Of a DNA stretch of 64,000 bases, positions 1-64,000 are shown one piece after another. A program made the position numbers and the translations under genes. The number at the start of each line of letters is the position of its first letter. Within the stretch, counting starts at the first letter, position 1. The notes under the pieces are model-generated. The model worked only from the letters and a program-made list of their open reading frames with translations. It was not told the origin of the DNA and did no database searches. Source of the DNA: Janthinobacterium sp. (GTDB lineage Bacteria; Pseudomonadota; Gammaproteobacteria; Burkholderiales; Burkholderiaceae_D). The stretch lies in NCBI RefSeq assembly GCF_009923995.1, contig NZ_RFSK01000008.1, positions 62,001 to 126,000 on the forward strand, given 5' to 3'.

Positions 1-342
1 GGCCTGAGCTGGACCTGGCAATCGTGCGACGGCCCCCGCTGCCTGAACATGGTGTACGCGGACAGCATCAACGCCGTCTCGCGTCCCGGCTTCAGGTTCA
101 GCGCCAGCAGCGAGTATCCGAATGCGCTGGCGGACTTCCGGCACAGCTTCGAGATGCTGGAAAAGCTGCCCTGCGACGTGCTGATCTCGGCCCACCCGGA
201 AGCGTCGCAATTATGGGAGCGGCTGGAAGCGAGCGCCACGGCGGGCAGCGAGGCCTTCGTCGACCCGCAAGCCTGCCGCACCTACGTGGCGGCGGCGCGC
301 ACCCTGCTTGATGCCCGCCTGGAACAGGAAAAGCAGGACTAG
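1..342 (+). CDS. Subclass B3 metallo-beta-lactamase, C-terminal part (5' end outside window)
   Basis: The reading frame is open from base 1 and ends at TAG 340-342, so only the last 113 residues are present. The peptide begins GLSWTWQSCDGPRCLNMVYAD and contains LPCDVLISAHPEAS, the C-terminal signature of subclass B3 zinc beta-lactamases. The His of SAHPE corresponds to the last zinc ligand (H263 in standard numbering). Family members are periplasmic enzymes that hydrolyse penicillins, cephalosporins and carbapenems. The sequence is close to what I recall of THIN-B from Janthinobacterium lividum, which supports the taxonomic guess. The signal peptide and the HxHxDH motif would lie upstream of the window and cannot be checked. 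The frame is intact to a normal-looking C-terminus. Confidence 0.85.
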   Translation, partial: GLSWTWQSCDGPRCLNMVYADSINAVSRPGFRFSASSEYPNALADFRHSFEMLEKLPCDVLISAHPEASQLWERLEASATAGSEAFVDPQACRTYVAAARTLLDARLEQEKQD

Positions 343-415
343 GCTTGTCAACCGTGCACGCTGGCGTGGCGGGTATCTGCTACGCTGGAGGCCATCACTT
401 CAACAAGGAAATGCC

Positions 416-895
416 ATGTTCACACTCGCCAGACTGATTCCCCTCGCCGCCATCGTCGCCATCACGGCCGGCTGCGCGCAAACGCCCGTGCGTTCCGATG
501 CGGCCGCCGCCGCGCCCGGCGCCACCTCGCCCGCCCAGCCGGCGCCGAAGCTGGCGGGCACGCAGTGGAAGCTGAAGGAATTGAAGGGCAAGAAAGTCGT
601 GCGCAAGGCGCCCGAGCAGCGTGAAGTGACCCTGCTGCTGGCCGAAGGCCGCGCCAGTGGCCACAGCGGCTGCAACCAGATGATGGGCGGCTACACCAGC
701 GACGGCGTCAGCACCCTGAACTTTTCGCAGCTGGCCGGCACCATGATGATGTGCCAGCCGCAGGACATGGACCTCGAGCGCGAGCTGCTGACCACCCTGG
801 GCGAAGTCAACGGCTACCGCTACGCCGACCAGGAACTGCTGCTGCTCAAGGATGGCGTACCCGTGGCGCGCTATGAAGCGCTGACGGTGAAGTAA
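416..895 (+). CDS. META-domain (HslJ-like) lipoprotein
   Basis: A 159-residue predicted lipoprotein. The ATG at 416 is chosen because AAGGA at 405-409 sits 6 nt upstream and the product then starts with a proper lipoprotein signal: a hydrophobic stretch at residues 3-17, lipobox ITAGC, lipidated Cys20. A longer frame to 308 would bury the signal. The mature part has the META pattern (GTQWKL near the start, then SGHSGCNQMMGGY, and MMMCQ), as in HslJ/META proteins of the envelope, whose biochemical role is poorly defined; some are linked to motility or novobiocin resistance. It is a single gene between the beta-lactamase and a hairpin repeat at 925-951. Confidence 0.8.
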   Translation: MFTLARLIPLAAIVAITAGCAQTPVRSDAAAAAPGATSPAQPAPKLAGTQWKLKELKGKKVVRKAPEQREVTLLLAEGRASGHSGCNQMMGGYTSDGVSTLNFSQLAGTMMMCQPQDMDLERELLTTLGEVNGYRYADQELLLLKDGVPVARYEALTVK

Positions 896-924
896 AACTG
901 CTGCCTTCCCCCAAGGCAAAGACT

Positions 925-951
925 GGGGTCGTACCCTCAGGGTACGACCCC
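925..951. repeat. REP-like hairpin, copy 1
   Basis: GGGGTCGTACCC (925-936), loop TCA, GGGTACGACCCC (940-951): a perfect 12-bp stem. Related hairpins occur at 32745-32775 and 44801-44827, all with GGGGTC..GACCCC outer arms and a 3-nt loop. It lies between the 3' ends of two convergent genes (stops at 895 and 988), so it may also act as a bidirectional terminator or mRNA 3' stabiliser, although no T-run follows. Confidence 0.7.
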
Positions 952-987
952 GGCACCTGTTCGGGGCTTGCTCCACCTCCACCGCAC

Positions 988-1941
988 CTAGTCATTGCGC
1001 ATCTGCGCCTGCGAGACATTGCTATGTGGCGGCACGCTCTGCGTCAGCCACACATTCCCCCCCACAGTCGAACCGGCGCCGATGGTGATGCGCCCCAGCA
1101 CGGTCGCGCCCGCGTAGATCACGACGTCGTCCTCGACGATGGGGTGGCGCGGCGTGCCCTTGATCAGCGCGCCGGAAGCGTCCGCCGGGAAGCGCTTGGC
1201 GCCCAGGGTGACGGCCTGGTACAGGCGCACGCGCTGGCCGATGATGGCCGTCTCGCCGATCACCACGCCCGTGCCATGGTCGATGAAGAAACTGGCGCCG
1301 ATGTGCGCGCCCGGGTGGATATCGATGCCCGTCAGGGTGTGCGCGATGTCGGCGATCAGGCGCGCCAGGAACGGCGCGCCGAGCGCGTGCAGCTGGTGCG
1401 CCAGGCGGTGGTACAGGATGGCGATGGTGCCCGGGTAGCACAGCATGATCTCGGCCACGGAGGTGGCGGCCGGGTCGCCCGCGTAGGCGGCCTGCACGTC
1501 CGACACCAGCAGGGCGCGGATGCCGGGCAGGCTGGCGGCGAACGCGCGCGTGATGTCGCGCGCCTGCTGCGCCAGGGCCGCGTCGTCGGCCGCGCCCTCA
1601 GCGTCGTCGCCGGCCGCGGCGGCGTGCGCCGGGGCGGAAAACAGCAGGCCGCGCCGCACCTGCTCGCTGAGGCGGTTCAGCGTGGTGTTCAGGGTATCGC
1701 CGACAAAATAGTCGATGCTTTCATCGGTCAGGTTGGGCCGCCCGTAATGCGTGGGGAACAGGGCCGCCGACAGGCCGTTGACGATGGTGGTCAGCGCTTC
1801 ACGCGACGGCAGTTCGCGCACCCTGCCGTTATGGCGGATCTTGTGCGTGTCTTCGCGCGAGCTGCGCAGCGCCTGGATCACGGGACCCAGGTTCCACTGG
1901 ACGGATTCCTCGGCGGGCGCCGCGGGATGAATGCTGTGCAT
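988..1941 (-). CDS. epsC: Serine O-acetyltransferase, EpsC type
   Basis: 317 residues. Serine O-acetyltransferase makes O-acetylserine from serine and acetyl-CoA, the first step of cysteine synthesis. The C-terminal third shows left-handed beta-helix hexapeptides with the SAT signature: DIHPGAHIGASFFIDHGTG, then GVVIGETAIIG, then YQAVTLGAKRF. The catalytic His-Asp region lies in this part. The long N-terminal helical domain (about residues 1-190) is the EpsC/SrpH form rather than the short CysE form. A hydrophilic Ala-rich insert sits near residues 105-125. The ATG at 1941 has GGAAG about 9 nt upstream. It is divergent from a Bcr/CflA exporter, with a strong palindrome between them (2030-2056). 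Confidence 0.9.
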   Translation of the reverse strand: MHSIHPAAPAEESVQWNLGPVIQALRSSREDTHKIRHNGRVRELPSREALTTIVNGLSAALFPTHYGRPNLTDESIDYFVGDTLNTTLNRLSEQVRRGLLFSAPAHAAAAGDDAEGAADDAALAQQARDITRAFAASLPGIRALLVSDVQAAYAGDPAATSVAEIMLCYPGTIAILYHRLAHQLHALGAPFLARLIADIAHTLTGIDIHPGAHIGASFFIDHGTGVVIGETAIIGQRVRLYQAVTLGAKRFPADASGALIKGTPRHPIVEDDVVIYAGATVLGRITIGAGSTVGGNVWLTQSVPPHSNVSQAQMRND

Positions 1942-2029
1942 GGTGTATCACTTCCGAAAAAATGGCGAACAGGCCGGGTCGCCCCAGCTTAGCGGCGGCG
2001 CACGGCAAAGCCAACGAAGGTTTTCAAGG

Positions 2030-2056
2030 TTTGATATGCGAAAAACGCATATCAAA
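2030..2056. promoter_or_regulatory. 11-bp perfect inverted repeat between divergent genes
   Basis: TTTGATATGCG (2030-2040), spacer AAAAA, CGCATATCAAA (2046-2056). It lies 89 bp before the epsC start and 75 bp before the transporter start. Both neighbours point away, so it cannot be a terminator. Length, symmetry and position suggest an operator for a dimeric regulator of one or both genes. No regulator gene is adjacent. Confidence 0.55.
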
Positions 2057-2130
2057 GGCAAACCGCGCCCGCGCCAACCCGATTGTTGCCGCTAGCGTAA
2101 AATGACGGACTAACAAAAACACTCTTCAAC

Positions 2131-3318
2131 ATGACTAAATTATTAACCTGGATCTTGGCGGGCCTGGCGATGGTCGGACCGCTCGCAATTGACACGTATC
2201 TGCCGTCTTTCCCCGCCATCGTGCACGATTTCAATGCCAGCCCCCTGCTGGTGCAGCAAACCCTGAGCTTTTTCCTGTTCACGTTCGCCTTCATGATGCT
2301 GTTCTACGGCACCCTGTCCGACTCGTTCGGCCGCCGTCCCGTCATCCTCGTCTCGCTGGTGCTGTATGTGATCGCTTCCGTGGGCGCCGCGCTGGCGCCG
2401 TCGCTGGGCTGGCTGCTGGCCTGGCGCGTGCTGCAGGGCCTGTCCGCCGGCGCCGGCTCCGTCATCGGCCGCGCCATCGTGCAGGACCGCTATTCGGGCG
2501 CCGCCGCGCAGAAGATCCTGTCGCATATCATGATGGTGTTTGCCCTCGCGCCGGCCATCGCGCCCGTGCTGGGCGGCTGGCTGCAGGTGGGCCTGGGCTG
2601 GCGCTGGATCTTCTGGTTCCTGACGGCCTTCGGCGTGCTGATGTTCGTCGTCGTCTGGCGCGCCTTACCGGAAAGCCTGCCGAAGGAGCAGCGCCACGCC
2701 TTCCACCTGGGCGACATCGCCGTCAATTACTGGAAAGTGCTGTGCCACCGCCAGTTCTTGCTGCTGTCGACGGCCATCGGCGCCGCCTTTGGCGGCTTCG
2801 CCCTGTACATCGGTTCGGCCGCCTACTTCATCATCAACATCCTGCACCTGCCGGAGACGGCATTCGCCTGGCTGTTCATTCCCCTGATCAGCGGCATGGT
2901 GTTCGGCTCGGCCCTGTCGGGCAAGGTGGCGCACCGCTACAGCCAGCGCCAGATGATCTGGGCCGGCTTCATCCTGATGCTCGTCGCCGCGCTGGCCAAC
3001 ATCGGCTACAACTACTTCTTTGCCGCCGAAGTGCCATGGGCCGTGCTGCCCCTGTTCTTCTACTCGTTCGCCCTGTCCATCGCCATGCCGCCGATGACCC
3101 TGATGGCGCTGAACCACTTCCCCCACAACAGCGGCCTGGCATCGTCGATGCAGTCCTTCATCCAGATGCTGCTGTTCGCCCTCGTCTCGGGCCTGGTGGC
3201 GCCGCTGCTGTTCGACAGCGCCCTGAACCTGGCGTATGGCGTGATGGCGGGCCTGCTGGTGAGTTTATTGTGCTGGGTGTTTGCGCAGGGAGGGCAAGCG
3301 GAAGCGGTCAAGCAGTAG
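2131..3318 (+). CDS. Bcr/CflA family MFS drug-resistance transporter
   Basis: 395 residues with about 12 hydrophobic segments. The N-terminus (GPLAIDTYLPSFPAI), the loop motif GTLSDSFGRRPVIL and RVLQGLSAGAGSVIGRAIVQD are diagnostic of the DHA1 Bcr/CflA proton-driven exporters of the inner membrane. E. coli Bcr exports bicyclomycin and also cysteine. That is suggestive here because the divergent neighbour starts cysteine biosynthesis, but the substrate is not shown by sequence. No strong Shine-Dalgarno is visible before the ATG at 2131; no better in-frame start exists. Confidence 0.85.
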   Translation: MTKLLTWILAGLAMVGPLAIDTYLPSFPAIVHDFNASPLLVQQTLSFFLFTFAFMMLFYGTLSDSFGRRPVILVSLVLYVIASVGAALAPSLGWLLAWRVLQGLSAGAGSVIGRAIVQDRYSGAAAQKILSHIMMVFALAPAIAPVLGGWLQVGLGWRWIFWFLTAFGVLMFVVVWRALPESLPKEQRHAFHLGDIAVNYWKVLCHRQFLLLSTAIGAAFGGFALYIGSAAYFIINILHLPETAFAWLFIPLISGMVFGSALSGKVAHRYSQRQMIWAGFILMLVAALANIGYNYFFAAEVPWAVLPLFFYSFALSIAMPPMTLMALNHFPHNSGLASSMQSFIQMLLFALVSGLVAPLLFDSALNLAYGVMAGLLVSLLCWVFAQGGQAEAVKQ

Positions 3319-3331
3319 CTTTTAGAGTGGA

Positions 3332-3433
3332 TTTTTCAGGTCGGGAGCACCTGAAAAACGTTCAGGACAAGGCGCCGTGCCGCAGGCAGTACGCTAGTAC
3401 GGCAAGGCACGGCAACGCAGTCATGGACGTTTT
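3332..3433. repeat. Structured palindromic intergenic element
   Basis: A 3' flanking element with nested inverted repeats. TTTTTCAGGT (3332-3341) pairs with ACCTGAAAAA (3349-3358). A second structure has arms 3355-3361/3427-3433 (AAAACGT/ACGTTTT), 3374-3381/3406-3413 (GCCGTGCC/GGCACGGC) and 3389-3392/3397-3400 (GTAC/GTAC) around a GCTA loop. The first hairpin could end transcription of the transporter gene. The rest looks like a folded repeat element rather than coding DNA; no second copy is in the window. Confidence 0.5.
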
Positions 3434-3445
3434 CTCAGGCGCTCC

Positions 3446-3754
3446 TCAAGGCCACGGCGCTGGCGTCACGTCCACATACTGCGCCCCGCCCTGCTCCGGT
3501 TCCGCCTCATTGCGCTGCGCCGGCTGGTTCAGGGAACCGGCCGGCGAGCGCAGGCTCAGGATTTCCTTGCGCGCCTCGACGAAGTCGGCGGAACTGAGCG
3601 GATGTTCCTGGTCGGGCCAGTGGCTGACGGCCCATTCCTGCAGCGCCTCGAAGCGCCGCCACAGTTCGGCGATGAATTCGCGGCGCGCCGCTTCCTGTGG
3701 CGCGTCCAGTTCCTGTGGCGTCTTGTCGACGCCGTCTCCTACGCTCGCTTGCAT
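3446..3754 (-). CDS. Small hypothetical protein
   Basis: 102 residues of normal protein composition, beginning MQASVGDGVDKTPQELDAP. It is supported as a real gene by a Shine-Dalgarno (GGAGAAGC just before ATG 3754) and by an acidic, helix-favouring central part (EFIAELWRRFEALQEWAVSHWP) ending in a Pro/Gln-rich tail. There is no signal peptide, membrane segment or motif I recognise. It sits alone between the transporter's 3' element and the AhpD-like gene, on the same strand as the latter but 80 bp downstream of it. Function unknown. Confidence 0.5.
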   Translation of the reverse strand: MQASVGDGVDKTPQELDAPQEAARREFIAELWRRFEALQEWAVSHWPDQEHPLSSADFVEARKEILSLRSPAGSLNQPAQRNEAEPEQGGAQYVDVTPAPWP

Positions 3755-3834
3755 GATGCTTCTCCGGCTGATGGATCATGACGCCAAGGTAGGCGATGCG
3801 GGGCCGGCCGTCTGTTCGCCAGCGAACACAGTTA

Positions 3835-4275
3835 TTACTCCGGCATCTTGCGGAAACCCACGGCCAGGCGGTTCCACGTATTGATGGAACCGATGGCCAG
3901 GGTGACGTTGACCATTTCGGCCGGCGTCAATTGTTCCGCCAGGGCCGCGTAGTCATCGTCGGACGCATGGTTCTGCGGCAGCAGGGTCAGCGCTTCCGTC
4001 CAGGCCAGCACGGCCCGTTCGCGCGCCGTGAAGAACGGCGTTTCGCGCCAGACGGACACGGCATACAGGCGGCGCTCCGTTTCGCCCGCCTTGCGCGCAT
4101 CGCTCGTGTGCATGTCCACGCAAAAGGCGCAGCCGTTGATTTGCGAGGCGCGCAGGCGGATCAGCTCAAGCAGCGAGTGCTCCACGCCCAGCTTGGCGAT
4201 GGCCGCTTCCAGCGCGTACATGGCCTTGACGACGTCCGGCGAAGCTTGTGCAAAATCAATACGTTGCTGTGTCAT
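3835..4275 (-). CDS. Carboxymuconolactone decarboxylase/AhpD-family protein
   Basis: 146 residues. It contains the AhpD-like redox motif INGCAFCVDMH (CxxC followed by His), then a helical segment ending GSINTWNRLAVGF, typical of small AhpD-type proteins that act in peroxidase or alkylhydroperoxidase reactions. I use the ATG at 4275 because AAGGA lies 8 nt upstream; an upstream in-frame ATG at 4308 would add 11 residues without a ribosome-binding site. The gene is divergent from a MocR regulator, and MocR proteins often control the divergent neighbour. The true substrate cannot be read from sequence. Confidence 0.85.
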   Translation of the reverse strand: MTQQRIDFAQASPDVVKAMYALEAAIAKLGVEHSLLELIRLRASQINGCAFCVDMHTSDARKAGETERRLYAVSVWRETPFFTARERAVLAWTEALTLLPQNHASDDDYAALAEQLTPAEMVNVTLAIGSINTWNRLAVGFRKMPE

Positions 4276-4308
4276 GATGCATTCCTTGATAAAGTAGAGA
4301 TGCATCAT
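4274..4308. promoter_or_regulatory. Inverted repeat in the AhpD/MocR divergent region
   Basis: ATGATGCAT (4274-4282) and ATGCATCAT (4300-4308) form perfect 9-bp arms 26 bp apart centre to centre. One arm overlaps the AhpD-like start codon, the other an alternative upstream ATG. It could be a binding site for the divergent MocR protein or a leader hairpin masking the start. Weak, since part of the symmetry arises from start codons. Confidence 0.3.
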
Positions 4309-4379
4309 TGTAGAAGCGCAAGAAGCGTGCGCGGCAGGCCAATCCCGCCGAAAAACGGCAGACCACCAGCAGACATCCC

Positions 4380-5852
4380 ATGGAATTACATATCCTGATC
4401 GACGGCACGCGCGACCTGGGCGGCCAGTTGTATCGCCAGCTCAGCGAGGCCATCCGTTCCGGCCGCCTGGCCGATGGCCAGCAATTGCCCCCCTCGCGCC
4501 TGCTGGCCAGCCAGCTGGGCCTGTCGCGCAAGACGGTGTCCGACGTGTATGACAAGCTCAGCTATGAAAAGCTGCTGGTAGGAAAAGTCGGCGTGGGCAG
4601 CTTCGTGCAGACACCGCACGCCTCGCCGCAGCGCCGCCACGCCAGCACGCCACTGGCCAGCGCCCAGCGCATCGCCCGCTGGGAAGCGACGCCCACGCCC
4701 CTGCGCCGCGCCAGCCAGGAACAGCCGGCGCGCTACGCCTTCATCGGCGGGCGCACGACGCCTTCGCACTTCCCCCAGGATGAGTGGCGCGCCTGCGTGC
4801 TGCATGCGCTGCGCCAGGATGGCCAGGCGCGGGGCCGCTATGGTCCCGTGCCCGGCCTGCCCGCCTTGCGCGCGGCGATCGCCGGCCATGCCGCCTTCAG
4901 CCGCGGCATCCATTGCACGCCGGAGCAGGTACTCGTCACCAGCGGCGCCCAGCAAGCCCTGAGCCTGCTGGCGCAGACCCTGCTGGAGCCGGGCGACACG
5001 GTGGCCGTGGAAGAACCCGGCTACCCCGTGGCGCGCGCCGTGTTCGCCAGCCAGGGCGCCCGCGTGGTGGGCGTGGCGGTGGACGAGGATGGCATCCTCG
5101 CCGGGCAGATCCCCGATGGCACGCGCTTGATCTATGTCACGCCCGCCCACCAGTTCCCGCTCGGCATGCCGATGAGCATGGCGCGCCGCCATGCCCTGCT
5201 GGAGCGGGCGCGGCAGCTGGGCGCCATCGTCATCGAGGACGATTACGACAGCGCCTTCCGCTACGAGGGGCGGCCCGAGGATTCCCTGCAAAGCATGGAC
5301 CGCTACGGCGTCGTCGCGCACGTGGGCAGCTTTTCCAAGATCATGTTGCCGGAATTGCGCCTCGGCTATGTCGTGCTGCCGCAAGCCATCGTGGCCGCCG
5401 TGGAAACGGTGAAATACCTGACGGATTGCCATACGGCCAGCCTGGGCCAGCATGCGCTGGCCAAGTTCATCCACGACGGCCATCTGCTGCGCCATATCCG
5501 CCGCTGCCACGACATCTATGCGGGGCGGCGCGAGCGGCTGCAGCACTGGTTCGACGGCCCGCTGTCGCCGTGGTTCCGCCTGGTGCCGGCCAGCGCGGGC
5601 TTCCACGTGGCGGCCCTGGCCCAGGCGCCGCTCGACATTGCCGAACTGCTGCGCCGCGCGCGCCTGGCCGACGTCAGCCTGTATGCCCTGTCCAGCTTTT
5701 ACCATGGTCCAGCCCGCCACGAAGGCCTGTTCCTCGGCTATGGCGCCATCGACAGGCTCGACATCGACACGGCGCTGGCCATCGTGCTGGCGATCCTGCA
5801 GGACATGGCGCCCCTGCCCCTCAGCGGGGTTGCCAGCGATAGTGTCCCGTGA
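4380..5852 (+). CDS. MocR/PdxR-family transcriptional regulator (GntR HTH + aminotransferase-like domain)
   Basis: 490 residues. Residues about 10-75 form a GntR winged helix (GGQLYRQLSEAIRSGRLADGQQLPPSRLLASQLGLSR starts this domain). The rest is a fold-type I aminotransferase domain with GPVPGLPALRAAIAGH, TSGAQQALSLLAQTL, VEEPGYPVARAVF, IEDDYDSAFRYEG and SFSKIMLPELRLGY; the Lys in SFSK is the expected PLP-binding residue. Such regulators sense PLP or amino compounds. The divergent AhpD-like gene is the likely target. The last 32 bp overlap the 3' end of the DUF1287 pseudogene on the other strand. Confidence 0.88.
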   Translation: MELHILIDGTRDLGGQLYRQLSEAIRSGRLADGQQLPPSRLLASQLGLSRKTVSDVYDKLSYEKLLVGKVGVGSFVQTPHASPQRRHASTPLASAQRIARWEATPTPLRRASQEQPARYAFIGGRTTPSHFPQDEWRACVLHALRQDGQARGRYGPVPGLPALRAAIAGHAAFSRGIHCTPEQVLVTSGAQQALSLLAQTLLEPGDTVAVEEPGYPVARAVFASQGARVVGVAVDEDGILAGQIPDGTRLIYVTPAHQFPLGMPMSMARRHALLERARQLGAIVIEDDYDSAFRYEGRPEDSLQSMDRYGVVAHVGSFSKIMLPELRLGYVVLPQAIVAAVETVKYLTDCHTASLGQHALAKFIHDGHLLRHIRRCHDIYAGRRERLQHWFDGPLSPWFRLVPASAGFHVAALAQAPLDIAELLRRARLADVSLYALSSFYHGPARHEGLFLGYGAIDRLDIDTALAIVLAILQDMAPLPLSGVASDSVP

Positions 5853-6187
5853 TCGCATAGCTGAACAGGATATTTTCCTCGCGCGCGCCTGCGCCGATGT
5901 TGTGGATGATGAGCGGCACGCCGCCCCATGCCTGCCTGTCGCTGACGATGCCGATGCCGATGTGGGTCAGCTTGCGCGGCAAACGTCACGTGACGATGTC
6001 GCCCGCTCGGCAAGCGTGCGCTTCTTTACTTGGCGGCAAGCTGGTGCCGTGGGGGGCAAAATAGGTGCCCGGGTTGGGCACGCGGCGGTGGTCGATATTG
6101 CGGTCCGGGGCCGGCCGTGGCGGGAGCGGCCGGGGCCGGCAGGGGCGCCAGCGCCAGCAGCAGGATGGAGAGCGGTTTGATCGGCAT
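5821..6187 (-). pseudogene. DUF1287 family protein, decayed (internal deletion, frameshift, in-frame stop)
   Basis: On the minus strand a signal peptide (MPIKPLSILLLALAPLPAPA, start 6187) runs into a different frame that reads DRNIDHRRVPNPGTYFAPHG, then AGDIVT, a TGA at 5986-5988, then RLPRKLTHIGIGIVSD, IHNIGAGAREENILFS and ITGHYRW, ending at 5821. In YijF/DUF1287 proteins these motifs occur in this order with Trp after GDIVT, so TGG has probably become TGA. About 80 residues expected between the signal peptide and NIDHRRVPN are missing. Family proteins are exported and of unknown function. Three independent lesions make a working product very unlikely. Confidence 0.75.
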
Positions 6188-6249
6188 CAAGGTCGCTGCG
6201 TGGAGATACATGCCAACTGTCACGCAGTGGCGGCGACACCGCCGTACGC

Positions 6250-6588
6250 TTACGCGCCCGCCAGCTGCGCCAGGTGGGCGGGGAAATCCACGGCGGGGGG
6301 TCCCGCCGCATTGACGGTGTCAAAATAATCATGCCAGCCCGTGGCGGCGATGCCGGCCAGCAAGGCGTCCAGTGCCGCCGCGTCCGGGAAGCGCCAGACG
6401 GCATAGAATTGCTGGGCAGCCGCATGCAGCTTGCCGCCGTCGACGGCGCCCATTGCCAGCGCTTCGGCGCCCGTACCGGACAAGGCGGCCATGCCGGCGC
6501 CCACCGTGTCGAAATATGCCTGGCGCGCAGCGGCGTCGAGGGCCAGCCAGGCCGGTTTCGGGCTGTACAGTTCCAGCAGATAATGCAT
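6250..6588 (-). CDS. Small hypothetical protein, possibly DUF6616-like
   Basis: 112 residues beginning MHYLLELYSPKPAWLALDA. GGAGG lies 8 nt before the ATG at 6588, a strong start. It is cytoplasmic, Ala-rich, with an alternating strand/helix pattern (YLLELY at the start, FYAVWRFPDAAALDALLAGI in the middle) that resembles small dimeric alpha-beta-barrel proteins of the YCII/Dabb type. It follows the alkylation-repair gene by 17 bp on the same strand, so it is probably the last gene of a MarR-led operon. Function unknown; the DUF6616 label is from memory. Confidence 0.6.
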   Translation of the reverse strand: MHYLLELYSPKPAWLALDAAARQAYFDTVGAGMAALSGTGAEALAMGAVDGGKLHAAAQQFYAVWRFPDAAALDALLAGIAATGWHDYFDTVNAAGPPAVDFPAHLAQLAGA

Positions 6589-6605
6589 GTTTTTCCTCCA
6601 AAAAG

Positions 6606-7352
6606 TTAAGAAAGCGAGCGCTGGGCCCGCTTGCAGATGCGCAGGGTCGCGGCAGCAGGGCTGTCCGCCAGCCATTGGGCGCATACGCCACGCACCCAGT
6701 CCGGCCGGGTCTTGGCCGCGTCGTTGAGCCAGTTGGCCACGGCATCCTGCACGTAGACGGCCGGGTCGGCGCGCAAGGGCTCCAGCAGGGGCAAGGCCAG
6801 CTGCGGCTGCTGTTTTAGCTCGGTAATATGCGCGCACCACACGCCGCGCGGGCGCAGCGCTTCGCAGGCGAAACGGCGCAGGCGCTCCGACGCCTCGCCT
6901 GTCCACGGCACCAGCAGCGCCAGCGCTTCTTCCAGGCTGGCGGCCAGCCGGGGCCGCAGCGCCAGCCAGGCCCATTCGCGCACGCCGAAATGCCCATCGT
7001 CGGCCAAGGGCCGCATGGCCGCCAGCCGCTGCGGCAAGGTCAGGCCCGCTTGCGCGGCGATGACAAAGCAGGCCCAGCCCCGTACCGTATCGGAAGGGTG
7101 GACTTGCAATTGCGCCAGATCAACGTTGGCTTCCAGCAGCAGTTGCGCCGCCAGGGCCATGCGCCGCGTGATGCCGGCCTCGGCCTGCGCCTCCATCCGC
7201 GCCAGCCCATCCCCGCCGATGGCGGGCACGGCGGCGGCCAGCAGCCGGGCAAAATCGATGGCCAGCCCTTCCGTCAGGGTGGCGCTGGCGACGCTCCCCG
7301 CATTCAGCAGGGCCAGGCGCGCGGGCGCGATATCGGCGATGCCGCGGCTCAT
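6606..7352 (-). CDS. DNA alkylation repair protein, AlkC-like HEAT-repeat family
   Basis: 248 residues, almost entirely helical. The run HPSDTVRGWACFVIA, then HFGVREWAWLALRP, then RRFACEALRPRGVWCAHI, then VANWLNDAAKTRPDWV matches the AlkC/COG4335 alkylation-repair proteins. These are HEAT-like DNA glycosylases that remove N3-alkylated purines without base flipping. The start ATG overlaps the stop of the upstream MarR gene (7349-7352), showing translational coupling. Placement under a MarR regulator suggests induction by a small toxic compound rather than by the Ada response, but that is inference. Confidence 0.75.
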   Translation of the reverse strand: MSRGIADIAPARLALLNAGSVASATLTEGLAIDFARLLAAAVPAIGGDGLARMEAQAEAGITRRMALAAQLLLEANVDLAQLQVHPSDTVRGWACFVIAAQAGLTLPQRLAAMRPLADDGHFGVREWAWLALRPRLAASLEEALALLVPWTGEASERLRRFACEALRPRGVWCAHITELKQQPQLALPLLEPLRADPAVYVQDAVANWLNDAAKTRPDWVRGVCAQWLADSPAAATLRICKRAQRSLS

Positions 7353-7873
7353 GGCGCCCCCTGCATGTCACCTTTATCCGTCCTGCGCCAGGCTTTTTCC
7401 AGCAGTGAGCTGAGCAGCTGCATTTCCTCCGCCGTGAAATCGGCAAACAGGCTGGCGATCCACTGCGCGTGCTCGTCGACGAGGATGGCGGCCGCCGCTA
7501 CGCCCTTGGCATCGAGGCGCACCAGCAGCTTGCGCCGGTCGGACTGGTCCGCGTGGCGCGCCAGGAAACCGTCACGCTCCAGGCCGTCGAGCAAGCCCGT
7601 GATGGTGCCGCGCGTGACGCCCGCCCGCTCGGCCAGCTCGTGCGGCGAGAGTCCCTCGGGCACGTCGCGCAGCAGGGACAGCAGGACGAACTTCCCTTCC
7701 GACAAGCCATGCCGGCCCAGGCGCGTGGCGCAATCGCCATCGATGGCGGACGCCAGGCCCAGCACTTCAAAGCACAGGCGCAGGCGCGCGGTGGACTGCG
7801 CCATGTCGAGACCGCTGGCGCGGCGCTGCACGTCGCCCAGCAGGGCCGTGTATTTCTGTTCGAGTTGTATCAT
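7349..7873 (-). CDS. MarR-family transcriptional regulator
   Basis: 174 residues from ATG 7873 (a TTG at 7882 would add MRH; neither has a clear Shine-Dalgarno). The winged helix is visible in LSEGKFVLLSLLRDVPEG, LSPHELAERAGVTRGTITGLLDGLERDGF and the wing DRRKLLVRLDAKG. MarR proteins are dimeric repressors released by phenolic or other small ligands or by oxidation. The gene heads a three-gene operon with an alkylation-repair protein and a small unknown protein. An 18-bp palindrome lies immediately upstream and indicates autoregulation. Confidence 0.88.
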   Translation of the reverse strand: MIQLEQKYTALLGDVQRRASGLDMAQSTARLRLCFEVLGLASAIDGDCATRLGRHGLSEGKFVLLSLLRDVPEGLSPHELAERAGVTRGTITGLLDGLERDGFLARHADQSDRRKLLVRLDAKGVAAAAILVDEHAQWIASLFADFTAEEMQLLSSLLEKAWRRTDKGDMQGAP

Positions 7874-7902
7874 ATGGCGCAATATAATATGGCGCCATAT
7901 TA
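7872..7902. promoter_or_regulatory. Probable MarR operator
   Basis: TAATATGGCGCCATATTA at 7885-7902 is a perfect 18-bp palindrome. The half-site ATATGGCGC recurs as a direct repeat at 7872-7880 over the start codon. The position just before the marR start and the MarR-like length support an autoregulatory site. Confidence 0.65.
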
Positions 7903-7940
7903 AATGTCAAATGGAAAACCTTACCGGTTTTCCCTGCGGC

Positions 7941-8393
7941 CTAGGAACGCGCCTTGTCCTTCGCCCAGGCGATGATGCCATTCGCATCGGTGGCGCCCGG
8001 CTGGCGCGCCACTTCCACGCCGCGCACGAACAGGGCCAGGGTGGGAATGCTGCGGATATTGAAACGGCTGCCCAGGTCCGGCGACGCCTCCGTATTCACC
8101 TTGACGACGCGGAACGCGGGCTCCAGGGCCTTGGCGGCCTGGGCATAGTATGGCGCCATGCTGCGGCAGGGACCGCACCACGGCGCCCAGAAATCCACCA
8201 GCACGGGGATGTCGCTGCGCTCGACATGCTTGAGGAAACGGGCGCTGGCCAGGTCCACGGGCTGGCCCGTGAACAAGTCTTTCTGGCATTTGCCGCACGT
8301 GGGCTGCTCGCGCAGGCGGGCGGCCGGCAGGCGGTTGACGGCGTCGCAATGGGGGCACACGATGTGCAGGGAATCTGGCGTGGTCGTAGTCAT
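7941..8393 (-). CDS. trxC: Thioredoxin 2 (TrxC)
   Basis: 150 residues. An N-terminal zinc ribbon (Cys13-x2-Cys16 and Cys33-x2-Cys36, in IVCPHCDAVN and TCGKCQKDL) precedes a thioredoxin fold with FWAPWCGPC (active-site Cys73 and Cys76) and the cis-proline region RSIPTLALF. TrxC reduces cytoplasmic disulfides and is usually induced by oxidative stress; its zinc domain tunes redox potential. AGGAA precedes the ATG at 8393. It is monocistronic, between the MarR operon and a divergent aldehyde dehydrogenase. Confidence 0.93.
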   Translation of the reverse strand: MTTTTPDSLHIVCPHCDAVNRLPAARLREQPTCGKCQKDLFTGQPVDLASARFLKHVERSDIPVLVDFWAPWCGPCRSMAPYYAQAAKALEPAFRVVKVNTEASPDLGSRFNIRSIPTLALFVRGVEVARQPGATDANGIIAWAKDKARS

Positions 8394-8584
8394 GGCATTC
8401 CTGAATGCAAGCCGGCGCTACCGGCGGATCAGCCATTCTACGGCGAATCGCAGCACCCCATTGCTTGCGCGCACGATTGACGCCAGACCACCGTCACCCG
8501 CTTCCGCACGCGGCGGGACGCACACCGCCGTCCGATTGCTGTACCCTGCCCATGACAATATCGCCCATCCACGCGAGGAGACCC

Positions 8585-10006
8585 ATGCACATGACCGCTT
8601 CCCCGGCGCACGCCGCACTCGACGCCGCCCTGACGCGCCAGCGGGCCGCCTGCCTGGCCTGGCCCGCGCCCACGCTTGCCGAGCGCAAGCGCGACCTGCT
8701 GACCCTGCAGCGCTACCTGCGCGACCACAGGGAAGCCCTGTGCGAGGCGATCAGCGCCGACTATGGCAACCGTTCCAGGCACGAAACCTTGCTGGCGGAA
8801 ATCTTTCCCGCCATCGACGGCATCGAGCATGTGCTGAAACATCTGAAGAAATGGATGCGGCCGCAGCGCCGTGGCGTGGACTGGCGCACTTTCCCGGGCG
8901 CCCGCAACCGCGTGATCCCGCAGCCGCTGGGCGTGGTAGGCGTCATCGTGCCGTGGAATTTCCCCGTCAACCTGAGCCTCGTGCCCTTGACCTACATCTT
9001 TGCCGCCGGCAACCGCGCCATGGTCAAGATGAGCGAAAATTCGCGCCACCTGGCCCGGCTGCTCATCGCGACCATGCCCGCCTACTTCCCGCCGGAAAAG
9101 TTACAGTTCTTCGAAGAAACGGGGGGCGTGGGCATCGCGTTTTCGCAATTGCCCTTCGACCATCTGCTGTTTACGGGCTCCGGCCAGACGGGCCGCGCCG
9201 TCATGGCGGCCGCCGCGCGCAATCTGTGCCCCGTGACCCTGGAGCTGGGCGGCAAGGCGCCCGCCATCGTCTGCGCCGGTTTCGACGTGCGCACGGCAGC
9301 CGAGCGCATCTTGTACGTGAAATACCTGAACGCGGGACAGATCTGCACCAGCGTGGACCACGCCTGGCTGCCGCAGGCCGGCATCGCCGCCTTCGTCGAG
9401 CATGCACGCGCCATCGTGCCTGCGCGCTACCCCACGCTGGACACGCCCGACTACACGTCCATCATCGACGAAGCCGCCTTTGAGCGCCTGCTGCAGGCGC
9501 TGGACGAAGCGCGGGCGGGGGGCGCACAAGTCATTTCCTTGCTGCCGGGGCCGGCTTTCGACCGGGCCACGCGCAAGATCGCGCCCCACATCGTGCTCGA
9601 CGCCCCCGAGGACAGCCTGCTGCTGACGCGGGAAATCTTCGGCCCCATCCTGCCGCTCAGGGCTTACACCGACCTGGACAGCGTGATCGCCAGCATCAAC
9701 GGGGGGCCGCGCCCGCTGGCCATCTATCCGTTCAGCAACGACGCCGGCACGGTGCAACTGCTCATCGACCGCGTCATGTCGGGCGGCGTGTCCGTCAACG
9801 ATGCCCTGTTTCATGTCGGCCAGCACGAGCTGCCCTTCGGCGGCGTGGGCGAGTCCGGCATGGGCCACTACCACGGCGTGGAAGGTTTCCACACCTTCAG
9901 CAAGCTGCGGCCCGTGTTTTACCAGGCCCGCTACAGCGCGCTGAAACTGCTGTGGCCGCCGTACGGCCGGCTGGCCAGCCGCGTGCTGGCCTTCCTGACC
10001 CGCTGA
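8585..10006 (+). CDS. Aldehyde dehydrogenase, coniferyl-aldehyde dehydrogenase type
   Basis: 473 residues. An NAD(P)-dependent ALDH with VVGVIVPWNFPVNLSLVP, LLFTGSGQTGRAVM, the general base in LELGGKAPAIV and the catalytic Cys in NAGQICTSVDH. The short length, the HLKKWMRP segment and an extended C-terminus (KLLWPPYGRLASRVLAF) place it in the coniferyl-aldehyde/long-chain class rather than the betaine or succinate-semialdehyde class. Family members oxidise aromatic or fatty aldehydes. ATG 8585 follows GAGGAG. It is convergent with the argO gene, stop to stop with no gap (10006/10007). Substrate uncertain. Confidence 0.85.
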   Translation: MHMTASPAHAALDAALTRQRAACLAWPAPTLAERKRDLLTLQRYLRDHREALCEAISADYGNRSRHETLLAEIFPAIDGIEHVLKHLKKWMRPQRRGVDWRTFPGARNRVIPQPLGVVGVIVPWNFPVNLSLVPLTYIFAAGNRAMVKMSENSRHLARLLIATMPAYFPPEKLQFFEETGGVGIAFSQLPFDHLLFTGSGQTGRAVMAAAARNLCPVTLELGGKAPAIVCAGFDVRTAAERILYVKYLNAGQICTSVDHAWLPQAGIAAFVEHARAIVPARYPTLDTPDYTSIIDEAAFERLLQALDEARAGGAQVISLLPGPAFDRATRKIAPHIVLDAPEDSLLLTREIFGPILPLRAYTDLDSVIASINGGPRPLAIYPFSNDAGTVQLLIDRVMSGGVSVNDALFHVGQHELPFGGVGESGMGHYHGVEGFHTFSKLRPVFYQARYSALKLLWPPYGRLASRVLAFLTR

Positions 10007-10612
10007 TTACAGGAACAGCGAGGCGGCGATGGCCCACATGACGAGGGCGATGATGCCGTCAAGCACGCGCCAGGCCATGGGCTTGGCAAACACGGGCGCC
10101 AGGTAGCGGGCGCCAAAGCCCAGCAGGAAGAACCACAGGGCCGAGGCCATGATGGCGCCGCCGGCGAAGTAGAAGCGTCCCACGCCTTCATGCTGGCCGC
10201 CGATCGAGCCGAGCAGGATGACCGTGTCGAGGAAGGCGTGCGGGTTCAGCAGGCTGAACGCCAGCGCCGCGCCGATCACGGCCCAGTAGCCTTCCGGCGA
10301 CTTGGCGGCCGACACCGTCATGGCCGAAGGACGCCACGCCGATTTGGCGGCGCGCAAGCCGTAGGCGATGAGGAAGGTGGCGCCGCCAGCCTTGGCCCAC
10401 AGCAGGAAATTGGGATTGTCTGCAATGAAGGTGCCCATGCCGGCCACTCCGGCTGTGATCAGCATGGCGTCGCACACGAGGCACACCAGGATGCAGGTGA
10501 GCACGTAGTGGCGTTTCAGACCCTGCTTGAGCAGGAAGGCGTTTTGCGTGCCGATGGCCACGATCAGGCTGGCCCCGAGTCCCATACCTTTCAAGAAAAT
10601 TGCGCTGTCCAT
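10007..10612 (-). CDS. argO: LysE/ArgO-family amino-acid exporter
   Basis: 201 residues with six hydrophobic segments. It begins MDSAIFLKGMGLGASLIVAIGTQNAFLLKQG, the LysE/ArgO signature (IGPQNAFVLRQ in relatives), and contains SLLNPHAFLDTVILLGSIG. These inner-membrane proteins export basic amino acids. It is divergent from an ArgP/LysG-type LysR gene, the classical regulator-exporter pairing in which ArgP/LysG activates export when arginine or lysine accumulates. Lysine versus arginine cannot be decided from sequence. Confidence 0.9.
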   Translation of the reverse strand: MDSAIFLKGMGLGASLIVAIGTQNAFLLKQGLKRHYVLTCILVCLVCDAMLITAGVAGMGTFIADNPNFLLWAKAGGATFLIAYGLRAAKSAWRPSAMTVSAAKSPEGYWAVIGAALAFSLLNPHAFLDTVILLGSIGGQHEGVGRFYFAGGAIMASALWFFLLGFGARYLAPVFAKPMAWRVLDGIIALVMWAIAASLFL

Positions 10613-10756
10613 ATCGATTCCTTTCTATTGCTTTCCATCACGCGCACGGCCGCCCACGCTCTGCCGGCAACGGCAAAGTCATCAGTGGTAGGTGGAGGGT
10701 GGTGCGGAACCAGGGGGACCGCGCGGCAGAGTGGAGTTGTTACCCTATTTCAACAG

Positions 10757-10785
10757 TGTAAAGAAAAAGTAAATATAAGTATAAT
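10757..10785 (+). promoter_or_regulatory. Candidate sigma70 promoter of the argP-like gene
   Basis: TGTAAA (10757-10762), 17-bp spacer, TATAAT (10780-10785), in an AT-rich stretch that stands out from the GC-rich surroundings, 31 bp before the start at 10817. The remaining argO-argP gap (10613-10756) shows no other clear motif. Confidence 0.5.
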
Positions 10786-10816
10786 GAATGATTCTAACCA
10801 TATATAAGAGAAACTT

Positions 10817-11707
10817 ATGCGCGTCGTGGACTACCGTGGATTGGCCGCCCTCGACGCCGTGATCGGCCTGGGCAGCTTTGAAAAGGCCGCGCATGCGCTG
10901 GCCATCAGCCAGCCGGCCGTGTCGCAGCGCATCCGCACGCTGGAAAACCTGGAAGGCACCTTGTTGATCATCCGCAGCCACCCGCCCGCGCCCACGGAAG
11001 CGGGCCAGCGCCTGATCGCCCACTACCGGCAAGTCAAGCTGCTAGAAGCGGCCCTCGATGCCCAGCCTGGACCGACGACGCAGCTGCCGGAACTGGCCAT
11101 CGCCGTCAATGCCGACAGCGCCGCCACATGGATACCGGAAGCGCTGGGCCCGCTGCTGACGCCGCCGTCGTGCCTGCTCGACATCCGCCTCGACGACCAG
11201 GACCACACCCTGAGCCAGCTGCGCGAAGGCCGCGTGTTTGCCTGCGTCACCAGCGCCACCGACCTCGTGGCGGGCACCACGGCCACGCCGCTGGGCGGCA
11301 TGCGCTACCTGTGCGTAGCCTCGCCCGCGTTCGCGCGGCAATGGTTTCCTCATGGTTTTACGGTGGAGGCCGTCAGCCAGGCGCCCGCCATCACGTTCGG
11401 CAGCAAGGATGCGCTGCACGAGCGCTACCTGCAGCACCGCCTCGGCTACGCGGGCCGCTATCCGCACCACGTGCTGGGGTCGGCGCGCGATTTCGTGCGC
11501 TTCATCGAAGCGGGCTATGCCTATGGCATGGTGCCCCTGCTGCAGGCGGAGACGGCGCTGGCCGCGGGACGGCTCGTCGACGTGGCCGCCGGCCAGGCGC
11601 TCGACGTGCCCCTGATCTGGCACGCCTGGGATATCCAGACGCCGCTCACGCGCACCCTGTCGGACGCCGTCATCGCCACGGCGCGCAAGTGGCTGCTGCA
11701 GGATTGA
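10817..11707 (+). CDS. argP: LysR-family regulator ArgP/LysG (IciA)
   Basis: 296 residues. The N-terminal HTH reads YRGLAALDAVIGLGSFEKAAHALAISQPAVSQRI, with LENLEGTLLIIRSHPPAPTEAG as in ArgP/IciA. The effector domain has ELAIAVNADSAATWIPEAL, the ArgP-typical start, and FIEAGYAYGMVPLLQAE. ArgP/LysG binds arginine or lysine and activates the divergent exporter gene. AAGAG precedes ATG 10817. The divergent position relative to argO matches this role exactly. Confidence 0.9.
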   Translation: MRVVDYRGLAALDAVIGLGSFEKAAHALAISQPAVSQRIRTLENLEGTLLIIRSHPPAPTEAGQRLIAHYRQVKLLEAALDAQPGPTTQLPELAIAVNADSAATWIPEALGPLLTPPSCLLDIRLDDQDHTLSQLREGRVFACVTSATDLVAGTTATPLGGMRYLCVASPAFARQWFPHGFTVEAVSQAPAITFGSKDALHERYLQHRLGYAGRYPHHVLGSARDFVRFIEAGYAYGMVPLLQAETALAAGRLVDVAAGQALDVPLIWHAWDIQTPLTRTLSDAVIATARKWLLQD

Positions 11708-11867
11708 TGGCGCCCGAGGCATGGTGCCAGACGGGCGCCGCGCCATGCATCCGGCGCCTGCCGTCACACTACAGACAATTATCCATGTTTTCATACAAGT
11801 TTCTCGTGCGCATGCTGGCCACTGTGGCCTACACTGCAAGCACCATACAACACGATCAGGGGCAAGC

Positions 11868-12827
11868 ATGACGATCCTGCGCACTACCGTGCTCGGCCTG
11901 CTGGCTGCGCTGCCGCTGACGGCCGGCCTGATCGCCTGTTCGCCCTTGACGGCCATCAATGCCCTGTCATCCGGCAGCGCCTCGCAGGTGACGCACGGCC
12001 TGGCCTACGGCCCCCTGCCGCGGCAGAAACTCGATGTGTATGCGCCGAAAGTGCACGCCGGGCCCGTGCCGGTCGTGGTTTTCTTTTACGGCGGCAACTG
12101 GACCTCGGGCGAACGGGCCGACTACGCCTTCGTCGGCCATGCGCTCGCTTCGCGCGGCTATCTTGCCGTCATCGCCGACTATCGCTTGTATCCGGACGTG
12201 CACTACCCCGAGATTTTGCAGGATGCGGCCCGCGCCGTGGCCTGGGCCGCGATGGAATCGAGCCGCCACGGTGGCGACCCGACGCGCCTGTTCATCATGG
12301 GCCACAGCGCCGGCGCCTACAATGCGGCCATGGTGGCGCTCGACGCCAGCCTGCTGGCGCGCCACGGCATGCATCCGCACGACTTGCGGGGCTGGATAGG
12401 ACTGGCCGGCCCCTACGACTTCCTGCCCATCGAAAATCCCACGGCCCGCCCCGTCTTCTTCTACCCGGACACGCCCCTGGCGTCGCAACCGATCCACCAC
12501 GTGACGGCCGAGGCACCGCCCGCCCTGCTGATCGCGCCGGCGCCGGGCAAGGACAAGCTGGTCAATCCACGGCGCAACACGGGCGGCCTGGCTGCCGCCT
12601 TGCGCGCGCAGCGACGCCCCGTGACGGAAACATATTTCGATTCCGTCAGCCACGCCACCCTGGTCGCCTCGCTGGCCGCCCCCTTGCGCATGCTGGCACC
12701 CACCCTCGATGCCGTGAGCGCCTTCATCGACGCCCAGGGCGGCCCCGCCACGGCGGCGCCAGCCACGGCGGCCGCGCCAGCCCACCCCGCCACCCTGGCC
12801 CTGGACGAGAAAACGCCCGTCCCCTGA
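11868..12827 (+). CDS. Alpha/beta-hydrolase lipoprotein (esterase/lipase family)
   Basis: 319 residues. The signal has a lipobox ending LIAC (Cys24), so the enzyme should be membrane-anchored in the envelope. The hydrolase fold shows an oxyanion region VVVFFYGGNWTSGERADY, the nucleophile elbow MGHSAGAYNA, and a late catalytic His in SVSHATLV. This is the BD-FAE/carboxylesterase type acting on short acyl esters. ATG 11868 lies after AGGGGC; longer in-frame extension lacks a signal peptide. The tail after residue 290 is Ala/Pro/Thr-rich low complexity. The stop codon lies inside the terminator loop. Confidence 0.8.
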   Translation: MTILRTTVLGLLAALPLTAGLIACSPLTAINALSSGSASQVTHGLAYGPLPRQKLDVYAPKVHAGPVPVVVFFYGGNWTSGERADYAFVGHALASRGYLAVIADYRLYPDVHYPEILQDAARAVAWAAMESSRHGGDPTRLFIMGHSAGAYNAAMVALDASLLARHGMHPHDLRGWIGLAGPYDFLPIENPTARPVFFYPDTPLASQPIHHVTAEAPPALLIAPAPGKDKLVNPRRNTGGLAAALRAQRRPVTETYFDSVSHATLVASLAAPLRMLAPTLDAVSAFIDAQGGPATAAPATAAAPAHPATLALDEKTPVP

Positions 12828-12841
12828 GGGACGGGCGCTTT
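12814..12841 (+). terminator. Rho-independent terminator of the hydrolase gene
   Basis: CGCCCGTCCC (12814-12823), loop CTGA, GGGACGGGCG (12828-12837), then CTTT. The loop contains the TGA stop codon, so the stem overlaps the last codons. An A-run on the 5' side could let it work in the other direction too. Confidence 0.75.
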
Positions 12842-12928
12842 GACTGGACAGGCAAAGACAGGCGATACCGCCCCTGCCCGACGCAGCAGCCCCGCTCGAC
12901 GCGGGGCCGCCTGACGGCCCACACCAGT

Positions 12929-12950
12929 CCCCAAGGCTCGGCCCTTGGGG
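12929..12950. terminator. Hairpin downstream of the phasin gene
   Basis: CCCCAAGG (12929-12936), loop of 6, CCTTGGGG (12943-12950). It lies 30 bp past the phasin stop on the minus strand. There is no T-run, so a terminator role is tentative. Confidence 0.4.
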
Positions 12951-12979
12951 CGATGGCTCAGCCGGCAGCCGCCGCCGGC

Positions 12980-13615
12980 TTACTCCTTGCGGCTGGCGCT
13001 CGTGCTTTTGCTTTGTGCGCCAGCCGCTTGCGAGGCGCTGCCGCTGGCCACGCTTTCGCTGCCGGCCGACTGCTGGCTGCCCTGATGGCTGGCGCTTTGC
13101 AGACTTTGGCCATCACGGCTTTGGGCGCTGCGCTGGTCTCGGTTGGCGCCGTTCTGGTGGTAGGACTGGAACGGCTCGGCGATGCGCTGCATGGCTTCCT
13201 GCTGCTTGCGCACGTTTTTCTCCGTTTCTTCCGACGCCGTGCGCGCCACTTCTTCCGCCAGGGCCTTGGCCGTGCGGCTCGTTTCATTCACATGCTGCTC
13301 GGCCACGTTGGCCAGTTCGACCTGCGTATCGGCGGCCAGGCGCGACAGTTGCTGCTGATACTTGCGCAGGTGCTCGGCGGCAGGCTGGCCCGCCGCGGCG
13401 GCGACCTGCAGCGCATCTTCCACGCGCTCGACCGTCAGCAGATTCTGGCTCGTGATCGAGCCTTCCTCCAGCAAGCCTTGCGCCAGTTGCATGTTCAGGT
13501 CATTGAACTGCTGCGCCGAATGAAACAGGGACTTCGACAAGCCATTAAAAAACGCCAGTTGGGCTTCCAGATGGTTTTTAGCAGCAGGGGTAACACTACG
13601 GGAATATGGATACAT
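12980..13615 (-). CDS. Phasin family protein
   Basis: 211 residues. It begins MYPYSRSVTPAAKNHLEAQLAFFNGLSKSLFHSAQQFNDLNMQLAQ, the usual phasin N-terminus, followed by long amphipathic helices and a Gln/Ser/Ala-rich disordered tail from about residue 155. Phasins coat polyhydroxyalkanoate granules and control their size. GAGGAAA precedes ATG 13615. No PHA synthase gene is in the window. The 245 bp upstream (13616-13860) holds its promoter region; I see no clear operator or repeat there. Confidence 0.85.
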   Translation of the reverse strand: MYPYSRSVTPAAKNHLEAQLAFFNGLSKSLFHSAQQFNDLNMQLAQGLLEEGSITSQNLLTVERVEDALQVAAAAGQPAAEHLRKYQQQLSRLAADTQVELANVAEQHVNETSRTAKALAEEVARTASEETEKNVRKQQEAMQRIAEPFQSYHQNGANRDQRSAQSRDGQSLQSASHQGSQQSAGSESVASGSASQAAGAQSKSTSASRKE

Positions 13616-13860
13616 GGAGTTTCCTCATTAAATAACGGTTGGAATGAACTGCTTAGTAGGTGGCCACAGGCCACGAGACGCGAAAAACATATCCGATGGG
13701 TGGAGAGATGCTTTGCAACGCGAGTCCCAAGGCTACGTGAGCACCGTGGGCGAGGCATGATCTGGATCAAAGGTGCGCTAAGCTGCGCAGAAAGTTTTGG
13801 CTGGACGGCTCACCCTTGGCGAGCGTCAGTATCGGGAAGGAAAATTTGTGTCAGCAACAA

Positions 13861-14190
13861 TCAATTGCCGGTGCCGGGCACGACAGGCCGGTACCCATGG
13901 CTGCGCAAGGAGGCTTCCAGCCAGCGGTTGCCATACCAGCCGCGCGCCAGCAGGTAGCTGAGCTCGGCGCCGGCCATGAGCAATATCATGGGGCCGATGC
14001 GCGATTCGCTCGCCAGCTGGCTGCCGAACCACAGGCACGCATCCATCGCCAGCATGAGCAGCAACAGCCACCAGCGGCGCTTGGCCACGGCCCAGAACGA
14101 CCCCAGCAAAAGCGCCGGCCAGGAAAAGCCCGACTGCACATAGGCGTAGCGGCCAGCGTCGTCCGCAAACAGGGTGGCGGTGTGTGTCAT
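13861..14190 (-). CDS. DUF2628 membrane protein
   Basis: 109 residues. The segment FSWPALLLGSFWAVAKRRWW followed by LLLLMLAMDACLWFG and a further hydrophobic stretch (MILLMAGAELSYLLARGWYGNRWLE) is the DUF2628 pattern: a small inner-membrane protein with about three transmembrane helices and unknown role. It lies 27 bp after the VOC gene on the same strand and may be co-transcribed with it. Confidence 0.7.
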   Translation of the reverse strand: MTHTATLFADDAGRYAYVQSGFSWPALLLGSFWAVAKRRWWLLLLMLAMDACLWFGSQLASESRIGPMILLMAGAELSYLLARGWYGNRWLEASLRSHGYRPVVPGTGN

Positions 14191-14217
14191 GCGGTTCTTT
14201 TCAGAGAGTGAGCGATG

Positions 14218-14589
14218 TCAGTCCTCGGCAAGGTGGCAGACGGCTTCGACATTGTGGCCGTCCGGGCCCAGCACGAAGGCGCCGTAATAATTCGGATGAT
14301 AGATTTCGCGGATGCCAGGCGGGCCATTGTCCGTGCCGCCAGCGGCCAGCGCGGCCGCGTAAAACGCGCGCACCTGCTCGCGGCTGCCAGCCGTAAAGGC
14401 CAGATGCATGCCGGCGTGCGGCGTGCCGCCCGCGCCGAACCAGAAGTCAGGCTTGCCGTCCTTGCCCAGGCCGACCCAGCCCTGCACTTCCATCACCACC
14501 GACACGCCCAGGGGTGCCAGGGCGGCCGAGAAAAAGGCCTTGCTGGCCTGTGTATCGCTGACAGTCAAACCGATGTGATCAAGAATCAT
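14218..14589 (-). CDS. VOC-superfamily (glyoxalase/dioxygenase-like) protein
   Basis: 123 residues forming one vicinal-oxygen-chelate unit. It begins MILDHIGLTVSDTQASKAFF and ends FVLGPDGHNVEAVCH; the His near the N-terminus and the Glu in NVEAV are the usual metal ligands. The FWFGAGGTPHAGMHLAF segment is common in uncharacterised glyoxalase-like proteins. Reaction not assignable. It is probably the first gene of a two-gene unit with the DUF2628 gene. Confidence 0.8.
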   Translation of the reverse strand: MILDHIGLTVSDTQASKAFFSAALAPLGVSVVMEVQGWVGLGKDGKPDFWFGAGGTPHAGMHLAFTAGSREQVRAFYAAALAAGGTDNGPPGIREIYHPNYYGAFVLGPDGHNVEAVCHLAED

Positions 14590-14785
14590 GATGGCATACC
14601 GTGGATGTAAAAGACAGGAAGCGCAGTATGCCGTAACGTTACCTTCCTGCCAAGTAAAAAACGACAGGCTGGGGCATCACGGCCACCACCGGTTCCCGGG
14701 TTGCCAGCGGGCCAGTCCTGCCCGCCTGCCCCCGGTCATCCGGCCCGTCGCCGGGATGGCGGCGACGGGCCGATGTGCGCGATGC

Positions 14786-16057
14786 CTAGCGCAAATTGCC
14801 CGTATGGCCCAGCGAATAGCGACCCGGCTGCGGCCACACGGTCAGGCCGTGCGGTTCCTGACCGACTTTTACCTTGGACACGTCGCCGCTGGCCGTATCG
14901 ATGCGGTACACCACATCGTCGAAACGGCCGGACAGCCACAGATACTTGCCATCGGCCGATACGTTGCCCATGTCGGGGCTGCCGCCGCCGGGGATGGGCC
15001 AGTTCGCCACCACTTTTTCCGTGGCGAAATCGATCACGCTGACGCTGCCCTTGCCCTTCGGCTTGCCATGGATGCGGTGCGTGCCGCGGTTGGCCACGTA
15101 CAATTTCTTGCCGTCACGGCTAGGGTACAGGCCGTGCGCGCCCACGCCCGTCTGGATGAAGCCGATTTCCTTCAGGGTGGCGCCATCGACGATGTGCACG
15201 CCGTCCGCGTCCATGTCGGCGATGAAGAATTTCTTGCCGTCCGGCGAGATGCGTATATCCTGCGGCATGCCCTTCTTGACGCTGCAGATCTCATTTGCCG
15301 GGCCGCCCACGGGACCGGACTCGGCAAAGCGCTTGGCCGGCATCTGCAGTTTCAGGTAGCCATCGACCTTGCGGCCCACCAGGTCGATCTTGGCGATGGT
15401 GCCGTCGAACTCGCAGGTGAACATGGCGTAGCGGCCGTCATTCGAGAAATCCGCGTGGTTGATGCCGCCGCACTGGGGCGTGTCGATCGAATACTGCACG
15501 GCCATGGTCTTCGGATCGCGGAAATCGAGGCGGTGGCGCGCCTCGGCCACGACGATGGCGGACTTGCCGTCCGGCGTGTAATACATATTGTAGGGATCGT
15601 CCACGGGCACTTCCTTGCCCGGCTTGCCCGTCAAGGGGTCGATCGGCGTCAGGCTGCCCTTGTCCGTGCGTTCCGCATTGTTCGCCACCCACAGGGTGCG
15701 CAAGTCCCACGACGGCACGACGTGCTGCGGGCCGCTGCCGACCTTGAACTTGTCCACCACCTTCAGGCTGTCCTGGTCGATCACGTACACGTCGTTCGAG
15801 CGCAGGTTGGGCACGTAGACCCGGCGCAGGTGATCCTTGACGACGGGGCTCATATTGCTGGCGGCGATGCTGCCATACACGTTTTTCGGGTCCACCAGCG
15901 GCGGCATGCCGGGCAGCGGCGAATACGCGGCGGCCGGAGCAGAGGCGGCAGGTGCCGGCGTGCTGGCGCCGATGACCTGGCTGGCCACGCCCAGGCCCGC
16001 CAGTGCGGCAGCCAGGGCGGACAGGGTGACGATGGTGCGTCGTTGAGATTTTTTCAT
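14786..16057 (-). CDS. Secreted YVTN beta-propeller protein
   Basis: 423 residues with a signal peptide (KKSQRRTIVTLSALAAALAGLG, cleavage near residue 30). The mature part has repeated YVTN/NHL-like blades: RRVYVPNLRSNDVYVIDQDS, RTLWVANNAERTDKG, KKFFIADMDADGVHIVDGAT, KKLYVANRGTHRIHG and KYLWLSGRFDDVVYRIDTAS. The propeller should be periplasmic or secreted; related proteins are often next to oxidoreductases. Here the same-strand upstream neighbour, 102 bp away, is an exported creatininase-family protein, so they may act together. No cofactor motif seen. Confidence 0.8.
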   Translation of the reverse strand: MKKSQRRTIVTLSALAAALAGLGVASQVIGASTPAPAASAPAAAYSPLPGMPPLVDPKNVYGSIAASNMSPVVKDHLRRVYVPNLRSNDVYVIDQDSLKVVDKFKVGSGPQHVVPSWDLRTLWVANNAERTDKGSLTPIDPLTGKPGKEVPVDDPYNMYYTPDGKSAIVVAEARHRLDFRDPKTMAVQYSIDTPQCGGINHADFSNDGRYAMFTCEFDGTIAKIDLVGRKVDGYLKLQMPAKRFAESGPVGGPANEICSVKKGMPQDIRISPDGKKFFIADMDADGVHIVDGATLKEIGFIQTGVGAHGLYPSRDGKKLYVANRGTHRIHGKPKGKGSVSVIDFATEKVVANWPIPGGGSPDMGNVSADGKYLWLSGRFDDVVYRIDTASGDVSKVKVGQEPHGLTVWPQPGRYSLGHTGNLR

Positions 16058-16159
16058 GTGATTTCGCGTCTTTTCGTTGCAAAAGCCGGAAGTTCGTCAC
16101 TTCCAGCGGGATATCGGGTCAGCTTTACTGAAATTCTGTCATCCTGATTGTCGTCTTGT

Positions 16160-17050
16160 TTATTTGCGCTGCAGCAACTGCTTGATGGCCGCCACCGAGG
16201 CATCGACCTGCAATTTGATGCCGATCTGGCCCAGCTCCCGCGTCGCCCGCGTGGCGTCGCCGCGCACGCCGTCGGCCACGCCGGGCCTGGGTCCGTGCGC
16301 CATGGCTTCGCTGCGCACCAGCGACGGGTCCGTCGCCAGCATCAGCGCCGCGTCCGCCAAGCCCGCGTGCAGGCCGATCTCGGCGCTGCTGTAGCCGCGC
16401 TTCTGCAGCTCGGCCACGTAGGCCGATTGCGTGACGTCATAGTAATCGAGCAAGGCGTAGGCGCGCGCCTCCTTGCCGCCCGCCCCCTTGCCCCAGGCGC
16501 GGTTCAGCTTGTTCGCCACGTTCTGCTCATTCTTTTGATACCCGCCATGGTCGCCGAGAAAAATGATGTCGCGGAAACCATGCTGGCGCAGGCTGGCCGC
16601 CGTGCCTTCCAGCACGGCTTCGAAGGCGGCGGGCGGAATGGAAATCGTGCCGGCAAAGCGCATGTGGCCGGCCGGCGGCGCAATGCTGCCTTCCGGCACG
16701 TAGGAAACGACGGGCGCGACGATGGTGTTGCCCAGCGTTTGCGCGATCTGGCGGGCCAGCAGCCCGGCGCGCACATTGTGCTTGCCCAGCGCGATATACG
16801 GCCCGCTCTGCTCGACACCGCCGATCGGCACCAGCACCGTGGTGGCGCCGTGGTCGATGCGGCTGCGCAACTCCGTGCTGGTGAGCTCTTCCAGCATGAC
16901 GCTGGCGCCGGCAGGCGTGGCCGCCAGGGCGGACGCGGCGGGCATCAGGCAGGACAGGGTCAGGGCAAGCAGCACACCGTAGGGCTTGGACGGTCTGGCG
17001 GGCGCACGGGGCGCCAAAGGTACATTCGGCAGGGGGAACTGCAGAGTCAT
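16160..17050 (-). CDS. Exported creatininase-family amidohydrolase
   Basis: 296 residues from ATG 17050; a TTG at 17074 has no ribosome-binding site. A signal sequence (LLALTLSCLMPAASALA) precedes a creatininase fold with metal-ligand motifs PIGGVEQSGPYIALGKHN, FLGDHGGYQKNEQ and SSAEIGLHAGLADAAL. Creatininases are zinc/manganese amidohydrolases that open cyclic amides or act in cofactor maturation, usually in the cytoplasm; export is unusual. It precedes the propeller gene on the same strand. Substrate unknown. Confidence 0.8.
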   Translation of the reverse strand: MTLQFPLPNVPLAPRAPARPSKPYGVLLALTLSCLMPAASALAATPAGASVMLEELTSTELRSRIDHGATTVLVPIGGVEQSGPYIALGKHNVRAGLLARQIAQTLGNTIVAPVVSYVPEGSIAPPAGHMRFAGTISIPPAAFEAVLEGTAASLRQHGFRDIIFLGDHGGYQKNEQNVANKLNRAWGKGAGGKEARAYALLDYYDVTQSAYVAELQKRGYSSAEIGLHAGLADAALMLATDPSLVRSEAMAHGPRPGVADGVRGDATRATRELGQIGIKLQVDASVAAIKQLLQRK

Positions 17051-17451
17051 AAGCAAACATCTTTCCGAGGTCAAGGCGTGACGCCGTGCCCGGCCTTGCC
17101 AGGCAAGCTGGCTGCCACGCAGGAATTGTATTCCATCATGACGGGAACGGCACGTTAATTTGACGGGGCAGCTTGCAAGGAATTGACCGGGAGCAGCTTG
17201 TCTAGAATCAAGGAGGAAACGGCGCCGGCCATCCAGATGCCAAGGGGCCCCTGGCAGCCCGGACGCAGGCCATACATCAACGACAACATTCGCAGGAAAA
17301 CAATATTTATAAAATAATTATCGATTATGCACTGCAGCAAAAGACTTACGCTAGAATACCGCTACCGGGAAGCGTCGCGCCTGCGGACGCGCGCTTGCCG
17401 CAGCCGCATCCTGCGGCGGGAAATCGCCGCAATATCGTCGGATGGGCAGGC
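17051..17451. other. Intergenic region without a supportable gene
   Basis: About 400 bp between divergent genes. A 61-codon minus frame (17155-17340) has no ribosome-binding site or family resemblance. An AT-rich block near 17290-17335 is the likely promoter zone for the plus-strand genes, but no clean -35/-10 pair can be named. No tRNA or strong operator seen. Confidence 0.5.
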
Positions 17452-17889
17452 ATGATGAAGGAACACTGGAAGATGCACTATGGATGCGGTGCTGCGTTGA
17501 TGCTCCTGCTCGCCGCTGCGGCGCCAGCCCTGGCCCAGGACGGGCGATGCGATGCGGGGCAAGGAAAGGCCGTCGCCTCCCTCGACGAACTGCCGCCCCA
17601 GGTCCTGCATCTGCTGGGGCGCGACAAGACGGGCACTGCGGGCATCGCCGACATCGGCGGGAAATTCAATCCAAGCGACGCCATCGTTGACAACTCCATA
17701 CCGATGCGCAGGCTGCTGCGCGGGCGCGCCGCGCCCCATTGCATCGTGCTGGCAGTCGAGTACGGTGGCGTGGGTCGCTACGAAAGAACGCTGGAATACC
17801 GGCTGGCCGGACAGGAATGGACAGAATTCAAGGCATCCAATGCAGGCAAGGCGCCAAACTTTCCGCTGCCGGCCAGGCAGTCGCCATGA
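17452..17889 (+). CDS. Exported hypothetical protein
   Basis: 145 residues (ATG 17452; the next codon is also ATG). A clear signal peptide, MMKEHWKMHYGCGAALMLL followed by AAAAPALAQ, predicts periplasmic export. The mature part has Cys at the start (DGRCDAGQG) and another in RAAPHCIVLAVEYGG, which could pair. The segment GTAGIADIGGKFNPSDAIVDN and strand-rich C-terminus are not a family I know. Its stop overlaps the start of the next gene (ATGA at 17886), so it heads a small operon of unknown function. Confidence 0.65.
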   Translation: MMKEHWKMHYGCGAALMLLLAAAAPALAQDGRCDAGQGKAVASLDELPPQVLHLLGRDKTGTAGIADIGGKFNPSDAIVDNSIPMRRLLRGRAAPHCIVLAVEYGGVGRYERTLEYRLAGQEWTEFKASNAGKAPNFPLPARQSP

Positions 17890-18095
17890 AGGCCTGCGTG
17901 AAGACCTGCGACGAATGCGCAAGCGCATACCGCGACGACGCCAAGGGCATGGCCAGCTTGTGTCCCGAATGCGCCCACGTGCTCTATGGCTTGCCGGCGT
18001 GCGGGCACGTCTTCCACGCAGGCAGATGCCAGACATGCTGGTGGGATGGCAGCAAAAGTGATTTTGTGCAAAAACTGGACAAACAGCGTGCGTGA
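17886..18095 (+). CDS. Small cysteine-rich zinc-ribbon-like protein
   Basis: 69 residues with ten cysteines, eight in CxxC-like pairs: VKTCDECASAY, SLCPECAHVL, PACGHVFH and GRCQTCWW. Paired Cys knuckles of this spacing suggest one or two structural zinc sites. There is no signal peptide or membrane segment. The start overlaps the previous stop as ATGA. It is too short for a confident family assignment; rubredoxin-like or zinc-ribbon partner protein are possibilities. Confidence 0.6.
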   Translation: MKACVKTCDECASAYRDDAKGMASLCPECAHVLYGLPACGHVFHAGRCQTCWWDGSKSDFVQKLDKQRA

Positions 18096-18158
18096 TCCCT
18101 CGCCCCTCCATGCCGGCCCCTCTTCCCGCCATGCTTGCAGCCTGTGCGGGAGCCAGCC

Positions 18159-18515
18159 ATGAATGCAGCGAAAACGGGAACGATCGGCGTCGTCAGCGCC
18201 CTAGTCAGCATCCTTGCGGTATTTCTCGTCTACGCAAGCCTGGAAAAATATTCCTGGGTCGTGAATGCATTCGCCCTTGTGCTGGGCGGCCTGGCCATCG
18301 GCATGCTCCAGGGATGGTTCGTCCAGCCCGCCCGCCACCGGACCATCGGCCTGGGCAGCTTCAGCGGCATATTGCTGTGCTGGCTCCCGGTAGTGGCCGT
18401 GACCTACGGGCTGGCCTTACTGGCGCTGCCGCTGCTGGCGGCCTTTGCGCTGCTCGTCTTCTTCGGCGCCAGACTGGGCAGCCAGTTGCGCGCGCACTGC
18501 CGCAAGTCCGCATAG
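18159..18515 (+). CDS. Hypothetical integral membrane protein
   Basis: 118 residues from ATG 18159 (GGGAG upstream; an in-frame ATG at 18135 is poorer). About four hydrophobic helices: TGTIGVVSALVSILAVFLVY, VVNAFALVLGGLAIGMLQGW, LGSFSGILLCWLPVVAVTYG and LALLALPLLAAFALLVFFGA. A basic C-terminus follows. It lies 63 bp after the Cys-rich gene on the same strand and is probably in the same unit. No family recognised. Confidence 0.6.
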   Translation: MNAAKTGTIGVVSALVSILAVFLVYASLEKYSWVVNAFALVLGGLAIGMLQGWFVQPARHRTIGLGSFSGILLCWLPVVAVTYGLALLALPLLAAFALLVFFGARLGSQLRAHCRKSA

Positions 18516-18651
18516 GCCACCGCCAAGGCTGGCGGCAGCGCCCTCCTGCGTCCCACCAGTCCAGCCCGGCTATTGAGCCGTGTCAATAGGGCGGCGGCCC
18601 GATGCCTGGCTGCGGCAAGCAAGCCCCGGCATGCCGGGGCAGTCACGGGGA

Positions 18652-20298
18652 TCAGCCGCGGGCGCTGCGGCCCGGCAGTGCCAGGCGCCGGCTGGCCGAG
18701 GCAGCAGCCGGGGCTGGCAAGCCGCCCGCCACCGTCAGCGATTTGCCCTTCGCTTCGCCGCGCAGGCGGAACACGGCCACCACGTCGACCAGTTCCACGG
18801 CGCGGTCCTGCAGCGAAGATGCCGCCGCGGCCGCCTCTTCCACCAGGGCCGCGTTTTGCTGCGTGACCTGGTCCATCTGCGAAATGGCCTGGTTCACCTG
18901 CTCGATGCCGGCGCTCTGCTCGTGGCTGGCGTTGGCGATGTCGCCCATGATGTCCGTCACGCGACGGATGCTGGCGACGATCTCTTCCATCGTCGCGCCC
19001 GCCTGGTCGACGAGCACGCTGCCCGTGTTGACCTTGTCCACGGAATCCTCGATCAAGCCCTTGATTTCCTTGGCGGCCGCAGCCGAACGCTGGGCCAGGT
19101 TGCGCACTTCCGTGGCCACGACGGCAAAGCCACGGCCCTGTTCGCCCGCGCGTGCCGCTTCCACGGCCGCATTCAGCGCCAGAATATTGGTCTGGAAAGC
19201 AATGCCGTCGATCACGCCGATGATGTCGGCGATCTTCTTCGCCGATTCATTGATGGAACCCATGGTGCCCACCACTTGCGCCACCACGGCGCCGCCCTTG
19301 CGGGCCACGTCCGAGGCGGACACGGCCAGGGAATTCGCCTGGCGCGCATTGTCCGTATTCTGGCGCACGGCCGAGGTCAGCTCTTCCAGGCTGGACGCCG
19401 TTTCTTCCAGGGAAGACGCCTGCTGCTCCGTGCGCACGGACAGGTCCGCGTTGCCGGCGGAAATCTGCGCCGCCGCCACGCTGACCGTATCGGCCGAGGT
19501 GCGCACGGTGGCGATCACGTCGACGATGCGTTCCAGGAATTTATTGAAGGCGGTGGCCGTGCGGCCCACTTCATCCATGCGCTCGACGGGCATGGCGGCC
19601 GACAGGTCCAGCGAGGCGCTGACCCTTTCCAGCGTGTGTTCGATATTGCCCAGGCCGCCGCTGATGGTGCGGTAGATATGCCAGGCCAGCGCACCCGTCA
19701 GCAGCACGGCCACGCCCAGCACGGCCAGCATGGTGTTGAAGGCCGTGTCGTAGGCGGCCAGGCTTTCCGCCTTGACGTCGTCGACCAGCTTGTTGTTGTA
19801 GGCGATATGGTCATCCATGCTTTTCTTGGCGGCGGCGGCCGTGATGGCCAGCGGCGTGCCGGCCAGCAAGGTGGCGCGCACGCCATCCATGTCGCCCGCG
19901 TAGGCGGCGGCAAAGAAAGGCACGAGCGCGCGGCGGTACGCTTCCATGGCGGCCTGGTCGGCGTCCAGCATCTTGCTGTCCGTCGCGTCATAGATGCGCT
20001 CGGAACGGTAGGTGGCGATGACCTGGTCGAAATTCTTGTTGGCGTCGGCGACGGCCTTGTCCAGCGCCGTCTTGTCGGCCAGGTTGGAGAACACGGACAG
20101 GCGGTAGCCGGCCAGGCGCGAGTCGGCCAGAAAACCCTTGGCCGCGTTCAAGCCCTGGATGCTGGGAATGATGCGGTTTTGCACGGTATCGAAACGCTCC
20201 TGGGCACGCTTGAGCTGCATGGCGCCGCCCGCGCCCAGCAATAGCAGGGCCAGCAAGGCGATGGTCAGGGTCAGAATGAGTTGCTTGGTGATATTCAT
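18652..20298 (-). CDS. Methyl-accepting chemotaxis protein
   Basis: 548 residues. An N-terminal membrane helix (about 8-28), a four-helix-bundle periplasmic sensor domain (to about 188), a second membrane helix ([21 protein letters not shown]), HAMP, and the signalling domain with the conserved hairpin tip [20 protein letters not shown] and [16 protein letters not shown]. Methylation-region glutamates are visible in [12 protein letters not shown]. The C-terminus is Ala/Pro-rich without a CheR-binding pentapeptide. The ligand is unknown. No other chemotaxis gene is nearby. Confidence 0.93.
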
Positions 20299-20392
20299 GG
20301 TGTTTCACAGTAAAAAGGTGGCCTGGCGGGGGCCAGGCAGGATAAATAGCTGCCGATCGGGTGGCCGGGATCGGGAAGCGGGCGGCTCGGCT

Positions 20393-21514
20393 TTACGCCG
20401 CCAGCGGGGCGGCGTCCGGCGTGCGGCGCAGCAAGTCGCCATGCTGGCGGCAGAACGCCAGGCCCGCCTTGTGGCCCACGTCGAACAGCAGCTGCATGTT
20501 CGAGCTGGACCAGTCCAGCGTATCGGGCCAGTGTTTCTCGGGGATGCCGCCCATCAGGTCGAGCTTGAGCAGGCGCCGCTTGGGCTGGCCCGTGCGCGCA
20601 TCCGTGTTGTGTTCAAGCTCGAACAGGCGCAGTTCGCTCTTGGAAATTTTGACCAGCGGCGTGATGATGGAACGCACCCACGCGTCGTACAGGTTGCGCG
20701 GCTTGCGCAGCAGGCGCTCGTCGCCGAGGATGTCGAGGATGACGAGGGTGTCGGCGTCATGGTGCTCGCCCTTGCCTTCAATAAACGGCTCGAAATTGAG
20801 CGTGTCGAGGGCCGCGCCTTCGATGTAGTCATCGCCGGCGATGGTCGTCGGCGCGTACAGGAAGGGAAAGGACAGGGCCGCGCGCACGTGGATGGGCGCG
20901 ATCTCGTGCTTGCCCCAGATCTGCATGCGGTGCTCGCTGAGGTTGTAGGCATTGATGTAGAAATCGGGACGCATGCGCGCCACGCCGGAAAAGTCCACGG
21001 CCTTTTCCAGGAAGGGCAAGTGCGCGCACAGGCCCAGGCTCTTTGCCGACAGGTCCGATGGCGACAGCGACGACACCATCAGCTTGCCCCAGTCCGACCA
21101 GGCCGTGGGCATGCCCGCAAACGTTTGCTGAAAAGCCTGGAAAAAGGGATTGTTGGCCGGTGGCTGGAAGGCATCGCGGAAGGTGCTGGCGTGCATGCCC
21201 GGCTTCTGGAATACCTTGTAGTTGATCGGGATCATCTTGTAAATGCTGTCGGCCACGCCCGTGTCGGCCCAGCTCTGCAGCGCCTGGCGCGGCGTCGCCT
21301 CGTGCGGCGAGGTGTACAGCAAGCCCATCAGCACACCGGCGCCGGACGCGGAAATGACGTCGAATTCGATGCCCTCGTCGAGGAACGCGGCCAGGGCGCC
21401 CGCGATCAAGGTGGAATTTGGTGCGCCGCCACCGAGCAGCAAGCCCGTTTTGCGGGCCGGTTGAATCGTGACGGCCGGTGCCGGATCTGGCGCCGTCGTG
21501 GTGACTGTCTTCAT
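20393..21514 (-). CDS. Patatin-like protein with non-canonical active-site motifs
   Basis: 373 residues from ATG 21514 (GGGAG 7 nt upstream; GTG 21520 is an alternative). The glycine-rich oxyanion loop KTGLLLGGGAPNSTLIAGAL and the following strand-turn fit patatin phospholipases, which hydrolyse acyl lipids with a Ser-Asp dyad. The elbow reads SASGA (Ser57) where GxSxG is usual, and the dyad segment reads YIEGAALDTLNF where DGG/DGA is usual, so Glu stands in for Asp. This may be a distinct subfamily rather than decay, as the frame is intact. No signal peptide. Confidence 0.75.
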   Translation of the reverse strand: MKTVTTTAPDPAPAVTIQPARKTGLLLGGGAPNSTLIAGALAAFLDEGIEFDVISASGAGVLMGLLYTSPHEATPRQALQSWADTGVADSIYKMIPINYKVFQKPGMHASTFRDAFQPPANNPFFQAFQQTFAGMPTAWSDWGKLMVSSLSPSDLSAKSLGLCAHLPFLEKAVDFSGVARMRPDFYINAYNLSEHRMQIWGKHEIAPIHVRAALSFPFLYAPTTIAGDDYIEGAALDTLNFEPFIEGKGEHHDADTLVILDILGDERLLRKPRNLYDAWVRSIITPLVKISKSELRLFELEHNTDARTGQPKRRLLKLDLMGGIPEKHWPDTLDWSSSNMQLLFDVGHKAGLAFCRQHGDLLRRTPDAAPLAA

Positions 21515-21827
21515 GCACACTCCCTGAATAAAACAGGGCTTGCGCCCCTAATTGTTGGTTACTCGCTGCGTACAACGCTGAATTACACCCATGTTTCCGC
21601 CAGCATAAAAGGGAAACAATGTTGCAGAAACAGATATGAAATTAACATAAATAAATTCCATATGGCAATTTAGATAACGCATGACTGATATTCAGGAATG
21701 CCATAAGCTGATGCCGGGCGGCGTAGCGTGGTGCGGCGCAGCAAATAAAAATTCCGCAACGTTAGGAAAAATCTCTTTTGGGGTAGGAATAATCCTCAAG
21801 CAGCCGCCACGGCGGCCCTTGGGCGTG
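21515..21827. other. Intergenic region upstream of the patatin-like gene
   Basis: About 310 bp between two minus-strand genes. It is AT-richer than the surroundings (especially 21590-21680) and likely holds the patatin-gene promoter; no convincing -35/-10 pair, operator palindrome or small gene can be named. Confidence 0.4.
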
Positions 21828-22742
21828 TCAGCGGGCGGGAAGCGGCGCGGAAAAATGCAGATTGCTGCAGAGGAAGTCGACAAACACGCGGATTTTCGGC
21901 GACAGGTGGCGGCTCGACGGCCACAGCACCCAGAACTTGCTGGCAGTGTCCAGGTAGCCGTCCAGCACGGCTTGCAGTTCACCGCGCGCGATGGCGTCGC
22001 GCACGATAAAGTCCGGCAGATAGGCCAGTCCCACGCCCTGCGCCGCGGCGCCGATCAGGGCTTCGATATTGTTGCAGGTCAAGGCCGTGGGCAGGCGCAG
22101 TTCGCCGCCGCCATCGCCCTCGGCGTGCCGCACGGCCCATTCCTGCAGCTTGCCCGTGGTGGGGAATTTGTAGCGCACGCAGGCGTGCCGCTCCAGCGCG
22201 CGCGGCGTGGCCGGCACGCCATGGCGGGCAAGATAGGCGGGCGAGCCCACGATGGCAAAGGCGAACGGCCCCAGTTCGCGCGCCATCAGGCGTGAATCCG
22301 TCAAGGTGCCGCTGCGCACGGCCACGTCCACGCCCTCGGCCACGACGTCGACAAGGCGGTCGTTGAAATCGAGGTCGAGCTCGATCTCGGGATATTGCCG
22401 CGTAAAGTCCGCCAGCAGGGGCAGGATGATGCGGTAGCCGATGACGGGCAGGCTTACCTTGAGCTTGCCGCGCGGCGCCTCGGCCAGGTGCGACAGTTCC
22501 GCCTCCGCATCGCCCAGGTCGGCGAGGATGCGCTGGCAGCGCTCATAGAACAGCGCGCCTTCGTTGCTCAGGCTGATGCGCCGCGTGCTGCGGTTGAGCA
22601 GGCGCACGCCCAGCTTTTCTTCCAGCCGCGCCACGCTCTTGCCCACGGCCGACGCCGACACGCCGAGCAGGCGCCCGGCCGCCACGTAACTGCAGGTTTC
22701 CGCCGCGCGGACGAAGGCGGCAATGCCGTTCAGATTATCCAT
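21828..22742 (-). CDS. LysR-family transcriptional regulator
   Basis: 304 residues. The HTH is MDNLNGIAAFVRAAETCSYV followed by AAGRLLGVSASAVGKSVARLEEKLGVRLLNRSTRRISLSNEG, then a substrate-binding-like effector domain (GKLKVSLPVIGYRIILPLL and VAVRSGTLTDSRLMARELG). This is the CrgA/YafC-type subgroup. It is divergent from the MFS exporter at 22850 with a 107-bp gap, the usual regulator-target layout, so it probably controls that exporter. The inducer is unknown. Confidence 0.9.
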   Translation of the reverse strand: MDNLNGIAAFVRAAETCSYVAAGRLLGVSASAVGKSVARLEEKLGVRLLNRSTRRISLSNEGALFYERCQRILADLGDAEAELSHLAEAPRGKLKVSLPVIGYRIILPLLADFTRQYPEIELDLDFNDRLVDVVAEGVDVAVRSGTLTDSRLMARELGPFAFAIVGSPAYLARHGVPATPRALERHACVRYKFPTTGKLQEWAVRHAEGDGGGELRLPTALTCNNIEALIGAAAQGVGLAYLPDFIVRDAIARGELQAVLDGYLDTASKFWVLWPSSRHLSPKIRVFVDFLCSNLHFSAPLPAR

Positions 22743-22849
22743 GCCATGTCGATTAGGGAATATTTGTCCGCTATGAGTGGATTTTCAGCCACTTTTTAAG
22801 CTATTGCGTCCATATTATCATCAGATTCCCTCTTTCTGGAAACCTTCCC

Positions 22850-24418
22850 ATGGATACGAATCTTCCCGCACAAGGCACACACGCCGCTTCCGCGACGGCG
22901 CGGCGCGCGCTGGTCCTGGCCGCCGTCTGCCTGGCCGCGCTGTGCATGCCGCTCAGTTTCACGGGACCGGCCATCGCCATTCCCGCCATCGCCGCCGAAC
23001 TGCGCGCCAGTCCCCTGGCGCTGGCATGGATCACGAATGCCTTCATGCTCAGCTTTGGCGGCTGCCTGATGGTGGCCGGCGCCCTGGCCGACCGCTATGG
23101 CCGCAAGCGCGTCTTCTTGCTGGGCATGGCCCTGTTCTTCCTCGCCGCGCTGTCCCTGGCGGCGGCGCCATCCATGGTCCTGCTCGATGTCTTGCGCGCC
23201 GTGCAGGGTCTGGGCTGCGCCATGGCCCTGTCCAGCGGACTGGCGGCGCTGGCCCAGGAATTCGATGGCGCGGCCCGCGCGCGCGCCTTCAGCCTGATCG
23301 GCACGGCCTTCGGCGTGGGCCTGGCCTTCGGCCCCTTCCTCGCGGGCGTGCTCATCGCCCATACGGGCTGGCGCGCTATTTTCATCGCCACGGCGGGTGC
23401 CGGACTGACCGCCCTGCTGGCCGCCGCGCGCGCCATGCGCGAAACGCGCGACCCGCAGGCGCAGGGCGTGGACTGGCCCGGCGCCATCACGTTTACGGGC
23501 GCCTTGTCCCTGTTTACCTATGGCTTGCTGCAGGCGCCCGATAGCGGCTGGAGCAGCGCTTCCAGCCTGGGCCTGTTCGCAGGCGCCGCGCTGCTGCTGG
23601 CCGCCTTCATCCGGGTGGAACGGCGCGCGGCGCGGCCCATGCTGGACTTGAGCCTGTTCCGCCTGCCCGCCTTTGCCGGCGTGCAGTTGCTGGCGGCCGC
23701 TCCCGCGTTTTCCTTCGTCGTGCTGCTGGTGCTGCTGCCGGCCCGCCTCATCGGCATCGAGGGCTACAGCGCCTTCGACGCGGGACGCATGATGATCGCC
23801 CTGTCGGCGCCCATGCTGGTGCTGCCCATGCTGGCGGGCCTGGCGGCGCAGCGCTTTGCCGCCGCCCGCATCTGCGCCAGCGGCCTGCTGCTGGCGGCGG
23901 GCGGCCTGCTGTGGCTATCCACCTGCGCGCCGGGACTGCCGGCCGCCGCCCTGGTCGGCCCCCTGCTGCTGATCGGCTGCGGCATCAGCCTGCCCTGGGG
24001 CTTGATGGATGGCCTGGCCATCAGCGTCGTGCCCGTCGAGCGGGCCGGCATGGCGGCCGGCATCTTCAACACGACGCGCGTGGCGGGCGAAGGCCTGGCG
24101 CTGGCCATCGTCAGCGCCGTGCTGGGCAGCTTCACCGTGGCGGCGCTGGGCGGCGGCATTGCCGGCATCGGTGCGGCACAGGCGGCGCAGGCGGGTCCCT
24201 TCCTCGCGCTGGGCGAACTGCGCCATGCGGGAGAACTGCTGCCGCAGGCAGGCGCCGCCGACCTGGCGCAAGCGTACGGCACGGCCTTCCGCCACCTGCT
24301 GTATGTGCTGGCGGGCATCACGACGACGTCGGCCCTGCTGATCCTCGCCTTCCTGCGCCATCCGGGCCATGCGTCAAGGGACACGGCCGCCCTGCCCGCC
24401 GGCAAGGCGCAACACTAA
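22850..24418 (+). CDS. MFS exporter, DHA2 (EmrB/QacA) family
   Basis: 522 residues with about 14 hydrophobic segments. It shows LAWITNAFMLSFGGCLMVAGALADRYGRKR (DHA2 loop motif) and GTAFGVGLAFGPFLAGVLIAHTGWR (the antiporter motif C region). Such proteins expel drugs or other hydrophobic compounds in exchange for protons. The divergent LysR gene is the likely regulator. The start ATG 22850 lies after a short AT-rich gap. No HlyD-type partner is adjacent, so it may act alone in the inner membrane. Confidence 0.87.
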   Translation: MDTNLPAQGTHAASATARRALVLAAVCLAALCMPLSFTGPAIAIPAIAAELRASPLALAWITNAFMLSFGGCLMVAGALADRYGRKRVFLLGMALFFLAALSLAAAPSMVLLDVLRAVQGLGCAMALSSGLAALAQEFDGAARARAFSLIGTAFGVGLAFGPFLAGVLIAHTGWRAIFIATAGAGLTALLAAARAMRETRDPQAQGVDWPGAITFTGALSLFTYGLLQAPDSGWSSASSLGLFAGAALLLAAFIRVERRAARPMLDLSLFRLPAFAGVQLLAAAPAFSFVVLLVLLPARLIGIEGYSAFDAGRMMIALSAPMLVLPMLAGLAAQRFAAARICASGLLLAAGGLLWLSTCAPGLPAAALVGPLLLIGCGISLPWGLMDGLAISVVPVERAGMAAGIFNTTRVAGEGLALAIVSAVLGSFTVAALGGGIAGIGAAQAAQAGPFLALGELRHAGELLPQAGAADLAQAYGTAFRHLLYVLAGITTTSALLILAFLRHPGHASRDTAALPAGKAQH

Positions 24419-24534
24419 ACCACCCGGCCTCCACCCATCCCTCCGCCCACCTGCCGTCCACGGCGGCGCCCGCGCGCCGCCCCTCCCTGATGTTTCCCCG
24501 CAACACGCAAAAAGTTTTCAGGAATAAAACTAGT

Positions 24535-24597
24535 TTACTGATCAAAGCGCTTTGAACTATACTCAAAGCGCTTTGAAACAGAATTAAAGCGCTTTGG
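24535..24597 (+). promoter_or_regulatory. lamB promoter with three phased LacI-type operators
   Basis: -35 TTACTG (24535-24540), 17 bp, -10 TATACT (24558-24563). Operators: TCAAAGCGCTTTGA at 24542-24555 (in the spacer) and 24563-24576 (touching the -10), and TTAAAGCGCTTTGG at 24584-24597. Centres are exactly 21 bp apart, two helical turns, so bound dimers would line up on one face. The same core recurs at 28277-28322. The LacI-family protein at 26209 is the obvious candidate regulator. Confidence 0.85.
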
Positions 24598-24650
24598 TTG
24601 TGCAAAGTGATGCGCGCCGATCCCACACCTATAAAAACACTGGAGACACA

Positions 24651-25868
24651 ATGAACACCTTTTTCTTGAAAGCTTTGCCAGCGGCAGTACTGATGGCCTT
24701 GAGCGCGTCGGCCCAGGCTGCCCTGCCGATCGACTTCGGCGGCTACATCCGCTCGGGCTTCGGCACCAGCAGCGAAGGCGGCAAGGAAGCCTGCTTCGGC
24801 CTGGCCGGCGCCTCGTCCAAGTATCGCCTGGGCAATGAGTGCGAAACCTACGGCGAGCTGAAGTTCGGCGGCGAAGCCTTCAAGGCCAGCAACGGCACCA
24901 CCTTCCGCATCAACACCCTGGTGGCTTTTTCCGTCAACCAGAACCAGGACTGGGAGCAGTCGGACCCGTCGTGGCGCGAAATGAACGTGGTGGCCGACAA
25001 GATCGGCTCGGGCGCCTTCGCCGATGCGCGCGCCTGGGTGGGCAAGCGCTACTACGACCGCCAGGACGTGCACATCACCGATTACTACTTCTGGAATAAC
25101 AGCGGCCCCGGCGCCGGCCTGGAAAACATCGACCTGGGCGCCGCCAAGCTGGCCTACGCCATCGTGCGCACGGCCGACGACACGGACAGCAAGCGCATGG
25201 GCCTGTCCCACGACTTGCGCTTCTCCGGCATCAAGGTCAACCCGGACGGCGAACTGACCCTGGGCCTGCAATACAACCAGAAACGCAATGCGCAGGGCGC
25301 CGCCCCCATCGCCAGCGGCCACTTGCTGACCATCATGCATACGCAAGGCAACCTGCTGGGCGGCTTCAACAAGGTAGCCCTGCAGTTCGGCAAGGGCAGC
25401 GCCGCCAACACGGGCGGCTTCAGCCTGGGCGCCAACAGCAATGACAAGGTCACGCGCCTGACGGAACAGATCATGATCCAGCCGAAGGGCGCCTGGTCGG
25501 GCATGGGCACCTTCGTCTACGAAGACAAGGAAACGGCGGGCGTGAGCAGCAAGTGGACGTCGATCGGCGCGCGCCCCGTCTACCACTTCACGGACAACTA
25601 CAGCCTGGCCGTGGAACTGGGCCACGACATCGTCAAGCCGGAAGGGGGCGAGAGCCGCAACCTGACCAAGCTGACCTTCGCGCCGCAACTGTCGGCCGGC
25701 AACAGCTTCTGGTCGCGCCCCGTGCTGCGCGCCTTCTACACCTACGCCAAGTGGAACAAGGCAGCCCAGTCGGCCGCCGCGGCGGAATCGGCCCTGTCGT
25801 CGACGGGCGTATTCGGCGGCAAGACCAATGGCAGCTCGATGGGTTTCCAGGTGGAATCCTGGTGGTAA
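24651..25868 (+). CDS. lamB: Maltoporin LamB
   Basis: 405 residues with signal peptide MNTFFLKALPAAVLMALSAS (cleaved after AQA, about residue 23). The mature start ALPIDFGGYIRSGFG and the segments LGNECETYGELKFGGE, DARAWVGKRYYDRQDVHITDYYFWNNSGPGAGLENID and the terminal FQVESWW are the LamB fingerprint: an 18-stranded trimeric outer-membrane channel for maltodextrins with an aromatic greasy slide. GGAG lies 5 nt before ATG 24651. It is monocistronic, with its own LacI-type operators upstream and a terminator at 26029-26064. Confidence 0.95.
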   Translation: MNTFFLKALPAAVLMALSASAQAALPIDFGGYIRSGFGTSSEGGKEACFGLAGASSKYRLGNECETYGELKFGGEAFKASNGTTFRINTLVAFSVNQNQDWEQSDPSWREMNVVADKIGSGAFADARAWVGKRYYDRQDVHITDYYFWNNSGPGAGLENIDLGAAKLAYAIVRTADDTDSKRMGLSHDLRFSGIKVNPDGELTLGLQYNQKRNAQGAAPIASGHLLTIMHTQGNLLGGFNKVALQFGKGSAANTGGFSLGANSNDKVTRLTEQIMIQPKGAWSGMGTFVYEDKETAGVSSKWTSIGARPVYHFTDNYSLAVELGHDIVKPEGGESRNLTKLTFAPQLSAGNSFWSRPVLRAFYTYAKWNKAAQSAAAAESALSSTGVFGGKTNGSSMGFQVESWW

Positions 25869-25888
25869 GCGCGGGACTCTAGAACGTT

Positions 25889-25912
25889 GGCAAGCGTCCC
25901 CGGACGCTTGCC
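25889..25912. terminator. Hairpin after lamB
   Basis: GGCAAGCGTCC (25889-25899), CC, GGACGCTTGCC (25902-25912): a perfect 11-bp inverted repeat 20 bp after the lamB stop, without a T-run. It more likely protects the mRNA 3' end than terminates. Confidence 0.5.
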
Positions 25913-26028
25913 GGTGGCAGCAGCACCGCCCGCTTATCCAGGGGCAGGCAGTACCCGGACCCACCATTTCGCCGCTGCACGCGATGGCCGGCAGCTTCAA
26001 TGTAGTGATTCAGCAGTATCCTCTTTTC

Positions 26029-26064
26029 ACGCGGGCGCCCCTGGGTTTGCCCGCGTATTTTTTT
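26029..26064 (+). terminator. Rho-independent terminator downstream of lamB
   Basis: ACGCGGGC (26029-26036), 12-nt loop, GCCCGCGT (26049-26056), then ATTTTTTT (26057-26064). It lies 160 bp after the lamB stop and 145 bp before the regulator start. The remainder of the 340-bp gap (25869-26208) shows no gene. Confidence 0.8.
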
Positions 26065-26208
26065 GGGCGCCGCCGCCGCTGGTCACTACCCTGATCAATC
26101 CGGCATTTATCAGATAAACTACCCCTAATCGCATTGCACTGCACCGCACCGCTTCCGCCCACCGGCAGCGGCAAGATCCACCCAGGAAAGACCCCGACTG
26201 CAGCATCC

Positions 26209-27219
26209 ATGAACCTCAAAAATCTCGCCAAAACGCTAGGAATTTCCGAAACCACCGTCAGCCGCGCCTTGAATGGCTATCCGGAAGTGAGTGAACGCAC
26301 GCGCGAACGGGTGCTGGCCGCCGCGCAGGCGGCCGGCTACCGGCCCAATCCCATGGCGCGCAGCCTGGCCGTGGGACGCACGAACATCGTCGGCATCATC
26401 TACCCGCTGATGCCCAACGACCTGGCCGACCCCATGTTCATCGAGATCGTGGGCGGCATGTCGGAAGCGCTGGAAGCGCAGCAGATGGACATGATCATCG
26501 CCCCCGCCTCGGCCAGCAAGGAATTTTCCACCTATGAACGCATGGTCAAGGGGCGCCGCATCGATGGCCTGATCGTCGGGCGCACGAAACCGTTCGACGA
26601 GCGCATCGCCTACCTGGCGCAGCAGGGCATGCCGTTCGTCGCCCACGGCCGCACGCAGCTGAACCAGCCGCATGCGTGGTTCGACTACGACAACGAGGCG
26701 GGCATGCGCCTGGCCGTCGAGCGCCTGGCGCAGCTGGGCCACCAGCGCATCGGCCTGATCAGCGCCACGCCGGACCTGAACTTCGTGCGCCAGCGCGTCG
26801 AGAGTTTCCAGCATGCCATGCAGGCGGGCGGCCTGGCCGTCGATCCGGACAACCTGGTCGACAACGCGCACGACCGCCGCGCCGGCTACCAGGCCATGCA
26901 GCGCCTGCTGGCACGCTCGCCCCGCCCTACCGCCGTCATCGTCGACAACCACATGTCGGGCGTGGGCGCCGTGCGCGCCCTGCTCGACGCGGGCATCGCC
27001 ATCGGCCGCGAGATGTCGCTGATCGTCTGGGGCGTGATGGAAGATTCCCTGGCCGGCCACAACGTCACCACCGTCGTCCAGCCCGACCCGCGCGGCGCCG
27101 GCGCGAAGATGATACAGATGCTGCTGGCCCTGCTCGACGGCACGCCCGTCACCGACTTGCAGGAACTGTGGCCGTGCGAACTGCTGCCGGGCGAGTCGGC
27201 CGGGCCGGTAGCCGCCTGA
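26209..27219 (+). CDS. malR: LacI-family transcriptional regulator of the maltose genes
   Basis: 336 residues. MNLKNLAKTLGISETTVSRA begins a LacI HTH, with the hinge VLAAAQAAGYRPNPMARSLA and a periplasmic-binding-protein-like ligand domain (NIVGIIYPLMPNDLADPMFIEI onward). LacI proteins bind palindromes centred on CG, as found upstream of lamB and the glucosidase operon. I infer that it represses both until a maltodextrin ligand binds. ATG 26209 lacks a strong Shine-Dalgarno but is the only start leaving an intact HTH at the N-terminus. No operator copy lies before its own gene. Confidence 0.88.
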   Translation: MNLKNLAKTLGISETTVSRALNGYPEVSERTRERVLAAAQAAGYRPNPMARSLAVGRTNIVGIIYPLMPNDLADPMFIEIVGGMSEALEAQQMDMIIAPASASKEFSTYERMVKGRRIDGLIVGRTKPFDERIAYLAQQGMPFVAHGRTQLNQPHAWFDYDNEAGMRLAVERLAQLGHQRIGLISATPDLNFVRQRVESFQHAMQAGGLAVDPDNLVDNAHDRRAGYQAMQRLLARSPRPTAVIVDNHMSGVGAVRALLDAGIAIGREMSLIVWGVMEDSLAGHNVTTVVQPDPRGAGAKMIQMLLALLDGTPVTDLQELWPCELLPGESAGPVAA

Positions 27220-27365
27220 CAGCCGCCGCCTGATACCCCGCGCCGCCGGGGCCGCCAGCGCGGTGGGCGCGCTCCCGGCGCGGGGCAACGTCGATGCATG
27301 GCAGTGCCGCCACCCTGGCGCAGCGGGAGCGCGCCCTGCCGGCACGAACGAGGGCGGCGCCCGCC

Positions 27366-28040
27366 TCAGCGGGCCTGGCTGGCCGAGATAATCCGCAGTT
27401 GCTGCGCGCTTGCCGCGGCCTGTCCCGCACATTGGCTGACCTTGTCTTCGCTCCCCTCGCAGAACAGGACGGAAACGCCATTCTTCAGGGCCAGTCCATG
27501 GCTGGGCGCCAGAAAATACACGCCGCCTTTGCGTTTTGTAATCCTGTTCATCGCCGCCGAAAAATCAGGCGGCGAAGCCAGCCCGGTCCTCGCTTCCAGC
27601 CATGCCAGCAAGATCGCCTTGGTCTCCAGGGCCGGCACCTGCTGCCCTGGCTCAAAGCCAGGATGAAACATCAGGGCCGAATCGGGCTGCTCGGCGGAAA
27701 ACTGCCTCACCTCCCCGCCCATGAATGCGATGGCGCATGCCGATGCGCAAATGCCTTCGGCAACCGTTGTTAATTTTTGTTCTGCAATTAATTTTCCGAT
27801 CCTGAGCCCCCAGGAAAATGAACCGCCGCCAGAATTCTTGAAGACAACCTTGGAAATTTTCTCAGTTGCAAGAATTACAGATAATTTTTCATACTCGTCC
27901 AACCCGATGCGACCGCTGACGGTGACGGCATGCCCATCGGCAACCACGTCGGCCCTGGCCGCAGGGGCGCCGAGTGTGAACAGCAGGAAAAATATCGCGA
28001 TAGAACAATCGCGTAATGCTTGGTGGTAAAGAATTTTCAT
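27366..28040 (-). CDS. Exported ClpP/crotonase-fold-like hypothetical protein
   Basis: 224 residues from ATG 28040. Signal peptide CSIAIFFLLFTLGAPAARA. The mature part has VVFKNSGGGSFSWGLRIGKLI then TTVAEGICASACAIAFMGGEVR, the pattern of exported ClpP-like proteins in which the Ser of SAC occupies the nucleophile position; then MFHPGFEP with a His. Proteolytic activity is unproven. The gene lies on the opposite strand between the regulator and the glucosidase promoter, splitting the maltose cluster. The stretch 27770-27900 is clearly AT-richer than its neighbours, hinting at separate acquisition. Confidence 0.6.
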   Translation of the reverse strand: MKILYHQALRDCSIAIFFLLFTLGAPAARADVVADGHAVTVSGRIGLDEYEKLSVILATEKISKVVFKNSGGGSFSWGLRIGKLIAEQKLTTVAEGICASACAIAFMGGEVRQFSAEQPDSALMFHPGFEPGQQVPALETKAILLAWLEARTGLASPPDFSAAMNRITKRKGGVYFLAPSHGLALKNGVSVLFCEGSEDKVSQCAGQAAASAQQLRIISASQAR

Positions 28041-28269
28041 CGGTGGAAAGCGCAACCCTCGTGTCTTCGCCTTGCGCAGGGCCGGAACAGGCTTCCTCGC
28101 CACAGGACGATGCCGCCATTATGCAATTGTTCCACCCGGACAGGGGCTGGAAAACCGGGACGGCGCAGGCCGCCCGTGCAGCGCCGTCCCGCGACGGGCA
28201 GCTTCCCGCCGCGCGGCGCCGGGCCGGGCAGCAGCGAAAAAATTCCCGGTTTCCGCACACGGTATCGCT

Positions 28270-28322
28270 TTACTTTTCAAAGCGCTTTGAACTATACTCA
28301 TTTCAGACCCAAAGCGCTTTGA
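28270..28322 (+). promoter_or_regulatory. Promoter of the glucosidase-mal operon with two LacI-type operators
   Basis: -35 TTACTT (28270-28275), 17 bp, -10 TATACT (28293-28298). Operators TCAAAGCGCTTTGA (28277-28290, in the spacer) and CCAAAGCGCTTTGA (28309-28322), centres 32 bp apart, about three helical turns. The block from -35 to -10 is almost base-for-base that of lamB. The rest of the 363-bp gap (28041-28403) has no supportable gene. Confidence 0.85.
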
Positions 28323-28403
28323 ATTTTAAAATAAGACGTTCGCCTACCAACCAGCAGCGCCGCCCTGATAGCTGAAGCTCCAGGCACTTTTAAGAAATCA
28401 TTC

Positions 28404-30044
28404 ATGTCTACCATCAAGAATAATCTCGCCCACCTGCCCGCCGACTGGTGGCGCAGCGCCGTCATCTACCAGGTCTATCCACGCAGCTTCCTCGACAGCA
28501 ATGGCGACGGCATCGGCGACTTGCCGGGCATTACTTCCAAGCTCGACTACATCGCCGCCCTGGGCGCCGACATCGTGTGGATTTCGCCCTTCTTCACGTC
28601 GCCGATGAAAGACTTCGGCTACGACGTGGCCGACTTCTGCGATGTCGATCCCATGTTCGGCACCCTGGCCGATTTCGACCGCCTCGTGGCCCGCGCCCAC
28701 GAACTGGGCTTGAAAGTGATGATCGACCAGGTGCTGTCGCACTCGTCCGACGTCCACCCGTGGTTCGTGGAAAGCCGCTCCAGCCGCGACAATGCCAAGG
28801 CCGACTGGTATGTGTGGGCCGACCAGAAACCGGATGGCACGGCACCGAACAACTGGCTGTCCGTGTTTGGCGGTTCCGCCTGGCAATGGGAGCCGCGCCG
28901 CGGCCAGTACTATCTGCACGATTTCCTCGCCAGCCAGCCCGACCTGAATTTCCACAACCCGGCCGTACAGCAGGCCCAGCTGGACAACCTGCGTTTCTGG
29001 CTGGAACGGGGCGTCGACGGTTTCCGTTTCGACTCCTGCAACTTCCCCTATCACGACCAGTTGCTGCGCGACAATCCGCCGGCCGCGCAGCGCGATGCGA
29101 GCAGCGTGTCGGCCATCAATCCCTACGGCATGCAGTCGCACGTGTACGACAAGACGCAGCCGGAAAACATCGCCTATCTGCAGCGCGTGCGCGCCGTGCT
29201 GGACGAATATCAAGCCATTTCCATCGGCGAAGTGGGCGACGACAATGCCCTGGCCACCATGGCCGCCTACACGACGGGCGGCGACAAGCTGCACATGGCC
29301 TACAGCTTCAACCTGCTGACGGCGGAGTTTTCGGCCGCGCACATCCGCACCCAGGTGGAAGAATTCGAAGCCAAAGTGGCCGACGGCTGGGCTTCCTGGT
29401 CCGTGGGCAACCACGACAGCGTGCGCGTCATGACGCGCTGGGGCGGCGAGAATCCGTCGCCCTCGCTGGCCAAGGTGGTGCTGGCCGTGCAGGCGGCATT
29501 GAAGGGCACGCCGTGCCTGTACCAGGGCGACGAGCTGGCCCTGACGGAAGCGGACCTGCCCTTCGAGGCGCTGCAAGACCCGTACGGCATCCCGTTCTGG
29601 CCCCAGTTCAAGGGCCGCGACGGCTGCCGCACGCCGATGCCATGGGTGGCCGAGGCGCCGCACGGCGGCTTCAGCACTGCCACACCATGGCTGCCCGTGC
29701 CGCCCGAGCACCTGGCGCGCGCCGTCGACGTGGAACAGCGCGACGCCGGATCGCCCCTGCGTTTCGCGCAGAACATCCTCGCCTGGCGCCGCCGCCAGCC
29801 GCAATTGCTGCAGGGCGACATCACCTTCTTCGATGCGCCGGAACCCGTGCTGGCCTTCCGCCGCGACCTGGCGGGTCAGCCCTCCGTGCTGGCCGCCTTC
29901 AACCTGGGCACGCAAGCGGTGACGTTCGCCTGGCCCGATGCGGCGCCGGCGGCCGACCTGGCGGGCCATGGCTTGCCGGGCAGCCAGCAAGCCGGCCAGA
30001 TCACCCTGCCCCCGCATGGCGGCTGGTTCGGCACCCTGGCGTAA
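28404..30044 (+). CDS. Cytoplasmic alpha-glucosidase, GH13 family
   Basis: 546 residues, no signal peptide. GH13 motifs in order: DWWRSAVIYQVYPRSF, ISPFFTSPMKDFGYDVAD, region I MIDQVLSHSS, region II GVDGFRFDSCNF (nucleophile Asp210), region III SIGEVGDD (acid/base Glu276) and region IV VGNHDSVR (Asp338). The layout matches GH13_23-type alpha-glucosidases that cut maltose and maltooligosaccharides to glucose. It is the first gene of the operon under the LacI-type promoter. It would process sugar brought in by MalEFGK. No strong Shine-Dalgarno before ATG 28404. Confidence 0.9.
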   Translation: MSTIKNNLAHLPADWWRSAVIYQVYPRSFLDSNGDGIGDLPGITSKLDYIAALGADIVWISPFFTSPMKDFGYDVADFCDVDPMFGTLADFDRLVARAHELGLKVMIDQVLSHSSDVHPWFVESRSSRDNAKADWYVWADQKPDGTAPNNWLSVFGGSAWQWEPRRGQYYLHDFLASQPDLNFHNPAVQQAQLDNLRFWLERGVDGFRFDSCNFPYHDQLLRDNPPAAQRDASSVSAINPYGMQSHVYDKTQPENIAYLQRVRAVLDEYQAISIGEVGDDNALATMAAYTTGGDKLHMAYSFNLLTAEFSAAHIRTQVEEFEAKVADGWASWSVGNHDSVRVMTRWGGENPSPSLAKVVLAVQAALKGTPCLYQGDELALTEADLPFEALQDPYGIPFWPQFKGRDGCRTPMPWVAEAPHGGFSTATPWLPVPPEHLARAVDVEQRDAGSPLRFAQNILAWRRRQPQLLQGDITFFDAPEPVLAFRRDLAGQPSVLAAFNLGTQAVTFAWPDAAPAADLAGHGLPGSQQAGQITLPPHGGWFGTLA

Positions 30045-30122
30045 ATCGCAGGCATTGGCGGCCATGCCGCCAATTACAATAACGAGCCCCGCGCATCAGC
30101 GGGGCCGAACAACAGAGTATCA

Positions 30123-30239
30123 GTGCTTGGCAAAATCGTAGCGAGCGGATGAAAGTTGTGGCTGAGAAGCGCAGCTGTGCGAATGCACGGTGAGCATCGC
30201 CAGCCGCAAGTTCGACGCGCAGTAGATTTGGCCAGGCAC
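30123..30239 (+). repeat. Dispersed ~120-bp repeat, copy A
   Basis: 117 bp in the gap between the glucosidase and malK genes. It matches the reverse complement of 49685-49806 at roughly four of five positions by eye; shared blocks include CGTAGCGAGCGGA, GAGAAGCGCA, CTGTGCG and GTGAGCATCGCC. The ends are imperfect inverted repeats (GTGCTTGGC / GCCAGGCAC). Noncoding. Two further small hairpins precede it: GGCGGC/GCCGCC at 30057-30071 and GCCCCGC/GCGGGGC near 30086-30105. Confidence 0.75.
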
Positions 30240-30265
30240 ATTCAGTGAGATTGAGGACGACAGAC

Positions 30266-31351
<1,086 letters not shown>

Positions 31352-31366
31352 TCTATCCGCTTTAGG

Positions 31367-31394
31367 GGCCAGGCGCTACAGGCGCCGCCTGGCC
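31367..31394 (+). repeat. Hairpin in the malK-malE gap
   Basis: GGCCAGGCG (31367-31375), 10-nt loop, CGCCTGGCC (31386-31394). No T-run. It sits 15 bp after the malK stop, where it could shield malK mRNA or reduce read-through ahead of malE. Confidence 0.5.
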
Positions 31395-31460
31395 TGGTTG
31401 CATGTTTCAGCCTTGATACTCAACATAAACTTAGCATAAAAAAAGATACTGGAGATCGAC

Positions 31461-32681
31461 ATGTCCTACACGAACCCAAAACGCAGCTTCATCAAAACCA
31501 CCCTGCTCGCCGCCGCCCTGGCCGGCATCGGCAACCTGGCCGCCGTCAGCATGGCGAACGCGGCCGAAGCAGGCACCCTCCTGATCTGGATCAATGGCGA
31601 CAAGGGCTACAAGGGCCTGGCCAAGGTCGGCGAGGAATTCACCAAGAAGACGGGCGTCAAGGTCGTCGTCGAGCATCCGGAAGATGCACCGAACAAATTC
31701 CAGCAGGCGGCCGCCGCCGGCAAGGGTCCGGACATCTGGATCTGGCCGCATGACCGCATCGGCACCTGGATCGACGCGGGCTTGCTGCAGCCATTGACGC
31801 CAAGCAAGGAAGCACGCGCCGCCATCCTGCCGCTGGCCTGGAACGCGTTTACGGTCGGCGGCAAAACCTGGGGCTACCCGATCTCCATCGAAGCCGTCGC
31901 CCTCGTCTACAACAAGGACCTGGTGCCCACCCCGCCAAAGACCTTCGAGGAAATCGCCGCGCTGGACAAGAAACTGTCTGGCCAGGGCAAGAAAGCCATC
32001 CTGTGGGACTACACCAACACCTACTTTACCTGGCCTTTGCTGGGCGCGGGCGGCGGCTTCCCGTTTGAAGTCAAGGCCGACGGCCGCTACGATGCGGCCA
32101 AGACAGGCGTGAACAATGCCGGTTCGCAGGCGGGCGTGAATGCGCTGATGACCTTGATCAACAGCGGCGCCATGCCGAAGGGCGCGGGCTACGCGGAAAT
32201 GGAAGCGGGATTCAACCAGGGCAAGATCGCCATGATGATCAACGGTCCCTGGTCGTGGGACAACGCGCGCAAGTCGAAGATCAATTTCGGCGTGGCAACG
32301 ATCCCTACCGTGGCCGGCAAGACGGCCACCCCGTTCGTGGGCGTACTGGGCGCGATGATTTCCAAGGCCAGCCCGAACAAGGACCTGGCGACGGAATTCC
32401 TGGAAAACCAGATGCTGCAGCTCAACGGCCTGAAAACCATCAACGCCGACGTCCCGCTGGGCACGCCTGCGAACAAGGTGCTCTTCGCAGAACTGAAAGC
32501 CAACCCGAACATTCAGGCGACGATGGAAAGCGCGCAGGCGGGCCGCCCGATGCCGAACAACCCGGAAATGGGCCGCTTCTGGTCGTCGATGCAATCGGCG
32601 CTGGAAAACATCACGCAAGGCCGCCAGACCACCAAGGATGGCCTGGATGCGGCGGCGAAGCGGATTACGACGGCGAATTAA
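31461..32681 (+). CDS. malE: Maltose/maltodextrin-binding protein MalE
   Basis: 406 residues. An export signal (basic start, then [20 protein letters not shown], cleavage near MANAAEA) precedes a family-1 solute-binding protein: [59 protein letters not shown] and [16 protein letters not shown] closely follow enterobacterial MalE. It binds maltodextrin in the periplasm and delivers it to MalFG. GGAG precedes ATG 31461. The flanks carry an imperfect direct repeat (31391-31429 and 32695-32720). Confidence 0.95.
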
Positions 32682-32744
32682 GCGACATATCGTTGGCCTG
32701 GTTGATACTTTCAACATAAATCAACCCTCAGCCCTGAACGACAT

Positions 32745-32775
32745 CAGGGGTCGGCCCCTCAGGGTCCGACCCCTG
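32745..32775 (+). repeat. REP-like hairpin, copy 2, in the malE-malF gap
   Basis: CAGGGGTCGG (32745-32754) pairs with CCGACCCCTG (32766-32775); inside, one C/T mismatch, then CCC/GGG and a TCA loop. It has the same architecture as copies at 925-951 and 44801-44827. It lies 63 bp after malE and 82 bp before malF. Confidence 0.7.
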
Positions 32776-32857
32776 CCGTTCAACGGGTTCAGCCATCAAC
32801 ACGCCAACATCGTTCCCGCACCATCTTACAGCGCTTCATTTTCACAGGTATCCCATC

Positions 32858-34369
32858 GTGCGCAAGTTTATCGGCCCTACGGTATTGACCATCAGCATGG
32901 CGCTGGGTCTGTATCTGCTCTTCATGTTGTACATTTCCGGCCAGACCATGCTGGCCGCCGTCTTCCTCGGCTTGCTGACCCTGACGACGTTTGTCTTCAC
33001 GTCGCCGCGCGCCTATGCCTACCGTTATCTGTTTCCCGGCATCACGGCGGTCATCGTCTTTGTGCTGCTGCCGATGGTGTACACGGTGTCGATCGGCTTT
33101 ACCAATTTCAGCTCGCGCAACCTGCTCACCTATGAGCGGGCCACGCAATACCTGCTCGACGAGACGCAACGCGTGGAAAGCACGGGCTATGCCTTGACCG
33201 TGCATCCAGAGAATAAAGAATACCGTTTGCGCCTGGAAAGCCCGGACACGGGCGAAGTGCTGCTCACCGAGCCGCTGGCCCTCAAGCGCGCCGTGCCCCT
33301 GAACGTGGAAGTGGCGCCGCTCGACCCCGTGCAGGCGCCCGTGCTGGCCCCGCCGCTGCCCATCAAGGACATCATCGCCCTGCAAAAGGATTTGAAGCTG
33401 CTCACCCTCGTGCTGCCGAACAGGATCGAGCTGCGCATGGTGGGCTTGCGCGAATTCGGCCCCGTCGCGCACGTCTACAAGCAGTTGCCGGACAACACGC
33501 TGAAGAAAGTCGCCACGGGCGAACTGGTCAAGCCGAACTTCAAGACGGGCTTTTATGAAATGCCGGACGGCACGAAACTGGAACCGGGCTTCAAGGTCAA
33601 CGTCGGTTTCGCCAATTTCGTGAAGATTTTCTCCGACGAGGCATTCCGCGGCCCTTTCCTGCGCATTTTCGTGTGGACCATCGTCTTCGCCCTGATCAGC
33701 GTGGCCACCACGACGGGCCTGGGCATGGCGCTGGCCGTGCTCTTGAACTGGGATGCGCTGCGCTTCCGCGGCCTGTACCGCACCCTGCTGTTCCTGCCGT
33801 ATGCCGTGCCCGGCTTCATTTCCATCCTCGTCTTCAAGGGCTTGTTCAATAACAACTTTGGCGAAATCAACCTCGTGCTCGACGCCTTGTTCGGCATCAA
33901 GCCCGCCTGGTTCTCGGACACCACCCTGGCCAAGGCCATGATCCTCATCGTCAACACCTGGCTGGGCTACCCCTACATGATGGTCGTGTGCATGGGCTTG
34001 ATCAAGGCGATCCCGTCGGACCTGTACGAAGCGTCGGCCCTGGCCGGTGCGGGACCGCTGACGAATTTCTTCAAGATCACCCTGCCCCTGATCATCAAGC
34101 CGCTGACGCCCCTGATGGTGGCCAGCCTGGGTTTCAATTTCAACAATTTCGTGCTGATCAGCTTGCTGACGGGCGGGCGTCCCGATTTCCTCGACACCAC
34201 CTTACCGGCCGGCACGACGGACTTGCTCGTGTCCTACACCTACCGCATCGCGTTCGAGGATTCGGGCCAGAACTTCGGCCTGGCCGCCGCCATCTCGACC
34301 CTGATCTTCTTCCTCGTGGCCGCGATTTCGCTGGTCAACATGCGCCTGACGCGCATGAACAAAGCATAA
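32858..34369 (+). CDS. malF: Maltose ABC transporter permease MalF
   Basis: 503 residues starting at GTG 32858. Several membrane helices: three in the first 80 residues, then a large periplasmic P2-type loop (about 90-265) as in enterobacterial MalF, then the permease core. The EAA motif that docks on MalK reads [41 protein letters not shown] is also characteristic. With MalG it forms the inner-membrane channel. The 176-bp gap upstream contains a REP-like hairpin. Confidence 0.95.
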
Positions 34370-34379
34370 AGGACAGACC

Positions 34380-35270
34380 ATGGCTATCGTTGTCGACCGT
34401 TCCAACCGCTGGCGCATCCTCGCGGCCCACGTCGCCGTCATCGCGCTGATCGCGCTGGTGATGTTTCCCTTCCTGATGATCTTGTCGATTTCTTTGCGTC
34501 CGGGCAACTTCGCCTCGGGCAACCTGATACCGCCCGAGATCAGCTTCGAGCACTGGCGCCTGGCGCTGGGCATGTCCTACCAGGCGCCCAACGGCGCCCT
34601 GGTCGAGCCGGACTTCCCCGTGCTGCTGTGGCTATGGAATTCCATCAAGGTGGCCACCATGAGCGCCAGCGTCACCGTGCTGCTGTCGACCACCTGCGCG
34701 TATGCATTCGCGCGCATGCAGTTCCGCTTCAAGTCGCAGACCCTCTCCGCGCTGATGCTGCTACAGATGTTCCCCGCCGTGCTGGCCCTGGTGGCCATCT
34801 ACGCCATCTTCGACGTGCTGGGCAGCTACGTGCCATGGCTGGGCATCGACCACCACGGCAGCCTGGTGCTGGCCTACACGGGCGGCATCGCCCTGCATAT
34901 CTGGACCATCAAGGGCTATTACCAGACCATTCCCATCGAGATCGAGGAAGCGGCCAAGGTCGACGGCGCCACGCAATGGCAAGCCTTCGTCTACGTGCTG
35001 CTGCCGATGACGGTGCCCATCCTGATGGTGGTGTTTTTGTTGTCCTTCATCGGCGCCATCATCGAGTATCCGATCGCCTCCGTGTTGCTGCATGAGCAGA
35101 ACAACCTGACCCTGGCCGTCGGCTCCAAGCTGTTCCTGTACGAGCAAAAATACCTGTGGGGCGACTTCGCCGCGGCAGCCATCCTGTCCGGCCTGCCCAT
35201 CACGGCTGTGTTCCTGCTGGCGCAGAAGTGGATGATCTCCGGCCTGACGGCTGGCGGCGTGAAGGGCTGA
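34380..35270 (+). CDS. malG: Maltose ABC transporter permease MalG
   Basis: 296 residues with six hydrophobic segments. EAA motif: [22 protein letters not shown]. The C-terminus ([17 protein letters not shown]) is typical of MalG, whose tail reaches into the translocation path. It starts 10 bp after malF with AAGGACAG upstream. It partners MalF in the importer. Confidence 0.95.
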
Positions 35271-35272
35271 CC

Positions 35273-36907
35273 ATGCGCAGCTCCCTGACCACGCTGGCCG
35301 CCCTGTTACTCAGCGCTTCGGCGCAGGCAGGGAGCGTCAGCTTCGCGGACAATCCCATCGTCTACTTCGCCGTGACGGACCGTTTCGCCAACGGCAATCC
35401 CGGCAACGACCACAGTTATGGCCGCGCCGCCGACCCGCAAGGCGGCGACGTGGGCAGCTTCCACGGCGGCGACATCGCCGGCATCACGCAGCAGCTCAAG
35501 GCCGGTTATTTCACGGCGCTGGGCGTCAATGCCCTGTGGATCACGGCGCCGTACGAGCAGATCCACGGCTGGGTGGTGGGCGGCAAGCAGCAATTCCAGC
35601 ACTACGCCTACCACGGCTACTGGGCGCTCGACTACACCACCATGGACGCCAACATGGGCACGCGCGACGAGCTGCGCGAGATGGTCGACACGGCCCACGC
35701 GCAAGGCATCCGCGTGCTGTTCGACGTGGTGCTGAACCATCCCGGCTACGCGGACCTGCGCACCCTGGCGCAATACAAGGTGCCCGTGCTGTGGCCGGGC
35801 CACGAAAAAGCCACCTTGCGCGACTATCATAGCTACATCGACTACAACAACTTTGATTTCGCACAATGGTGGGGCCCGGACTGGGTGCGCGCCGGCCTGC
35901 CAGGCTATCCCGACGGCGGCAAGGACGACTACACCATGCAGCTGGCCTATCTGCCCGACTTCCGCACGGAAAGCGCCAAGGCCGTGGGCTTGCCGCCCAT
36001 CCTGCAGCGGAAAAGCGACACGCGCGCCGTCGCCCTGCCCGAGACGACCGTGCGCGGCTACCTGGTGCACTGGCTGGCCGACTGGGTGCGCGAATTCGGC
36101 GTCGACGGTTTCAGGGCCGACACCGTCAAGCACGTGGAGCCGGCCAGCTGGCTGGCCCTGCGCGCGGCCGCCACCGATGCCCTCAAGGACTGGAAGGCGC
36201 GCCACCCGCAGCAGAAGATCGACGACGCCCCGTTCTGGATGACGGGCGAAGCGTGGGGCCATGGCCCGGAGCGCAGCAGCTGGCACGACGCGGGCTTCGA
36301 TTCGATGATCAATTTCGATTTCCAGCATCGCGCGAGCGGCGACTGGAAAAGCATCGATGGCGTGTACCGCCAGTACGCGGGCCTGCTGGGGACCAGCCCC
36401 CCGCATGACATCCTGTCGTATATCTCTTCGCACGACACGAGCCTGTTCCCGCGCGGGCAATTGCGGCATGGCCTGTCCGCCCTGCTGCTGGCGCCCGGCG
36501 GCGTGCAGCTGTTCTACGGCGATGAAAGCGCGCGCCAGCCTGGCGCGGCGCCCGCCGGCGACGAGCAGCAGGCGACGCGGTCAAGCATGAACTGGACTAC
36601 GCTCGATGCGGCCACCCTCGCGCATGCGCGCAAGCTGGGCCAGTTCCGTTTGCGCCACCCCGCCCTGGCGCGCGGCGAGCATCGCCTAATCGCCGAAAAA
36701 CCGTATGCGTTTGCCCGCGTAACGGATGGCGACGCCGTCATCGCCGTGCCCGAAGCGCAAGGCACGCTCGCACTGCAGGTGCACGGCGTGTTCGCCGATG
36801 GCGCCCTGCTGCGCGACGCCTACACCAATCACACTTACACCGTCAGCAATGGCACCGTCACCGTGACCGCTGGCGGCACCGTCCTGCTGGAGAAAGCTGC
36901 ACCATGA
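35273..36907 (+). CDS. Periplasmic alpha-amylase, MalS-like (GH13)
   Basis: 544 residues. A short signal peptide (MRSSLTTLAALLLSASAQA) predicts periplasmic export. GH13 regions: DVVLNHPGYAD, GVDGFRADTVKHVEP (nucleophile Asp283), FWMTGEAWGH (acid/base Glu326) and YISSHDTSLFPRG. GFRADTVKHV resembles MalS of enterobacteria, though this protein is shorter than E. coli MalS. It would trim long maltodextrins after LamB and before MalE. ATG 35273 follows malG by 2 bp, and its stop overlaps the next gene (ATGA at 36904), so it is tightly coupled in the operon. Confidence 0.85.
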   Translation: MRSSLTTLAALLLSASAQAGSVSFADNPIVYFAVTDRFANGNPGNDHSYGRAADPQGGDVGSFHGGDIAGITQQLKAGYFTALGVNALWITAPYEQIHGWVVGGKQQFQHYAYHGYWALDYTTMDANMGTRDELREMVDTAHAQGIRVLFDVVLNHPGYADLRTLAQYKVPVLWPGHEKATLRDYHSYIDYNNFDFAQWWGPDWVRAGLPGYPDGGKDDYTMQLAYLPDFRTESAKAVGLPPILQRKSDTRAVALPETTVRGYLVHWLADWVREFGVDGFRADTVKHVEPASWLALRAAATDALKDWKARHPQQKIDDAPFWMTGEAWGHGPERSSWHDAGFDSMINFDFQHRASGDWKSIDGVYRQYAGLLGTSPPHDILSYISSHDTSLFPRGQLRHGLSALLLAPGGVQLFYGDESARQPGAAPAGDEQQATRSSMNWTTLDAATLAHARKLGQFRLRHPALARGEHRLIAEKPYAFARVTDGDAVIAVPEAQGTLALQVHGVFADGALLRDAYTNHTYTVSNGTVTVTAGGTVLLEKAAP

Positions 36908-37806
36908 GTACCTATGACATTCTAGTGGTCGGCGGCGCCGGCATCGACACCATCGTGCGCGTCCCCGACCTGCAACTGCCGGTGGCCGATTCCGTGCATG
37001 TGCCCCCCATCCGCGACTACGTGGCGCACACGGGCAACGGCGTGGCGCTCGCTTGCCACGCGCTGGGCCTGCGCTGCAAGTTCATCGATTTCATCGGCGA
37101 CGACGCGCAGGGCGCGGCCATCCTGCAGCGCTACAAGGAGGCCAAACTCGATTTCTCGCACATCGTGGAGCCGTCCGGCACGCGGCGCAGCGTCAACCTG
37201 GTCGACCCGCAGGGGCGCAGGATGTCGCTGTACGACGGCCGCCACCCGGAAGGCGTGCGCATGCCGGCCGCCTTTTATCTGCCCTACCTGGGACCGGCCC
37301 GCCACGCCCACTTTTCCATCATGGGCTGGGTGGCCGACCTGTTTGACGATGCGCTCGTGTGCGGCACCACCGTGTCGACTGATCTGCACGACTGGGACGG
37401 CGTCAACCCGCACCACAAGGTCTTCGCCCTGCGCGCCGACCTGGTCTTCCTCAGCACGGCGGCACTGGGCGAGCGCAAGGACACCGTCATGCGCGCCATC
37501 GTGGAACAAGGCCGCGCGCTCGCCGTCATCGCCGCGGACGGCGCCTACCTGCTGGAACGCGGCAGCGACGAGGTCCGCCACTTCCCCTGCGCGCCACTGG
37601 GCCTGCCCGTGGTGGACACGAATGGCGCGGGCGACTCGTTTGTGGCCGCCTTCCTGCACGCCTGGCTGGCTGGCGCCGGCATCGACGCCGCCATGCGCCG
37701 CGGCGCCATCGCCGGCGCGTTTGCCTGCGCCCAGCATGGCACGCATGAACGCTTCATCGGGCGCGAAGAGCTGCATGACTTATATCAAGATGGCACTAGC
37801 TTATGA
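36904..37806 (+). CDS. PfkB-family sugar kinase
   Basis: 300 residues. Ribokinase/PfkB fold: N-terminal ILVVGGAGIDTIVRVPDL, HTGNGVALACHALGL (sugar-binding Gly pair region), CKFIDFIGDDAQG, and the C-terminal catalytic motif PVVDTNGAGDSFVAAFLHAW with the general-base Asp. It overlaps the amylase stop by ATGA and is the last gene of the mal operon. Its position suggests phosphorylation of glucose released by the alpha-glucosidase, replacing the usual ROK glucokinase, but the substrate is inferred. No terminator is evident in the 94 bp downstream. Confidence 0.85.
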   Translation: MSTYDILVVGGAGIDTIVRVPDLQLPVADSVHVPPIRDYVAHTGNGVALACHALGLRCKFIDFIGDDAQGAAILQRYKEAKLDFSHIVEPSGTRRSVNLVDPQGRRMSLYDGRHPEGVRMPAAFYLPYLGPARHAHFSIMGWVADLFDDALVCGTTVSTDLHDWDGVNPHHKVFALRADLVFLSTAALGERKDTVMRAIVEQGRALAVIAADGAYLLERGSDEVRHFPCAPLGLPVVDTNGAGDSFVAAFLHAWLAGAGIDAAMRRGAIAGAFACAQHGTHERFIGREELHDLYQDGTSL

Positions 37807-37900
37807 CTTAAAATTCTATCAAGCGTGATAACTTGGCAAGGGCTGCATGGCACAATGGCTGCGGATTTCACCATCGCAGACCATTCGAACCGGAGACCAC

Positions 37901-39187
37901 ATGAGAATCGAAACCCTGGCCGTGCACGCCGGCTACACCCCCGACCCCACCACCAAGGCCGCCGCCGTCCCCATCTACCAGACGGTGGCCTACGCCTTCG
38001 ACAATGCCCAGCATGGCGCCGACCTGTTCGACCTCAAGGTGGCCGGGAATATCTACACGCGCATCATGAATCCCACGCAGGACGTGCTGGAAAAGCGGGT
38101 CGCGGCGCTGGAAGGCGGCGTGGCCGCACTGGCCGTGGCGTCGGGCATGGCGGCCATCACCTATGCGATCCAGACCATCGCGGAAGCGGGCGACAATTTC
38201 ATCTCCGCCAGCCAGCTGTATGGCGGCACCTACAACCTGTTCGCCCACACCCTGCCGCAGATCGGCATCGAAGTGCGCTTTGCCGACGCGCGCCAGCCGG
38301 AGACCTTCGCCGCCCTGATCGACGCGCGCACCAAGGCCATCTTCTGCGAATCGATCGGCAACCCGCTGGGCAATGTGACGGACGTGGCCAAGCTGGCCGA
38401 GATCGCGCACGCGCACGGCATTCCGCTGATCGTCGATAACACGGTACCGAGCCCGTACCTGTTCCGCCCCATCGAGCATGGCGCCGACATCGTCGTCCAC
38501 TCGCTGACCAAATACCTGGGCGGCCACGGCACCACCGTGGGCGGCGCCATCGTCGACAGCGGCAAGTTCCCGTGGGCTGAGCACAAGGAACGCTTCAAGC
38601 GCCTGAACGAGCCGGACGTGTCGTATCACGGCGTCGTCTACACGGAAGCGTTCGGCCCCGCCGCCTTCATCGGCCGCGCGCGCGTCGTCCCGCTGCGCAA
38701 CATGGGCGCGGCCATTGCCCCCTTGAGCGCCTTCCAGCTGATCCAGGGCATCGAGACCCTGGCCCTGCGCATGGACCGCATCTGCGACAACACGCTGGCC
38801 CTGGCCAGGCACCTGAAAAACCACCCGAAAGTCGCGTGGGTCAATTACGCGGGCCTGGAAGACCATCCGGACCACGCGCTGGTGAAAAAATACATGCAGG
38901 GCCGCGCCTCGGGCATTCTGTCCTTCGGCCTGAAGCTGGCCAGCGGCGAAGATCCCCGCGCGGCCGGCGCCCGCGTGCTCGACGCCCTGCAGCTGTTTAC
39001 ACGCCTGGTCAACATCGGCGACGCCAAGTCGCTGGCCACGCACCCGGCGTCCACCACGCACCGCCAGCTCAATGCCGAAGAACTGGCCAAGGCGGGCGTG
39101 TCCGAAGACATGCTGCGCCTGTCCGTGGGCATCGAGCATATCGACGACTTGCGCGCAGACCTGGAGCAGGCCTTGAACGCGGCGTAA
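37901..39187 (+). CDS. metY: O-acetylhomoserine aminocarboxypropyltransferase (MetY)
   Basis: 428 residues, PLP-dependent Cys/Met metabolism family. It begins MRIETLAVHAGYTPDPTTKAAAVPIYQTVAYAFD, the MetY form, with YTRIMNPTQDVLEKRVAALEGG and the PLP lysine in VVHSLTKYLGGHGTTVGG. It joins O-acetylhomoserine and sulfide to give homocysteine (or acts with methanethiol). The 430-residue length distinguishes it from the shorter MetB/MetC. GGAG precedes ATG 37901. Single gene between the mal operon and an AraC regulator. Confidence 0.92.
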   Translation: MRIETLAVHAGYTPDPTTKAAAVPIYQTVAYAFDNAQHGADLFDLKVAGNIYTRIMNPTQDVLEKRVAALEGGVAALAVASGMAAITYAIQTIAEAGDNFISASQLYGGTYNLFAHTLPQIGIEVRFADARQPETFAALIDARTKAIFCESIGNPLGNVTDVAKLAEIAHAHGIPLIVDNTVPSPYLFRPIEHGADIVVHSLTKYLGGHGTTVGGAIVDSGKFPWAEHKERFKRLNEPDVSYHGVVYTEAFGPAAFIGRARVVPLRNMGAAIAPLSAFQLIQGIETLALRMDRICDNTLALARHLKNHPKVAWVNYAGLEDHPDHALVKKYMQGRASGILSFGLKLASGEDPRAAGARVLDALQLFTRLVNIGDAKSLATHPASTTHRQLNAEELAKAGVSEDMLRLSVGIEHIDDLRADLEQALNAA

Positions 39188-39235
39188 GCGTCTTCCCACC
39201 CCGCCCGCAGGGGGCTTCATGGCATAATCGGCAAC

Positions 39236-40228
39236 ATGAACTCCCCGCTCCCATCGCCGGAACAGACTGCGTCCGGCCTGTTCCGCGCCGAATATGCGCG
39301 GCGCATGAATGCCGTGCTCGATCATATCGACCGCCACCTGGACACGCCGCTGGACCTCGCCCAGCTGGCCGAGGTCGCGCATTTTTCCCGTTTCCACTTT
39401 CACCGCGTGTTCGCCGCCTGGATGGGCGAGACGCTGGGCGACTATGCGCGCCGCCGGCGCCTGGAAACGGCCGCCCTGCGGCTGGCCTGCCGCCCTGACG
39501 AAGCGATACTGGACATCGCGCTGGCGACGGGCTTCGGCTCCGGCGAAGCGTTTGCGCGCGCCTTCATGCTGAAATTCGGCTGCACGCCGACGGCCTGGCG
39601 CGCCGGCGTGGCCGCAAAAAACGCTGCCATGCTCGCGGCCATGCGGCTGCGCCGGCAAGATAGCAATCCGGATCAGGCCATGCGCAATCCCGGTCAGGAA
39701 AACGGGCCGAACTTCCAGCACCATGACGACTCCAATCCACTTCACAGAGAGAGTCCCATGCAAGTCACCATCCTCGACCTGCCGCCCGCCACCGTGGCGT
39801 GCCAGCGCCATATCGGCCCTTACGGTCCCGCCATCGGCGCCTTCTGGCGTGACACCGTCGCGCCCTGGATGCAGTCGCACGGCCTGGGCGACGCGGTCTG
39901 CTACGGCATCGGCCATGACGATCCCGGCATCACGCCGCCGGACAAATGCCGCTACGACGCCTGCGTTGCCGTGCCCGATGGCTTCCACTCGGGCGGCCGC
40001 GCCAGCATCGCCACCCTGCCGGGCGGGCGCTATGCGGTGGCGCAATTCAAGGGGCCGTCCAGCGCCATCGCCGACGCGTGGACGCGCATGACGCGCGAAT
40101 GGCTGCCGTCCAGCGGCCTGCAGTGGGACGAGCGGCCCTGCTTCGAGCGCTTTTCCGCCGCCACGGCGCTGGACCCGGCCACGGGCGAATTCTCTTGCGA
40201 GATCTGCATCCCCGTGCGGCCCCTGTAA
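39236..40228 (+). CDS. AraC-family regulator with C-terminal GyrI-like domain
   Basis: 330 residues. An AraC/XylS double HTH at the N-terminus (MNAVLDHIDRHLDTPLDLAQ opens it; FSRFHFHRVFAAWMGETLGDY and ATGFGSGEAFARAFMLKFGCTP) is joined by a His/Asn-rich linker (about 150-170) to a GyrI-like small-molecule-binding domain (VTILDLPPATVACQRHIGPYG to FSCEICIPVRPL). SbmC/Rob-type proteins of this layout bind drugs or other amphipathic ligands and activate resistance genes. Target unknown; the nearest genes are metY (upstream) and a convergent SDR. Confidence 0.88.
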   Translation: MNSPLPSPEQTASGLFRAEYARRMNAVLDHIDRHLDTPLDLAQLAEVAHFSRFHFHRVFAAWMGETLGDYARRRRLETAALRLACRPDEAILDIALATGFGSGEAFARAFMLKFGCTPTAWRAGVAAKNAAMLAAMRLRRQDSNPDQAMRNPGQENGPNFQHHDDSNPLHRESPMQVTILDLPPATVACQRHIGPYGPAIGAFWRDTVAPWMQSHGLGDAVCYGIGHDDPGITPPDKCRYDACVAVPDGFHSGGRASIATLPGGRYAVAQFKGPSSAIADAWTRMTREWLPSSGLQWDERPCFERFSAATALDPATGEFSCEICIPVRPL

Positions 40229-40258
40229 CGCCGGCGCGCGGCGCTGGCAGCCCGCCTG

Positions 40259-41062
40259 TCAGCCTTTGACACCGTAGCGCGATGCCGGCTTGCCGCGCAT
40301 CGCGCCCGCGAACAGGGCCAGGCGGGCCGCGTCAAAGCGCTCCCACAGCTCCTGCTCTTCCACGGAAGGCAGGGTCACCAGTTCGCCCTGGTCCAGGCCC
40401 GCCAGCGCCGCATCGACGCAGTCTTCCGCGCGCATGATGGTGGCCTGGTCCAGCTGCGCCAGCGGCACGCCGCTCAATTCCCAGATTTCCGTCGCCGTCG
40501 ACGCGGGCAGCACCAGCTGCACCCGGATGCCCGTGCCGGCCAGTTCCTGCTGCAAGCCCCGCGTGAAATTCATCACATAGCCCTTGGTGGCGCTGTAGAT
40601 CGTGCTGACGGGCAGGATATGGAAGGACAGCACGGAACCGATGTTGACGATGGTGCCGCTGTTGCGCTGCTTGAACTGCGGCAGCACGGCGTAGCTCAGC
40701 TCCGCCAGCGCGGTGACGTTGACCTTGTCCATCGCGGCGATGCCCTCGCGGGGCGCATCCACCACGGCCCCCAGGGTCGAGGCGCCCGCGTTATTCACCA
40801 GCATGGTGATGGCGGCGTTCGACGACAGCTCGCCGGCCACGCGCCGCAAATCATCCGCGTCGGCCAGGTCTGCCGCCATGGCGCGCACGGCCACGCCATA
40901 TTTTTCCGCCAGCGACTTGGCCAGCACGCCCAGGCGCTCGACCCGGCGCGCCACCAGGATCAAGTCGAAGCCGCGCGCGGCCAGGCGCTCCGCGTAGACG
41001 GCGCCCAGGCCGGAGGAGGCGCCGGTGACGAGGGCCGTGCCCTGCGTAGTGTTTGTGCTCAT
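40259..41062 (-). CDS. Short-chain dehydrogenase/reductase
   Basis: 267 residues from ATG 41062 (AAAGGA upstream; longer in-frame extension to 41107 lacks a site). Classical SDR: cofactor loop ALVTGASSGLGAVYAERLA, NNAGAS, catalytic Ser in NIGSVLSFH and YSATK (YxxxK). A basic residue after the second strand (VARRVERLG) suggests NADPH. It is divergent from a TetR regulator with three stacked palindromes between, so it is probably the regulator's target. Substrate unknown. Confidence 0.88.
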   Translation of the reverse strand: MSTNTTQGTALVTGASSGLGAVYAERLAARGFDLILVARRVERLGVLAKSLAEKYGVAVRAMAADLADADDLRRVAGELSSNAAITMLVNNAGASTLGAVVDAPREGIAAMDKVNVTALAELSYAVLPQFKQRNSGTIVNIGSVLSFHILPVSTIYSATKGYVMNFTRGLQQELAGTGIRVQLVLPASTATEIWELSGVPLAQLDQATIMRAEDCVDAALAGLDQGELVTLPSVEEQELWERFDAARLALFAGAMRGKPASRYGVKG

Positions 41063-41107
41063 GATGGTTCCTTTAAGGTTTTCAAATTGAAAATGCATGG
41101 ATAGCAA

Positions 41108-41188
41108 GCATGATGATTATCATGCTTTGGCACGACATTAAACATGACGATCATCATGATTAATGTCGCAAGCATGACGTACGTCATG
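41108..41188. promoter_or_regulatory. Three palindromic operators between SDR and TetR genes
   Basis: Site 1 at 41108-41125 (GCATGATGA/TTATCATGC, one mismatch). Site 2 at 41143-41158 (CATGACGA/TCATCATG, one mismatch), set inside outer arms CGACATTAA (41133-41141) and TTAATGTCG (41160-41168). Site 3 at 41173-41188, CATGACGTACGTCATG, a perfect 16-bp palindrome. Centres are 34 and 30 bp apart. The shared CATGA half-site suggests cooperative binding by the divergent TetR protein. Confidence 0.75.
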
Positions 41189-41229
41189 TATGATGTCAAC
41201 AGAAATTAATTGATGACCCGGAGCACGCC

Positions 41230-41814
41230 ATGCGATACCCAGCCGCCGAGACGGCAGAAAAACACCAGCGCATCCTGCAGGAAGCGGCGCGCCTGTTCCG
41301 CGAACAGGGCTTTGACGGCGTCAGCGTGGGACAGATCATGCAGGCGACGGGACTCACGCACGGCCCTTTCTACAACCACTTCGCCTCGAAGGAAGCGCTG
41401 ATGGCGGCAAGCACCCTGCACGGCTCGGAACATTCACGCGCGGCGCTCGATGCGGCAACCGGCAGCCCGGAAGCCATGCGCCAGTATGTGCGCGATTATA
41501 TGAGCGCGGCCCACCGCGATGCGCCGGGCAACGGCTGCCTGCTGGCGGCACTGGCCGGCGACGCGCGCAAGCAGCCGGCCGTGCGCCCCGCCTTTGGCAT
41601 CCACCTGCAATCGATCATCGGCAAGCTGGCGGCGCATTTCCCGTGGCGGAAAAAACGCAATCCCCGCCAGGACGCCATCGTCATGCTGTCGGCCATGGTG
41701 GGCGCCGTGGCGCTGGCGCGCGCCGTCGATGATGGCGCATTGTCGGACGAGATCCTGGCGGCGGTACAGGCCGCGTATGCGCCTACGCCGCCAGCACCTG
41801 CGCCACCTGCCTGA
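41230..41814 (+). CDS. TetR-family transcriptional regulator
   Basis: 194 residues. N-terminal HTH: KHQRILQEAARLFREQGFDG, VSVGQIMQATGLTHGPFYNHFASKEALM. The C-terminal ligand domain follows the NemR/AcrR-like C_13 layout (GNGCLLAALAGDA). The tail is Pro/Ala-rich. It is divergent from the SDR gene. The last 32 bp overlap the 3' end of the convergent NadR-like gene, so the two transcripts are antisense at their ends. Confidence 0.88.
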   Translation: MRYPAAETAEKHQRILQEAARLFREQGFDGVSVGQIMQATGLTHGPFYNHFASKEALMAASTLHGSEHSRAALDAATGSPEAMRQYVRDYMSAAHRDAPGNGCLLAALAGDARKQPAVRPAFGIHLQSIIGKLAAHFPWRKKRNPRQDAIVMLSAMVGAVALARAVDDGALSDEILAAVQAAYAPTPPAPAPPA

Positions 41815-42814
41815 CCCGCTCGTCCACGGAACCAGCGACATGGACAAAGGCGATCCCTCGCCGCGCCAGCTCCGCCTGGTACCACGCATGCTGGCGCAGC
41901 CGGAAGCTGTCGTCGCGGCGCGTGCCATCCTGGATGAAGGGAAAATCGGGCGCGCACAGCACGACCAGGTCGTAATCATGGCCGGCCAGCTCCAGCAGTG
42001 CCGCTTCCGCCCGGCCAAACATCTCGACGCAGTAAAAATACGTGGTCAACGGCGACGTGTCGCAGAACAGCCAGCGCCGCGCCTGTCCGGCAGCGGCGGC
42101 TTCGCGCTGCAGCTGCTCCCTGCCGATCTTCAGCAGATCGTCATAGGCCAGCACGCCATCCTGGCTTTCCCACAGTTCGCGGCCATACTCGGCCACCCAG
42201 GCCGTGTCGAAATGCCGCGCCAGCGCTTGCGCCAGGGTCGTCTTGCCGCTCGACTCGCCGCCCAGCACGCACACGCGCCTGACGAAACTGGCGCGCACGA
42301 CAGGCGATAACAACGCGCCGTGCGCATGCGGGTCCTGCCGCACCAGCGTGCCAGACACGGGCACCAGTGTCCTGGCCTGGTCCACGCTGACATGCGCCAC
42401 GGCGCCCTGCGCGTAATGCTGCTGCAGCACCCGGGCAAAGCCGGGGCCGTAGTCTTCGCTGCTGAAGACGGCATCGACGGGCAAGTCCAGCACCGTCCAG
42501 CACAGCCAGCCCATGAAGTGGCGATGCAGCTCGCCGTCGTCGTCGTTATGCGGCAAGGTCCGCGCCGGCACGCCGCGCGCCGCGCACAGGGCGGCCAGGC
42601 GCGCGTCGTCGAGCACCACGATGTGCGCCTGCGGAAATTGCGCGCGCAGCCAGCCTTCACGGCGCGCCGGCTCCAGCCCTGGGAATTCCGGTTTCGTGTA
42701 GCTGACCACCAGCAGTTCCCCGCAAGCCTGCGTGGCACGCCGTATCAATAGTTCATGGCCCAGGTGCAGCGGGCAGAATTTGCCCACCACGAGGCCCCTT
42801 TTATACGTGCTCAT
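41783..42814 (-). CDS. NadR-like nucleotidyltransferase/kinase
   Basis: 343 residues in two parts. Residues 1-170 form a nucleotidyltransferase with GKFCPLHLGHELLIRRA (HxGH motif, residues 17-20) and VPVSGTLVRQDP (ISGTxxR-like). From about 180 a P-loop kinase: VCVLGGESSGKTTLAQALAR (185-193) and FCDTSPLTTYFY. This is the NadR layout (NMN adenylyltransferase plus ribosylnicotinamide kinase) without its HTH. It is the last gene of the seven-gene MoxR/VWA operon; its start overlaps the ligase stop as ATGA. Whether it makes NAD or modifies another nucleotide for that system is open. Confidence 0.8.
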   Translation of the reverse strand: MSTYKRGLVVGKFCPLHLGHELLIRRATQACGELLVVSYTKPEFPGLEPARREGWLRAQFPQAHIVVLDDARLAALCAARGVPARTLPHNDDDGELHRHFMGWLCWTVLDLPVDAVFSSEDYGPGFARVLQQHYAQGAVAHVSVDQARTLVPVSGTLVRQDPHAHGALLSPVVRASFVRRVCVLGGESSGKTTLAQALARHFDTAWVAEYGRELWESQDGVLAYDDLLKIGREQLQREAAAAGQARRWLFCDTSPLTTYFYCVEMFGRAEAALLELAGHDYDLVVLCAPDFPFIQDGTRRDDSFRLRQHAWYQAELARRGIAFVHVAGSVDERVRQVAQVLAA

Positions 42815-44178
42815 ACTGCCGCTTCCCGCAAATCCGAAGTGTATTGAATGATCTTGTCTTCCGCCAGCAAGGTCTCGACGGCGACGGCGCCGAAAAACGG
42901 CGCGAGCAAGGCGCGCGCCCGGCCTGCCTGCGGCATGGCGTTCGGCGCCAGACGCAGCGCGATGCTGCCATCCCCATGCTGGTGCACGCCAAACACGGCG
43001 ATGGCCAAAGGCTTCAGGGCGTGCGTGATGTCGATATTATTGATCCACTCGCCCTGCGCCGTGCGGTAACGCAGGGGGCTGCGGCCCGCCAGCCCCACCA
43101 GCACGGGACCATGCGGGCCATGCGCCAGCGATGCGTAGTCGCCCGTGCGATAGCGCACGAGGGGCAGGCAGAAATTGAAACCTCCTGTCACGGTGATTTC
43201 GCCGCGCTCCCCGTCGGGCACGGCCTGGCCGTCGCCATCGAGGATTTCCACGTACAGCCGGTGCTGCAGCAGCACGTGGCCGCCCGCCCGTTCGTCATAC
43301 ACGGCGACGGGCCCCACCTCATTGAGCGAATAGATGTCGAGTACGGGGCAGCCGAAAGCCGCCTCCAGTCGTGCGCGCATGCCGGGCAGGAGCATCATCG
43401 AAACGGACAGCAGCGCGGCCGGCTTGTGCGCCATGGGCAAGGTAAGCAGCTCGGCAAACGAGATGGGATCGCCCGCGATCAGCTCGGGCGCCATGGCGTC
43501 CAGGTAGCGCGCGCGGTCGTCCGGATCGCGCCAGTCGTCCGGATGCAGGTTGATCTTCGCCAGCCCCGACTCGTTCATCGTGGGCGTGACGGAGACATAG
43601 GTGAAGCAGCGGCGCTGGTGCCCCAGCAGCATCACGCCCACCTGCCCCGCGCCATGGCGCAGGGTCACGCCGAAGCGCGCCAGCGCGCGCTTGTGGAAGG
43701 CCAGGTAGCGCCCCGCCACCAGCGGGTGCGAGGCGATCAGCAGCGGATGGCCCGTGGTGCCCGTCGTCTGGAAATTGATCATGCGCGCCAGGTCCGCATC
43801 GTCGGGCACGAAGGCGGCGATGTCATGCGCCAGCTCGGCGCGGCTGACGGGCTGTACGTCCTGCAAGCGCGCTGGCGGCGAACCGCAGGCGCGGTAATGC
43901 GGCACCGTGGCATACGTCGCCTTGAGGAACCCCGGCAGCCAGGCTGGCGGCGCATTGGCACTCCAGCCGATATCCGCCTGCACGACTTCCTGCTCGTAGG
44001 CGCGCAAGGCCGCCACTTCCGCCGCCTGCAGCTTGTTGCCGCTGCGGTTGCGGTAGCGGGGGGCCGCGGGATGGCTGCGCAGGGTTTCCAGCATGCGCGC
44101 GCCCGCCGGCGTCAGGGTGGGACAGTAGTCGCGGTCCGATTCCCACGCGCCGGCGGGCAGGTTGACATCCACGCTCAT
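42811..44178 (-). CDS. Adenylate-forming ligase, PaaK/CapK-like
   Basis: 455 residues. The ATP-binding P-loop reads NFQTTGTTGHPLLI (138-145), followed by DIYSLNEVGPVAVYDE and the C-terminal hinge motif PLVRYRTGDYASL, as in phenylacetate-CoA ligase and CapK-type AMP-forming enzymes. These adenylate a carboxylate before transfer to CoA or another acceptor. No carrier-protein gene is adjacent. Both ends overlap neighbours as ATGA (44175-44178 and 42811-42814), so it belongs firmly to the MoxR/VWA operon, an uncommon setting. Substrate unknown. Confidence 0.8.
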   Translation of the reverse strand: MSVDVNLPAGAWESDRDYCPTLTPAGARMLETLRSHPAAPRYRNRSGNKLQAAEVAALRAYEQEVVQADIGWSANAPPAWLPGFLKATYATVPHYRACGSPPARLQDVQPVSRAELAHDIAAFVPDDADLARMINFQTTGTTGHPLLIASHPLVAGRYLAFHKRALARFGVTLRHGAGQVGVMLLGHQRRCFTYVSVTPTMNESGLAKINLHPDDWRDPDDRARYLDAMAPELIAGDPISFAELLTLPMAHKPAALLSVSMMLLPGMRARLEAAFGCPVLDIYSLNEVGPVAVYDERAGGHVLLQHRLYVEILDGDGQAVPDGERGEITVTGGFNFCLPLVRYRTGDYASLAHGPHGPVLVGLAGRSPLRYRTAQGEWINNIDITHALKPLAIAVFGVHQHGDGSIALRLAPNAMPQAGRARALLAPFFGAVAVETLLAEDKIIQYTSDLREAAV

Positions 44179-44768
44179 TCGCGCGACCACTTGTCGGCCG
44201 ATTCCTCGGCCGCCTTCTTCGCCAGCGCTTCGCGGATTTCCCGCGCGCGCTGCTCGGCCAGCCGGCTCGCTTCGAGCAGGCGGCGGCGCTCCGTGCCGCT
44301 GATGGCGGACAGCCTGTCCGTGGCCTGCGCCACGCTTTCCTGCGCGGGACGGAAACCCAGGCGCGCCAGCACCATGCGGGCCAGCTCCTCGCGCCGCTCG
44401 GGGTCTTGCGTGAACTGGTGGGCCGGCGTGGCAGCGGCCAGCTCGCGCGCCGCCTCGCCCAGCACCTGCAGCAGATCCTGCTGCGCCAGCCGCTGGCCGA
44501 TGAACCACGCGTCGGCCAGCAGCCAGCACGCGATCATGGCCAGCGCCAGGCGGTTGCGGTCCGCCTTCACCTGCGCGCCGATAAACCCCTGCAGGGACGC
44601 GGCCGGCGCGCGGGCACCATGCAGCAGCAGGATGTCGTTGACGAGCGCCGCCACGGACACGGCCTGCGCGTTGGCGACGCCGGCGATGCGGGGCTCGGCG
44701 AGGAATTCGACGGGCGTGTCGGCCAGGCGGTGGGTCAGGGTTTCGAGGTCGGGACCGATTTGCATCAT
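44175..44768 (-). CDS. Hypothetical helical protein in the MoxR/VWA operon
   Basis: 197 residues, soluble, predicted almost entirely helical. The central part (FIGAQVKADRNRLALAMIAC, LLADAWFIGQRLAQQDLLQV) has one moderately hydrophobic helix, and the C-terminal 60 residues are a charged coiled-coil-like segment (SGTERRRLLEASRLAEQRAR and EIREALAKKAAEESADKW). It begins with two Met codons after AAGGA. An 87-bp gap with a REP-like hairpin separates it from the HEIGHH/VWA gene; its stop overlaps the ligase start. No family recognised; possibly an adaptor between ATPase/VWA parts and the enzymes. Confidence 0.7.
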   Translation of the reverse strand: MMQIGPDLETLTHRLADTPVEFLAEPRIAGVANAQAVSVAALVNDILLLHGARAPAASLQGFIGAQVKADRNRLALAMIACWLLADAWFIGQRLAQQDLLQVLGEAARELAAATPAHQFTQDPERREELARMVLARLGFRPAQESVAQATDRLSAISGTERRRLLEASRLAEQRAREIREALAKKAAEESADKWSRE

Positions 44769-44800
44769 GATGTCCTTACCTTAACCCAACGGCAAATACT

Positions 44801-44827
44801 GGGGTCAGACCCGCCGGGTCTGACCCC
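44801..44827. repeat. REP-like hairpin, copy 3
   Basis: GGGGTCAGACCC (44801-44812), loop GCC, GGGTCTGACCCC (44816-44827): a perfect 12-bp stem inside the seven-gene operon, in its only long gap. It may limit transcription or protect the upstream message, separating the ATPase/VWA part from the enzyme part. Confidence 0.75.
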
Positions 44828-44855
44828 GGAATTTTGCTGCGCATATTCATCTTGT

Positions 44856-46637
44856 TTAGCTCTTCACATAGTGCCTGCGGCTGAACGCCCGCGCAAAGTC
44901 CAGCAAATCCTCGTAGCGCTCGACGGCGTGGATATCCCAGCCCTGTTCGCGGCGCGCGCGCTTCAGATCGTCGTAGGTCTGCTGCAGCCACTTGTGGCTG
45001 GCCGCGCCATCCCAGTCGCGCGCCAGGTTCAGGGCCATGGTGCCGCCCGCGCCGCCCTGGGCCAGCGCCTTCGCCGCAATCTCCCAGCCGCTGTTGCCCA
45101 GTTCATCCTGGTCGAACATGGTGGTGATGCCGTCGTCGGAAATCATCAGGATGTGCGCGGGCCGTTCGCGCTTGCCCGCATACGTCTTGCCCAGGCAATG
45201 GATGGGGAAACAGGTGCCGCCGCCAAAAAAGCCCGTCAGCACGCCGAGGATCATGTCCTCGTCACGCACGAAACCGGGCGTCTGCATTACCTCGTTCTTG
45301 CCGCTCCACAGGGTCACCTGCACCTTGGCGCCCGCGCGCAGGGCCGACAAGGCGATGACGGCGCCGGCCAGGGTCAGGAAGGAGGTGTGCGCCTGCGGAT
45401 TCTGCATGGAACCGGAACTGTCCACGTACATGTCCAGGTCGACGGGCACGGCGTCGATGGCGCGCGCCGGCTCGCGGCCATACACGCGGCGCACGGTCGT
45501 CACGCCCGGCACGGGGCGCGGCGACTGCAGCACCGATTGCAGCCAGTCGATGTCTTCCAGCGGGTCGCCGATCTCCCACGCTTCCAGCCCTTCCATCTGC
45601 GGCTCCAGCGACTCGGGCGCGGGGCGGCTGGGAAACGCCACTAGGTGCGGCAAGGCCCGCTCGCGGTAGTAGCGGATGGCGATTTCATGGTCGCTCAGGT
45701 CCACGCCCGACGCCTTCAGGATGTCGCCCAGTTCGAACGGCTCGCGCAGCTGGCCGCCACCGGGCCTGGCCGGCGCATCGCCCTGCGGCTCTTCGCCATC
45801 GAGGCCGGAAATACGCGTATCGTGCACGGGATGGATGGCGCCGTCCGCCTCGTCATCCTCGATCTGCTGCGCGCCATACGTCTGGCAGCCGCGCGCCGCG
45901 TCGCGCGTGTCCTGCAGATAGCGGCTGGGATCAAGGTTGCCACCCAGGGCATCCGTGTCTTCCACCAGGTAAGGCAGCAGCAAGGTGGCGAAGCGGCCCG
46001 CCGCCAGCATCCAGTCGTTCGCATACACGCGAATGAGCCGAGCGCCCAGCCAGGCATCCGTATCGAGCCGCTCGTCGGCCTGCCCTCCTCCCAGGTCTCC
46101 CTTCTCCAGCTGCCACAGGTTTTCATAGATGCGCATGTACAGGGTCCACACGCCGCCGCTGGCCTTCGCCTTGCCATCCGCCGCCCTGCCCTGCTGCAGC
46201 TTGCGGTAGATGTCCGCCATGCGCAGGTTCGCCTGGCGCTGCAGGCGGTCGTTGATGAACAGGTCCGTGTACAGGTTGGCCACCATGGGCGCGTGCTGCT
46301 CCAGGGTGGGCAAGGCGCGGCGCATGCGGGCCAGCAGGCGGAACTGGTCGGTGGCGCTGCCCGGCGCGAGGATGTGGTGGCCGATTTCATGGGCGAGGAT
46401 TTCCAGCGCATAGTCGTCCAGGCCCAGTTCCGTCACCAGCGGCAAGTCGACGACCACGCTCTGGTCCAGCAGCCGGATCATGGCGAAGCTGCCGGACAGG
46501 CCCTGCTTGCCGGCTTCGACGCGGCTGGCGCACAGGCTGGGGTCGCGCAATCGCGTAAACTTGCTCCACACGGCCAGGGCTTCGGGCCAGGCGGCGCGCC
46601 AGGCGTCGATCAGCGCGATGTCGGCATCGTTCTTCAT
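44856..46637 (-). CDS. VWA-domain protein with N-terminal HEIGHH metallopeptidase-like domain
   Basis: 593 residues. Near the N-terminus EILAHEIGHHILAPGS carries a zinc-protease motif (HExxH at 83-87). A middle acidic linker (about 245-300) leads to a VWA domain with the MIDAS motif DMYVDSSGSMQNP (406-410), a MIDAS-type Thr in FFGGGTCFP (475) and MISDDGIT. VWA proteins paired with MoxR ATPases act as metal-dependent binding partners. The fused peptidase is reminiscent of DUF2201-type proteins. ATG 46637 overlaps the previous stop (ATGA). Cytoplasmic: no signal or membrane segment. Confidence 0.82.
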   Translation of the reverse strand: MKNDADIALIDAWRAAWPEALAVWSKFTRLRDPSLCASRVEAGKQGLSGSFAMIRLLDQSVVVDLPLVTELGLDDYALEILAHEIGHHILAPGSATDQFRLLARMRRALPTLEQHAPMVANLYTDLFINDRLQRQANLRMADIYRKLQQGRAADGKAKASGGVWTLYMRIYENLWQLEKGDLGGGQADERLDTDAWLGARLIRVYANDWMLAAGRFATLLLPYLVEDTDALGGNLDPSRYLQDTRDAARGCQTYGAQQIEDDEADGAIHPVHDTRISGLDGEEPQGDAPARPGGGQLREPFELGDILKASGVDLSDHEIAIRYYRERALPHLVAFPSRPAPESLEPQMEGLEAWEIGDPLEDIDWLQSVLQSPRPVPGVTTVRRVYGREPARAIDAVPVDLDMYVDSSGSMQNPQAHTSFLTLAGAVIALSALRAGAKVQVTLWSGKNEVMQTPGFVRDEDMILGVLTGFFGGGTCFPIHCLGKTYAGKRERPAHILMISDDGITTMFDQDELGNSGWEIAAKALAQGGAGGTMALNLARDWDGAASHKWLQQTYDDLKRARREQGWDIHAVERYEDLLDFARAFSRRHYVKS

Positions 46638-47605
46638 GCGAGCGGCAGCAGCCGGATGGCATGCGTCCACGGTGACGTGATGGCCAGGGTATGCGCATTC
46701 GCGACCATGCCGATGTCGCCGGCCGGCAGGTCGAGCGCGATGCTGCGCGCGCCGACGTGCACGGTGGCGCCATCGAGGCGCACGGATGCCGGCACGCCGG
46801 CTTGCGCCAGCTCAAATTCCTGCGCCGTGGCGCCATGCAGCACGGCGCCATAGGCGTCCGCCACCAGCAGATAATGGCGCTCCGCGCTGCGCACGACAAA
46901 GCCGTCCGGCGTGGCGCGCACCTGCGGCGGCGTGCCGAAGTCACCACCGAGGCCAGCGAAGCTGCCGAATTCCCGGCCATCGGCATTGCCGCGCCAGGGA
47001 TTGGCCATGAGCTGCGCATGCACCTGCTGCCACTGCGCGCCCGGCTCGCCAAAGGCGGCCAGCGCCAGCGCGGGCGGCAAGGTGTCGGCGGCGGCCAGCG
47101 CGCCCTGGCGGAAATGTGCCACGCCGGCACGCCAGGCCAGCACCTGGCCCACGGCGCGCAACTGCGCCACGGTGGCGACCTGCGGTGCCAGGGCGGCCAG
47201 CTCGCGCTGCCACTGCGCGGGCCGCGCTGCCGCCACGGCGCCAAGGTGGATGGCGGCGTTGCTGAGCATGCCCAGCACCTCGACGGGCGCCGCCGCCAGC
47301 AGCGGCGCAAACGACGGCGCCAGCTCGCGCCACACGGTATTGAGGAAGGGATTTTTCGCCGCCGGCCCCGCCAGGCCGTGGCCCACCAGTTCCAGGGCCA
47401 TGTCGTAGGCGGCCAGGGTGACGCTGCCCGCGCGCTCGGGCGCAGCGGCGGCCACGGCCGCCACCAGCGGATCGACGCCGTCATGCAGAAAGGCGCCGAA
47501 GGCGGCCATGTCGAGCGCGGGAAAGCGCCGGCGCGCTTCCGCGGCGCGGCCGTTGAACTGGGCACGGCCGCTGGCCAGGATGGCCGCAAAGGCAGGAGAA
47601 ATCAT
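46634..47605 (-). CDS. Hypothetical protein in the MoxR/VWA operon
   Basis: 323 residues, Ala-rich. The first 200 residues look helical. The last 110 look strand-rich, with short repeated beta units (GFVVRSAERHYLLVADAYG, VRLDGATVHVGARSIALDLP, GMVANAHTLAI). There is no signal peptide or known motif. It starts 9 bp after the preceding unknown gene and its stop overlaps the VWA start as ATGA. The position between ATPase and VWA genes is where third components of MoxR/VWA systems are often encoded. I do not recognise the family. Confidence 0.7.
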   Translation of the reverse strand: MISPAFAAILASGRAQFNGRAAEARRRFPALDMAAFGAFLHDGVDPLVAAVAAAAPERAGSVTLAAYDMALELVGHGLAGPAAKNPFLNTVWRELAPSFAPLLAAAPVEVLGMLSNAAIHLGAVAAARPAQWQRELAALAPQVATVAQLRAVGQVLAWRAGVAHFRQGALAAADTLPPALALAAFGEPGAQWQQVHAQLMANPWRGNADGREFGSFAGLGGDFGTPPQVRATPDGFVVRSAERHYLLVADAYGAVLHGATAQEFELAQAGVPASVRLDGATVHVGARSIALDLPAGDIGMVANAHTLAITSPWTHAIRLLPLA

Positions 47606-47614
47606 GGATCCTCC

Positions 47615-48100
47615 TCAATCGCTATGCGAAAAATGCAGCAGATAGCGCTCGTTCCCGGATTCGAACGCGATCTCATCCCAGTGAATCGCATACCAGACAC
47701 CAGGCGGCAAGGTCATCGTCACCGCGTGCATAGTGAATCCCGCCAGCGACATGTCCAGCGCTTCGAGGAAGGCGTTGACGAGGCAGGCGCGAAAACGCTC
47801 CGGCGGCGCCGCCTGCATGTGCTCCGACGAGAAGAACCAGCGCTGGCATGCCTGCTCCAGCTGCGCGCGCCCGCACGGCGCCACCGTGATCTGCCACAGG
47901 GGCGCCGGCAGTGCGCGTGCCGGGGCGCTCGCATGCAAGGCGAAATCCTCGATGCGCAAGCCCAGCGCCGTGGCCAGGTCGGGCGCGTCGGGCAGGCGCT
48001 GCAGCTCATAGCTCGCGCACAGGTCGCTGGCCTCGCTGTTCAACCTGGCCAGCGCGTCGAGAAAGCCCCGGCAGTGATCGATGTTCAGCGCGTCATTCAT
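47615..48100 (-). CDS. Hypothetical protein in the MoxR/VWA operon
   Basis: 161 residues of mixed alpha/beta composition: a helical N-terminus (IDHCRGFLDALARLNSEASD), then strands around LWQITVAPCGRAQLEQAC and a C-terminal TMHAVTMTLPPGVWYAIHWD. The final strand-rich part ends RYLLHFSHSD. No motif or membrane segment. Its ATG (48100) overlaps the MoxR-like ATPase stop as ATGA, so stoichiometric co-translation is likely. Unknown function. Confidence 0.7.
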   Translation of the reverse strand: MNDALNIDHCRGFLDALARLNSEASDLCASYELQRLPDAPDLATALGLRIEDFALHASAPARALPAPLWQITVAPCGRAQLEQACQRWFFSSEHMQAAPPERFRACLVNAFLEALDMSLAGFTMHAVTMTLPPGVWYAIHWDEIAFESGNERYLLHFSHSD

Positions 48101-49677
48101 TGCGAACGCAGCCAGCTGCGGTAATTCGTATAGCGCTGATGCAGATACTTCAATTTCAGCAGGTCGTCGTACAGGGGGCCATACAGCTTGCGCCCCTTCG
48201 TGCGCTCGCCGATCAGCTTTTCGATGCGGTTCAGGCGCGCCAGGGTGTCGCGCTCGCTCACGCCGTCGAGGCCCAGGTCGAATTCCGCGGACAGCACCCC
48301 CACGGGATCGTCGCGGTCCAGGTCCAGGCGGTTGAATTCATCGTTGGACAGGTCGAACAGGCGGCGCAGCCAGCCCAGCCTGTCGCTGCGGTAGGCGGCG
48401 TTTTCCGGCAGCGCGAAGAATGGCGCGTCCGGGTCCGGCTGCAGCTTGTTATGCAGGACGAACGGCAATACCTGGCGCAAGTCGTCCAGCGCCACTTCAC
48501 CATTGCCGCGGAAGTAGGCCATGGCCTTGGCGTAGATCAGCAGCGCCATCAGGGTGCGCACGGAAATGCCGTTGAGGGTCTGGCAACCGAGGTCCTTCAG
48601 GCGATCGCGCCCATTGTCGGCGGCCTGCGCGGCGCCACGATCGGCGCCAGCCAGGCGGGCCGTATCCTTGGTCATGTATTCGAACTGGCCGCCCGCCGTT
48701 TCGAACAGCTCGAACTGGCTGGCGAAAAATTCCAGGCGGCGGCGCACGGCCTCGGGCACGACAACCTGGCGGATATCGTTGCCAATCTGGTCCACTTCTG
48801 CTTCCGTGAAGATGATCTCGGGCGGCACCAGCTCTTCGGGGCGCACATTTTCTTCCACGCGCAGCAGCAGCTCATTTAAAAAGCGGGGGTTGAAGGCCAG
48901 CGCCTGCACCGTCACGTCGACCCGGTCGCGCAGCGCCTCGATCACCTGGTAGGTGCCGCCGCCCTGGTCGTCGTTGGCCGTCAGATACCAGGCCGCTTCC
49001 GGGCACTCGTAGATATGGTTCAGCACTTCCGCGTAGTTGTCGCCCATGACGGTGAGCAGCGCGCTTTGCGTGCGCGTGGGGATGCGGTTGTATTCATCGA
49101 CGATCTTCACGCGCATGCCCAGCCAGGCACGCCAGGCGATGCGGATGTCGTCCATGCTTTGCGCGTTAACCAGGTCCGCCGGCAGCGGGTTGCCCAGCAG
49201 GTCGGCCACCGTCATCTGCGGGTGGCCATGCTGCATGGCGCGCTTGACTTCCTTGACGGTGGAACCGGCCAGCACGCCCATCAACAGGGCGCTGGCCGTC
49301 TTGCCCCGCCCCGGCCCGCCGACGAACAGGCATTTGCGGCGCGTGGCGAAGGTCAGCAGGGGCAGCAGAATGAAGCTGGAATAGCTTTGCGCCGACGGCA
49401 AATTCAGGGTGCGCCGGCTGTCGCCCACGGCATACGTCTGCGACGGGCCGTCGTTGTACTCGATGTCGTAATGGGGGCTGATGATGGCGTGGTTGACGAT
49501 CCAGAAATAGGCCTGGCGCAGCTTTTCATCGAAAGGCCGCGCTTGCGCCTCGCCGTCGCCGCCCAGCGCGATGGGTCCCTGGTACAGGTCCGCCACGTCG
49601 AACCGCCGCGCGGCAGGCGCCGCCTTGGGCTTGGTGGGGGCTTGGGACAGGCGCTGGAACAGGTTAAAAGCGGACAT
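48097..49677 (-). CDS. MoxR-like AAA+ ATPase
   Basis: 526 residues. Walker A VGGPGRGKTAS (120-127), a following HGHPQMTVADLLGNPLP segment, Walker B RVKIVDEYNRIPTRTQ (191-198; Tyr-Asn replaces the usual Ile-Asn), sensor-1 AWYLTANDD and a RDRVDV arginine segment. A long C-terminal extension of about 240 residues has no known domain. MoxR ATPases work with VWA proteins as chaperones or in conflict systems. I use ATG 49677; a longer frame to 49737 reads into the repeat. First gene of the operon; no strong Shine-Dalgarno, and the leader is repeat copy B. Confidence 0.85.
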   Translation of the reverse strand: MSAFNLFQRLSQAPTKPKAAPAARRFDVADLYQGPIALGGDGEAQARPFDEKLRQAYFWIVNHAIISPHYDIEYNDGPSQTYAVGDSRRTLNLPSAQSYSSFILLPLLTFATRRKCLFVGGPGRGKTASALLMGVLAGSTVKEVKRAMQHGHPQMTVADLLGNPLPADLVNAQSMDDIRIAWRAWLGMRVKIVDEYNRIPTRTQSALLTVMGDNYAEVLNHIYECPEAAWYLTANDDQGGGTYQVIEALRDRVDVTVQALAFNPRFLNELLLRVEENVRPEELVPPEIIFTEAEVDQIGNDIRQVVVPEAVRRRLEFFASQFELFETAGGQFEYMTKDTARLAGADRGAAQAADNGRDRLKDLGCQTLNGISVRTLMALLIYAKAMAYFRGNGEVALDDLRQVLPFVLHNKLQPDPDAPFFALPENAAYRSDRLGWLRRLFDLSNDEFNRLDLDRDDPVGVLSAEFDLGLDGVSERDTLARLNRIEKLIGERTKGRKLYGPLYDDLLKLKYLHQRYTNYRSWLRSQ

Positions 49678-49684
49678 GATTGGT

Positions 49685-49806
49685 TGACGCCTGCAAAAAC
49701 CTGCTGCGCGTCGGTATTTACGGCCGGCGATGCTCACTGTGCATCCGCACAGTTGCGCTTCTCGGCCGTAACTTCCTTCCGCTCGCTACGGTTTTGGCAG
49801 GCGTCA
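49685..49806 (-). repeat. Dispersed ~120-bp repeat, copy B
   Basis: 122 bp whose reverse complement matches 30123-30239. The ends are long inverted repeats: TGACGCCTGC (49685-49694 on the plus strand) and GCAGGCGTCA (49797-49806), with AAAACC/GGTTTT inside. It starts 7 bp before the MoxR-like start codon and fills nearly all of the gap to the exporter operon (49678-49846). Confidence 0.75.
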
Positions 49807-49846
49807 TTATTTAATGTGGAAACGAAATTATTGCATACCGCCCCAG

Positions 49847-50998
49847 TTACGCCTTGTTCAAATCAACAAGCGTCTCTTCCCCCTTGCGCCAGCGCCACCA
49901 GCCCAGCGCCACGCAGGCCAGCAGCAGGGCCAGCAAGCCCGCCACTTCATGGCGGATTTCATACAGCGAGGCACCCATCTGGTTGAGCGCAACAAAGCCC
50001 TGGATGCCGGCCGTGGATGGCAGCAGCCAGCGCAGCCATTGCAGCACGACGGGCATGGACGATATGGGCCACGTCAGCCCCGCCAGGAACAGCACGGGCA
50101 TCGAGGTGGCGATCATCAGCTGCGTGCCCCGCTCGCGCGTGCGGAAGAGCATGCCCAGCAGCATGCCGAAGGCCGCCTCGCACAGCGAGAACAGCACCAG
50201 CAGCACGAGCATGCCGCCGAAATTGCCGCCACGGGGGTAATCCTGGAACCAGAAGACGAAGCCGAAGAAATAGCAGCAATTCAGGAAGGCCACGGAAGCA
50301 AACGCCAGCAGCATGCCCGCGTAGCCACCGGCCGTGCGTTTTCCTGCCAGAGGGAAACTCTTGCGCTGGTACCAGGTGCCGAACAGCATGGTCATGCCGA
50401 TCAGCAAGGTCTGCTGCACGATCAGGGTAGCCACGCCGGGCACGACGTAGGCGCCATAGCCTTCGCGCACGTTAAACAGGGGCACGGCGTCGAAGGCGAT
50501 GGGCGAGCGCTGCTCGTTGGCCTGTACCGTCGACGGCGTGCCCGCCCCCAGGCGTTTCAGTTCGATGCCGGCCGACACCGTGCCCACCACTTCGGCCAGG
50601 CCATTCAAGGCCACCTTGTTCAGCATCAAATACAAGCCATTGCCCGCCACTTGCGCGTGGGCGGCGCGCCCGGCCAGCACGTCCGTCTGCAAGCCGTCGG
50701 GAATGATCAGCACGCCCATCACCTGGTCGCGCCACAATAAATCCTGCGCGACGGGCAAGTCCGGCGTGACGGCGATCACCTGCAGCGAGGGGTGGGCCAT
50801 GGCAAAGCGCGTCAGCTGGCGCGACATGGCGCTGCGGTCCTGGTCGACGACGGCCACGGGCACGCGCTGGACGATTTCCGTCGAATACGGCAAGGGATAG
50901 AAGAACGAGTAAATGATGCCGCCGATAAACAGCAAGGTCAGCGCGCCCTTGTCCGTCAGCATGGCGCGCCACGTGGCGCGGAAGGCGGCCCAGCTCAT
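49847..50998 (-). CDS. ABC-2 type transporter permease (second of pair)
   Basis: 383 residues. One N-terminal membrane helix (ALTLLFIGGIIYSFFYPLPY), a large extracytoplasmic domain (VAVVDQDRSAMSRQLTRFAM, LLIIPDGLQT-type region) and five C-terminal helices (TLIVQQTLLIGMTMLFGTWY onward): the YhhJ/YbhR ABC-2 topology. ATG 50998 overlaps the stop of the preceding permease (ATGA). The operon has a membrane-fusion protein and an outer-membrane factor but no ATP-binding subunit. Confidence 0.82.
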   Translation of the reverse strand: MSWAAFRATWRAMLTDKGALTLLFIGGIIYSFFYPLPYSTEIVQRVPVAVVDQDRSAMSRQLTRFAMAHPSLQVIAVTPDLPVAQDLLWRDQVMGVLIIPDGLQTDVLAGRAAHAQVAGNGLYLMLNKVALNGLAEVVGTVSAGIELKRLGAGTPSTVQANEQRSPIAFDAVPLFNVREGYGAYVVPGVATLIVQQTLLIGMTMLFGTWYQRKSFPLAGKRTAGGYAGMLLAFASVAFLNCCYFFGFVFWFQDYPRGGNFGGMLVLLVLFSLCEAAFGMLLGMLFRTRERGTQLMIATSMPVLFLAGLTWPISSMPVVLQWLRWLLPSTAGIQGFVALNQMGASLYEIRHEVAGLLALLLACVALGWWRWRKGEETLVDLNKA

Positions 50999-52176
50999 GT
51001 GCGCCCCCAGGCGGTGGGCGCGTTGGCGCGGCGCGCCAGCAGGAACAGGCCCACGGCGCCGCAGCCGATGGCGATACCGGCCAGTATCAGCATTTCCTGC
51101 ACGCCATAGCGCCACGGCGCGCCGGCCAGCCAGTATTTCGTTTGCAGCTGCAGATAATGCGTGAGCGGCAAGGCTTCGGCCCACGCGCGCGCCGGCGGCG
51201 GCATGGACAGCAGCGGAAAAGCCTGGCCTGCGAAGGCGAATGCCGGCGCCGTGATGAACGCGGCGCCGGACAGGGCCAGGCGCATGGACAGGGTGGCGGC
51301 GATGAGCAAGGTAGCCAGGCCGCAATAGGCCAGCACCAGCAGCAGCATGCTCAGCAGCAGCGCCGGCAAGCTGCCCGCCACGGCCCAGCCCCGCGCCAGG
51401 CTGAAGAACAGCAAATACAGCAGCGCCAGCGCCACATAGGCGATGAGGGGGAACAGCAGCTTGGCGCCCACGGCGCGCGGCCAGCTGCCCTGGGCCGAGG
51501 CCAGCCATTGGGGCACGGTGCCGTCGCGCAATTCGCGCCCGATGCTCGTGACGATGGCGACGACGATGAAAATCTGCAACATGGACGGCATCAGGGCCAG
51601 CGTGAGGAAGGCTTCATAGCTGATGTTTTCGTTATATAAACTGTTCAGGGTGGTGCGTATCGGCTCGAACTGGGCCGCCGCCTGCAGGGGCGCCATGCCC
51701 TTCTTGACGCGGGCCGTCATCTCGATGCCGGCCGACAAGGTCGTGCTGACCGTGCGCACGTCGCGCAGCAAGGCGCCCGCGTGCGAGGAAAACTGCGCGT
51801 TGTACAGCCATTGCACGGTGGCCTGGCGGCCGCCCAGCAATTTCTTCTCAAAATCACCGGGGATCACCAGGTAGCCGAAGGCCGTGCGTTCGCGCAACTG
51901 GTGCAAGGCATCGTCGCTGGAGGCCACCTTCGCCGTCACGGCGATGCCGGGCGAAGCGTCGAGCCAGCGCGTGAGCTGGCGCGACAGGGTGGAGTTATCG
52001 TTATCGATGACGACGATGGGCAAGTCGCGCGCGATGCCGGCGGAAAACACCAGCCACAGTATGCCGCACAGCAATACGGGTATCCAGCTGAGCATGCCCA
52101 GGTCCCAGAAATCGCCGCGCAGCCGCGCCCATTCGCGCGCCAGCGCCGAACCCAGCCCTTTATCCGCTTCGCTCAT
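50995..52176 (-). CDS. ABC-2 type transporter permease (first of pair)
   Basis: 393 residues, same topology as its neighbour. The first helix is LSWIPVLLCGILWLVFSAGI, then PIVVIDNDNSTLSRQLTRWL and a periplasmic domain with FGYLVIPGDFEKKLLGG, then five helices from about residue 190 (LALMPSMLQIFIVVAIVTSI). The two permeases would form a heterodimer. It starts 6 bp after the HlyD gene stop. Likely exports a hydrophobic compound together with HlyD and TolC. Confidence 0.82.
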   Translation of the reverse strand: MSEADKGLGSALAREWARLRGDFWDLGMLSWIPVLLCGILWLVFSAGIARDLPIVVIDNDNSTLSRQLTRWLDASPGIAVTAKVASSDDALHQLRERTAFGYLVIPGDFEKKLLGGRQATVQWLYNAQFSSHAGALLRDVRTVSTTLSAGIEMTARVKKGMAPLQAAAQFEPIRTTLNSLYNENISYEAFLTLALMPSMLQIFIVVAIVTSIGRELRDGTVPQWLASAQGSWPRAVGAKLLFPLIAYVALALLYLLFFSLARGWAVAGSLPALLLSMLLLVLAYCGLATLLIAATLSMRLALSGAAFITAPAFAFAGQAFPLLSMPPPARAWAEALPLTHYLQLQTKYWLAGAPWRYGVQEMLILAGIAIGCGAVGLFLLARRANAPTAWGRT

Positions 52177-52182
52177 CGGCTA

Positions 52183-53157
52183 TCAGAGCGGCGGAAACAC
52201 GACCGACATGCCCGGGCGCAAGCCATCGACCTTGATGGCAGGCCGCAGGCGGATTTCAAACGTGCGCAAGTCCGTGCCGCCCGGACGGGCCGCGCGCCAG
52301 GTGGCGAAGTCCGGCAGCACGGCCACGGAACTGACCTTGAAGCTCAGCTGCTGCTTCAAGGCCGGCACATTCGCCGTGTGCGTGCTGCCCATGGAAAACG
52401 CGCCCATTTCATCCTCGCGCACCTGCAGCACGGCCCAGGCGTCATCGAGGTTCACCATGGTAATGACGGGGAAGCCTTGCGGCGCCAGTTCGCCGGGCTG
52501 GATCTGGATCTTGCTGACCTGGCCCGCCACCGGCGCGGCGATCTTCGTTTCGGCCAGGGCGATTTCCGCTTCCGTCAGCACGGCGCCCACCTGGCGCGCC
52601 TGGGCGGCGGCGGCCGTCTTGTCTTCCGGCCGGGCGCCTTTTTGCGCCATGTCATATTGCGCGCGGGCCGCCTGCGCCAGCTGCTCGGCGGCGCGCCACT
52701 GGGCTTGCGCCTCGTCGCGCTTCTGCTGGGCGATCACGCCCTGCTCGTACATATTGTTGACGCGGGTATAGGTGGTCTTGGCGATGTTCGCGCCCGTCTG
52801 CGCCCGTTCCCAGTTGGCTTTCGCAGCGGCAACTTCCTCGGGACGCGCCCCCGCTTCCGCCTTCTTCGCCACGGCATCGGCCGCCTGCGTGGCCGCCGTC
52901 GCCTGCGCGATCTTCGCCTGCACTTCCGGGCTCGTCAGCTGGAACAGCAGCTGACCCTTGGCCACGTTCTGGCCCAGCTTGACGTACAGCTCGCCCACCC
53001 GGCCCGGCACTTTCGACGACACATTGACTTCCTGCGCATCCATCTGTCCCTGCAGAGGCAGGCGCTGGGGCTGGAAAGCCTGGTACAAGCCCCAGCCGAC
53101 GAAGGCCAGGACAATGACGGCGCCGACTATGGCCAACGGTTTTTTGGATGTGCTCAT
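52183..53157 (-). CDS. HlyD-family membrane-fusion protein
   Basis: 324 residues. One N-terminal membrane anchor (PLAIVGAVIVLAFVGWGLYQ), a lipoyl/barrel-sandwich hybrid domain (MDAQEVNVSSKVPGRVGELY, APVAGQVSKIQIQPGELAPQG) around a long alpha-hairpin (about 85-205, Ala/Glu/Gln-rich), and a beta-barrel ending RLRPAIKVDGLRPGMSV. It links inner-membrane permease and TolC. The start codon overlaps the TolC stop by one base (TAATG). Confidence 0.9.
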   Translation of the reverse strand: MSTSKKPLAIVGAVIVLAFVGWGLYQAFQPQRLPLQGQMDAQEVNVSSKVPGRVGELYVKLGQNVAKGQLLFQLTSPEVQAKIAQATAATQAADAVAKKAEAGARPEEVAAAKANWERAQTGANIAKTTYTRVNNMYEQGVIAQQKRDEAQAQWRAAEQLAQAARAQYDMAQKGARPEDKTAAAAQARQVGAVLTEAEIALAETKIAAPVAGQVSKIQIQPGELAPQGFPVITMVNLDDAWAVLQVREDEMGAFSMGSTHTANVPALKQQLSFKVSSVAVLPDFATWRAARPGGTDLRTFEIRLRPAIKVDGLRPGMSVVFPPL

Positions 53158-54578
53158 TATTTGGTGTCCACAGGTAATTGGATGTCGGCCGCTGCCGCCA
53201 GGCTGCCCAGGCGCTGCGTCTCGCCCGTCGCTTCCAGCAATTGCGCCAGTCCCATCACATAGTTATAGGCCGTCTGCGCCCGCTGGGTCTCGACCTTGGC
53301 CAGGTTCAGGCGCGCATCGACCACTTCCAGCGACGTCACCTGCCCTTGCTGGAAGGCCACCGTCTGCAAACGGATATTTTCGCGCGCCAGCTCCACCGAC
53401 GAGGCCGTGGACAGATACTGGATGCGGGCGTTTTCCAGCGCGCGCCAGTTCTTTTCGATCAGGGTGGGAATGTCGCGCTCGGCCTGGCGCGCCACCACTT
53501 CCACCCGCTCCTGGTCCAGCTTGGCGGCGGCTATCATCTTGCCCGTGTTGATGCGGTGCACCAGCGGCACGGCCACGACGAGGCCGATGGCCCAGTTCGA
53601 GCGCACGAGCTTTTCGCTGCCGCGGTTCAAGTTGTAGTTCCCGATGGCAAACACCGTGGGCGTGTATTCCTTGCCGTGCAGCTTCAGGGCCTGTTCGGCC
53701 TGCGCGCGCTTGCTGTCGATCTTTTTCCAGTTCGCGTTTTCGCGCATGCCCGTGCTGATGAACGATTGCAAGGTGCCGACGGGCAAGCTGTTGACGAACA
53801 AGGGCGTGCTGGGACGCACTTGCGTATTGACGGCGAGCAAACGGTCGAGTGCCACCTGGGCGATTTCCTCGTCGCTGCGCGCCTGCGCCTCGTCGCTGCG
53901 GGCGCCGTCCAGCGCCACGTCGGCGCGCAGGCGCTCGGCGCGCGAAATCAGGCCGCCCTTTTCCAGCCTGGCCGCGTCGCGCTGGTGTTCCGTCACGCCG
54001 GCCGTCACTTCGGCCCGCACGGCGACGACGCGCTTGGCCAGCAGCAGCTGGAAATAGCGCTGCGCCACCAGGGTGGCCAGCTGCTCTTCCGCTTCCACGC
54101 GCTCCGCCTGCGCCGCCTGGGTCAGGCTGGACGCGAGTCCCTTGACGGCGTCCAGGCGGCCGCCCGTGTAGATGGGCCACATGCCCAGCAAGCCGAACGA
54201 GGTCAGGTCCGTCACCACTTCGCGGCTGAGGGAATTGGGAATCTGTGGCTTGGGCAAGCCGGGAATGGGCGGCAGCACGGATTCGATGCCGCCCACCACG
54301 CCGGACAGGCCGCTCGTATCGATGTTCAAGTCCGTCGACAGGCGGCCACGGAACGCCGTCAAATCCACCGAGGGGCCGTCGATGTTCGACAGCGCCTCGG
54401 CCTTGAGCGTTTTGGCACGCACGTCGAGCACGGCACCTTGCACGGCACCCGAGGCGGCAGCGGCTTGCTGCAGCGCCTCGTTGAAACTCAAAGGCGCGCC
54501 GGCCGGCACTTGCGCCAGCGCTGGCAAAGCGATACTCAGCGCGCCAGCCAGTAATAAATGTCCTTGCAATCTGCCCAT
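53157..54578 (-). CDS. TolC-family outer-membrane efflux protein
   Basis: 473 residues from ATG 54578, which leaves a signal peptide (LQGHLLLAGALSIALPALAQ); a GTG at 54611 would give a longer, less signal-like start. Two OEP repeats of long helices are visible (LSFNEALQQAAAASGAVQGA and the second half from ENANWKKIDSKRAQAEQALK), with GLLGMWPIYTGGRLDAVKG at the strand region. It forms the trimeric outer-membrane duct for the downstream HlyD/permease proteins. First gene of the exporter operon. Confidence 0.9.
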   Translation of the reverse strand: MGRLQGHLLLAGALSIALPALAQVPAGAPLSFNEALQQAAAASGAVQGAVLDVRAKTLKAEALSNIDGPSVDLTAFRGRLSTDLNIDTSGLSGVVGGIESVLPPIPGLPKPQIPNSLSREVVTDLTSFGLLGMWPIYTGGRLDAVKGLASSLTQAAQAERVEAEEQLATLVAQRYFQLLLAKRVVAVRAEVTAGVTEHQRDAARLEKGGLISRAERLRADVALDGARSDEAQARSDEEIAQVALDRLLAVNTQVRPSTPLFVNSLPVGTLQSFISTGMRENANWKKIDSKRAQAEQALKLHGKEYTPTVFAIGNYNLNRGSEKLVRSNWAIGLVVAVPLVHRINTGKMIAAAKLDQERVEVVARQAERDIPTLIEKNWRALENARIQYLSTASSVELARENIRLQTVAFQQGQVTSLEVVDARLNLAKVETQRAQTAYNYVMGLAQLLEATGETQRLGSLAAAADIQLPVDTK

Positions 54579-54700
54579 GTAGCGTCCAGTCAATGAATGA
54601 GGGGAAAGCACGGGATTGCCATGTTTATACTTTCACAATAGCAATTATATGCAAGGAAGTCCATTCCAGCCTGCACTGGAGGAAAGTGTCGCTTCCACGC

Positions 54701-54730
54701 AAAAACGGGCGCCTCTTGCGGGGCGCCCGT
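54701..54730 (-). terminator. Rho-independent terminator of the aspartate operon
   Basis: On the minus strand ACGGGCGCC, an 8-nt loop and GGCGCCCGT are followed by TTTT (plus coordinates 54730 down to 54701). It lies 26 bp after the aspD stop, ending the aspT-aspT-aspD operon before the TolC gene promoter. Confidence 0.85.
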
Positions 54731-54755
54731 GGTCATCAATCAAGCATGGAGAAAC

Positions 54756-56381
<1,626 letters not shown>

Positions 56382-56441
56382 TTATTAGACAAGTGAGGAG
56401 GCCCCGTGCGGGCGGCCTGGATAGTACTGATACTCGCTGAC

Positions 56442-58130
56442 TCAGACGAAGGCCACGACGAGCGGGCCCAGCAAGGTCAGGAAAACGTTGGCCAAGGCAT
56501 AGGTGATGGCAAATGGCACGGTGGGAATGGAGTTCTGCGCCGCGTTCAGCACTTCGCCGAAGGCGGGATTGGCGCTGCGCGAGCCGGACAAGGCACCGGC
56601 AAACACGGCAACGTTGTCATAGCGCAAGACGTAGCGGCCGATCAGCATGGTCAATATCATCGGCAGGATGGTGACGACGACGCCCACGCCGAACAGGGTC
56701 AGGCCATGCTGGCGCACGGTTTCCACGGCTTGCAGGCCGGAGGTGAGACCGACGACGGCGACGAAGCCGGCCAGGCCCAGGTCCTTGAGGATCTGCACGG
56801 CGCCGCTGGGCATGTAGCCGAAGGTCTGGCGCTTGGCGCGGAACCAGCCGAACACGAGGCCCGACAGCAGCACGCCGCCGCCGCTGCCCAGGGTCAGCGG
56901 GATGGAACCGATGCGCGCCACCAGCAAGCCCACCAGCAGGCCGACGACGAGGCCGGCACCCATGTAGACGAAGTCCGTCTTGGCGCTCGGCACGATCATG
57001 TAGCCCACTTCGGCCGCCACGCGCTTGACGTCCTGCTCGGCGCCATAAATGGTCACCACGTCGCCCGTCTGCACGACGGTTTCCGACTGCATGGGCAGGA
57101 TCTTGCCCATGCGGCTCAGCTGCACGACGAAGATGCCGTGACGCACGCCCGGCGCCGTCGCGTTGCGGATCTCGCCCACCGTCTTGTTGTGATAGATCTT
57201 GTTGGTCAGCACCATGTCGCGGCGCTGCATCACCAGTTCCATGCCTTCGACGGCATGCAATTCCTTGCCCAGCTGGGAAGACACGCTGAGCATGGCTTCG
57301 CGGCGGCCCACCAGCAGCACGATGTCGTCGGCGGCCAGCACCAGGTCCTGGCTGACGTCGATGACCTGGCCGTTGCGCTTCACGCGCTCGATGGTGATGG
57401 CCGTGTTCGGATTGGCGCTTTCGATGTCCGCCACGGAACGCCCGGCGCCCGGACCCACTTCATAGATGCGGCCGATGAGGTCGGGCGCGGCGGGCGTCTG
57501 GCCAGGTCCCAGCACCTGCACGCCTGCCTGCAGCGCCGTTTCCGCCTTGATCGCGTCTTCGCGGATGGTGCGGCCCATGAGCTTGGGCAAGATGTTGACG
57601 CAGACGATGATGGCCCCGAACGAGCCGAACACATAGGTGACGGCATAGCCGACGGCCACGTTGCCCTGCAGGCGCGCCACTTCGTCCGCCGCCAGGCCCA
57701 GCTTGGCGATGGCGTCGCCCGCCGTGCCGATGATGGCCGACTGCGTCAAGCCGCCCGCCGCCACGCCGGCCGCCAGGCCCTTGTCCAGGTCGAAGATCTT
57801 GGCCATGATGACCACCGTCAGCAGCGCCGTCACGGCCAGCACCACGGCCAGGATGATTTCGCGCACGGACTGGCGGCCCAGGGAATTGAAGAACTGCGGC
57901 CCGCTTTCATAGCCGACGGCATAAATGAACAGTGCGAACAGCACCGACTTGACGCCGGGATCGATGGCGACGCCCACCTGGCTGACGAGCACCGCCACCA
58001 GGAGTGAACCGGCGACGCCGCCCAGCTGGAAGGAGCCGAACTTGATCTTGCCGATGTAGTAGCCCACTGCCAGGGAGAGAAACAGGGCAATTTCAGGCGA
58101 CTTCTTGAATAACTCGTGCAACCATTCCAT
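56442..58130 (-). CDS. aspT: Aspartate:alanine antiporter AspT
   Basis: 562 residues. Two membrane halves of the AAE family (GYYIGKIKFGSFQLGGVAGSL starts the first; LGSGGGVLLSGLVFGWFRAK lies in the second) flank two TrkA-C-like cytoplasmic domains (about 200-370, with VLAADDIVLLVGRREAM and GDVVTIYGAEQDVKRVA). AspT exchanges aspartate for alanine electrogenically. It lies 72 bp upstream of aspD and 79 bp after a paralogue, all minus strand. Confidence 0.9.
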   Translation of the reverse strand: MEWLHELFKKSPEIALFLSLAVGYYIGKIKFGSFQLGGVAGSLLVAVLVSQVGVAIDPGVKSVLFALFIYAVGYESGPQFFNSLGRQSVREIILAVVLAVTALLTVVIMAKIFDLDKGLAAGVAAGGLTQSAIIGTAGDAIAKLGLAADEVARLQGNVAVGYAVTYVFGSFGAIIVCVNILPKLMGRTIREDAIKAETALQAGVQVLGPGQTPAAPDLIGRIYEVGPGAGRSVADIESANPNTAITIERVKRNGQVIDVSQDLVLAADDIVLLVGRREAMLSVSSQLGKELHAVEGMELVMQRRDMVLTNKIYHNKTVGEIRNATAPGVRHGIFVVQLSRMGKILPMQSETVVQTGDVVTIYGAEQDVKRVAAEVGYMIVPSAKTDFVYMGAGLVVGLLVGLLVARIGSIPLTLGSGGGVLLSGLVFGWFRAKRQTFGYMPSGAVQILKDLGLAGFVAVVGLTSGLQAVETVRQHGLTLFGVGVVVTILPMILTMLIGRYVLRYDNVAVFAGALSGSRSANPAFGEVLNAAQNSIPTVPFAITYALANVFLTLLGPLVVAFV

Positions 58131-58209
58131 GCTGACCGCCTTTCGTTTTGAAGGAATTCTTTACTGCGACGACAACTCTTTACTGCTGTCCCATGCGCCA
58201 GCCCCCGCC

Positions 58210-59892
58210 TCAGGCGTGCACGGAGCCGGCCAGGGCCACGATGAGCGGCCCCAGCAGGGGCAGCACGACGTTCGAGATGGCATACGTGATCGTGTAGCCC
58301 AGCAAGGGCGTGGAATTGCCGGCCGCGTTCTGCACGGCGGACAGGGCCGGCGTACTGCATTGCTGGCCGGCAATGGCACCCAACAGCACGGGCGCTTCCA
58401 GTTTCAGGAAAAAGTGCCCCACGCACAGCGAGATCGAGGCGGGAACGGCGGCGATCAGCACGCCCATCAGGGGCAGCGACAGGCCGTACTGGCGGATCAG
58501 GTCGATCGCCTGCGGCCCGGACGCCAGGCCCACGCAGGCGATGAAGGTGGCCAGGCCGATGTCTTTCATCATGTCCAGCGCGCTCGGGTGGATGCCCGGC
58601 ATGCCCGGCTTCCTCGCCTGGTACCAGCCGAACACGAGGCCCGTCAGTAAGGCGCCGCCGCCCGTGCCCAGTGAAAAGGGAATGCCGCCCAGCTTGGCGG
58701 AAAAGCCGCCGATGTACACGCCCAGCACGATGCCGATGCTGGCATACACGATATTGCTGCGGTCGCCCGTGGGCACGCGCTTGCCGATGGCGGCCAGGGC
58801 CGTGTTCAGCTCGCGCCCTTCCGTCGTGCCGTACAGGCGCAGCACGTCGTCGCGCTGCAGGGCCAGGTCCGGCAGGGGCGGCATGCTGTGTTCGCCACGG
58901 ATGACGGCCGCCACGTGCACGCCGGCGGGCAAGGCCAGCTGGCGCAGGGGCTGGCCCACGAGCGACGCTTGCTGCAGCACCACTTCGACGGCGGAAACGG
59001 CCATGTTCAGGCCCGTCGTGTCGGCAAATTCATCGCCGAGGATGGATTCGGCCGCCACCAGCGCGGGGCGGTGGCCGATCACCAGCACCTCGTCGTTGGC
59101 GCGCAGGCGCAGTTCCGGCACCAAGGGCAGGACCTTGCCATGGCGGCGCACGCGCGTGATGCTGGCGCGGCCCGCAAAAATGGTTTGCAGCGAGTCGAGG
59201 CGCCGTCCCGCGCCGCGGCTGATGCGGTAAGCCCGTCCCACCATTTCCGGCGTCGCCTGCAAGTCGTCGGCGCCCGCCTGCGCGCCGCCCATCTGCGCCC
59301 ACAGCTTGTCCGCTTCCTCGCGCAGATTGACGCGCAGCAAGAGCGGGAAGATCTGGCTGGTGATGATGACGATGGTGATGAGGCCGAAGATATACGTGAT
59401 CGAATACGCGGTGACGACGTTGGCCTGCAGCTCGGCGATGCGCGCCACGGGCAGGGCCAGCTTGGAAATGGCGTCCGTGGCCGTGCCGACGACGGCGGAC
59501 TCGGTCGCCGCGCCCGCCATCATGCCGGCCGCCGTGCCCTGATCCAGGCCCATGAGACGCGTGGCCAGCAAGACCAGCGCCAGCACGGCCACCACTTCGA
59601 TCAGGCAGAGTATGCCCAGACGCAAGCCCTTGGCATTCAGGTTGGCAAAGAACTGGGGGCCGCCCGCATAGCCGAGGGCAAAGATGAAGAGCATGAAGAA
59701 AACATTCTTCACGCTGGCGTCGAGCGTGATGCCCACCTGCCCGATCAGCAGCGCGGCGATCAGGGTGCCGCACACGCCGCCCAGCTGGATGGGACCGAAG
59801 CGTATCTGCCCCACCGCGTAGCCCAGCGCCAGCGCCAGAAACAAGGCCAGTTCCGGTACCTGGTGCAATACCGACGCGATCGAATCGAGCAT
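58210..59892 (-). CDS. AspT-family antiporter, paralogue
   Basis: 560 residues from ATG 59892 (AAGG upstream). Same plan as its neighbour: GYAVGQIRFGPIQLGGVCGT, an early GAATESAVVGTATDAI segment, two TrkA-C-like domains (LRANDEVLVIGHRPALV; RDDVLRLYGTTEGREL), then GTGGGALLTGLVFGWYQARK. The two proteins differ throughout, so this is an old duplication rather than a recent copy. It may form a hetero-oligomer with AspT or carry another substrate pair. First gene of the operon after a 260-bp leader with an FNR-like box. Confidence 0.85.
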   Translation of the reverse strand: MLDSIASVLHQVPELALFLALALGYAVGQIRFGPIQLGGVCGTLIAALLIGQVGITLDASVKNVFFMLFIFALGYAGGPQFFANLNAKGLRLGILCLIEVVAVLALVLLATRLMGLDQGTAAGMMAGAATESAVVGTATDAISKLALPVARIAELQANVVTAYSITYIFGLITIVIITSQIFPLLLRVNLREEADKLWAQMGGAQAGADDLQATPEMVGRAYRISRGAGRRLDSLQTIFAGRASITRVRRHGKVLPLVPELRLRANDEVLVIGHRPALVAAESILGDEFADTTGLNMAVSAVEVVLQQASLVGQPLRQLALPAGVHVAAVIRGEHSMPPLPDLALQRDDVLRLYGTTEGRELNTALAAIGKRVPTGDRSNIVYASIGIVLGVYIGGFSAKLGGIPFSLGTGGGALLTGLVFGWYQARKPGMPGIHPSALDMMKDIGLATFIACVGLASGPQAIDLIRQYGLSLPLMGVLIAAVPASISLCVGHFFLKLEAPVLLGAIAGQQCSTPALSAVQNAAGNSTPLLGYTITYAISNVVLPLLGPLIVALAGSVHA

Positions 59893-60062
59893 GGGCAAAC
59901 CTTCGAAAAGAGACGGATGGTTACTGAAAATCTGGGCGTTCTCAGGCTGGCAGGGGCTTGCTTTTGAACGGGCGCATACGTCCCGCGCACGACCTGCCAT
60001 GGAGGTTTGTGCTGGGAAAATGTTGTAACGTGGAATTATGTTCGGCGAAAATTTTATAAGTG

Positions 60063-60081
60063 TCAACAGGTGTTCTGTTGA
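60063..60081. promoter_or_regulatory. Inverted repeat in the aspT leader
   Basis: TCAACAG (60063-60069), 5-nt spacer, CTGTTGA (60075-60081). It lies 170 bp before the first aspT start, downstream (for that strand) of the FNR-like box. It could be an operator or an RNA hairpin. Confidence 0.4.
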
Positions 60082-60130
60082 ACTCGTCTTGCGTTTCATC
60101 AAACAAGCTGCGCACGATTGAATGACTTGT

Positions 60131-60144
60131 TTGACACTGATCAA
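60131..60144. promoter_or_regulatory. FNR/ANR-like box upstream of the aspartate operon
   Basis: TTGACACTGATCAA differs from the FNR consensus TTGATnnnnATCAA at one position and fits the ANR-type TTGACnnnnATCAA form. It lies 239 bp before the first aspT start. No clear -10 could be placed at the class II distance. Confidence 0.5.
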
Positions 60145-60152
60145 CAATACTA

Positions 60153-61031
60153 TTAGTAATGTTTGGGACGGTACCAGAGTGCCTTGCGCGCCAGTGGTGT
60201 TTCCTCCGGCAAGTCGGGATTGAGCAAGTCCAGCACCTGCCGCTGCGGCAACTTCAGCCCGTCCGCGAGGCGGCCGAAATGGCGCTGGAACAAGTGGCCG
60301 AAGCTGCCATCGGCAAGCATTTTCTCCAGTCCCGTTTCAAGATGGCGCGCCAGCTCCGGCCGGTGCTTGCCGACAAAAAAATACAGGGCCGCCGGGTAGC
60401 GGATGACGAGGTGGCCGTCCAGCGCCAGCGGCAGCTGCGCATGGCTGGCCAGCTCGCTTTGCGCCTCGATTACGGAACGGGGAAAGTAATCGATGCGGCC
60501 CGCCGCCAGTTGCTGGAACAGGCCTTCGTAGGTGCTGGAAGTATCGATGCGCAAGCCATTCGATTGCAGGATGGCGGCATCGGGCCAGTCGCTCATCTGG
60601 CCGGCCGACAGGCGCGCCAGGTCCGCCAGGCTGCGCACCTGACGCAGCAGCTGCGGCTGGCGCGCCTGGATCAGGGCCACGCGCCAGCCGATGAGTCCCC
60701 GGTCGATGGGGATGCGCACCGGCAGCAGCTGGGTTTCGCGCGCGCGGCTGGTCATGGCCCAGACGATGTCCACGCTGCCCGACGCCGTGGCGATCTCCTG
60801 CATGGCGCGCGTCTGCACCATGCGCAAGGTGGAGCGGCGCAGCGCGTAAGCATGCCCCGAGCGTTCCAATGCCAGCTGCAGCAAGGCCGTGACATAGGCT
60901 TGCTGGGGATCGTCCAGCGCCTGGTGGCGCGGATAGACGAGCGCTTGCGGCTGCGGCACCGCGGCCGGGGCAGCCAGGACCCTGTCGAGCGGCCACAGGC
61001 AGGCAAGCATGAGCACGGGACGGCGCCGCAT
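60153..61031 (-). CDS. Extracellular solute-binding protein, family 3-like
   Basis: 292 residues with a short signal peptide (MRRRPVLMLACLWPLDRVLA). It resembles the amino-acid-type binding fold (YVTALLQLALERSGHAYALR, IDTSSTYEGLFQQLAAGRID, LARHLETGLEKMLADGSFGH) but lacks the strong family-3 signature. No ABC permease or ATPase genes are adjacent, so it may be an orphan sensor or binding protein. GGAGG precedes ATG 61031. Its 3' end is 9 bp from the FNR-like box of the aspartate operon. Confidence 0.7.
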   Translation of the reverse strand: MRRRPVLMLACLWPLDRVLAAPAAVPQPQALVYPRHQALDDPQQAYVTALLQLALERSGHAYALRRSTLRMVQTRAMQEIATASGSVDIVWAMTSRARETQLLPVRIPIDRGLIGWRVALIQARQPQLLRQVRSLADLARLSAGQMSDWPDAAILQSNGLRIDTSSTYEGLFQQLAAGRIDYFPRSVIEAQSELASHAQLPLALDGHLVIRYPAALYFFVGKHRPELARHLETGLEKMLADGSFGHLFQRHFGRLADGLKLPQRQVLDLLNPDLPEETPLARKALWYRPKHY

Positions 61032-61167
61032 GGCCCCTCCTTTCCAGCGCTTTCATAGCGTTCTTATCAGAATGACAGTATCGCGCAGCGAGGATGGCTT
61101 GTCGACTGGAATATGGAAACTGTGTACAAAACAACAGCAATACACGGGAACACGGGACAGGGAAGAA

Positions 61168-61181
61168 TTAATCCAGATCAA
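61168..61181 (+). promoter_or_regulatory. FNR-like box upstream of the small metal-binding protein
   Basis: TTAATCCAGATCAA matches TTGATnnnnATCAA at all but one conserved position. It lies 99 bp before the start at 61280, in the gap between divergent genes, close to the anaerobic ubiquinone genes. Confidence 0.4.
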
Positions 61182-61279
61182 TAAAAGCGCAAATAGAAAA
61201 TAAATCTTGCGTGCGGCGCTGGACGGCATGCGCGCCCCTCGCCTACGCTGTTTTTTTATTTGAAAAACAAGAGGAACAC

Positions 61280-61543
61280 ATGCAAACAGCACGCTTGAAC
61301 ATCATCGGCATGGACCACGAGGGCTGCGCCGACCGGCTGACGGGCGCACTCGAAGCGGTCGCCGGCGTGGCCACCGTGTGCGTCTCGCTGGCCCGTCACG
61401 GCGCCACGGTGCAGTTCGACGAACGGCTGGCCACGCAGGAACGCCTGCTGGCGGCCGTCAACGACGCCGGTTTCATGGGCGAGGCGACGGAGGAAGAACA
61501 GCTGGCCTCGTGCAGCGGCGCCTGCGGCCACTGCCGCCACTGA
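61280..61543 (+). CDS. Small heavy-metal-associated (HMA-like) protein with altered metal site
   Basis: 87 residues. The ferredoxin-like HMA pattern is clear (MQTARLNIIGMDHEGCADRL, VATVCVSLARHGATVQFDER, LLAAVNDAGF). The metal loop reads GMDHEGC (10-16) where GMTCxxC is usual, so His replaces the first Cys. A C-terminal tail SCSGACGHCRH adds Cys78, 82 and 85. It may bind a metal through the tail or a mixed His/Cys site. GAGGAA precedes ATG 61280. It is convergent with ubiT (25-bp gap). Confidence 0.75.
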   Translation: MQTARLNIIGMDHEGCADRLTGALEAVAGVATVCVSLARHGATVQFDERLATQERLLAAVNDAGFMGEATEEEQLASCSGACGHCRH

Positions 61544-61568
61544 ACCCCGCCTGCCGCGCGCCTGCCGC

Positions 61569-62114
61569 TCACCCTCCCCGCGCACCCCGGTCGCGCAAAT
61601 GGGCCAGCACGCGGCGTGGCCCCAGCGCATGCAGGTCGAACGGCGGCAGCTCGATGGCGTCGAGCGTATTCTTGAACAGCAGGCCCAGCTCCGTATCGCC
61701 TTCCAGGCTCAGGCGGCGGCTGAAGAACAGCGTGTCCGGGTCTTCCTGGCGCCGCGCCAGCAGCATCAGGTCGTGCACGCTGGCGGCGATGCACAGCTCC
61801 GGCACGTCCACATAGCGCTCGGCCACGAAGACCGTGCCCTGCCACTCGAAATCGAAGGCGATGCCCGCGTCCAGCAGGCGCAGGCGCAGGCTGCGCCCTT
61901 CCAGGCTGCGCCGCACGTCGTCGGGCAATTGCGGCGCCAGCAGGCGGTTCAAGCCCTGCACGAACAGCCAGGAAGCGGGATACGGCGGCAGCTTGGACAG
62001 CAGCTCGGCCAGCGGTTCGGGCAGGCGGTACGACGGTCCCCCCTTGCACAGGCCGGGCGCGGCGGCAACGGGCGCCGGGGCGGGAATGGGCAGTCTTTCC
62101 AGTTGCTCTTGCAT
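61569..62114 (-). CDS. ubiT: Oxygen-independent ubiquinone biosynthesis factor UbiT (SCP2 domain)
   Basis: 181 residues from ATG 62114 (AAGGA upstream). After a Pro/Ala-rich N-terminus, an SCP2 sterol-carrier-like domain (DIDDVR-like LAPQLPDDVRRSLEGRSLRL, FEWQGTVFVAERYVDVPELC, DPDTLFFSRRLSLEGDTELG) matches UbiT, a lipid-binding accessory protein needed for anaerobic ubiquinone synthesis. It follows ubiV by 20 bp in the order ubiU-ubiV-ubiT. Confidence 0.9.
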   Translation of the reverse strand: MQEQLERLPIPAPAPVAAAPGLCKGGPSYRLPEPLAELLSKLPPYPASWLFVQGLNRLLAPQLPDDVRRSLEGRSLRLRLLDAGIAFDFEWQGTVFVAERYVDVPELCIAASVHDLMLLARRQEDPDTLFFSRRLSLEGDTELGLLFKNTLDAIELPPFDLHALGPRRVLAHLRDRGARGG

Positions 62115-62134
62115 GGTAGTTCCTTTCGAGGCGA

Positions 62135-63031
62135 TCAATGGGCGGTGCGCTGTTCCATGCCGGGCTGGCCATGCCAGTAGCCGTCGCAGGCGCCGGCCGG
62201 CTGGCAGGCTGCCAGCTGCGCCTGGGCGCCGATGCCGCTGACCTGGCCGCGCCGGGCGCGGTCAAAGATGGCGATGACTTTTTCCGTATGCATGGCCTGC
62301 GGGCTGATGCGCGCCACGCCCACGCCCATGTCGCGCATGGCGTCCAGTTCGCGCACGAGGTTATAGACGAGTGCCGACTGCGTCTGCGTGCCATTCAGGA
62401 CCAGGAACGGCACTTCGTCGCGCGTGCGCAGCAGCAGGCCATCCGGCTCTTCCAGGCAGCTGTAGCCGCAATCGTCCTTCGGCAGGTTGCGGTTGCGCGC
62501 CGTGAAGCAGCGCGCGGAAAAGGCCAGCGGCATGCGGCCATAGGCGAACACTTCCGTCTCCAGGCCGTCCGGCTTCTGGCGCTGCATTTCCGCCAGCGCC
62601 GCCTGCCCCATTTCCAGCGGCATCACCCAGCGCCGCGCGCCCAGGCGCGCCAGCAATTGCAGGCTGGGGCCATTGAACAGGTTCAGGTGGGGACCGGCGA
62701 CGAAGGGCGCGCCCTTTTCCATGCAGTGCACGGCGCCCATGTCGTTCGCTTCGACGCCGTAGCGGCCATTGCCCGTGATGCGGCGCAGGGTCGCCAGCTC
62801 GGCGCCCGCCTCGATCAGCGCCTGCGTCGACAGCACCACCTCCTTGCCGGCAGCGGCCAGCATGTCGGCGATATCGAGCCAGTCGGCCAAGCGCAGCTCG
62901 TGCCGGCGCGAGCAGACGGTTTCACCGAGATACACGATATCGACGGCGGTGGCGGCCATCTGCTGGTAAAACTCGAAGACGGTGGCGCGCGGCCAGTAGT
63001 ACAGCAAGGGGCCCAGTGAAAGCTTCAGCAT
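62135..63031 (-). CDS. ubiV: Oxygen-independent ubiquinone hydroxylase subunit UbiV (U32 family)
   Basis: 298 residues. I choose ATG 63031 because AAAGG is 6 nt upstream; ATG 63037 abuts it. Peptidase-U32-like fold beginning [20 protein letters not shown], with the iron-sulfur Cys cluster [20 protein letters not shown] plus a distal Cys region. UbiV and UbiU form a 4Fe-4S heterodimer that hydroxylates the quinone ring without oxygen, using prephenate. It starts 9 bp after ubiU. Confidence 0.92.
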
Positions 63032-63040
63032 GTTCATCCT

Positions 63041-64000
63041 TTATTTCCAAGATCTGTGGTACGCACCGAGGGTGTGCTGCTGCCCTTCGGCCAGCTTGTC
63101 CATGGCCGCCATCCAGCCCGGCTTGACGGCGTAGCGCGCATTGCCTTCGCGGCAGGCGTCGATCGCTTCGCGCCACACGCGCGTCACCTGCGCGACATAC
63201 GCGGGACTGCGCTGGCGGCCTTCGATCTTGACGGCGCGCACGCCCATGGCGATCAGCTGCGGCAGCAGCGCCAGCGTGTTCAGGCTGGCCGGTTCCTCGA
63301 TGGCGTAATATTCTTCGTCGTTGACTTCGAAGCGCCCCTTGCACAGGGTGGGATAGCTGGCGTTCTCGCCGGGCGCGTAGCGGTCGATCAGCACGCCGTT
63401 CAGGCGCGATTCCAGGCCCTGCGGTGTTTCCAGCCAGCGCACGGATTTCGCGGGTGAACACACGCCATGCGTATTCGGTGCCTCGCCCGTCGCATACGAC
63501 GACAGCGCGCAGCGCCCCTCGACCATCACGCACAGGCTGCCGAAGCCGAACACCTCGATTTCGACGTCCGTCTTGGCGATCAGCTGCTCGACCTGGGCCA
63601 TCGACAGCACGCGGGGCAGCACGGCGCGGGCGATGCCGAAGTGTTCGTGATAAAAATTGATGGCCTCGTAATTCGTCGCCGAGCCCTGCACGGACAGGTG
63701 CAGGCGCAGCTGCGGGTGGTGCTGCGCCGCGTAGGCCATCAGGCCCGGGTCGGCGACGATCATGGCGTCGATGCCGGCATCGGCGGCGCGGTCGATGGCG
63801 CTGCGCCACACGGCCCAGTTGTGCGGCTGCGGATAGGTGTTCAGCGCCAGCAGCACCTTGCGCCCGTACTGGTGGGCATAGCGCACGCCCTCGGCGATGG
63901 CCTTTTCGTCGAAATTGAGGCCGGCGAAATTGCGCGCATTGGTGGCGTCGCGAAAACCCAGGTAGACGGTGTCGGCGCCATTGTCGACTGCCGCCTTCAG
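63041..64000 (-). CDS. ubiU: Oxygen-independent ubiquinone hydroxylase subunit UbiU (5' end outside window)
   Basis: The frame is open to the window edge, giving the last 319 residues. It shows AVDNGADTVYLGFRDATNARNF, LSVQGSATNYEAINFYHEHF, the Cys-rich segment GSLCVMVEGRCALSSY and HGVCSP, and VRAVKIEGRQRSPAYVAQVT, as in UbiU of the U32 family. The N-terminal few residues and the start codon are missing. First of the three-gene ubi set on this strand; promoter outside the window. Confidence 0.92.
   Translation of the reverse strand: MKAAVDNGADTVYLGFRDATNARNFAGLNFDEKAIAEGVRYAHQYGRKVLLALNTYPQPHNWAVWRSAIDRAADAGIDAMIVADPGLMAYAAQHHPQLRLHLSVQGSATNYEAINFYHEHFGIARAVLPRVLSMAQVEQLIAKTDVEIEVFGFGSLCVMVEGRCALSSYATGEAPNTHGVCSPAKSVRWLETPQGLESRLNGVLIDRYAPGENASYPTLCKGRFEVNDEEYYAIEEPASLNTLALLPQLIAMGVRAVKIEGRQRSPAYVAQVTRVWREAIDACREGNARYAVKPGWMAAMDKLAEGQQHTLGAYHRSWK

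Follow-up and report, generated by a model that had tools for sequence, protein, structure and literature searches.

A conserved gene set linking a MoxR-type AAA+ ATPase and a HEIGHH/VWA protein to a PaaK-like ligase and a NadR-like enzyme in Janthinobacterium and distant bacteria

The seven genes described here from Janthinobacterium sp. are one version of a gene set that is kept together in distant bacteria, and together they appear to encode a machine that remodels proteins with ATP and is tied to an enzyme activating carboxylates and to a module making NAD. They lie within a 64,000-nucleotide stretch of contig NZ_RFSK01000008.1, referred to here as the window. The gene set, its order and co-occurrence, the intact motifs, the g5 tail and NorQD as best fold match of the VWA protein were observed directly, whereas docking of the tail in the MIDAS, the ligase as client and NAD supply by NadR are inferred.

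Layout and distribution of the gene set

An earlier note on this DNA had described seven minus-strand open reading frames with five close junctions, and all seven were found at its positions. Five of the six junctions are indeed tight, four by ATGA overlaps (AAA/g2, g3/VWA, g5/ligase and ligase/NadR) and g2/g3 by a 9-bp gap, and the VWA/g5 junction is an 87-bp gap containing a 41-nt palindrome. The domain assignments of the note also held in Pfam and NCBIfam, several of them by matches below cut-off. The features are as follows.

g1, 48,097-49,677, minus strand: MoxR-type AAA+ ATPase, 526 aa, from Pfam domains and motifs
g2, 47,615-48,100, minus strand: accessory protein, 161 aa, with a weak DUF6455-like match below cut-off
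g3, 46,634-47,605, minus strand: constant third component, 323 aa, from an AF2 model and locus counts
g4, 44,856-46,637, minus strand: N-terminal region with the zincin-like motif HEIGHH and C-terminal VWA with complete MIDAS, 593 aa
Dispersed palindromic element, 44,794-44,834, no strand assigned: within the VWA-g5 gap
g5, 44,175-44,768, minus strand: helix-rich protein (by sequence), 197 aa, with Arg-Glu-COOH at its end; proposed to be the adaptor of the ligase and a ligand of the MIDAS
g6, 42,811-44,178, minus strand: PaaK-like adenylate-forming ligase, 455 aa, from profile and PDB matches
g7, 41,783-42,814, minus strand: NadR-like NMN adenylyltransferase and ribosylnicotinamide kinase, 343 aa

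The palindrome has 20-nt arms that are 90% complementary. Across the genome its exact core gave 17 forward and 17 reverse matches, which fall at 18 places, and a control pattern gave none.

Among 80 related loci, 59 had adequate flanks, 15 of them from Janthinobacterium and 44 from other bacteria. Beside the VWA gene of these 59 loci the AAA+, g3, g5 and ligase genes were each found in 58, and in 53 there was a NadR gene or the NMNAT half of one. All six genes (AAA+, g3, VWA, g5, ligase and NadR) stood together in 52, and each of them occurred exactly once, in the same order and on the same strand, in 45. The core was present in records labelled Proteobacteria, Verrucomicrobia, Chloroflexi, KSB1, Acidobacteria and Actinobacteria, and because the set recurs across phyla it is not a product of chance. 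The earlier note had reasoned that ligase and NadR-like genes found only sporadically next to the ATPase and VWA genes would be chance neighbours; the counts across distant taxa, 58 and 53 of 59, argue that they are not. Pairwise distances between the genes correlate (0.68-0.89) by a statistic that ignores shared species history, and the distances of NadR correlate with those of the core (r 0.80, 0 of 2000 permutations), shared species history being inside this signal as well. Clustering of the neighbours across loci yielded as recurrent genes only lineage-local or common ones, and flanking efflux genes were common to 17 of 18 named Janthinobacterium loci. Among the loci compared g2 is a Janthinobacterium-only accessory, found in 12/15 Janthinobacterium and 0/44 other full-flank loci (14/80 overall), and its Pfam match has an E-value of 0.0056.

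The AAA+/VWA pair and its third component

The AAA+ protein matched Pfam AAA_3 with 32.1 bits (cut-off 27) and AAA_lid_2 with 30.3 bits (cut-off 22.7), and Walker A, Walker B and sensor 1 were found in 32 of 32 aligned relatives. Together with the linked VWA protein and its MIDAS (58/59 loci), these are sequence features of MoxR AAA+/VWA machines. The VWA_2 Pfam match of g4 is weak (E 0.0097, below cut-off), and the MIDAS residues D406, S408, S410, T475 and D501 are each invariant in 46/46 members. Its top Foldseek matches are chain G of the NorQD entries 9qhe (E 2.0e-5; TM 0.50 for the target and 0.24 for the query), 9qhd and 9qhg, and all three PDB fold matches that fall under E 0.001 belong to NorQD. 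Chain G is taken by us to be NorD. The locus thus shares with NorQD a MoxR-type AAA+ gene adjoining that of a VWA protein that has a complete MIDAS, a NorD-like fold and a large N-terminal region. It differs from NorQD in its HEIGHH N-terminal region, its constant g3 and the linked g5/ligase and NAD module, and in the size of the AAA protein, 526 aa here, whereas the cited part of PMC9976466 puts NorQ at 30 kDa. The cNOR client genes (norCB) are also missing from the window genes scanned, with no NorB or NorC family among the seven genes and eight flanking genes.

The HE[IV]GHH pattern is present in 46/46 VWA proteins; it is not needed for pure remodelling and hints at proteolysis. One of the two main rivals to a remodelling machine, which we consider unlikely, is an AAA+-driven regulated protease in which the HEIGHH/VWA protein would cut a substrate (g5 or the ligase, perhaps) that ATP-dependent delivery brings to it, and so control an NAD-linked metabolic enzyme. 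It is favoured by residues H83, E84, H87, H88, D125 and N129, each invariant in 46/46, by a weak match of residues 78-140 to a phage metallo-protease family (E 0.0071), and by proteins in three class genomes that match the HEIGHH region only (E 7.1e-6 to 9.9e-5). A similar pair is described for group 2.2 jumbo phages in the passages cited from PMC7824862, where the MoxR partner is an N-terminal metallopeptidase fused to vWA and processing of structural proteins is proposed; this domain plan has therefore already been published, and the likeness is one of description. The phage pair differs in being proposed there for virion assembly. A tblastn search of 50,697 phage records matched neither the VWA protein of the window (E up to 1) nor its AAA (E up to 0.01) or g5 protein, and a remote kinship at the level of profile or fold may still exist. 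The protease reading is weakened by the Pfam search, in which none of the 46 VWA members matched a peptidase at E up to 0.1, and by the 50 PDB matches listed, which are mostly VWA/I-domain proteins and include none named zincin. The third metal ligand would moreover be only putative (D125 and N129 are invariant).

The AF2 model of g3 (pLDDT 97.1) has a helical N-terminal part (about 1-205) and a beta C-terminal part (about 206-323). The window protein has no Pfam or NCBIfam match, none of 51 g3 members is matched in NCBIfam, and no fold match was significant (Foldseek best E 0.43 in PDB and 0.25 in BFVD); g2 and g5 of the window likewise have nothing above a Pfam or NCBIfam cut-off. Weak Foldseek matches of g3 (E 0.7-5) include the propellers paraoxonase, Nup133 and Rack1.

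A MoxR protein, a VWA protein and a third conserved protein also make up the ternary conflict systems as outlined in the cited sections of Kaur et al. 2020 (PMC7159879), and the earlier note had suggested such a system here. The layout stood, g3 being constant in 58/59 loci, but a defence role is not supported and we regard it as very improbable. The patchy spread would suit it: the same 14 of 145 family genomes carry VWA, g5 and a full-length ligase, and 3/274 class genomes have full-length relatives. On the other hand, all 8 same-genus genomes of the family sample have the system, the AAA protein is highly conserved (75% mean identity across 45 loci), and Pfam places the eight flanking proteins scanned in the window in efflux, regulatory and metabolic families. 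VWA and g5 matched nothing in 72,556 plasmid records and had no confirmed relative in IMG/VR, the phage records gave nothing as described above, and in PADLOC only NadR was matched, weakly (E 0.03). The locus also differs from the conflict systems in that g3 is unmatched to VMAP, iSTAND, FtsH or beta-propeller proteins apart from the weak propeller hits, and the word NadR is absent from that text.

The g5 tail, the ligase and the NAD module

Of the 80 g5 gene copies, which come from 76 loci, 79 encode a C-terminal RE and one RD, while the ends of the seven other protein families of the set vary. This invariant acidic tail is a new observation. It is not caused by the ATGA overlap with the ligase start, because RE is kept in 16/16 copies with a TAA or TAG stop. 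The ligase gene lies directly downstream, its start overlapping the g5 stop as ATGA in 41/80 copies, and no ligase gene without a g5 gene was found among the 80 loci. The two form a unit, since they have been tandem duplicated together in four loci (L094, L096, L098 and L101). Locus L103, with VWA-g5-ligase and neither AAA nor g3, counts against the pair being a client of the machine. The single RD end of g5 is still acidic.

The ligase is closest to DVU_1553/PaaK-type ligases and lies below every equivalog cut-off. Pfam AMP-binding scored 28.6, just under the cut-off of 29.9, and the NCBIfam matches to NF045666 (E 9.8e-23) and PaaK TIGR02155 (E 2.6e-12; 46 bits against the equivalog cut-off of 646) are both below cut-off; in the PDB it matched PaaK 2y27 (E 2.2e-9). 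It shares with these ligases an ANL core with the A5, A7, A8 and C-terminal lysine patterns (28, 25, 27 and 26 of 31 members), and is set apart from them by its scores and by the g5 gene that accompanies it throughout the 80 loci. The strict P-loop pattern was found in 17/31, and inspection showed that the L100 ligase lacks the C-terminal lysine.

Beyond the seven genes of the earlier note, the wider set includes two others, a SPASM-like radical-SAM enzyme in 20/44 non-Janthinobacterium and 0/15 Janthinobacterium full-flank loci, and a PnuC transporter in 25/44 of the former. The CxxxCxxC, GGEP and C-terminal CxDC motifs are present in 23/23 aligned radical-SAM sequences. These genes enter the second main rival, carrier biosynthesis, which we also judge unlikely: the C-terminal Glu of g5 would be activated and loaded, the radical-SAM enzyme would modify the cargo, the AAA+-driven HEIGHH region would release it, and PnuC-NadR would give a nucleotide precursor or NAD. 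The Glu could then be a covalent attachment site instead of a MIDAS ligand. Its near invariance (79/80), the adenylate-forming ligase encoded directly after g5 and the conserved radical-SAM and HE[IV]GHH motifs are consistent with this, and there are precedents in the cited parts of two reports, the LysW amino-group carrier, whose C-terminal Glu serves through its gamma-carboxyl (PMC10433800), and the pearlin carriers, which are loaded at the C-terminus and released by a protease (PMC9303977). The reading is opposed by the 24/44 non-Janthinobacterium and 15/15 Janthinobacterium loci that have no radical-SAM gene, by the g5 that terminates in Asp, and by the NCBIfam matches of the one radical-SAM member of 23 for which they were listed (25 of 50), all below cut-off. 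The usual substrates of ANL ligases are small carboxylates, not protein tails, which also counts against it. A new carrier pathway in the fuller sense is doubtful indeed, with the g5 Glu as scaffold, loading by the ligase, an optional radical-SAM step and release by the AAA+-driven VWA metallopeptidase of a metabolite linked to nicotinamide or NAD, for which PnuC-NadR would bring in the nucleotide part.

NadR matched TIGR01526 (E 5.7e-49; 167 bits, below the equivalog cut-off of 341), AAA_28 in Pfam (E 6.2e-36), the PDB entry of NadR 9x6f (E 9.5e-31) and the phage NMN adenylyltransferase family phrog_3462 (E 2.1e-55). The NMNAT motif GKFxPxHxGH is present in 67/68 sequences and the kinase Walker A in 63/68, and four sequences from four Chloroflexi loci consist of the NMNAT half only. 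As in PnuC-NadR nicotinamide riboside salvage, the NadR motifs are kept, PnuC stands beside NadR in many loci and there are free-standing relatives; the differences are the position inside an AAA/VWA/ligase operon and those four Chloroflexi loci. NadR is separable, because six further family genomes have it with both domains and no VWA gene. PnuC-NadR of the same clade also occurs without the core genes in L120, L121 and L122, beside NAD-salvage genes, so that NadR looks like an NAD-supply module. The earlier note had made it a modifier triggered by ATPase/VWA sensing, and NAD supply is the better reading.

These free-standing copies would also fit the view that AAA-g3-VWA-g5-ligase and PnuC-NadR are modules with no relation to each other that simply keep company, as would L118, where NadR persists next to a ligase remnant, and the operon-type PnuC on another contig of the window's genome, near a TonB-type receptor. 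We think this rather improbable in view of the NadR or NMNAT half in 53/59 loci, including the rearranged L059, with PnuC-NadR upstream, and L095, with PnuC and the radical-SAM gene inverted nearby.

Proposed mechanism and significance

The reading we tentatively prefer, at somewhat less than an even chance, is a chromosomal ATP-driven remodelling system in which the g5-ligase pair would be the client, the g5 tail would dock in the MIDAS and NadR would supply NAD. The MoxR-type AAA+ ring, the HEIGHH/VWA protein and g3 would operate together as in NorQD and CbbQO, and the client would be the PaaK-like ligase with g5 as its small adaptor. The free acidic C-terminus of g5 (Arg-Glu-COOH) may dock in the VWA MIDAS metal site, and ATP hydrolysis would then remodel the g5-ligase complex, by assembly, activation or clearing of an inhibited state. 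PnuC-NadR would convert nicotinamide riboside to NAD for the same pathway, and the radical-SAM enzyme, where present, would perform a further step. The cited parts of the reports on CbbQO (PMC4660213) and NorQD (PMC9976466) point to an acidic residue of the client as a MIDAS ligand. The binding mode proposed here is by analogy that of the CbbQO rubisco activase, also an AAA+/VWA pair, whereas here the place of rubisco as client would be taken by a PaaK-like ligase that has its adaptor as a separate protein. The machine may serve other clients too, since the Chloroflexi locus L092 retains AAA-g3-VWA without g5, ligase or NadR.

With this locus the MoxR/VWA machines gain a type that is widely scattered, has a third partner of its own and is likely to have an enzyme as dedicated client. 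No Pfam or NCBIfam profile is matched above cut-off by the g3, g5 or HEIGHH/VWA protein of the window, the ligase falls under every named equivalog cut-off, and the invariant acidic tail of g5 offers a precise and cheap handle on client recognition by such machines. If NadR supplies the pathway, the locus would couple ATP-driven protein remodelling with NAD salvage.

The operon and its conserved gene set

The seven genes reported in the earlier note were confirmed in the window, where their open reading frames were checked. They encode a MoxR-type AAA+ ATPase (AAA, g1), an accessory protein (g2), a constant third partner (g3), a HEIGHH/VWA protein (VWA, g4), a helix-rich protein of 197 aa (g5), a PaaK-like ligase (g6) and a NadR-like enzyme (g7). 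Four junctions overlap as ATGA, one is a gap of 9 bp and one, between the VWA gene and g5, is of 87 bp.

Features in the window
41783-49677, minus strand: seven-gene operon
44794-44834: near-perfect palindrome, GGGGTCAGACCCG..CGGGTCTGACCCC, between the VWA gene and g5

The exact core of the palindrome is found at 18 places in the genome and a control pattern at none, so the palindrome is a member of a dispersed repeat family. Scans for promoter-like sites (0 observed, 1.1 expected) and terminator-like sites (5 observed, 4.6 expected) were uninformative. Pfam AAA_3 and AAA_lid_2 matched the AAA protein above their cut-offs. Ligase and NadR were recognisable yet below equivalog cut-offs, the VWA domain of g4 gave a weak sequence match in Pfam, and among the window proteins g2, g3 and g5 had nothing above cut-off in Pfam or NCBIfam.

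The species-genome collection was scanned with a VWA profile, and the best 80 of 140 relatives were kept; the scan relied on two short VWA peptides and favours relatives retaining both, so distant variants were missed and conservation is overstated. Nine families were placed by profile on these 80 loci and eight further ones. The closest named records to the window operon were from Janthinobacterium, which contributes 18 of the 80. Loci whose contig runs on past the VWA frame for over 9 kb upstream and 8.5 kb downstream were called full-flank (59 of 80, 21 left out).

Loci carrying each family among the best 80 of 140 relatives
Family; all loci, any contig end; full-flank loci (n=59)
AAA; 75; 58
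g3; 79; 58
g5; 77; 58
Ligase; 76; 58
NadR; 68; 53
PnuC transporter; 32; 25
Radical-SAM enzyme; 28; 20
g2; 14; 12

Six window genes, all but g2, are present together in 52 of the 59 full-flank loci, and in 45 of them each is single-copy with the same order and strand. By record label the 80 loci belong to Proteobacteria, Verrucomicrobia, Chloroflexi, KSB1, Acidobacteria and Actinobacteria, some records being MAGs of possibly wrong taxonomy, notably the Acidobacteria MAGs L042 and L045 (70-72% identity). The recurrent placing of ligase and NadR beside the ATPase/VWA genes, on which the earlier note had made its proposal depend, was found, with a linkage stronger and wider than it had claimed.

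Full-flank loci departing from the order
L042, L063, L085, L087: radical SAM present, NadR not in range
L092: AAA-g3-VWA only
L100: without NadR
L103: without AAA and g3
L094, L096, L098, L101: g5-ligase copies in tandem
L059: NadR upstream
L052: VWA split over two frames
L074: scored out of order solely for a long g3 frame; its matches are in the usual order

The tandem copies (L098 is an Acidobacteria MAG, the other three are Chloroflexi loci) have a radical-SAM gene between them, and L096, L098 and L101 also have PnuC and NadR downstream. Among loci from L042 upwards, minus two of Janthinobacterium, no further conserved neighbour was found beyond the nine families, recurrent groups being lineage-local or common families. 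Among the papers listed by searches of the open-access PMC literature, none describes this gene set in its title or abstract start.

Two smaller observations concern individual genes. The g2 gene (window 47615-48100) is weakly DUF6455-like and, among the best 80 of 140 relatives, restricted to Janthinobacterium loci (12 of the 15 full-flank ones). In the Anaerolineales locus L101 (8607-9950) an extra gene between g3 and VWA resembles, by eye, an FAD-dependent oxidoreductase.

Co-occurrence was also counted, free of locus bias, in samples of the host's family and class. VWA was found in 14 of 145 family genomes. Those 14 are also the ones with g5 and with a full-length ligase, which scores 670-741 bits in them; the ligase match ranking next has 88.5 bits. 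In the class sample, full-length VWA and g5 were found in the same 3 of 274 genomes, and the HEIGHH region alone was matched in three more.

Protein anatomy and the C-terminus of g5

Alignments A2-A7 were hand-picked, less redundant subsets of 51, 50, 46, 32, 31 and 23 rows. The Walker and sensor motifs of AAA were present in 32 of 32 aligned proteins, and pairwise identity over 45 loci averaged 75% (minimum 64%). In the VWA protein the HExxH residues, D125, N129 and the five residues of the MIDAS, the metal site of the VWA domain, were invariant (46/46). Its structure model (pLDDT 88) had three PDB matches at E <0.001, all to chain G of NorQD entries, which we take to be NorD; by sequence no PDB chain matched VWA, and a profile search for PDB relatives of VWA or g3 gave none at E up to 1. 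The g3 model (pLDDT 97) is helical and then beta, with no significant fold match in PDB or BFVD. Strict ligase patterns were found in 17 (P-loop), 28 (A5), 25 (A7), 27 (A8) and 26 (C-terminal lysine) of 31 proteins; those missing them had, by eye, mostly conservative variants, and L100 was without the lysine. The radical-SAM enzymes carried CxxxCxxC, GGEP and CxDC in 23 of 23 aligned proteins.

Counting g5 copies that score at least 100 bits and have a stop codon, two per locus at the most (the 69-bit g5 of L102 left out), the last residue was Glu in 79 and Asp in 1 of 80 gene copies from 76 loci, and the penultimate residue was Arg in 80/80; these copies are non-independent, 18 of the 80 loci being Janthinobacterium. 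Last residues vary in the seven families compared (AAA, g3, VWA, radical SAM, ligase, PnuC and NadR). The g5 stop and ligase start overlap as ATGA in 41 of the 80 copies, and the tail might have been a by-product of overlapping frames. This was ruled out by the copies with a TAA or TAG stop, where an ATGA overlap cannot fix the codon and the tail is RE in 16/16. Selection therefore apparently acts on the tail itself, and, judged from sequence, the free Arg-Glu C-terminus of g5 appears to be under selection.

NadR, PnuC and radical SAM

A radical-SAM gene and a PnuC gene are each found in many loci, the former usually between VWA and g5, the latter usually between ligase and NadR. Two radical-SAM members tested matched Pfam Radical_SAM (E 1.3e-11, L043; 9.4e-13, L096), and the one PnuC tested, of L068, matched NMN_transporter (E 4.9e-46). 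In full-flank loci outside Janthinobacterium they were found in 20/44 (radical SAM) and 25/44 (PnuC), and neither in the 15 of Janthinobacterium. We infer that the larger set with both genes is ancestral. Full-length radical SAM was found in 1 of 145 family genomes, where the operon is present; two others matched at 88-89 bits.

Two-domain NadR was found in the 14 VWA-bearing family genomes and in six without a VWA gene, five of which were inspected at the locus.

Family genomes with two-domain NadR and no VWA gene
G038, G094, G111, G138, G029 and, weakly, G067

In G038 (L118:2504-4349) PnuC-NadR and a short C-terminal ligase remnant were found, with nothing else of the operon at the site, which suggests loss of the operon with retention of the NAD module. 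G111, G138 and G029 (L120-L122) have PnuC-NadR without core genes, and G094 (L119) has NadR without PnuC. Of these, L120 and L122 were scanned with NCBIfam. Near PnuC-NadR, the matches above cut-off were NAD synthase and nicotinate phosphoribosyltransferase in L120, and nicotinate phosphoribosyltransferase and NMNAT/Nudix in L122; those below cut-off were an NMNAT/Nudix protein in L120 and a TonB-type receptor in L122. Four Chloroflexi loci retain the NMNAT half of NadR alone.

On another contig of the window's genome (L113:6972-10505), an operon-type PnuC has 52-66% identity to five of six operon PnuCs compared and 31% to the sixth, from Chloroflexi. A TonB-type receptor lies near it, a hint that a nicotinamide compound may be taken up across the outer membrane. 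A second, separate PnuC with a ribosylnicotinamide-kinase-like gene is near another TonB-type receptor. Ordinary riboside salvage is thus apparently covered elsewhere in this genome, and the operon NadR seems to be an extra copy. No close radical-SAM relative was found in the genome (best 35.5 bits).

Defence, precedents and the proposed mechanism

The earlier note had read the operon as a possible MoxR-VWA conflict system, for which its patchy distribution and its layout resembling MoxR-VWA ternary systems speak. But nothing else in PADLOC, PHROGs, plasmids, phage records or viral contigs supports defence, and we reject it: VWA and g5 had no match in plasmid records and no confirmed relative in viral contigs, VWA, AAA and g5 had none in 50,697 phage records, and PADLOC gave one weak match, to NadR (E 0.03). 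NadR itself is related to phage proteins (phrog_3462, E 2.1e-55). The operon is present in 8/8 same-genus genomes of the family sample, and the named Janthinobacterium loci share an upstream efflux gene (17/18) and a downstream Cys/Met-metabolism gene (16/18).

Group 2.2 jumbo phages pair a MoxR ATPase with a vWA protein bearing an N-terminal metallopeptidase, and the pair is proposed to act in virion assembly and processing (PMC7824862), so this domain plan is already in print. Given the absence of phage-record matches, a distant relation to that pair is possible. Kaur et al. (2020; PMC7159879) described ternary systems of MoxR and vWA whose third component is a different one; 'NadR' is absent from that text, and radical SAM is mentioned once, with FtsH systems.

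Two other readings stay alive because of the HEIGHH region and the radical-SAM enzyme: the system would work as a protease, or g5 as a carrier protein; LysW (PMC10433800) and pearlin (PMC9303977) carriers act through a C-terminal residue. AAA+/VWA remodelling is, by homology, well supported as the mechanism class. In CbbQO the MIDAS metal of the VWA partner takes an acidic client residue, rubisco Asp82 or Glu75 (PMC4660213), and for NorQD NorB D220/E222 are candidate MIDAS ligands (PMC9976466; newer structures in PMC13036017). Here the complete MIDAS and the NorQD-like fold match would make the free acidic end of g5 a natural ligand of the VWA MIDAS, by analogy with those systems. With g5 coupled in many cases to the start of the ligase and duplicated jointly with it, we infer that the g5-ligase pair would be the client of the AAA+/VWA machine.
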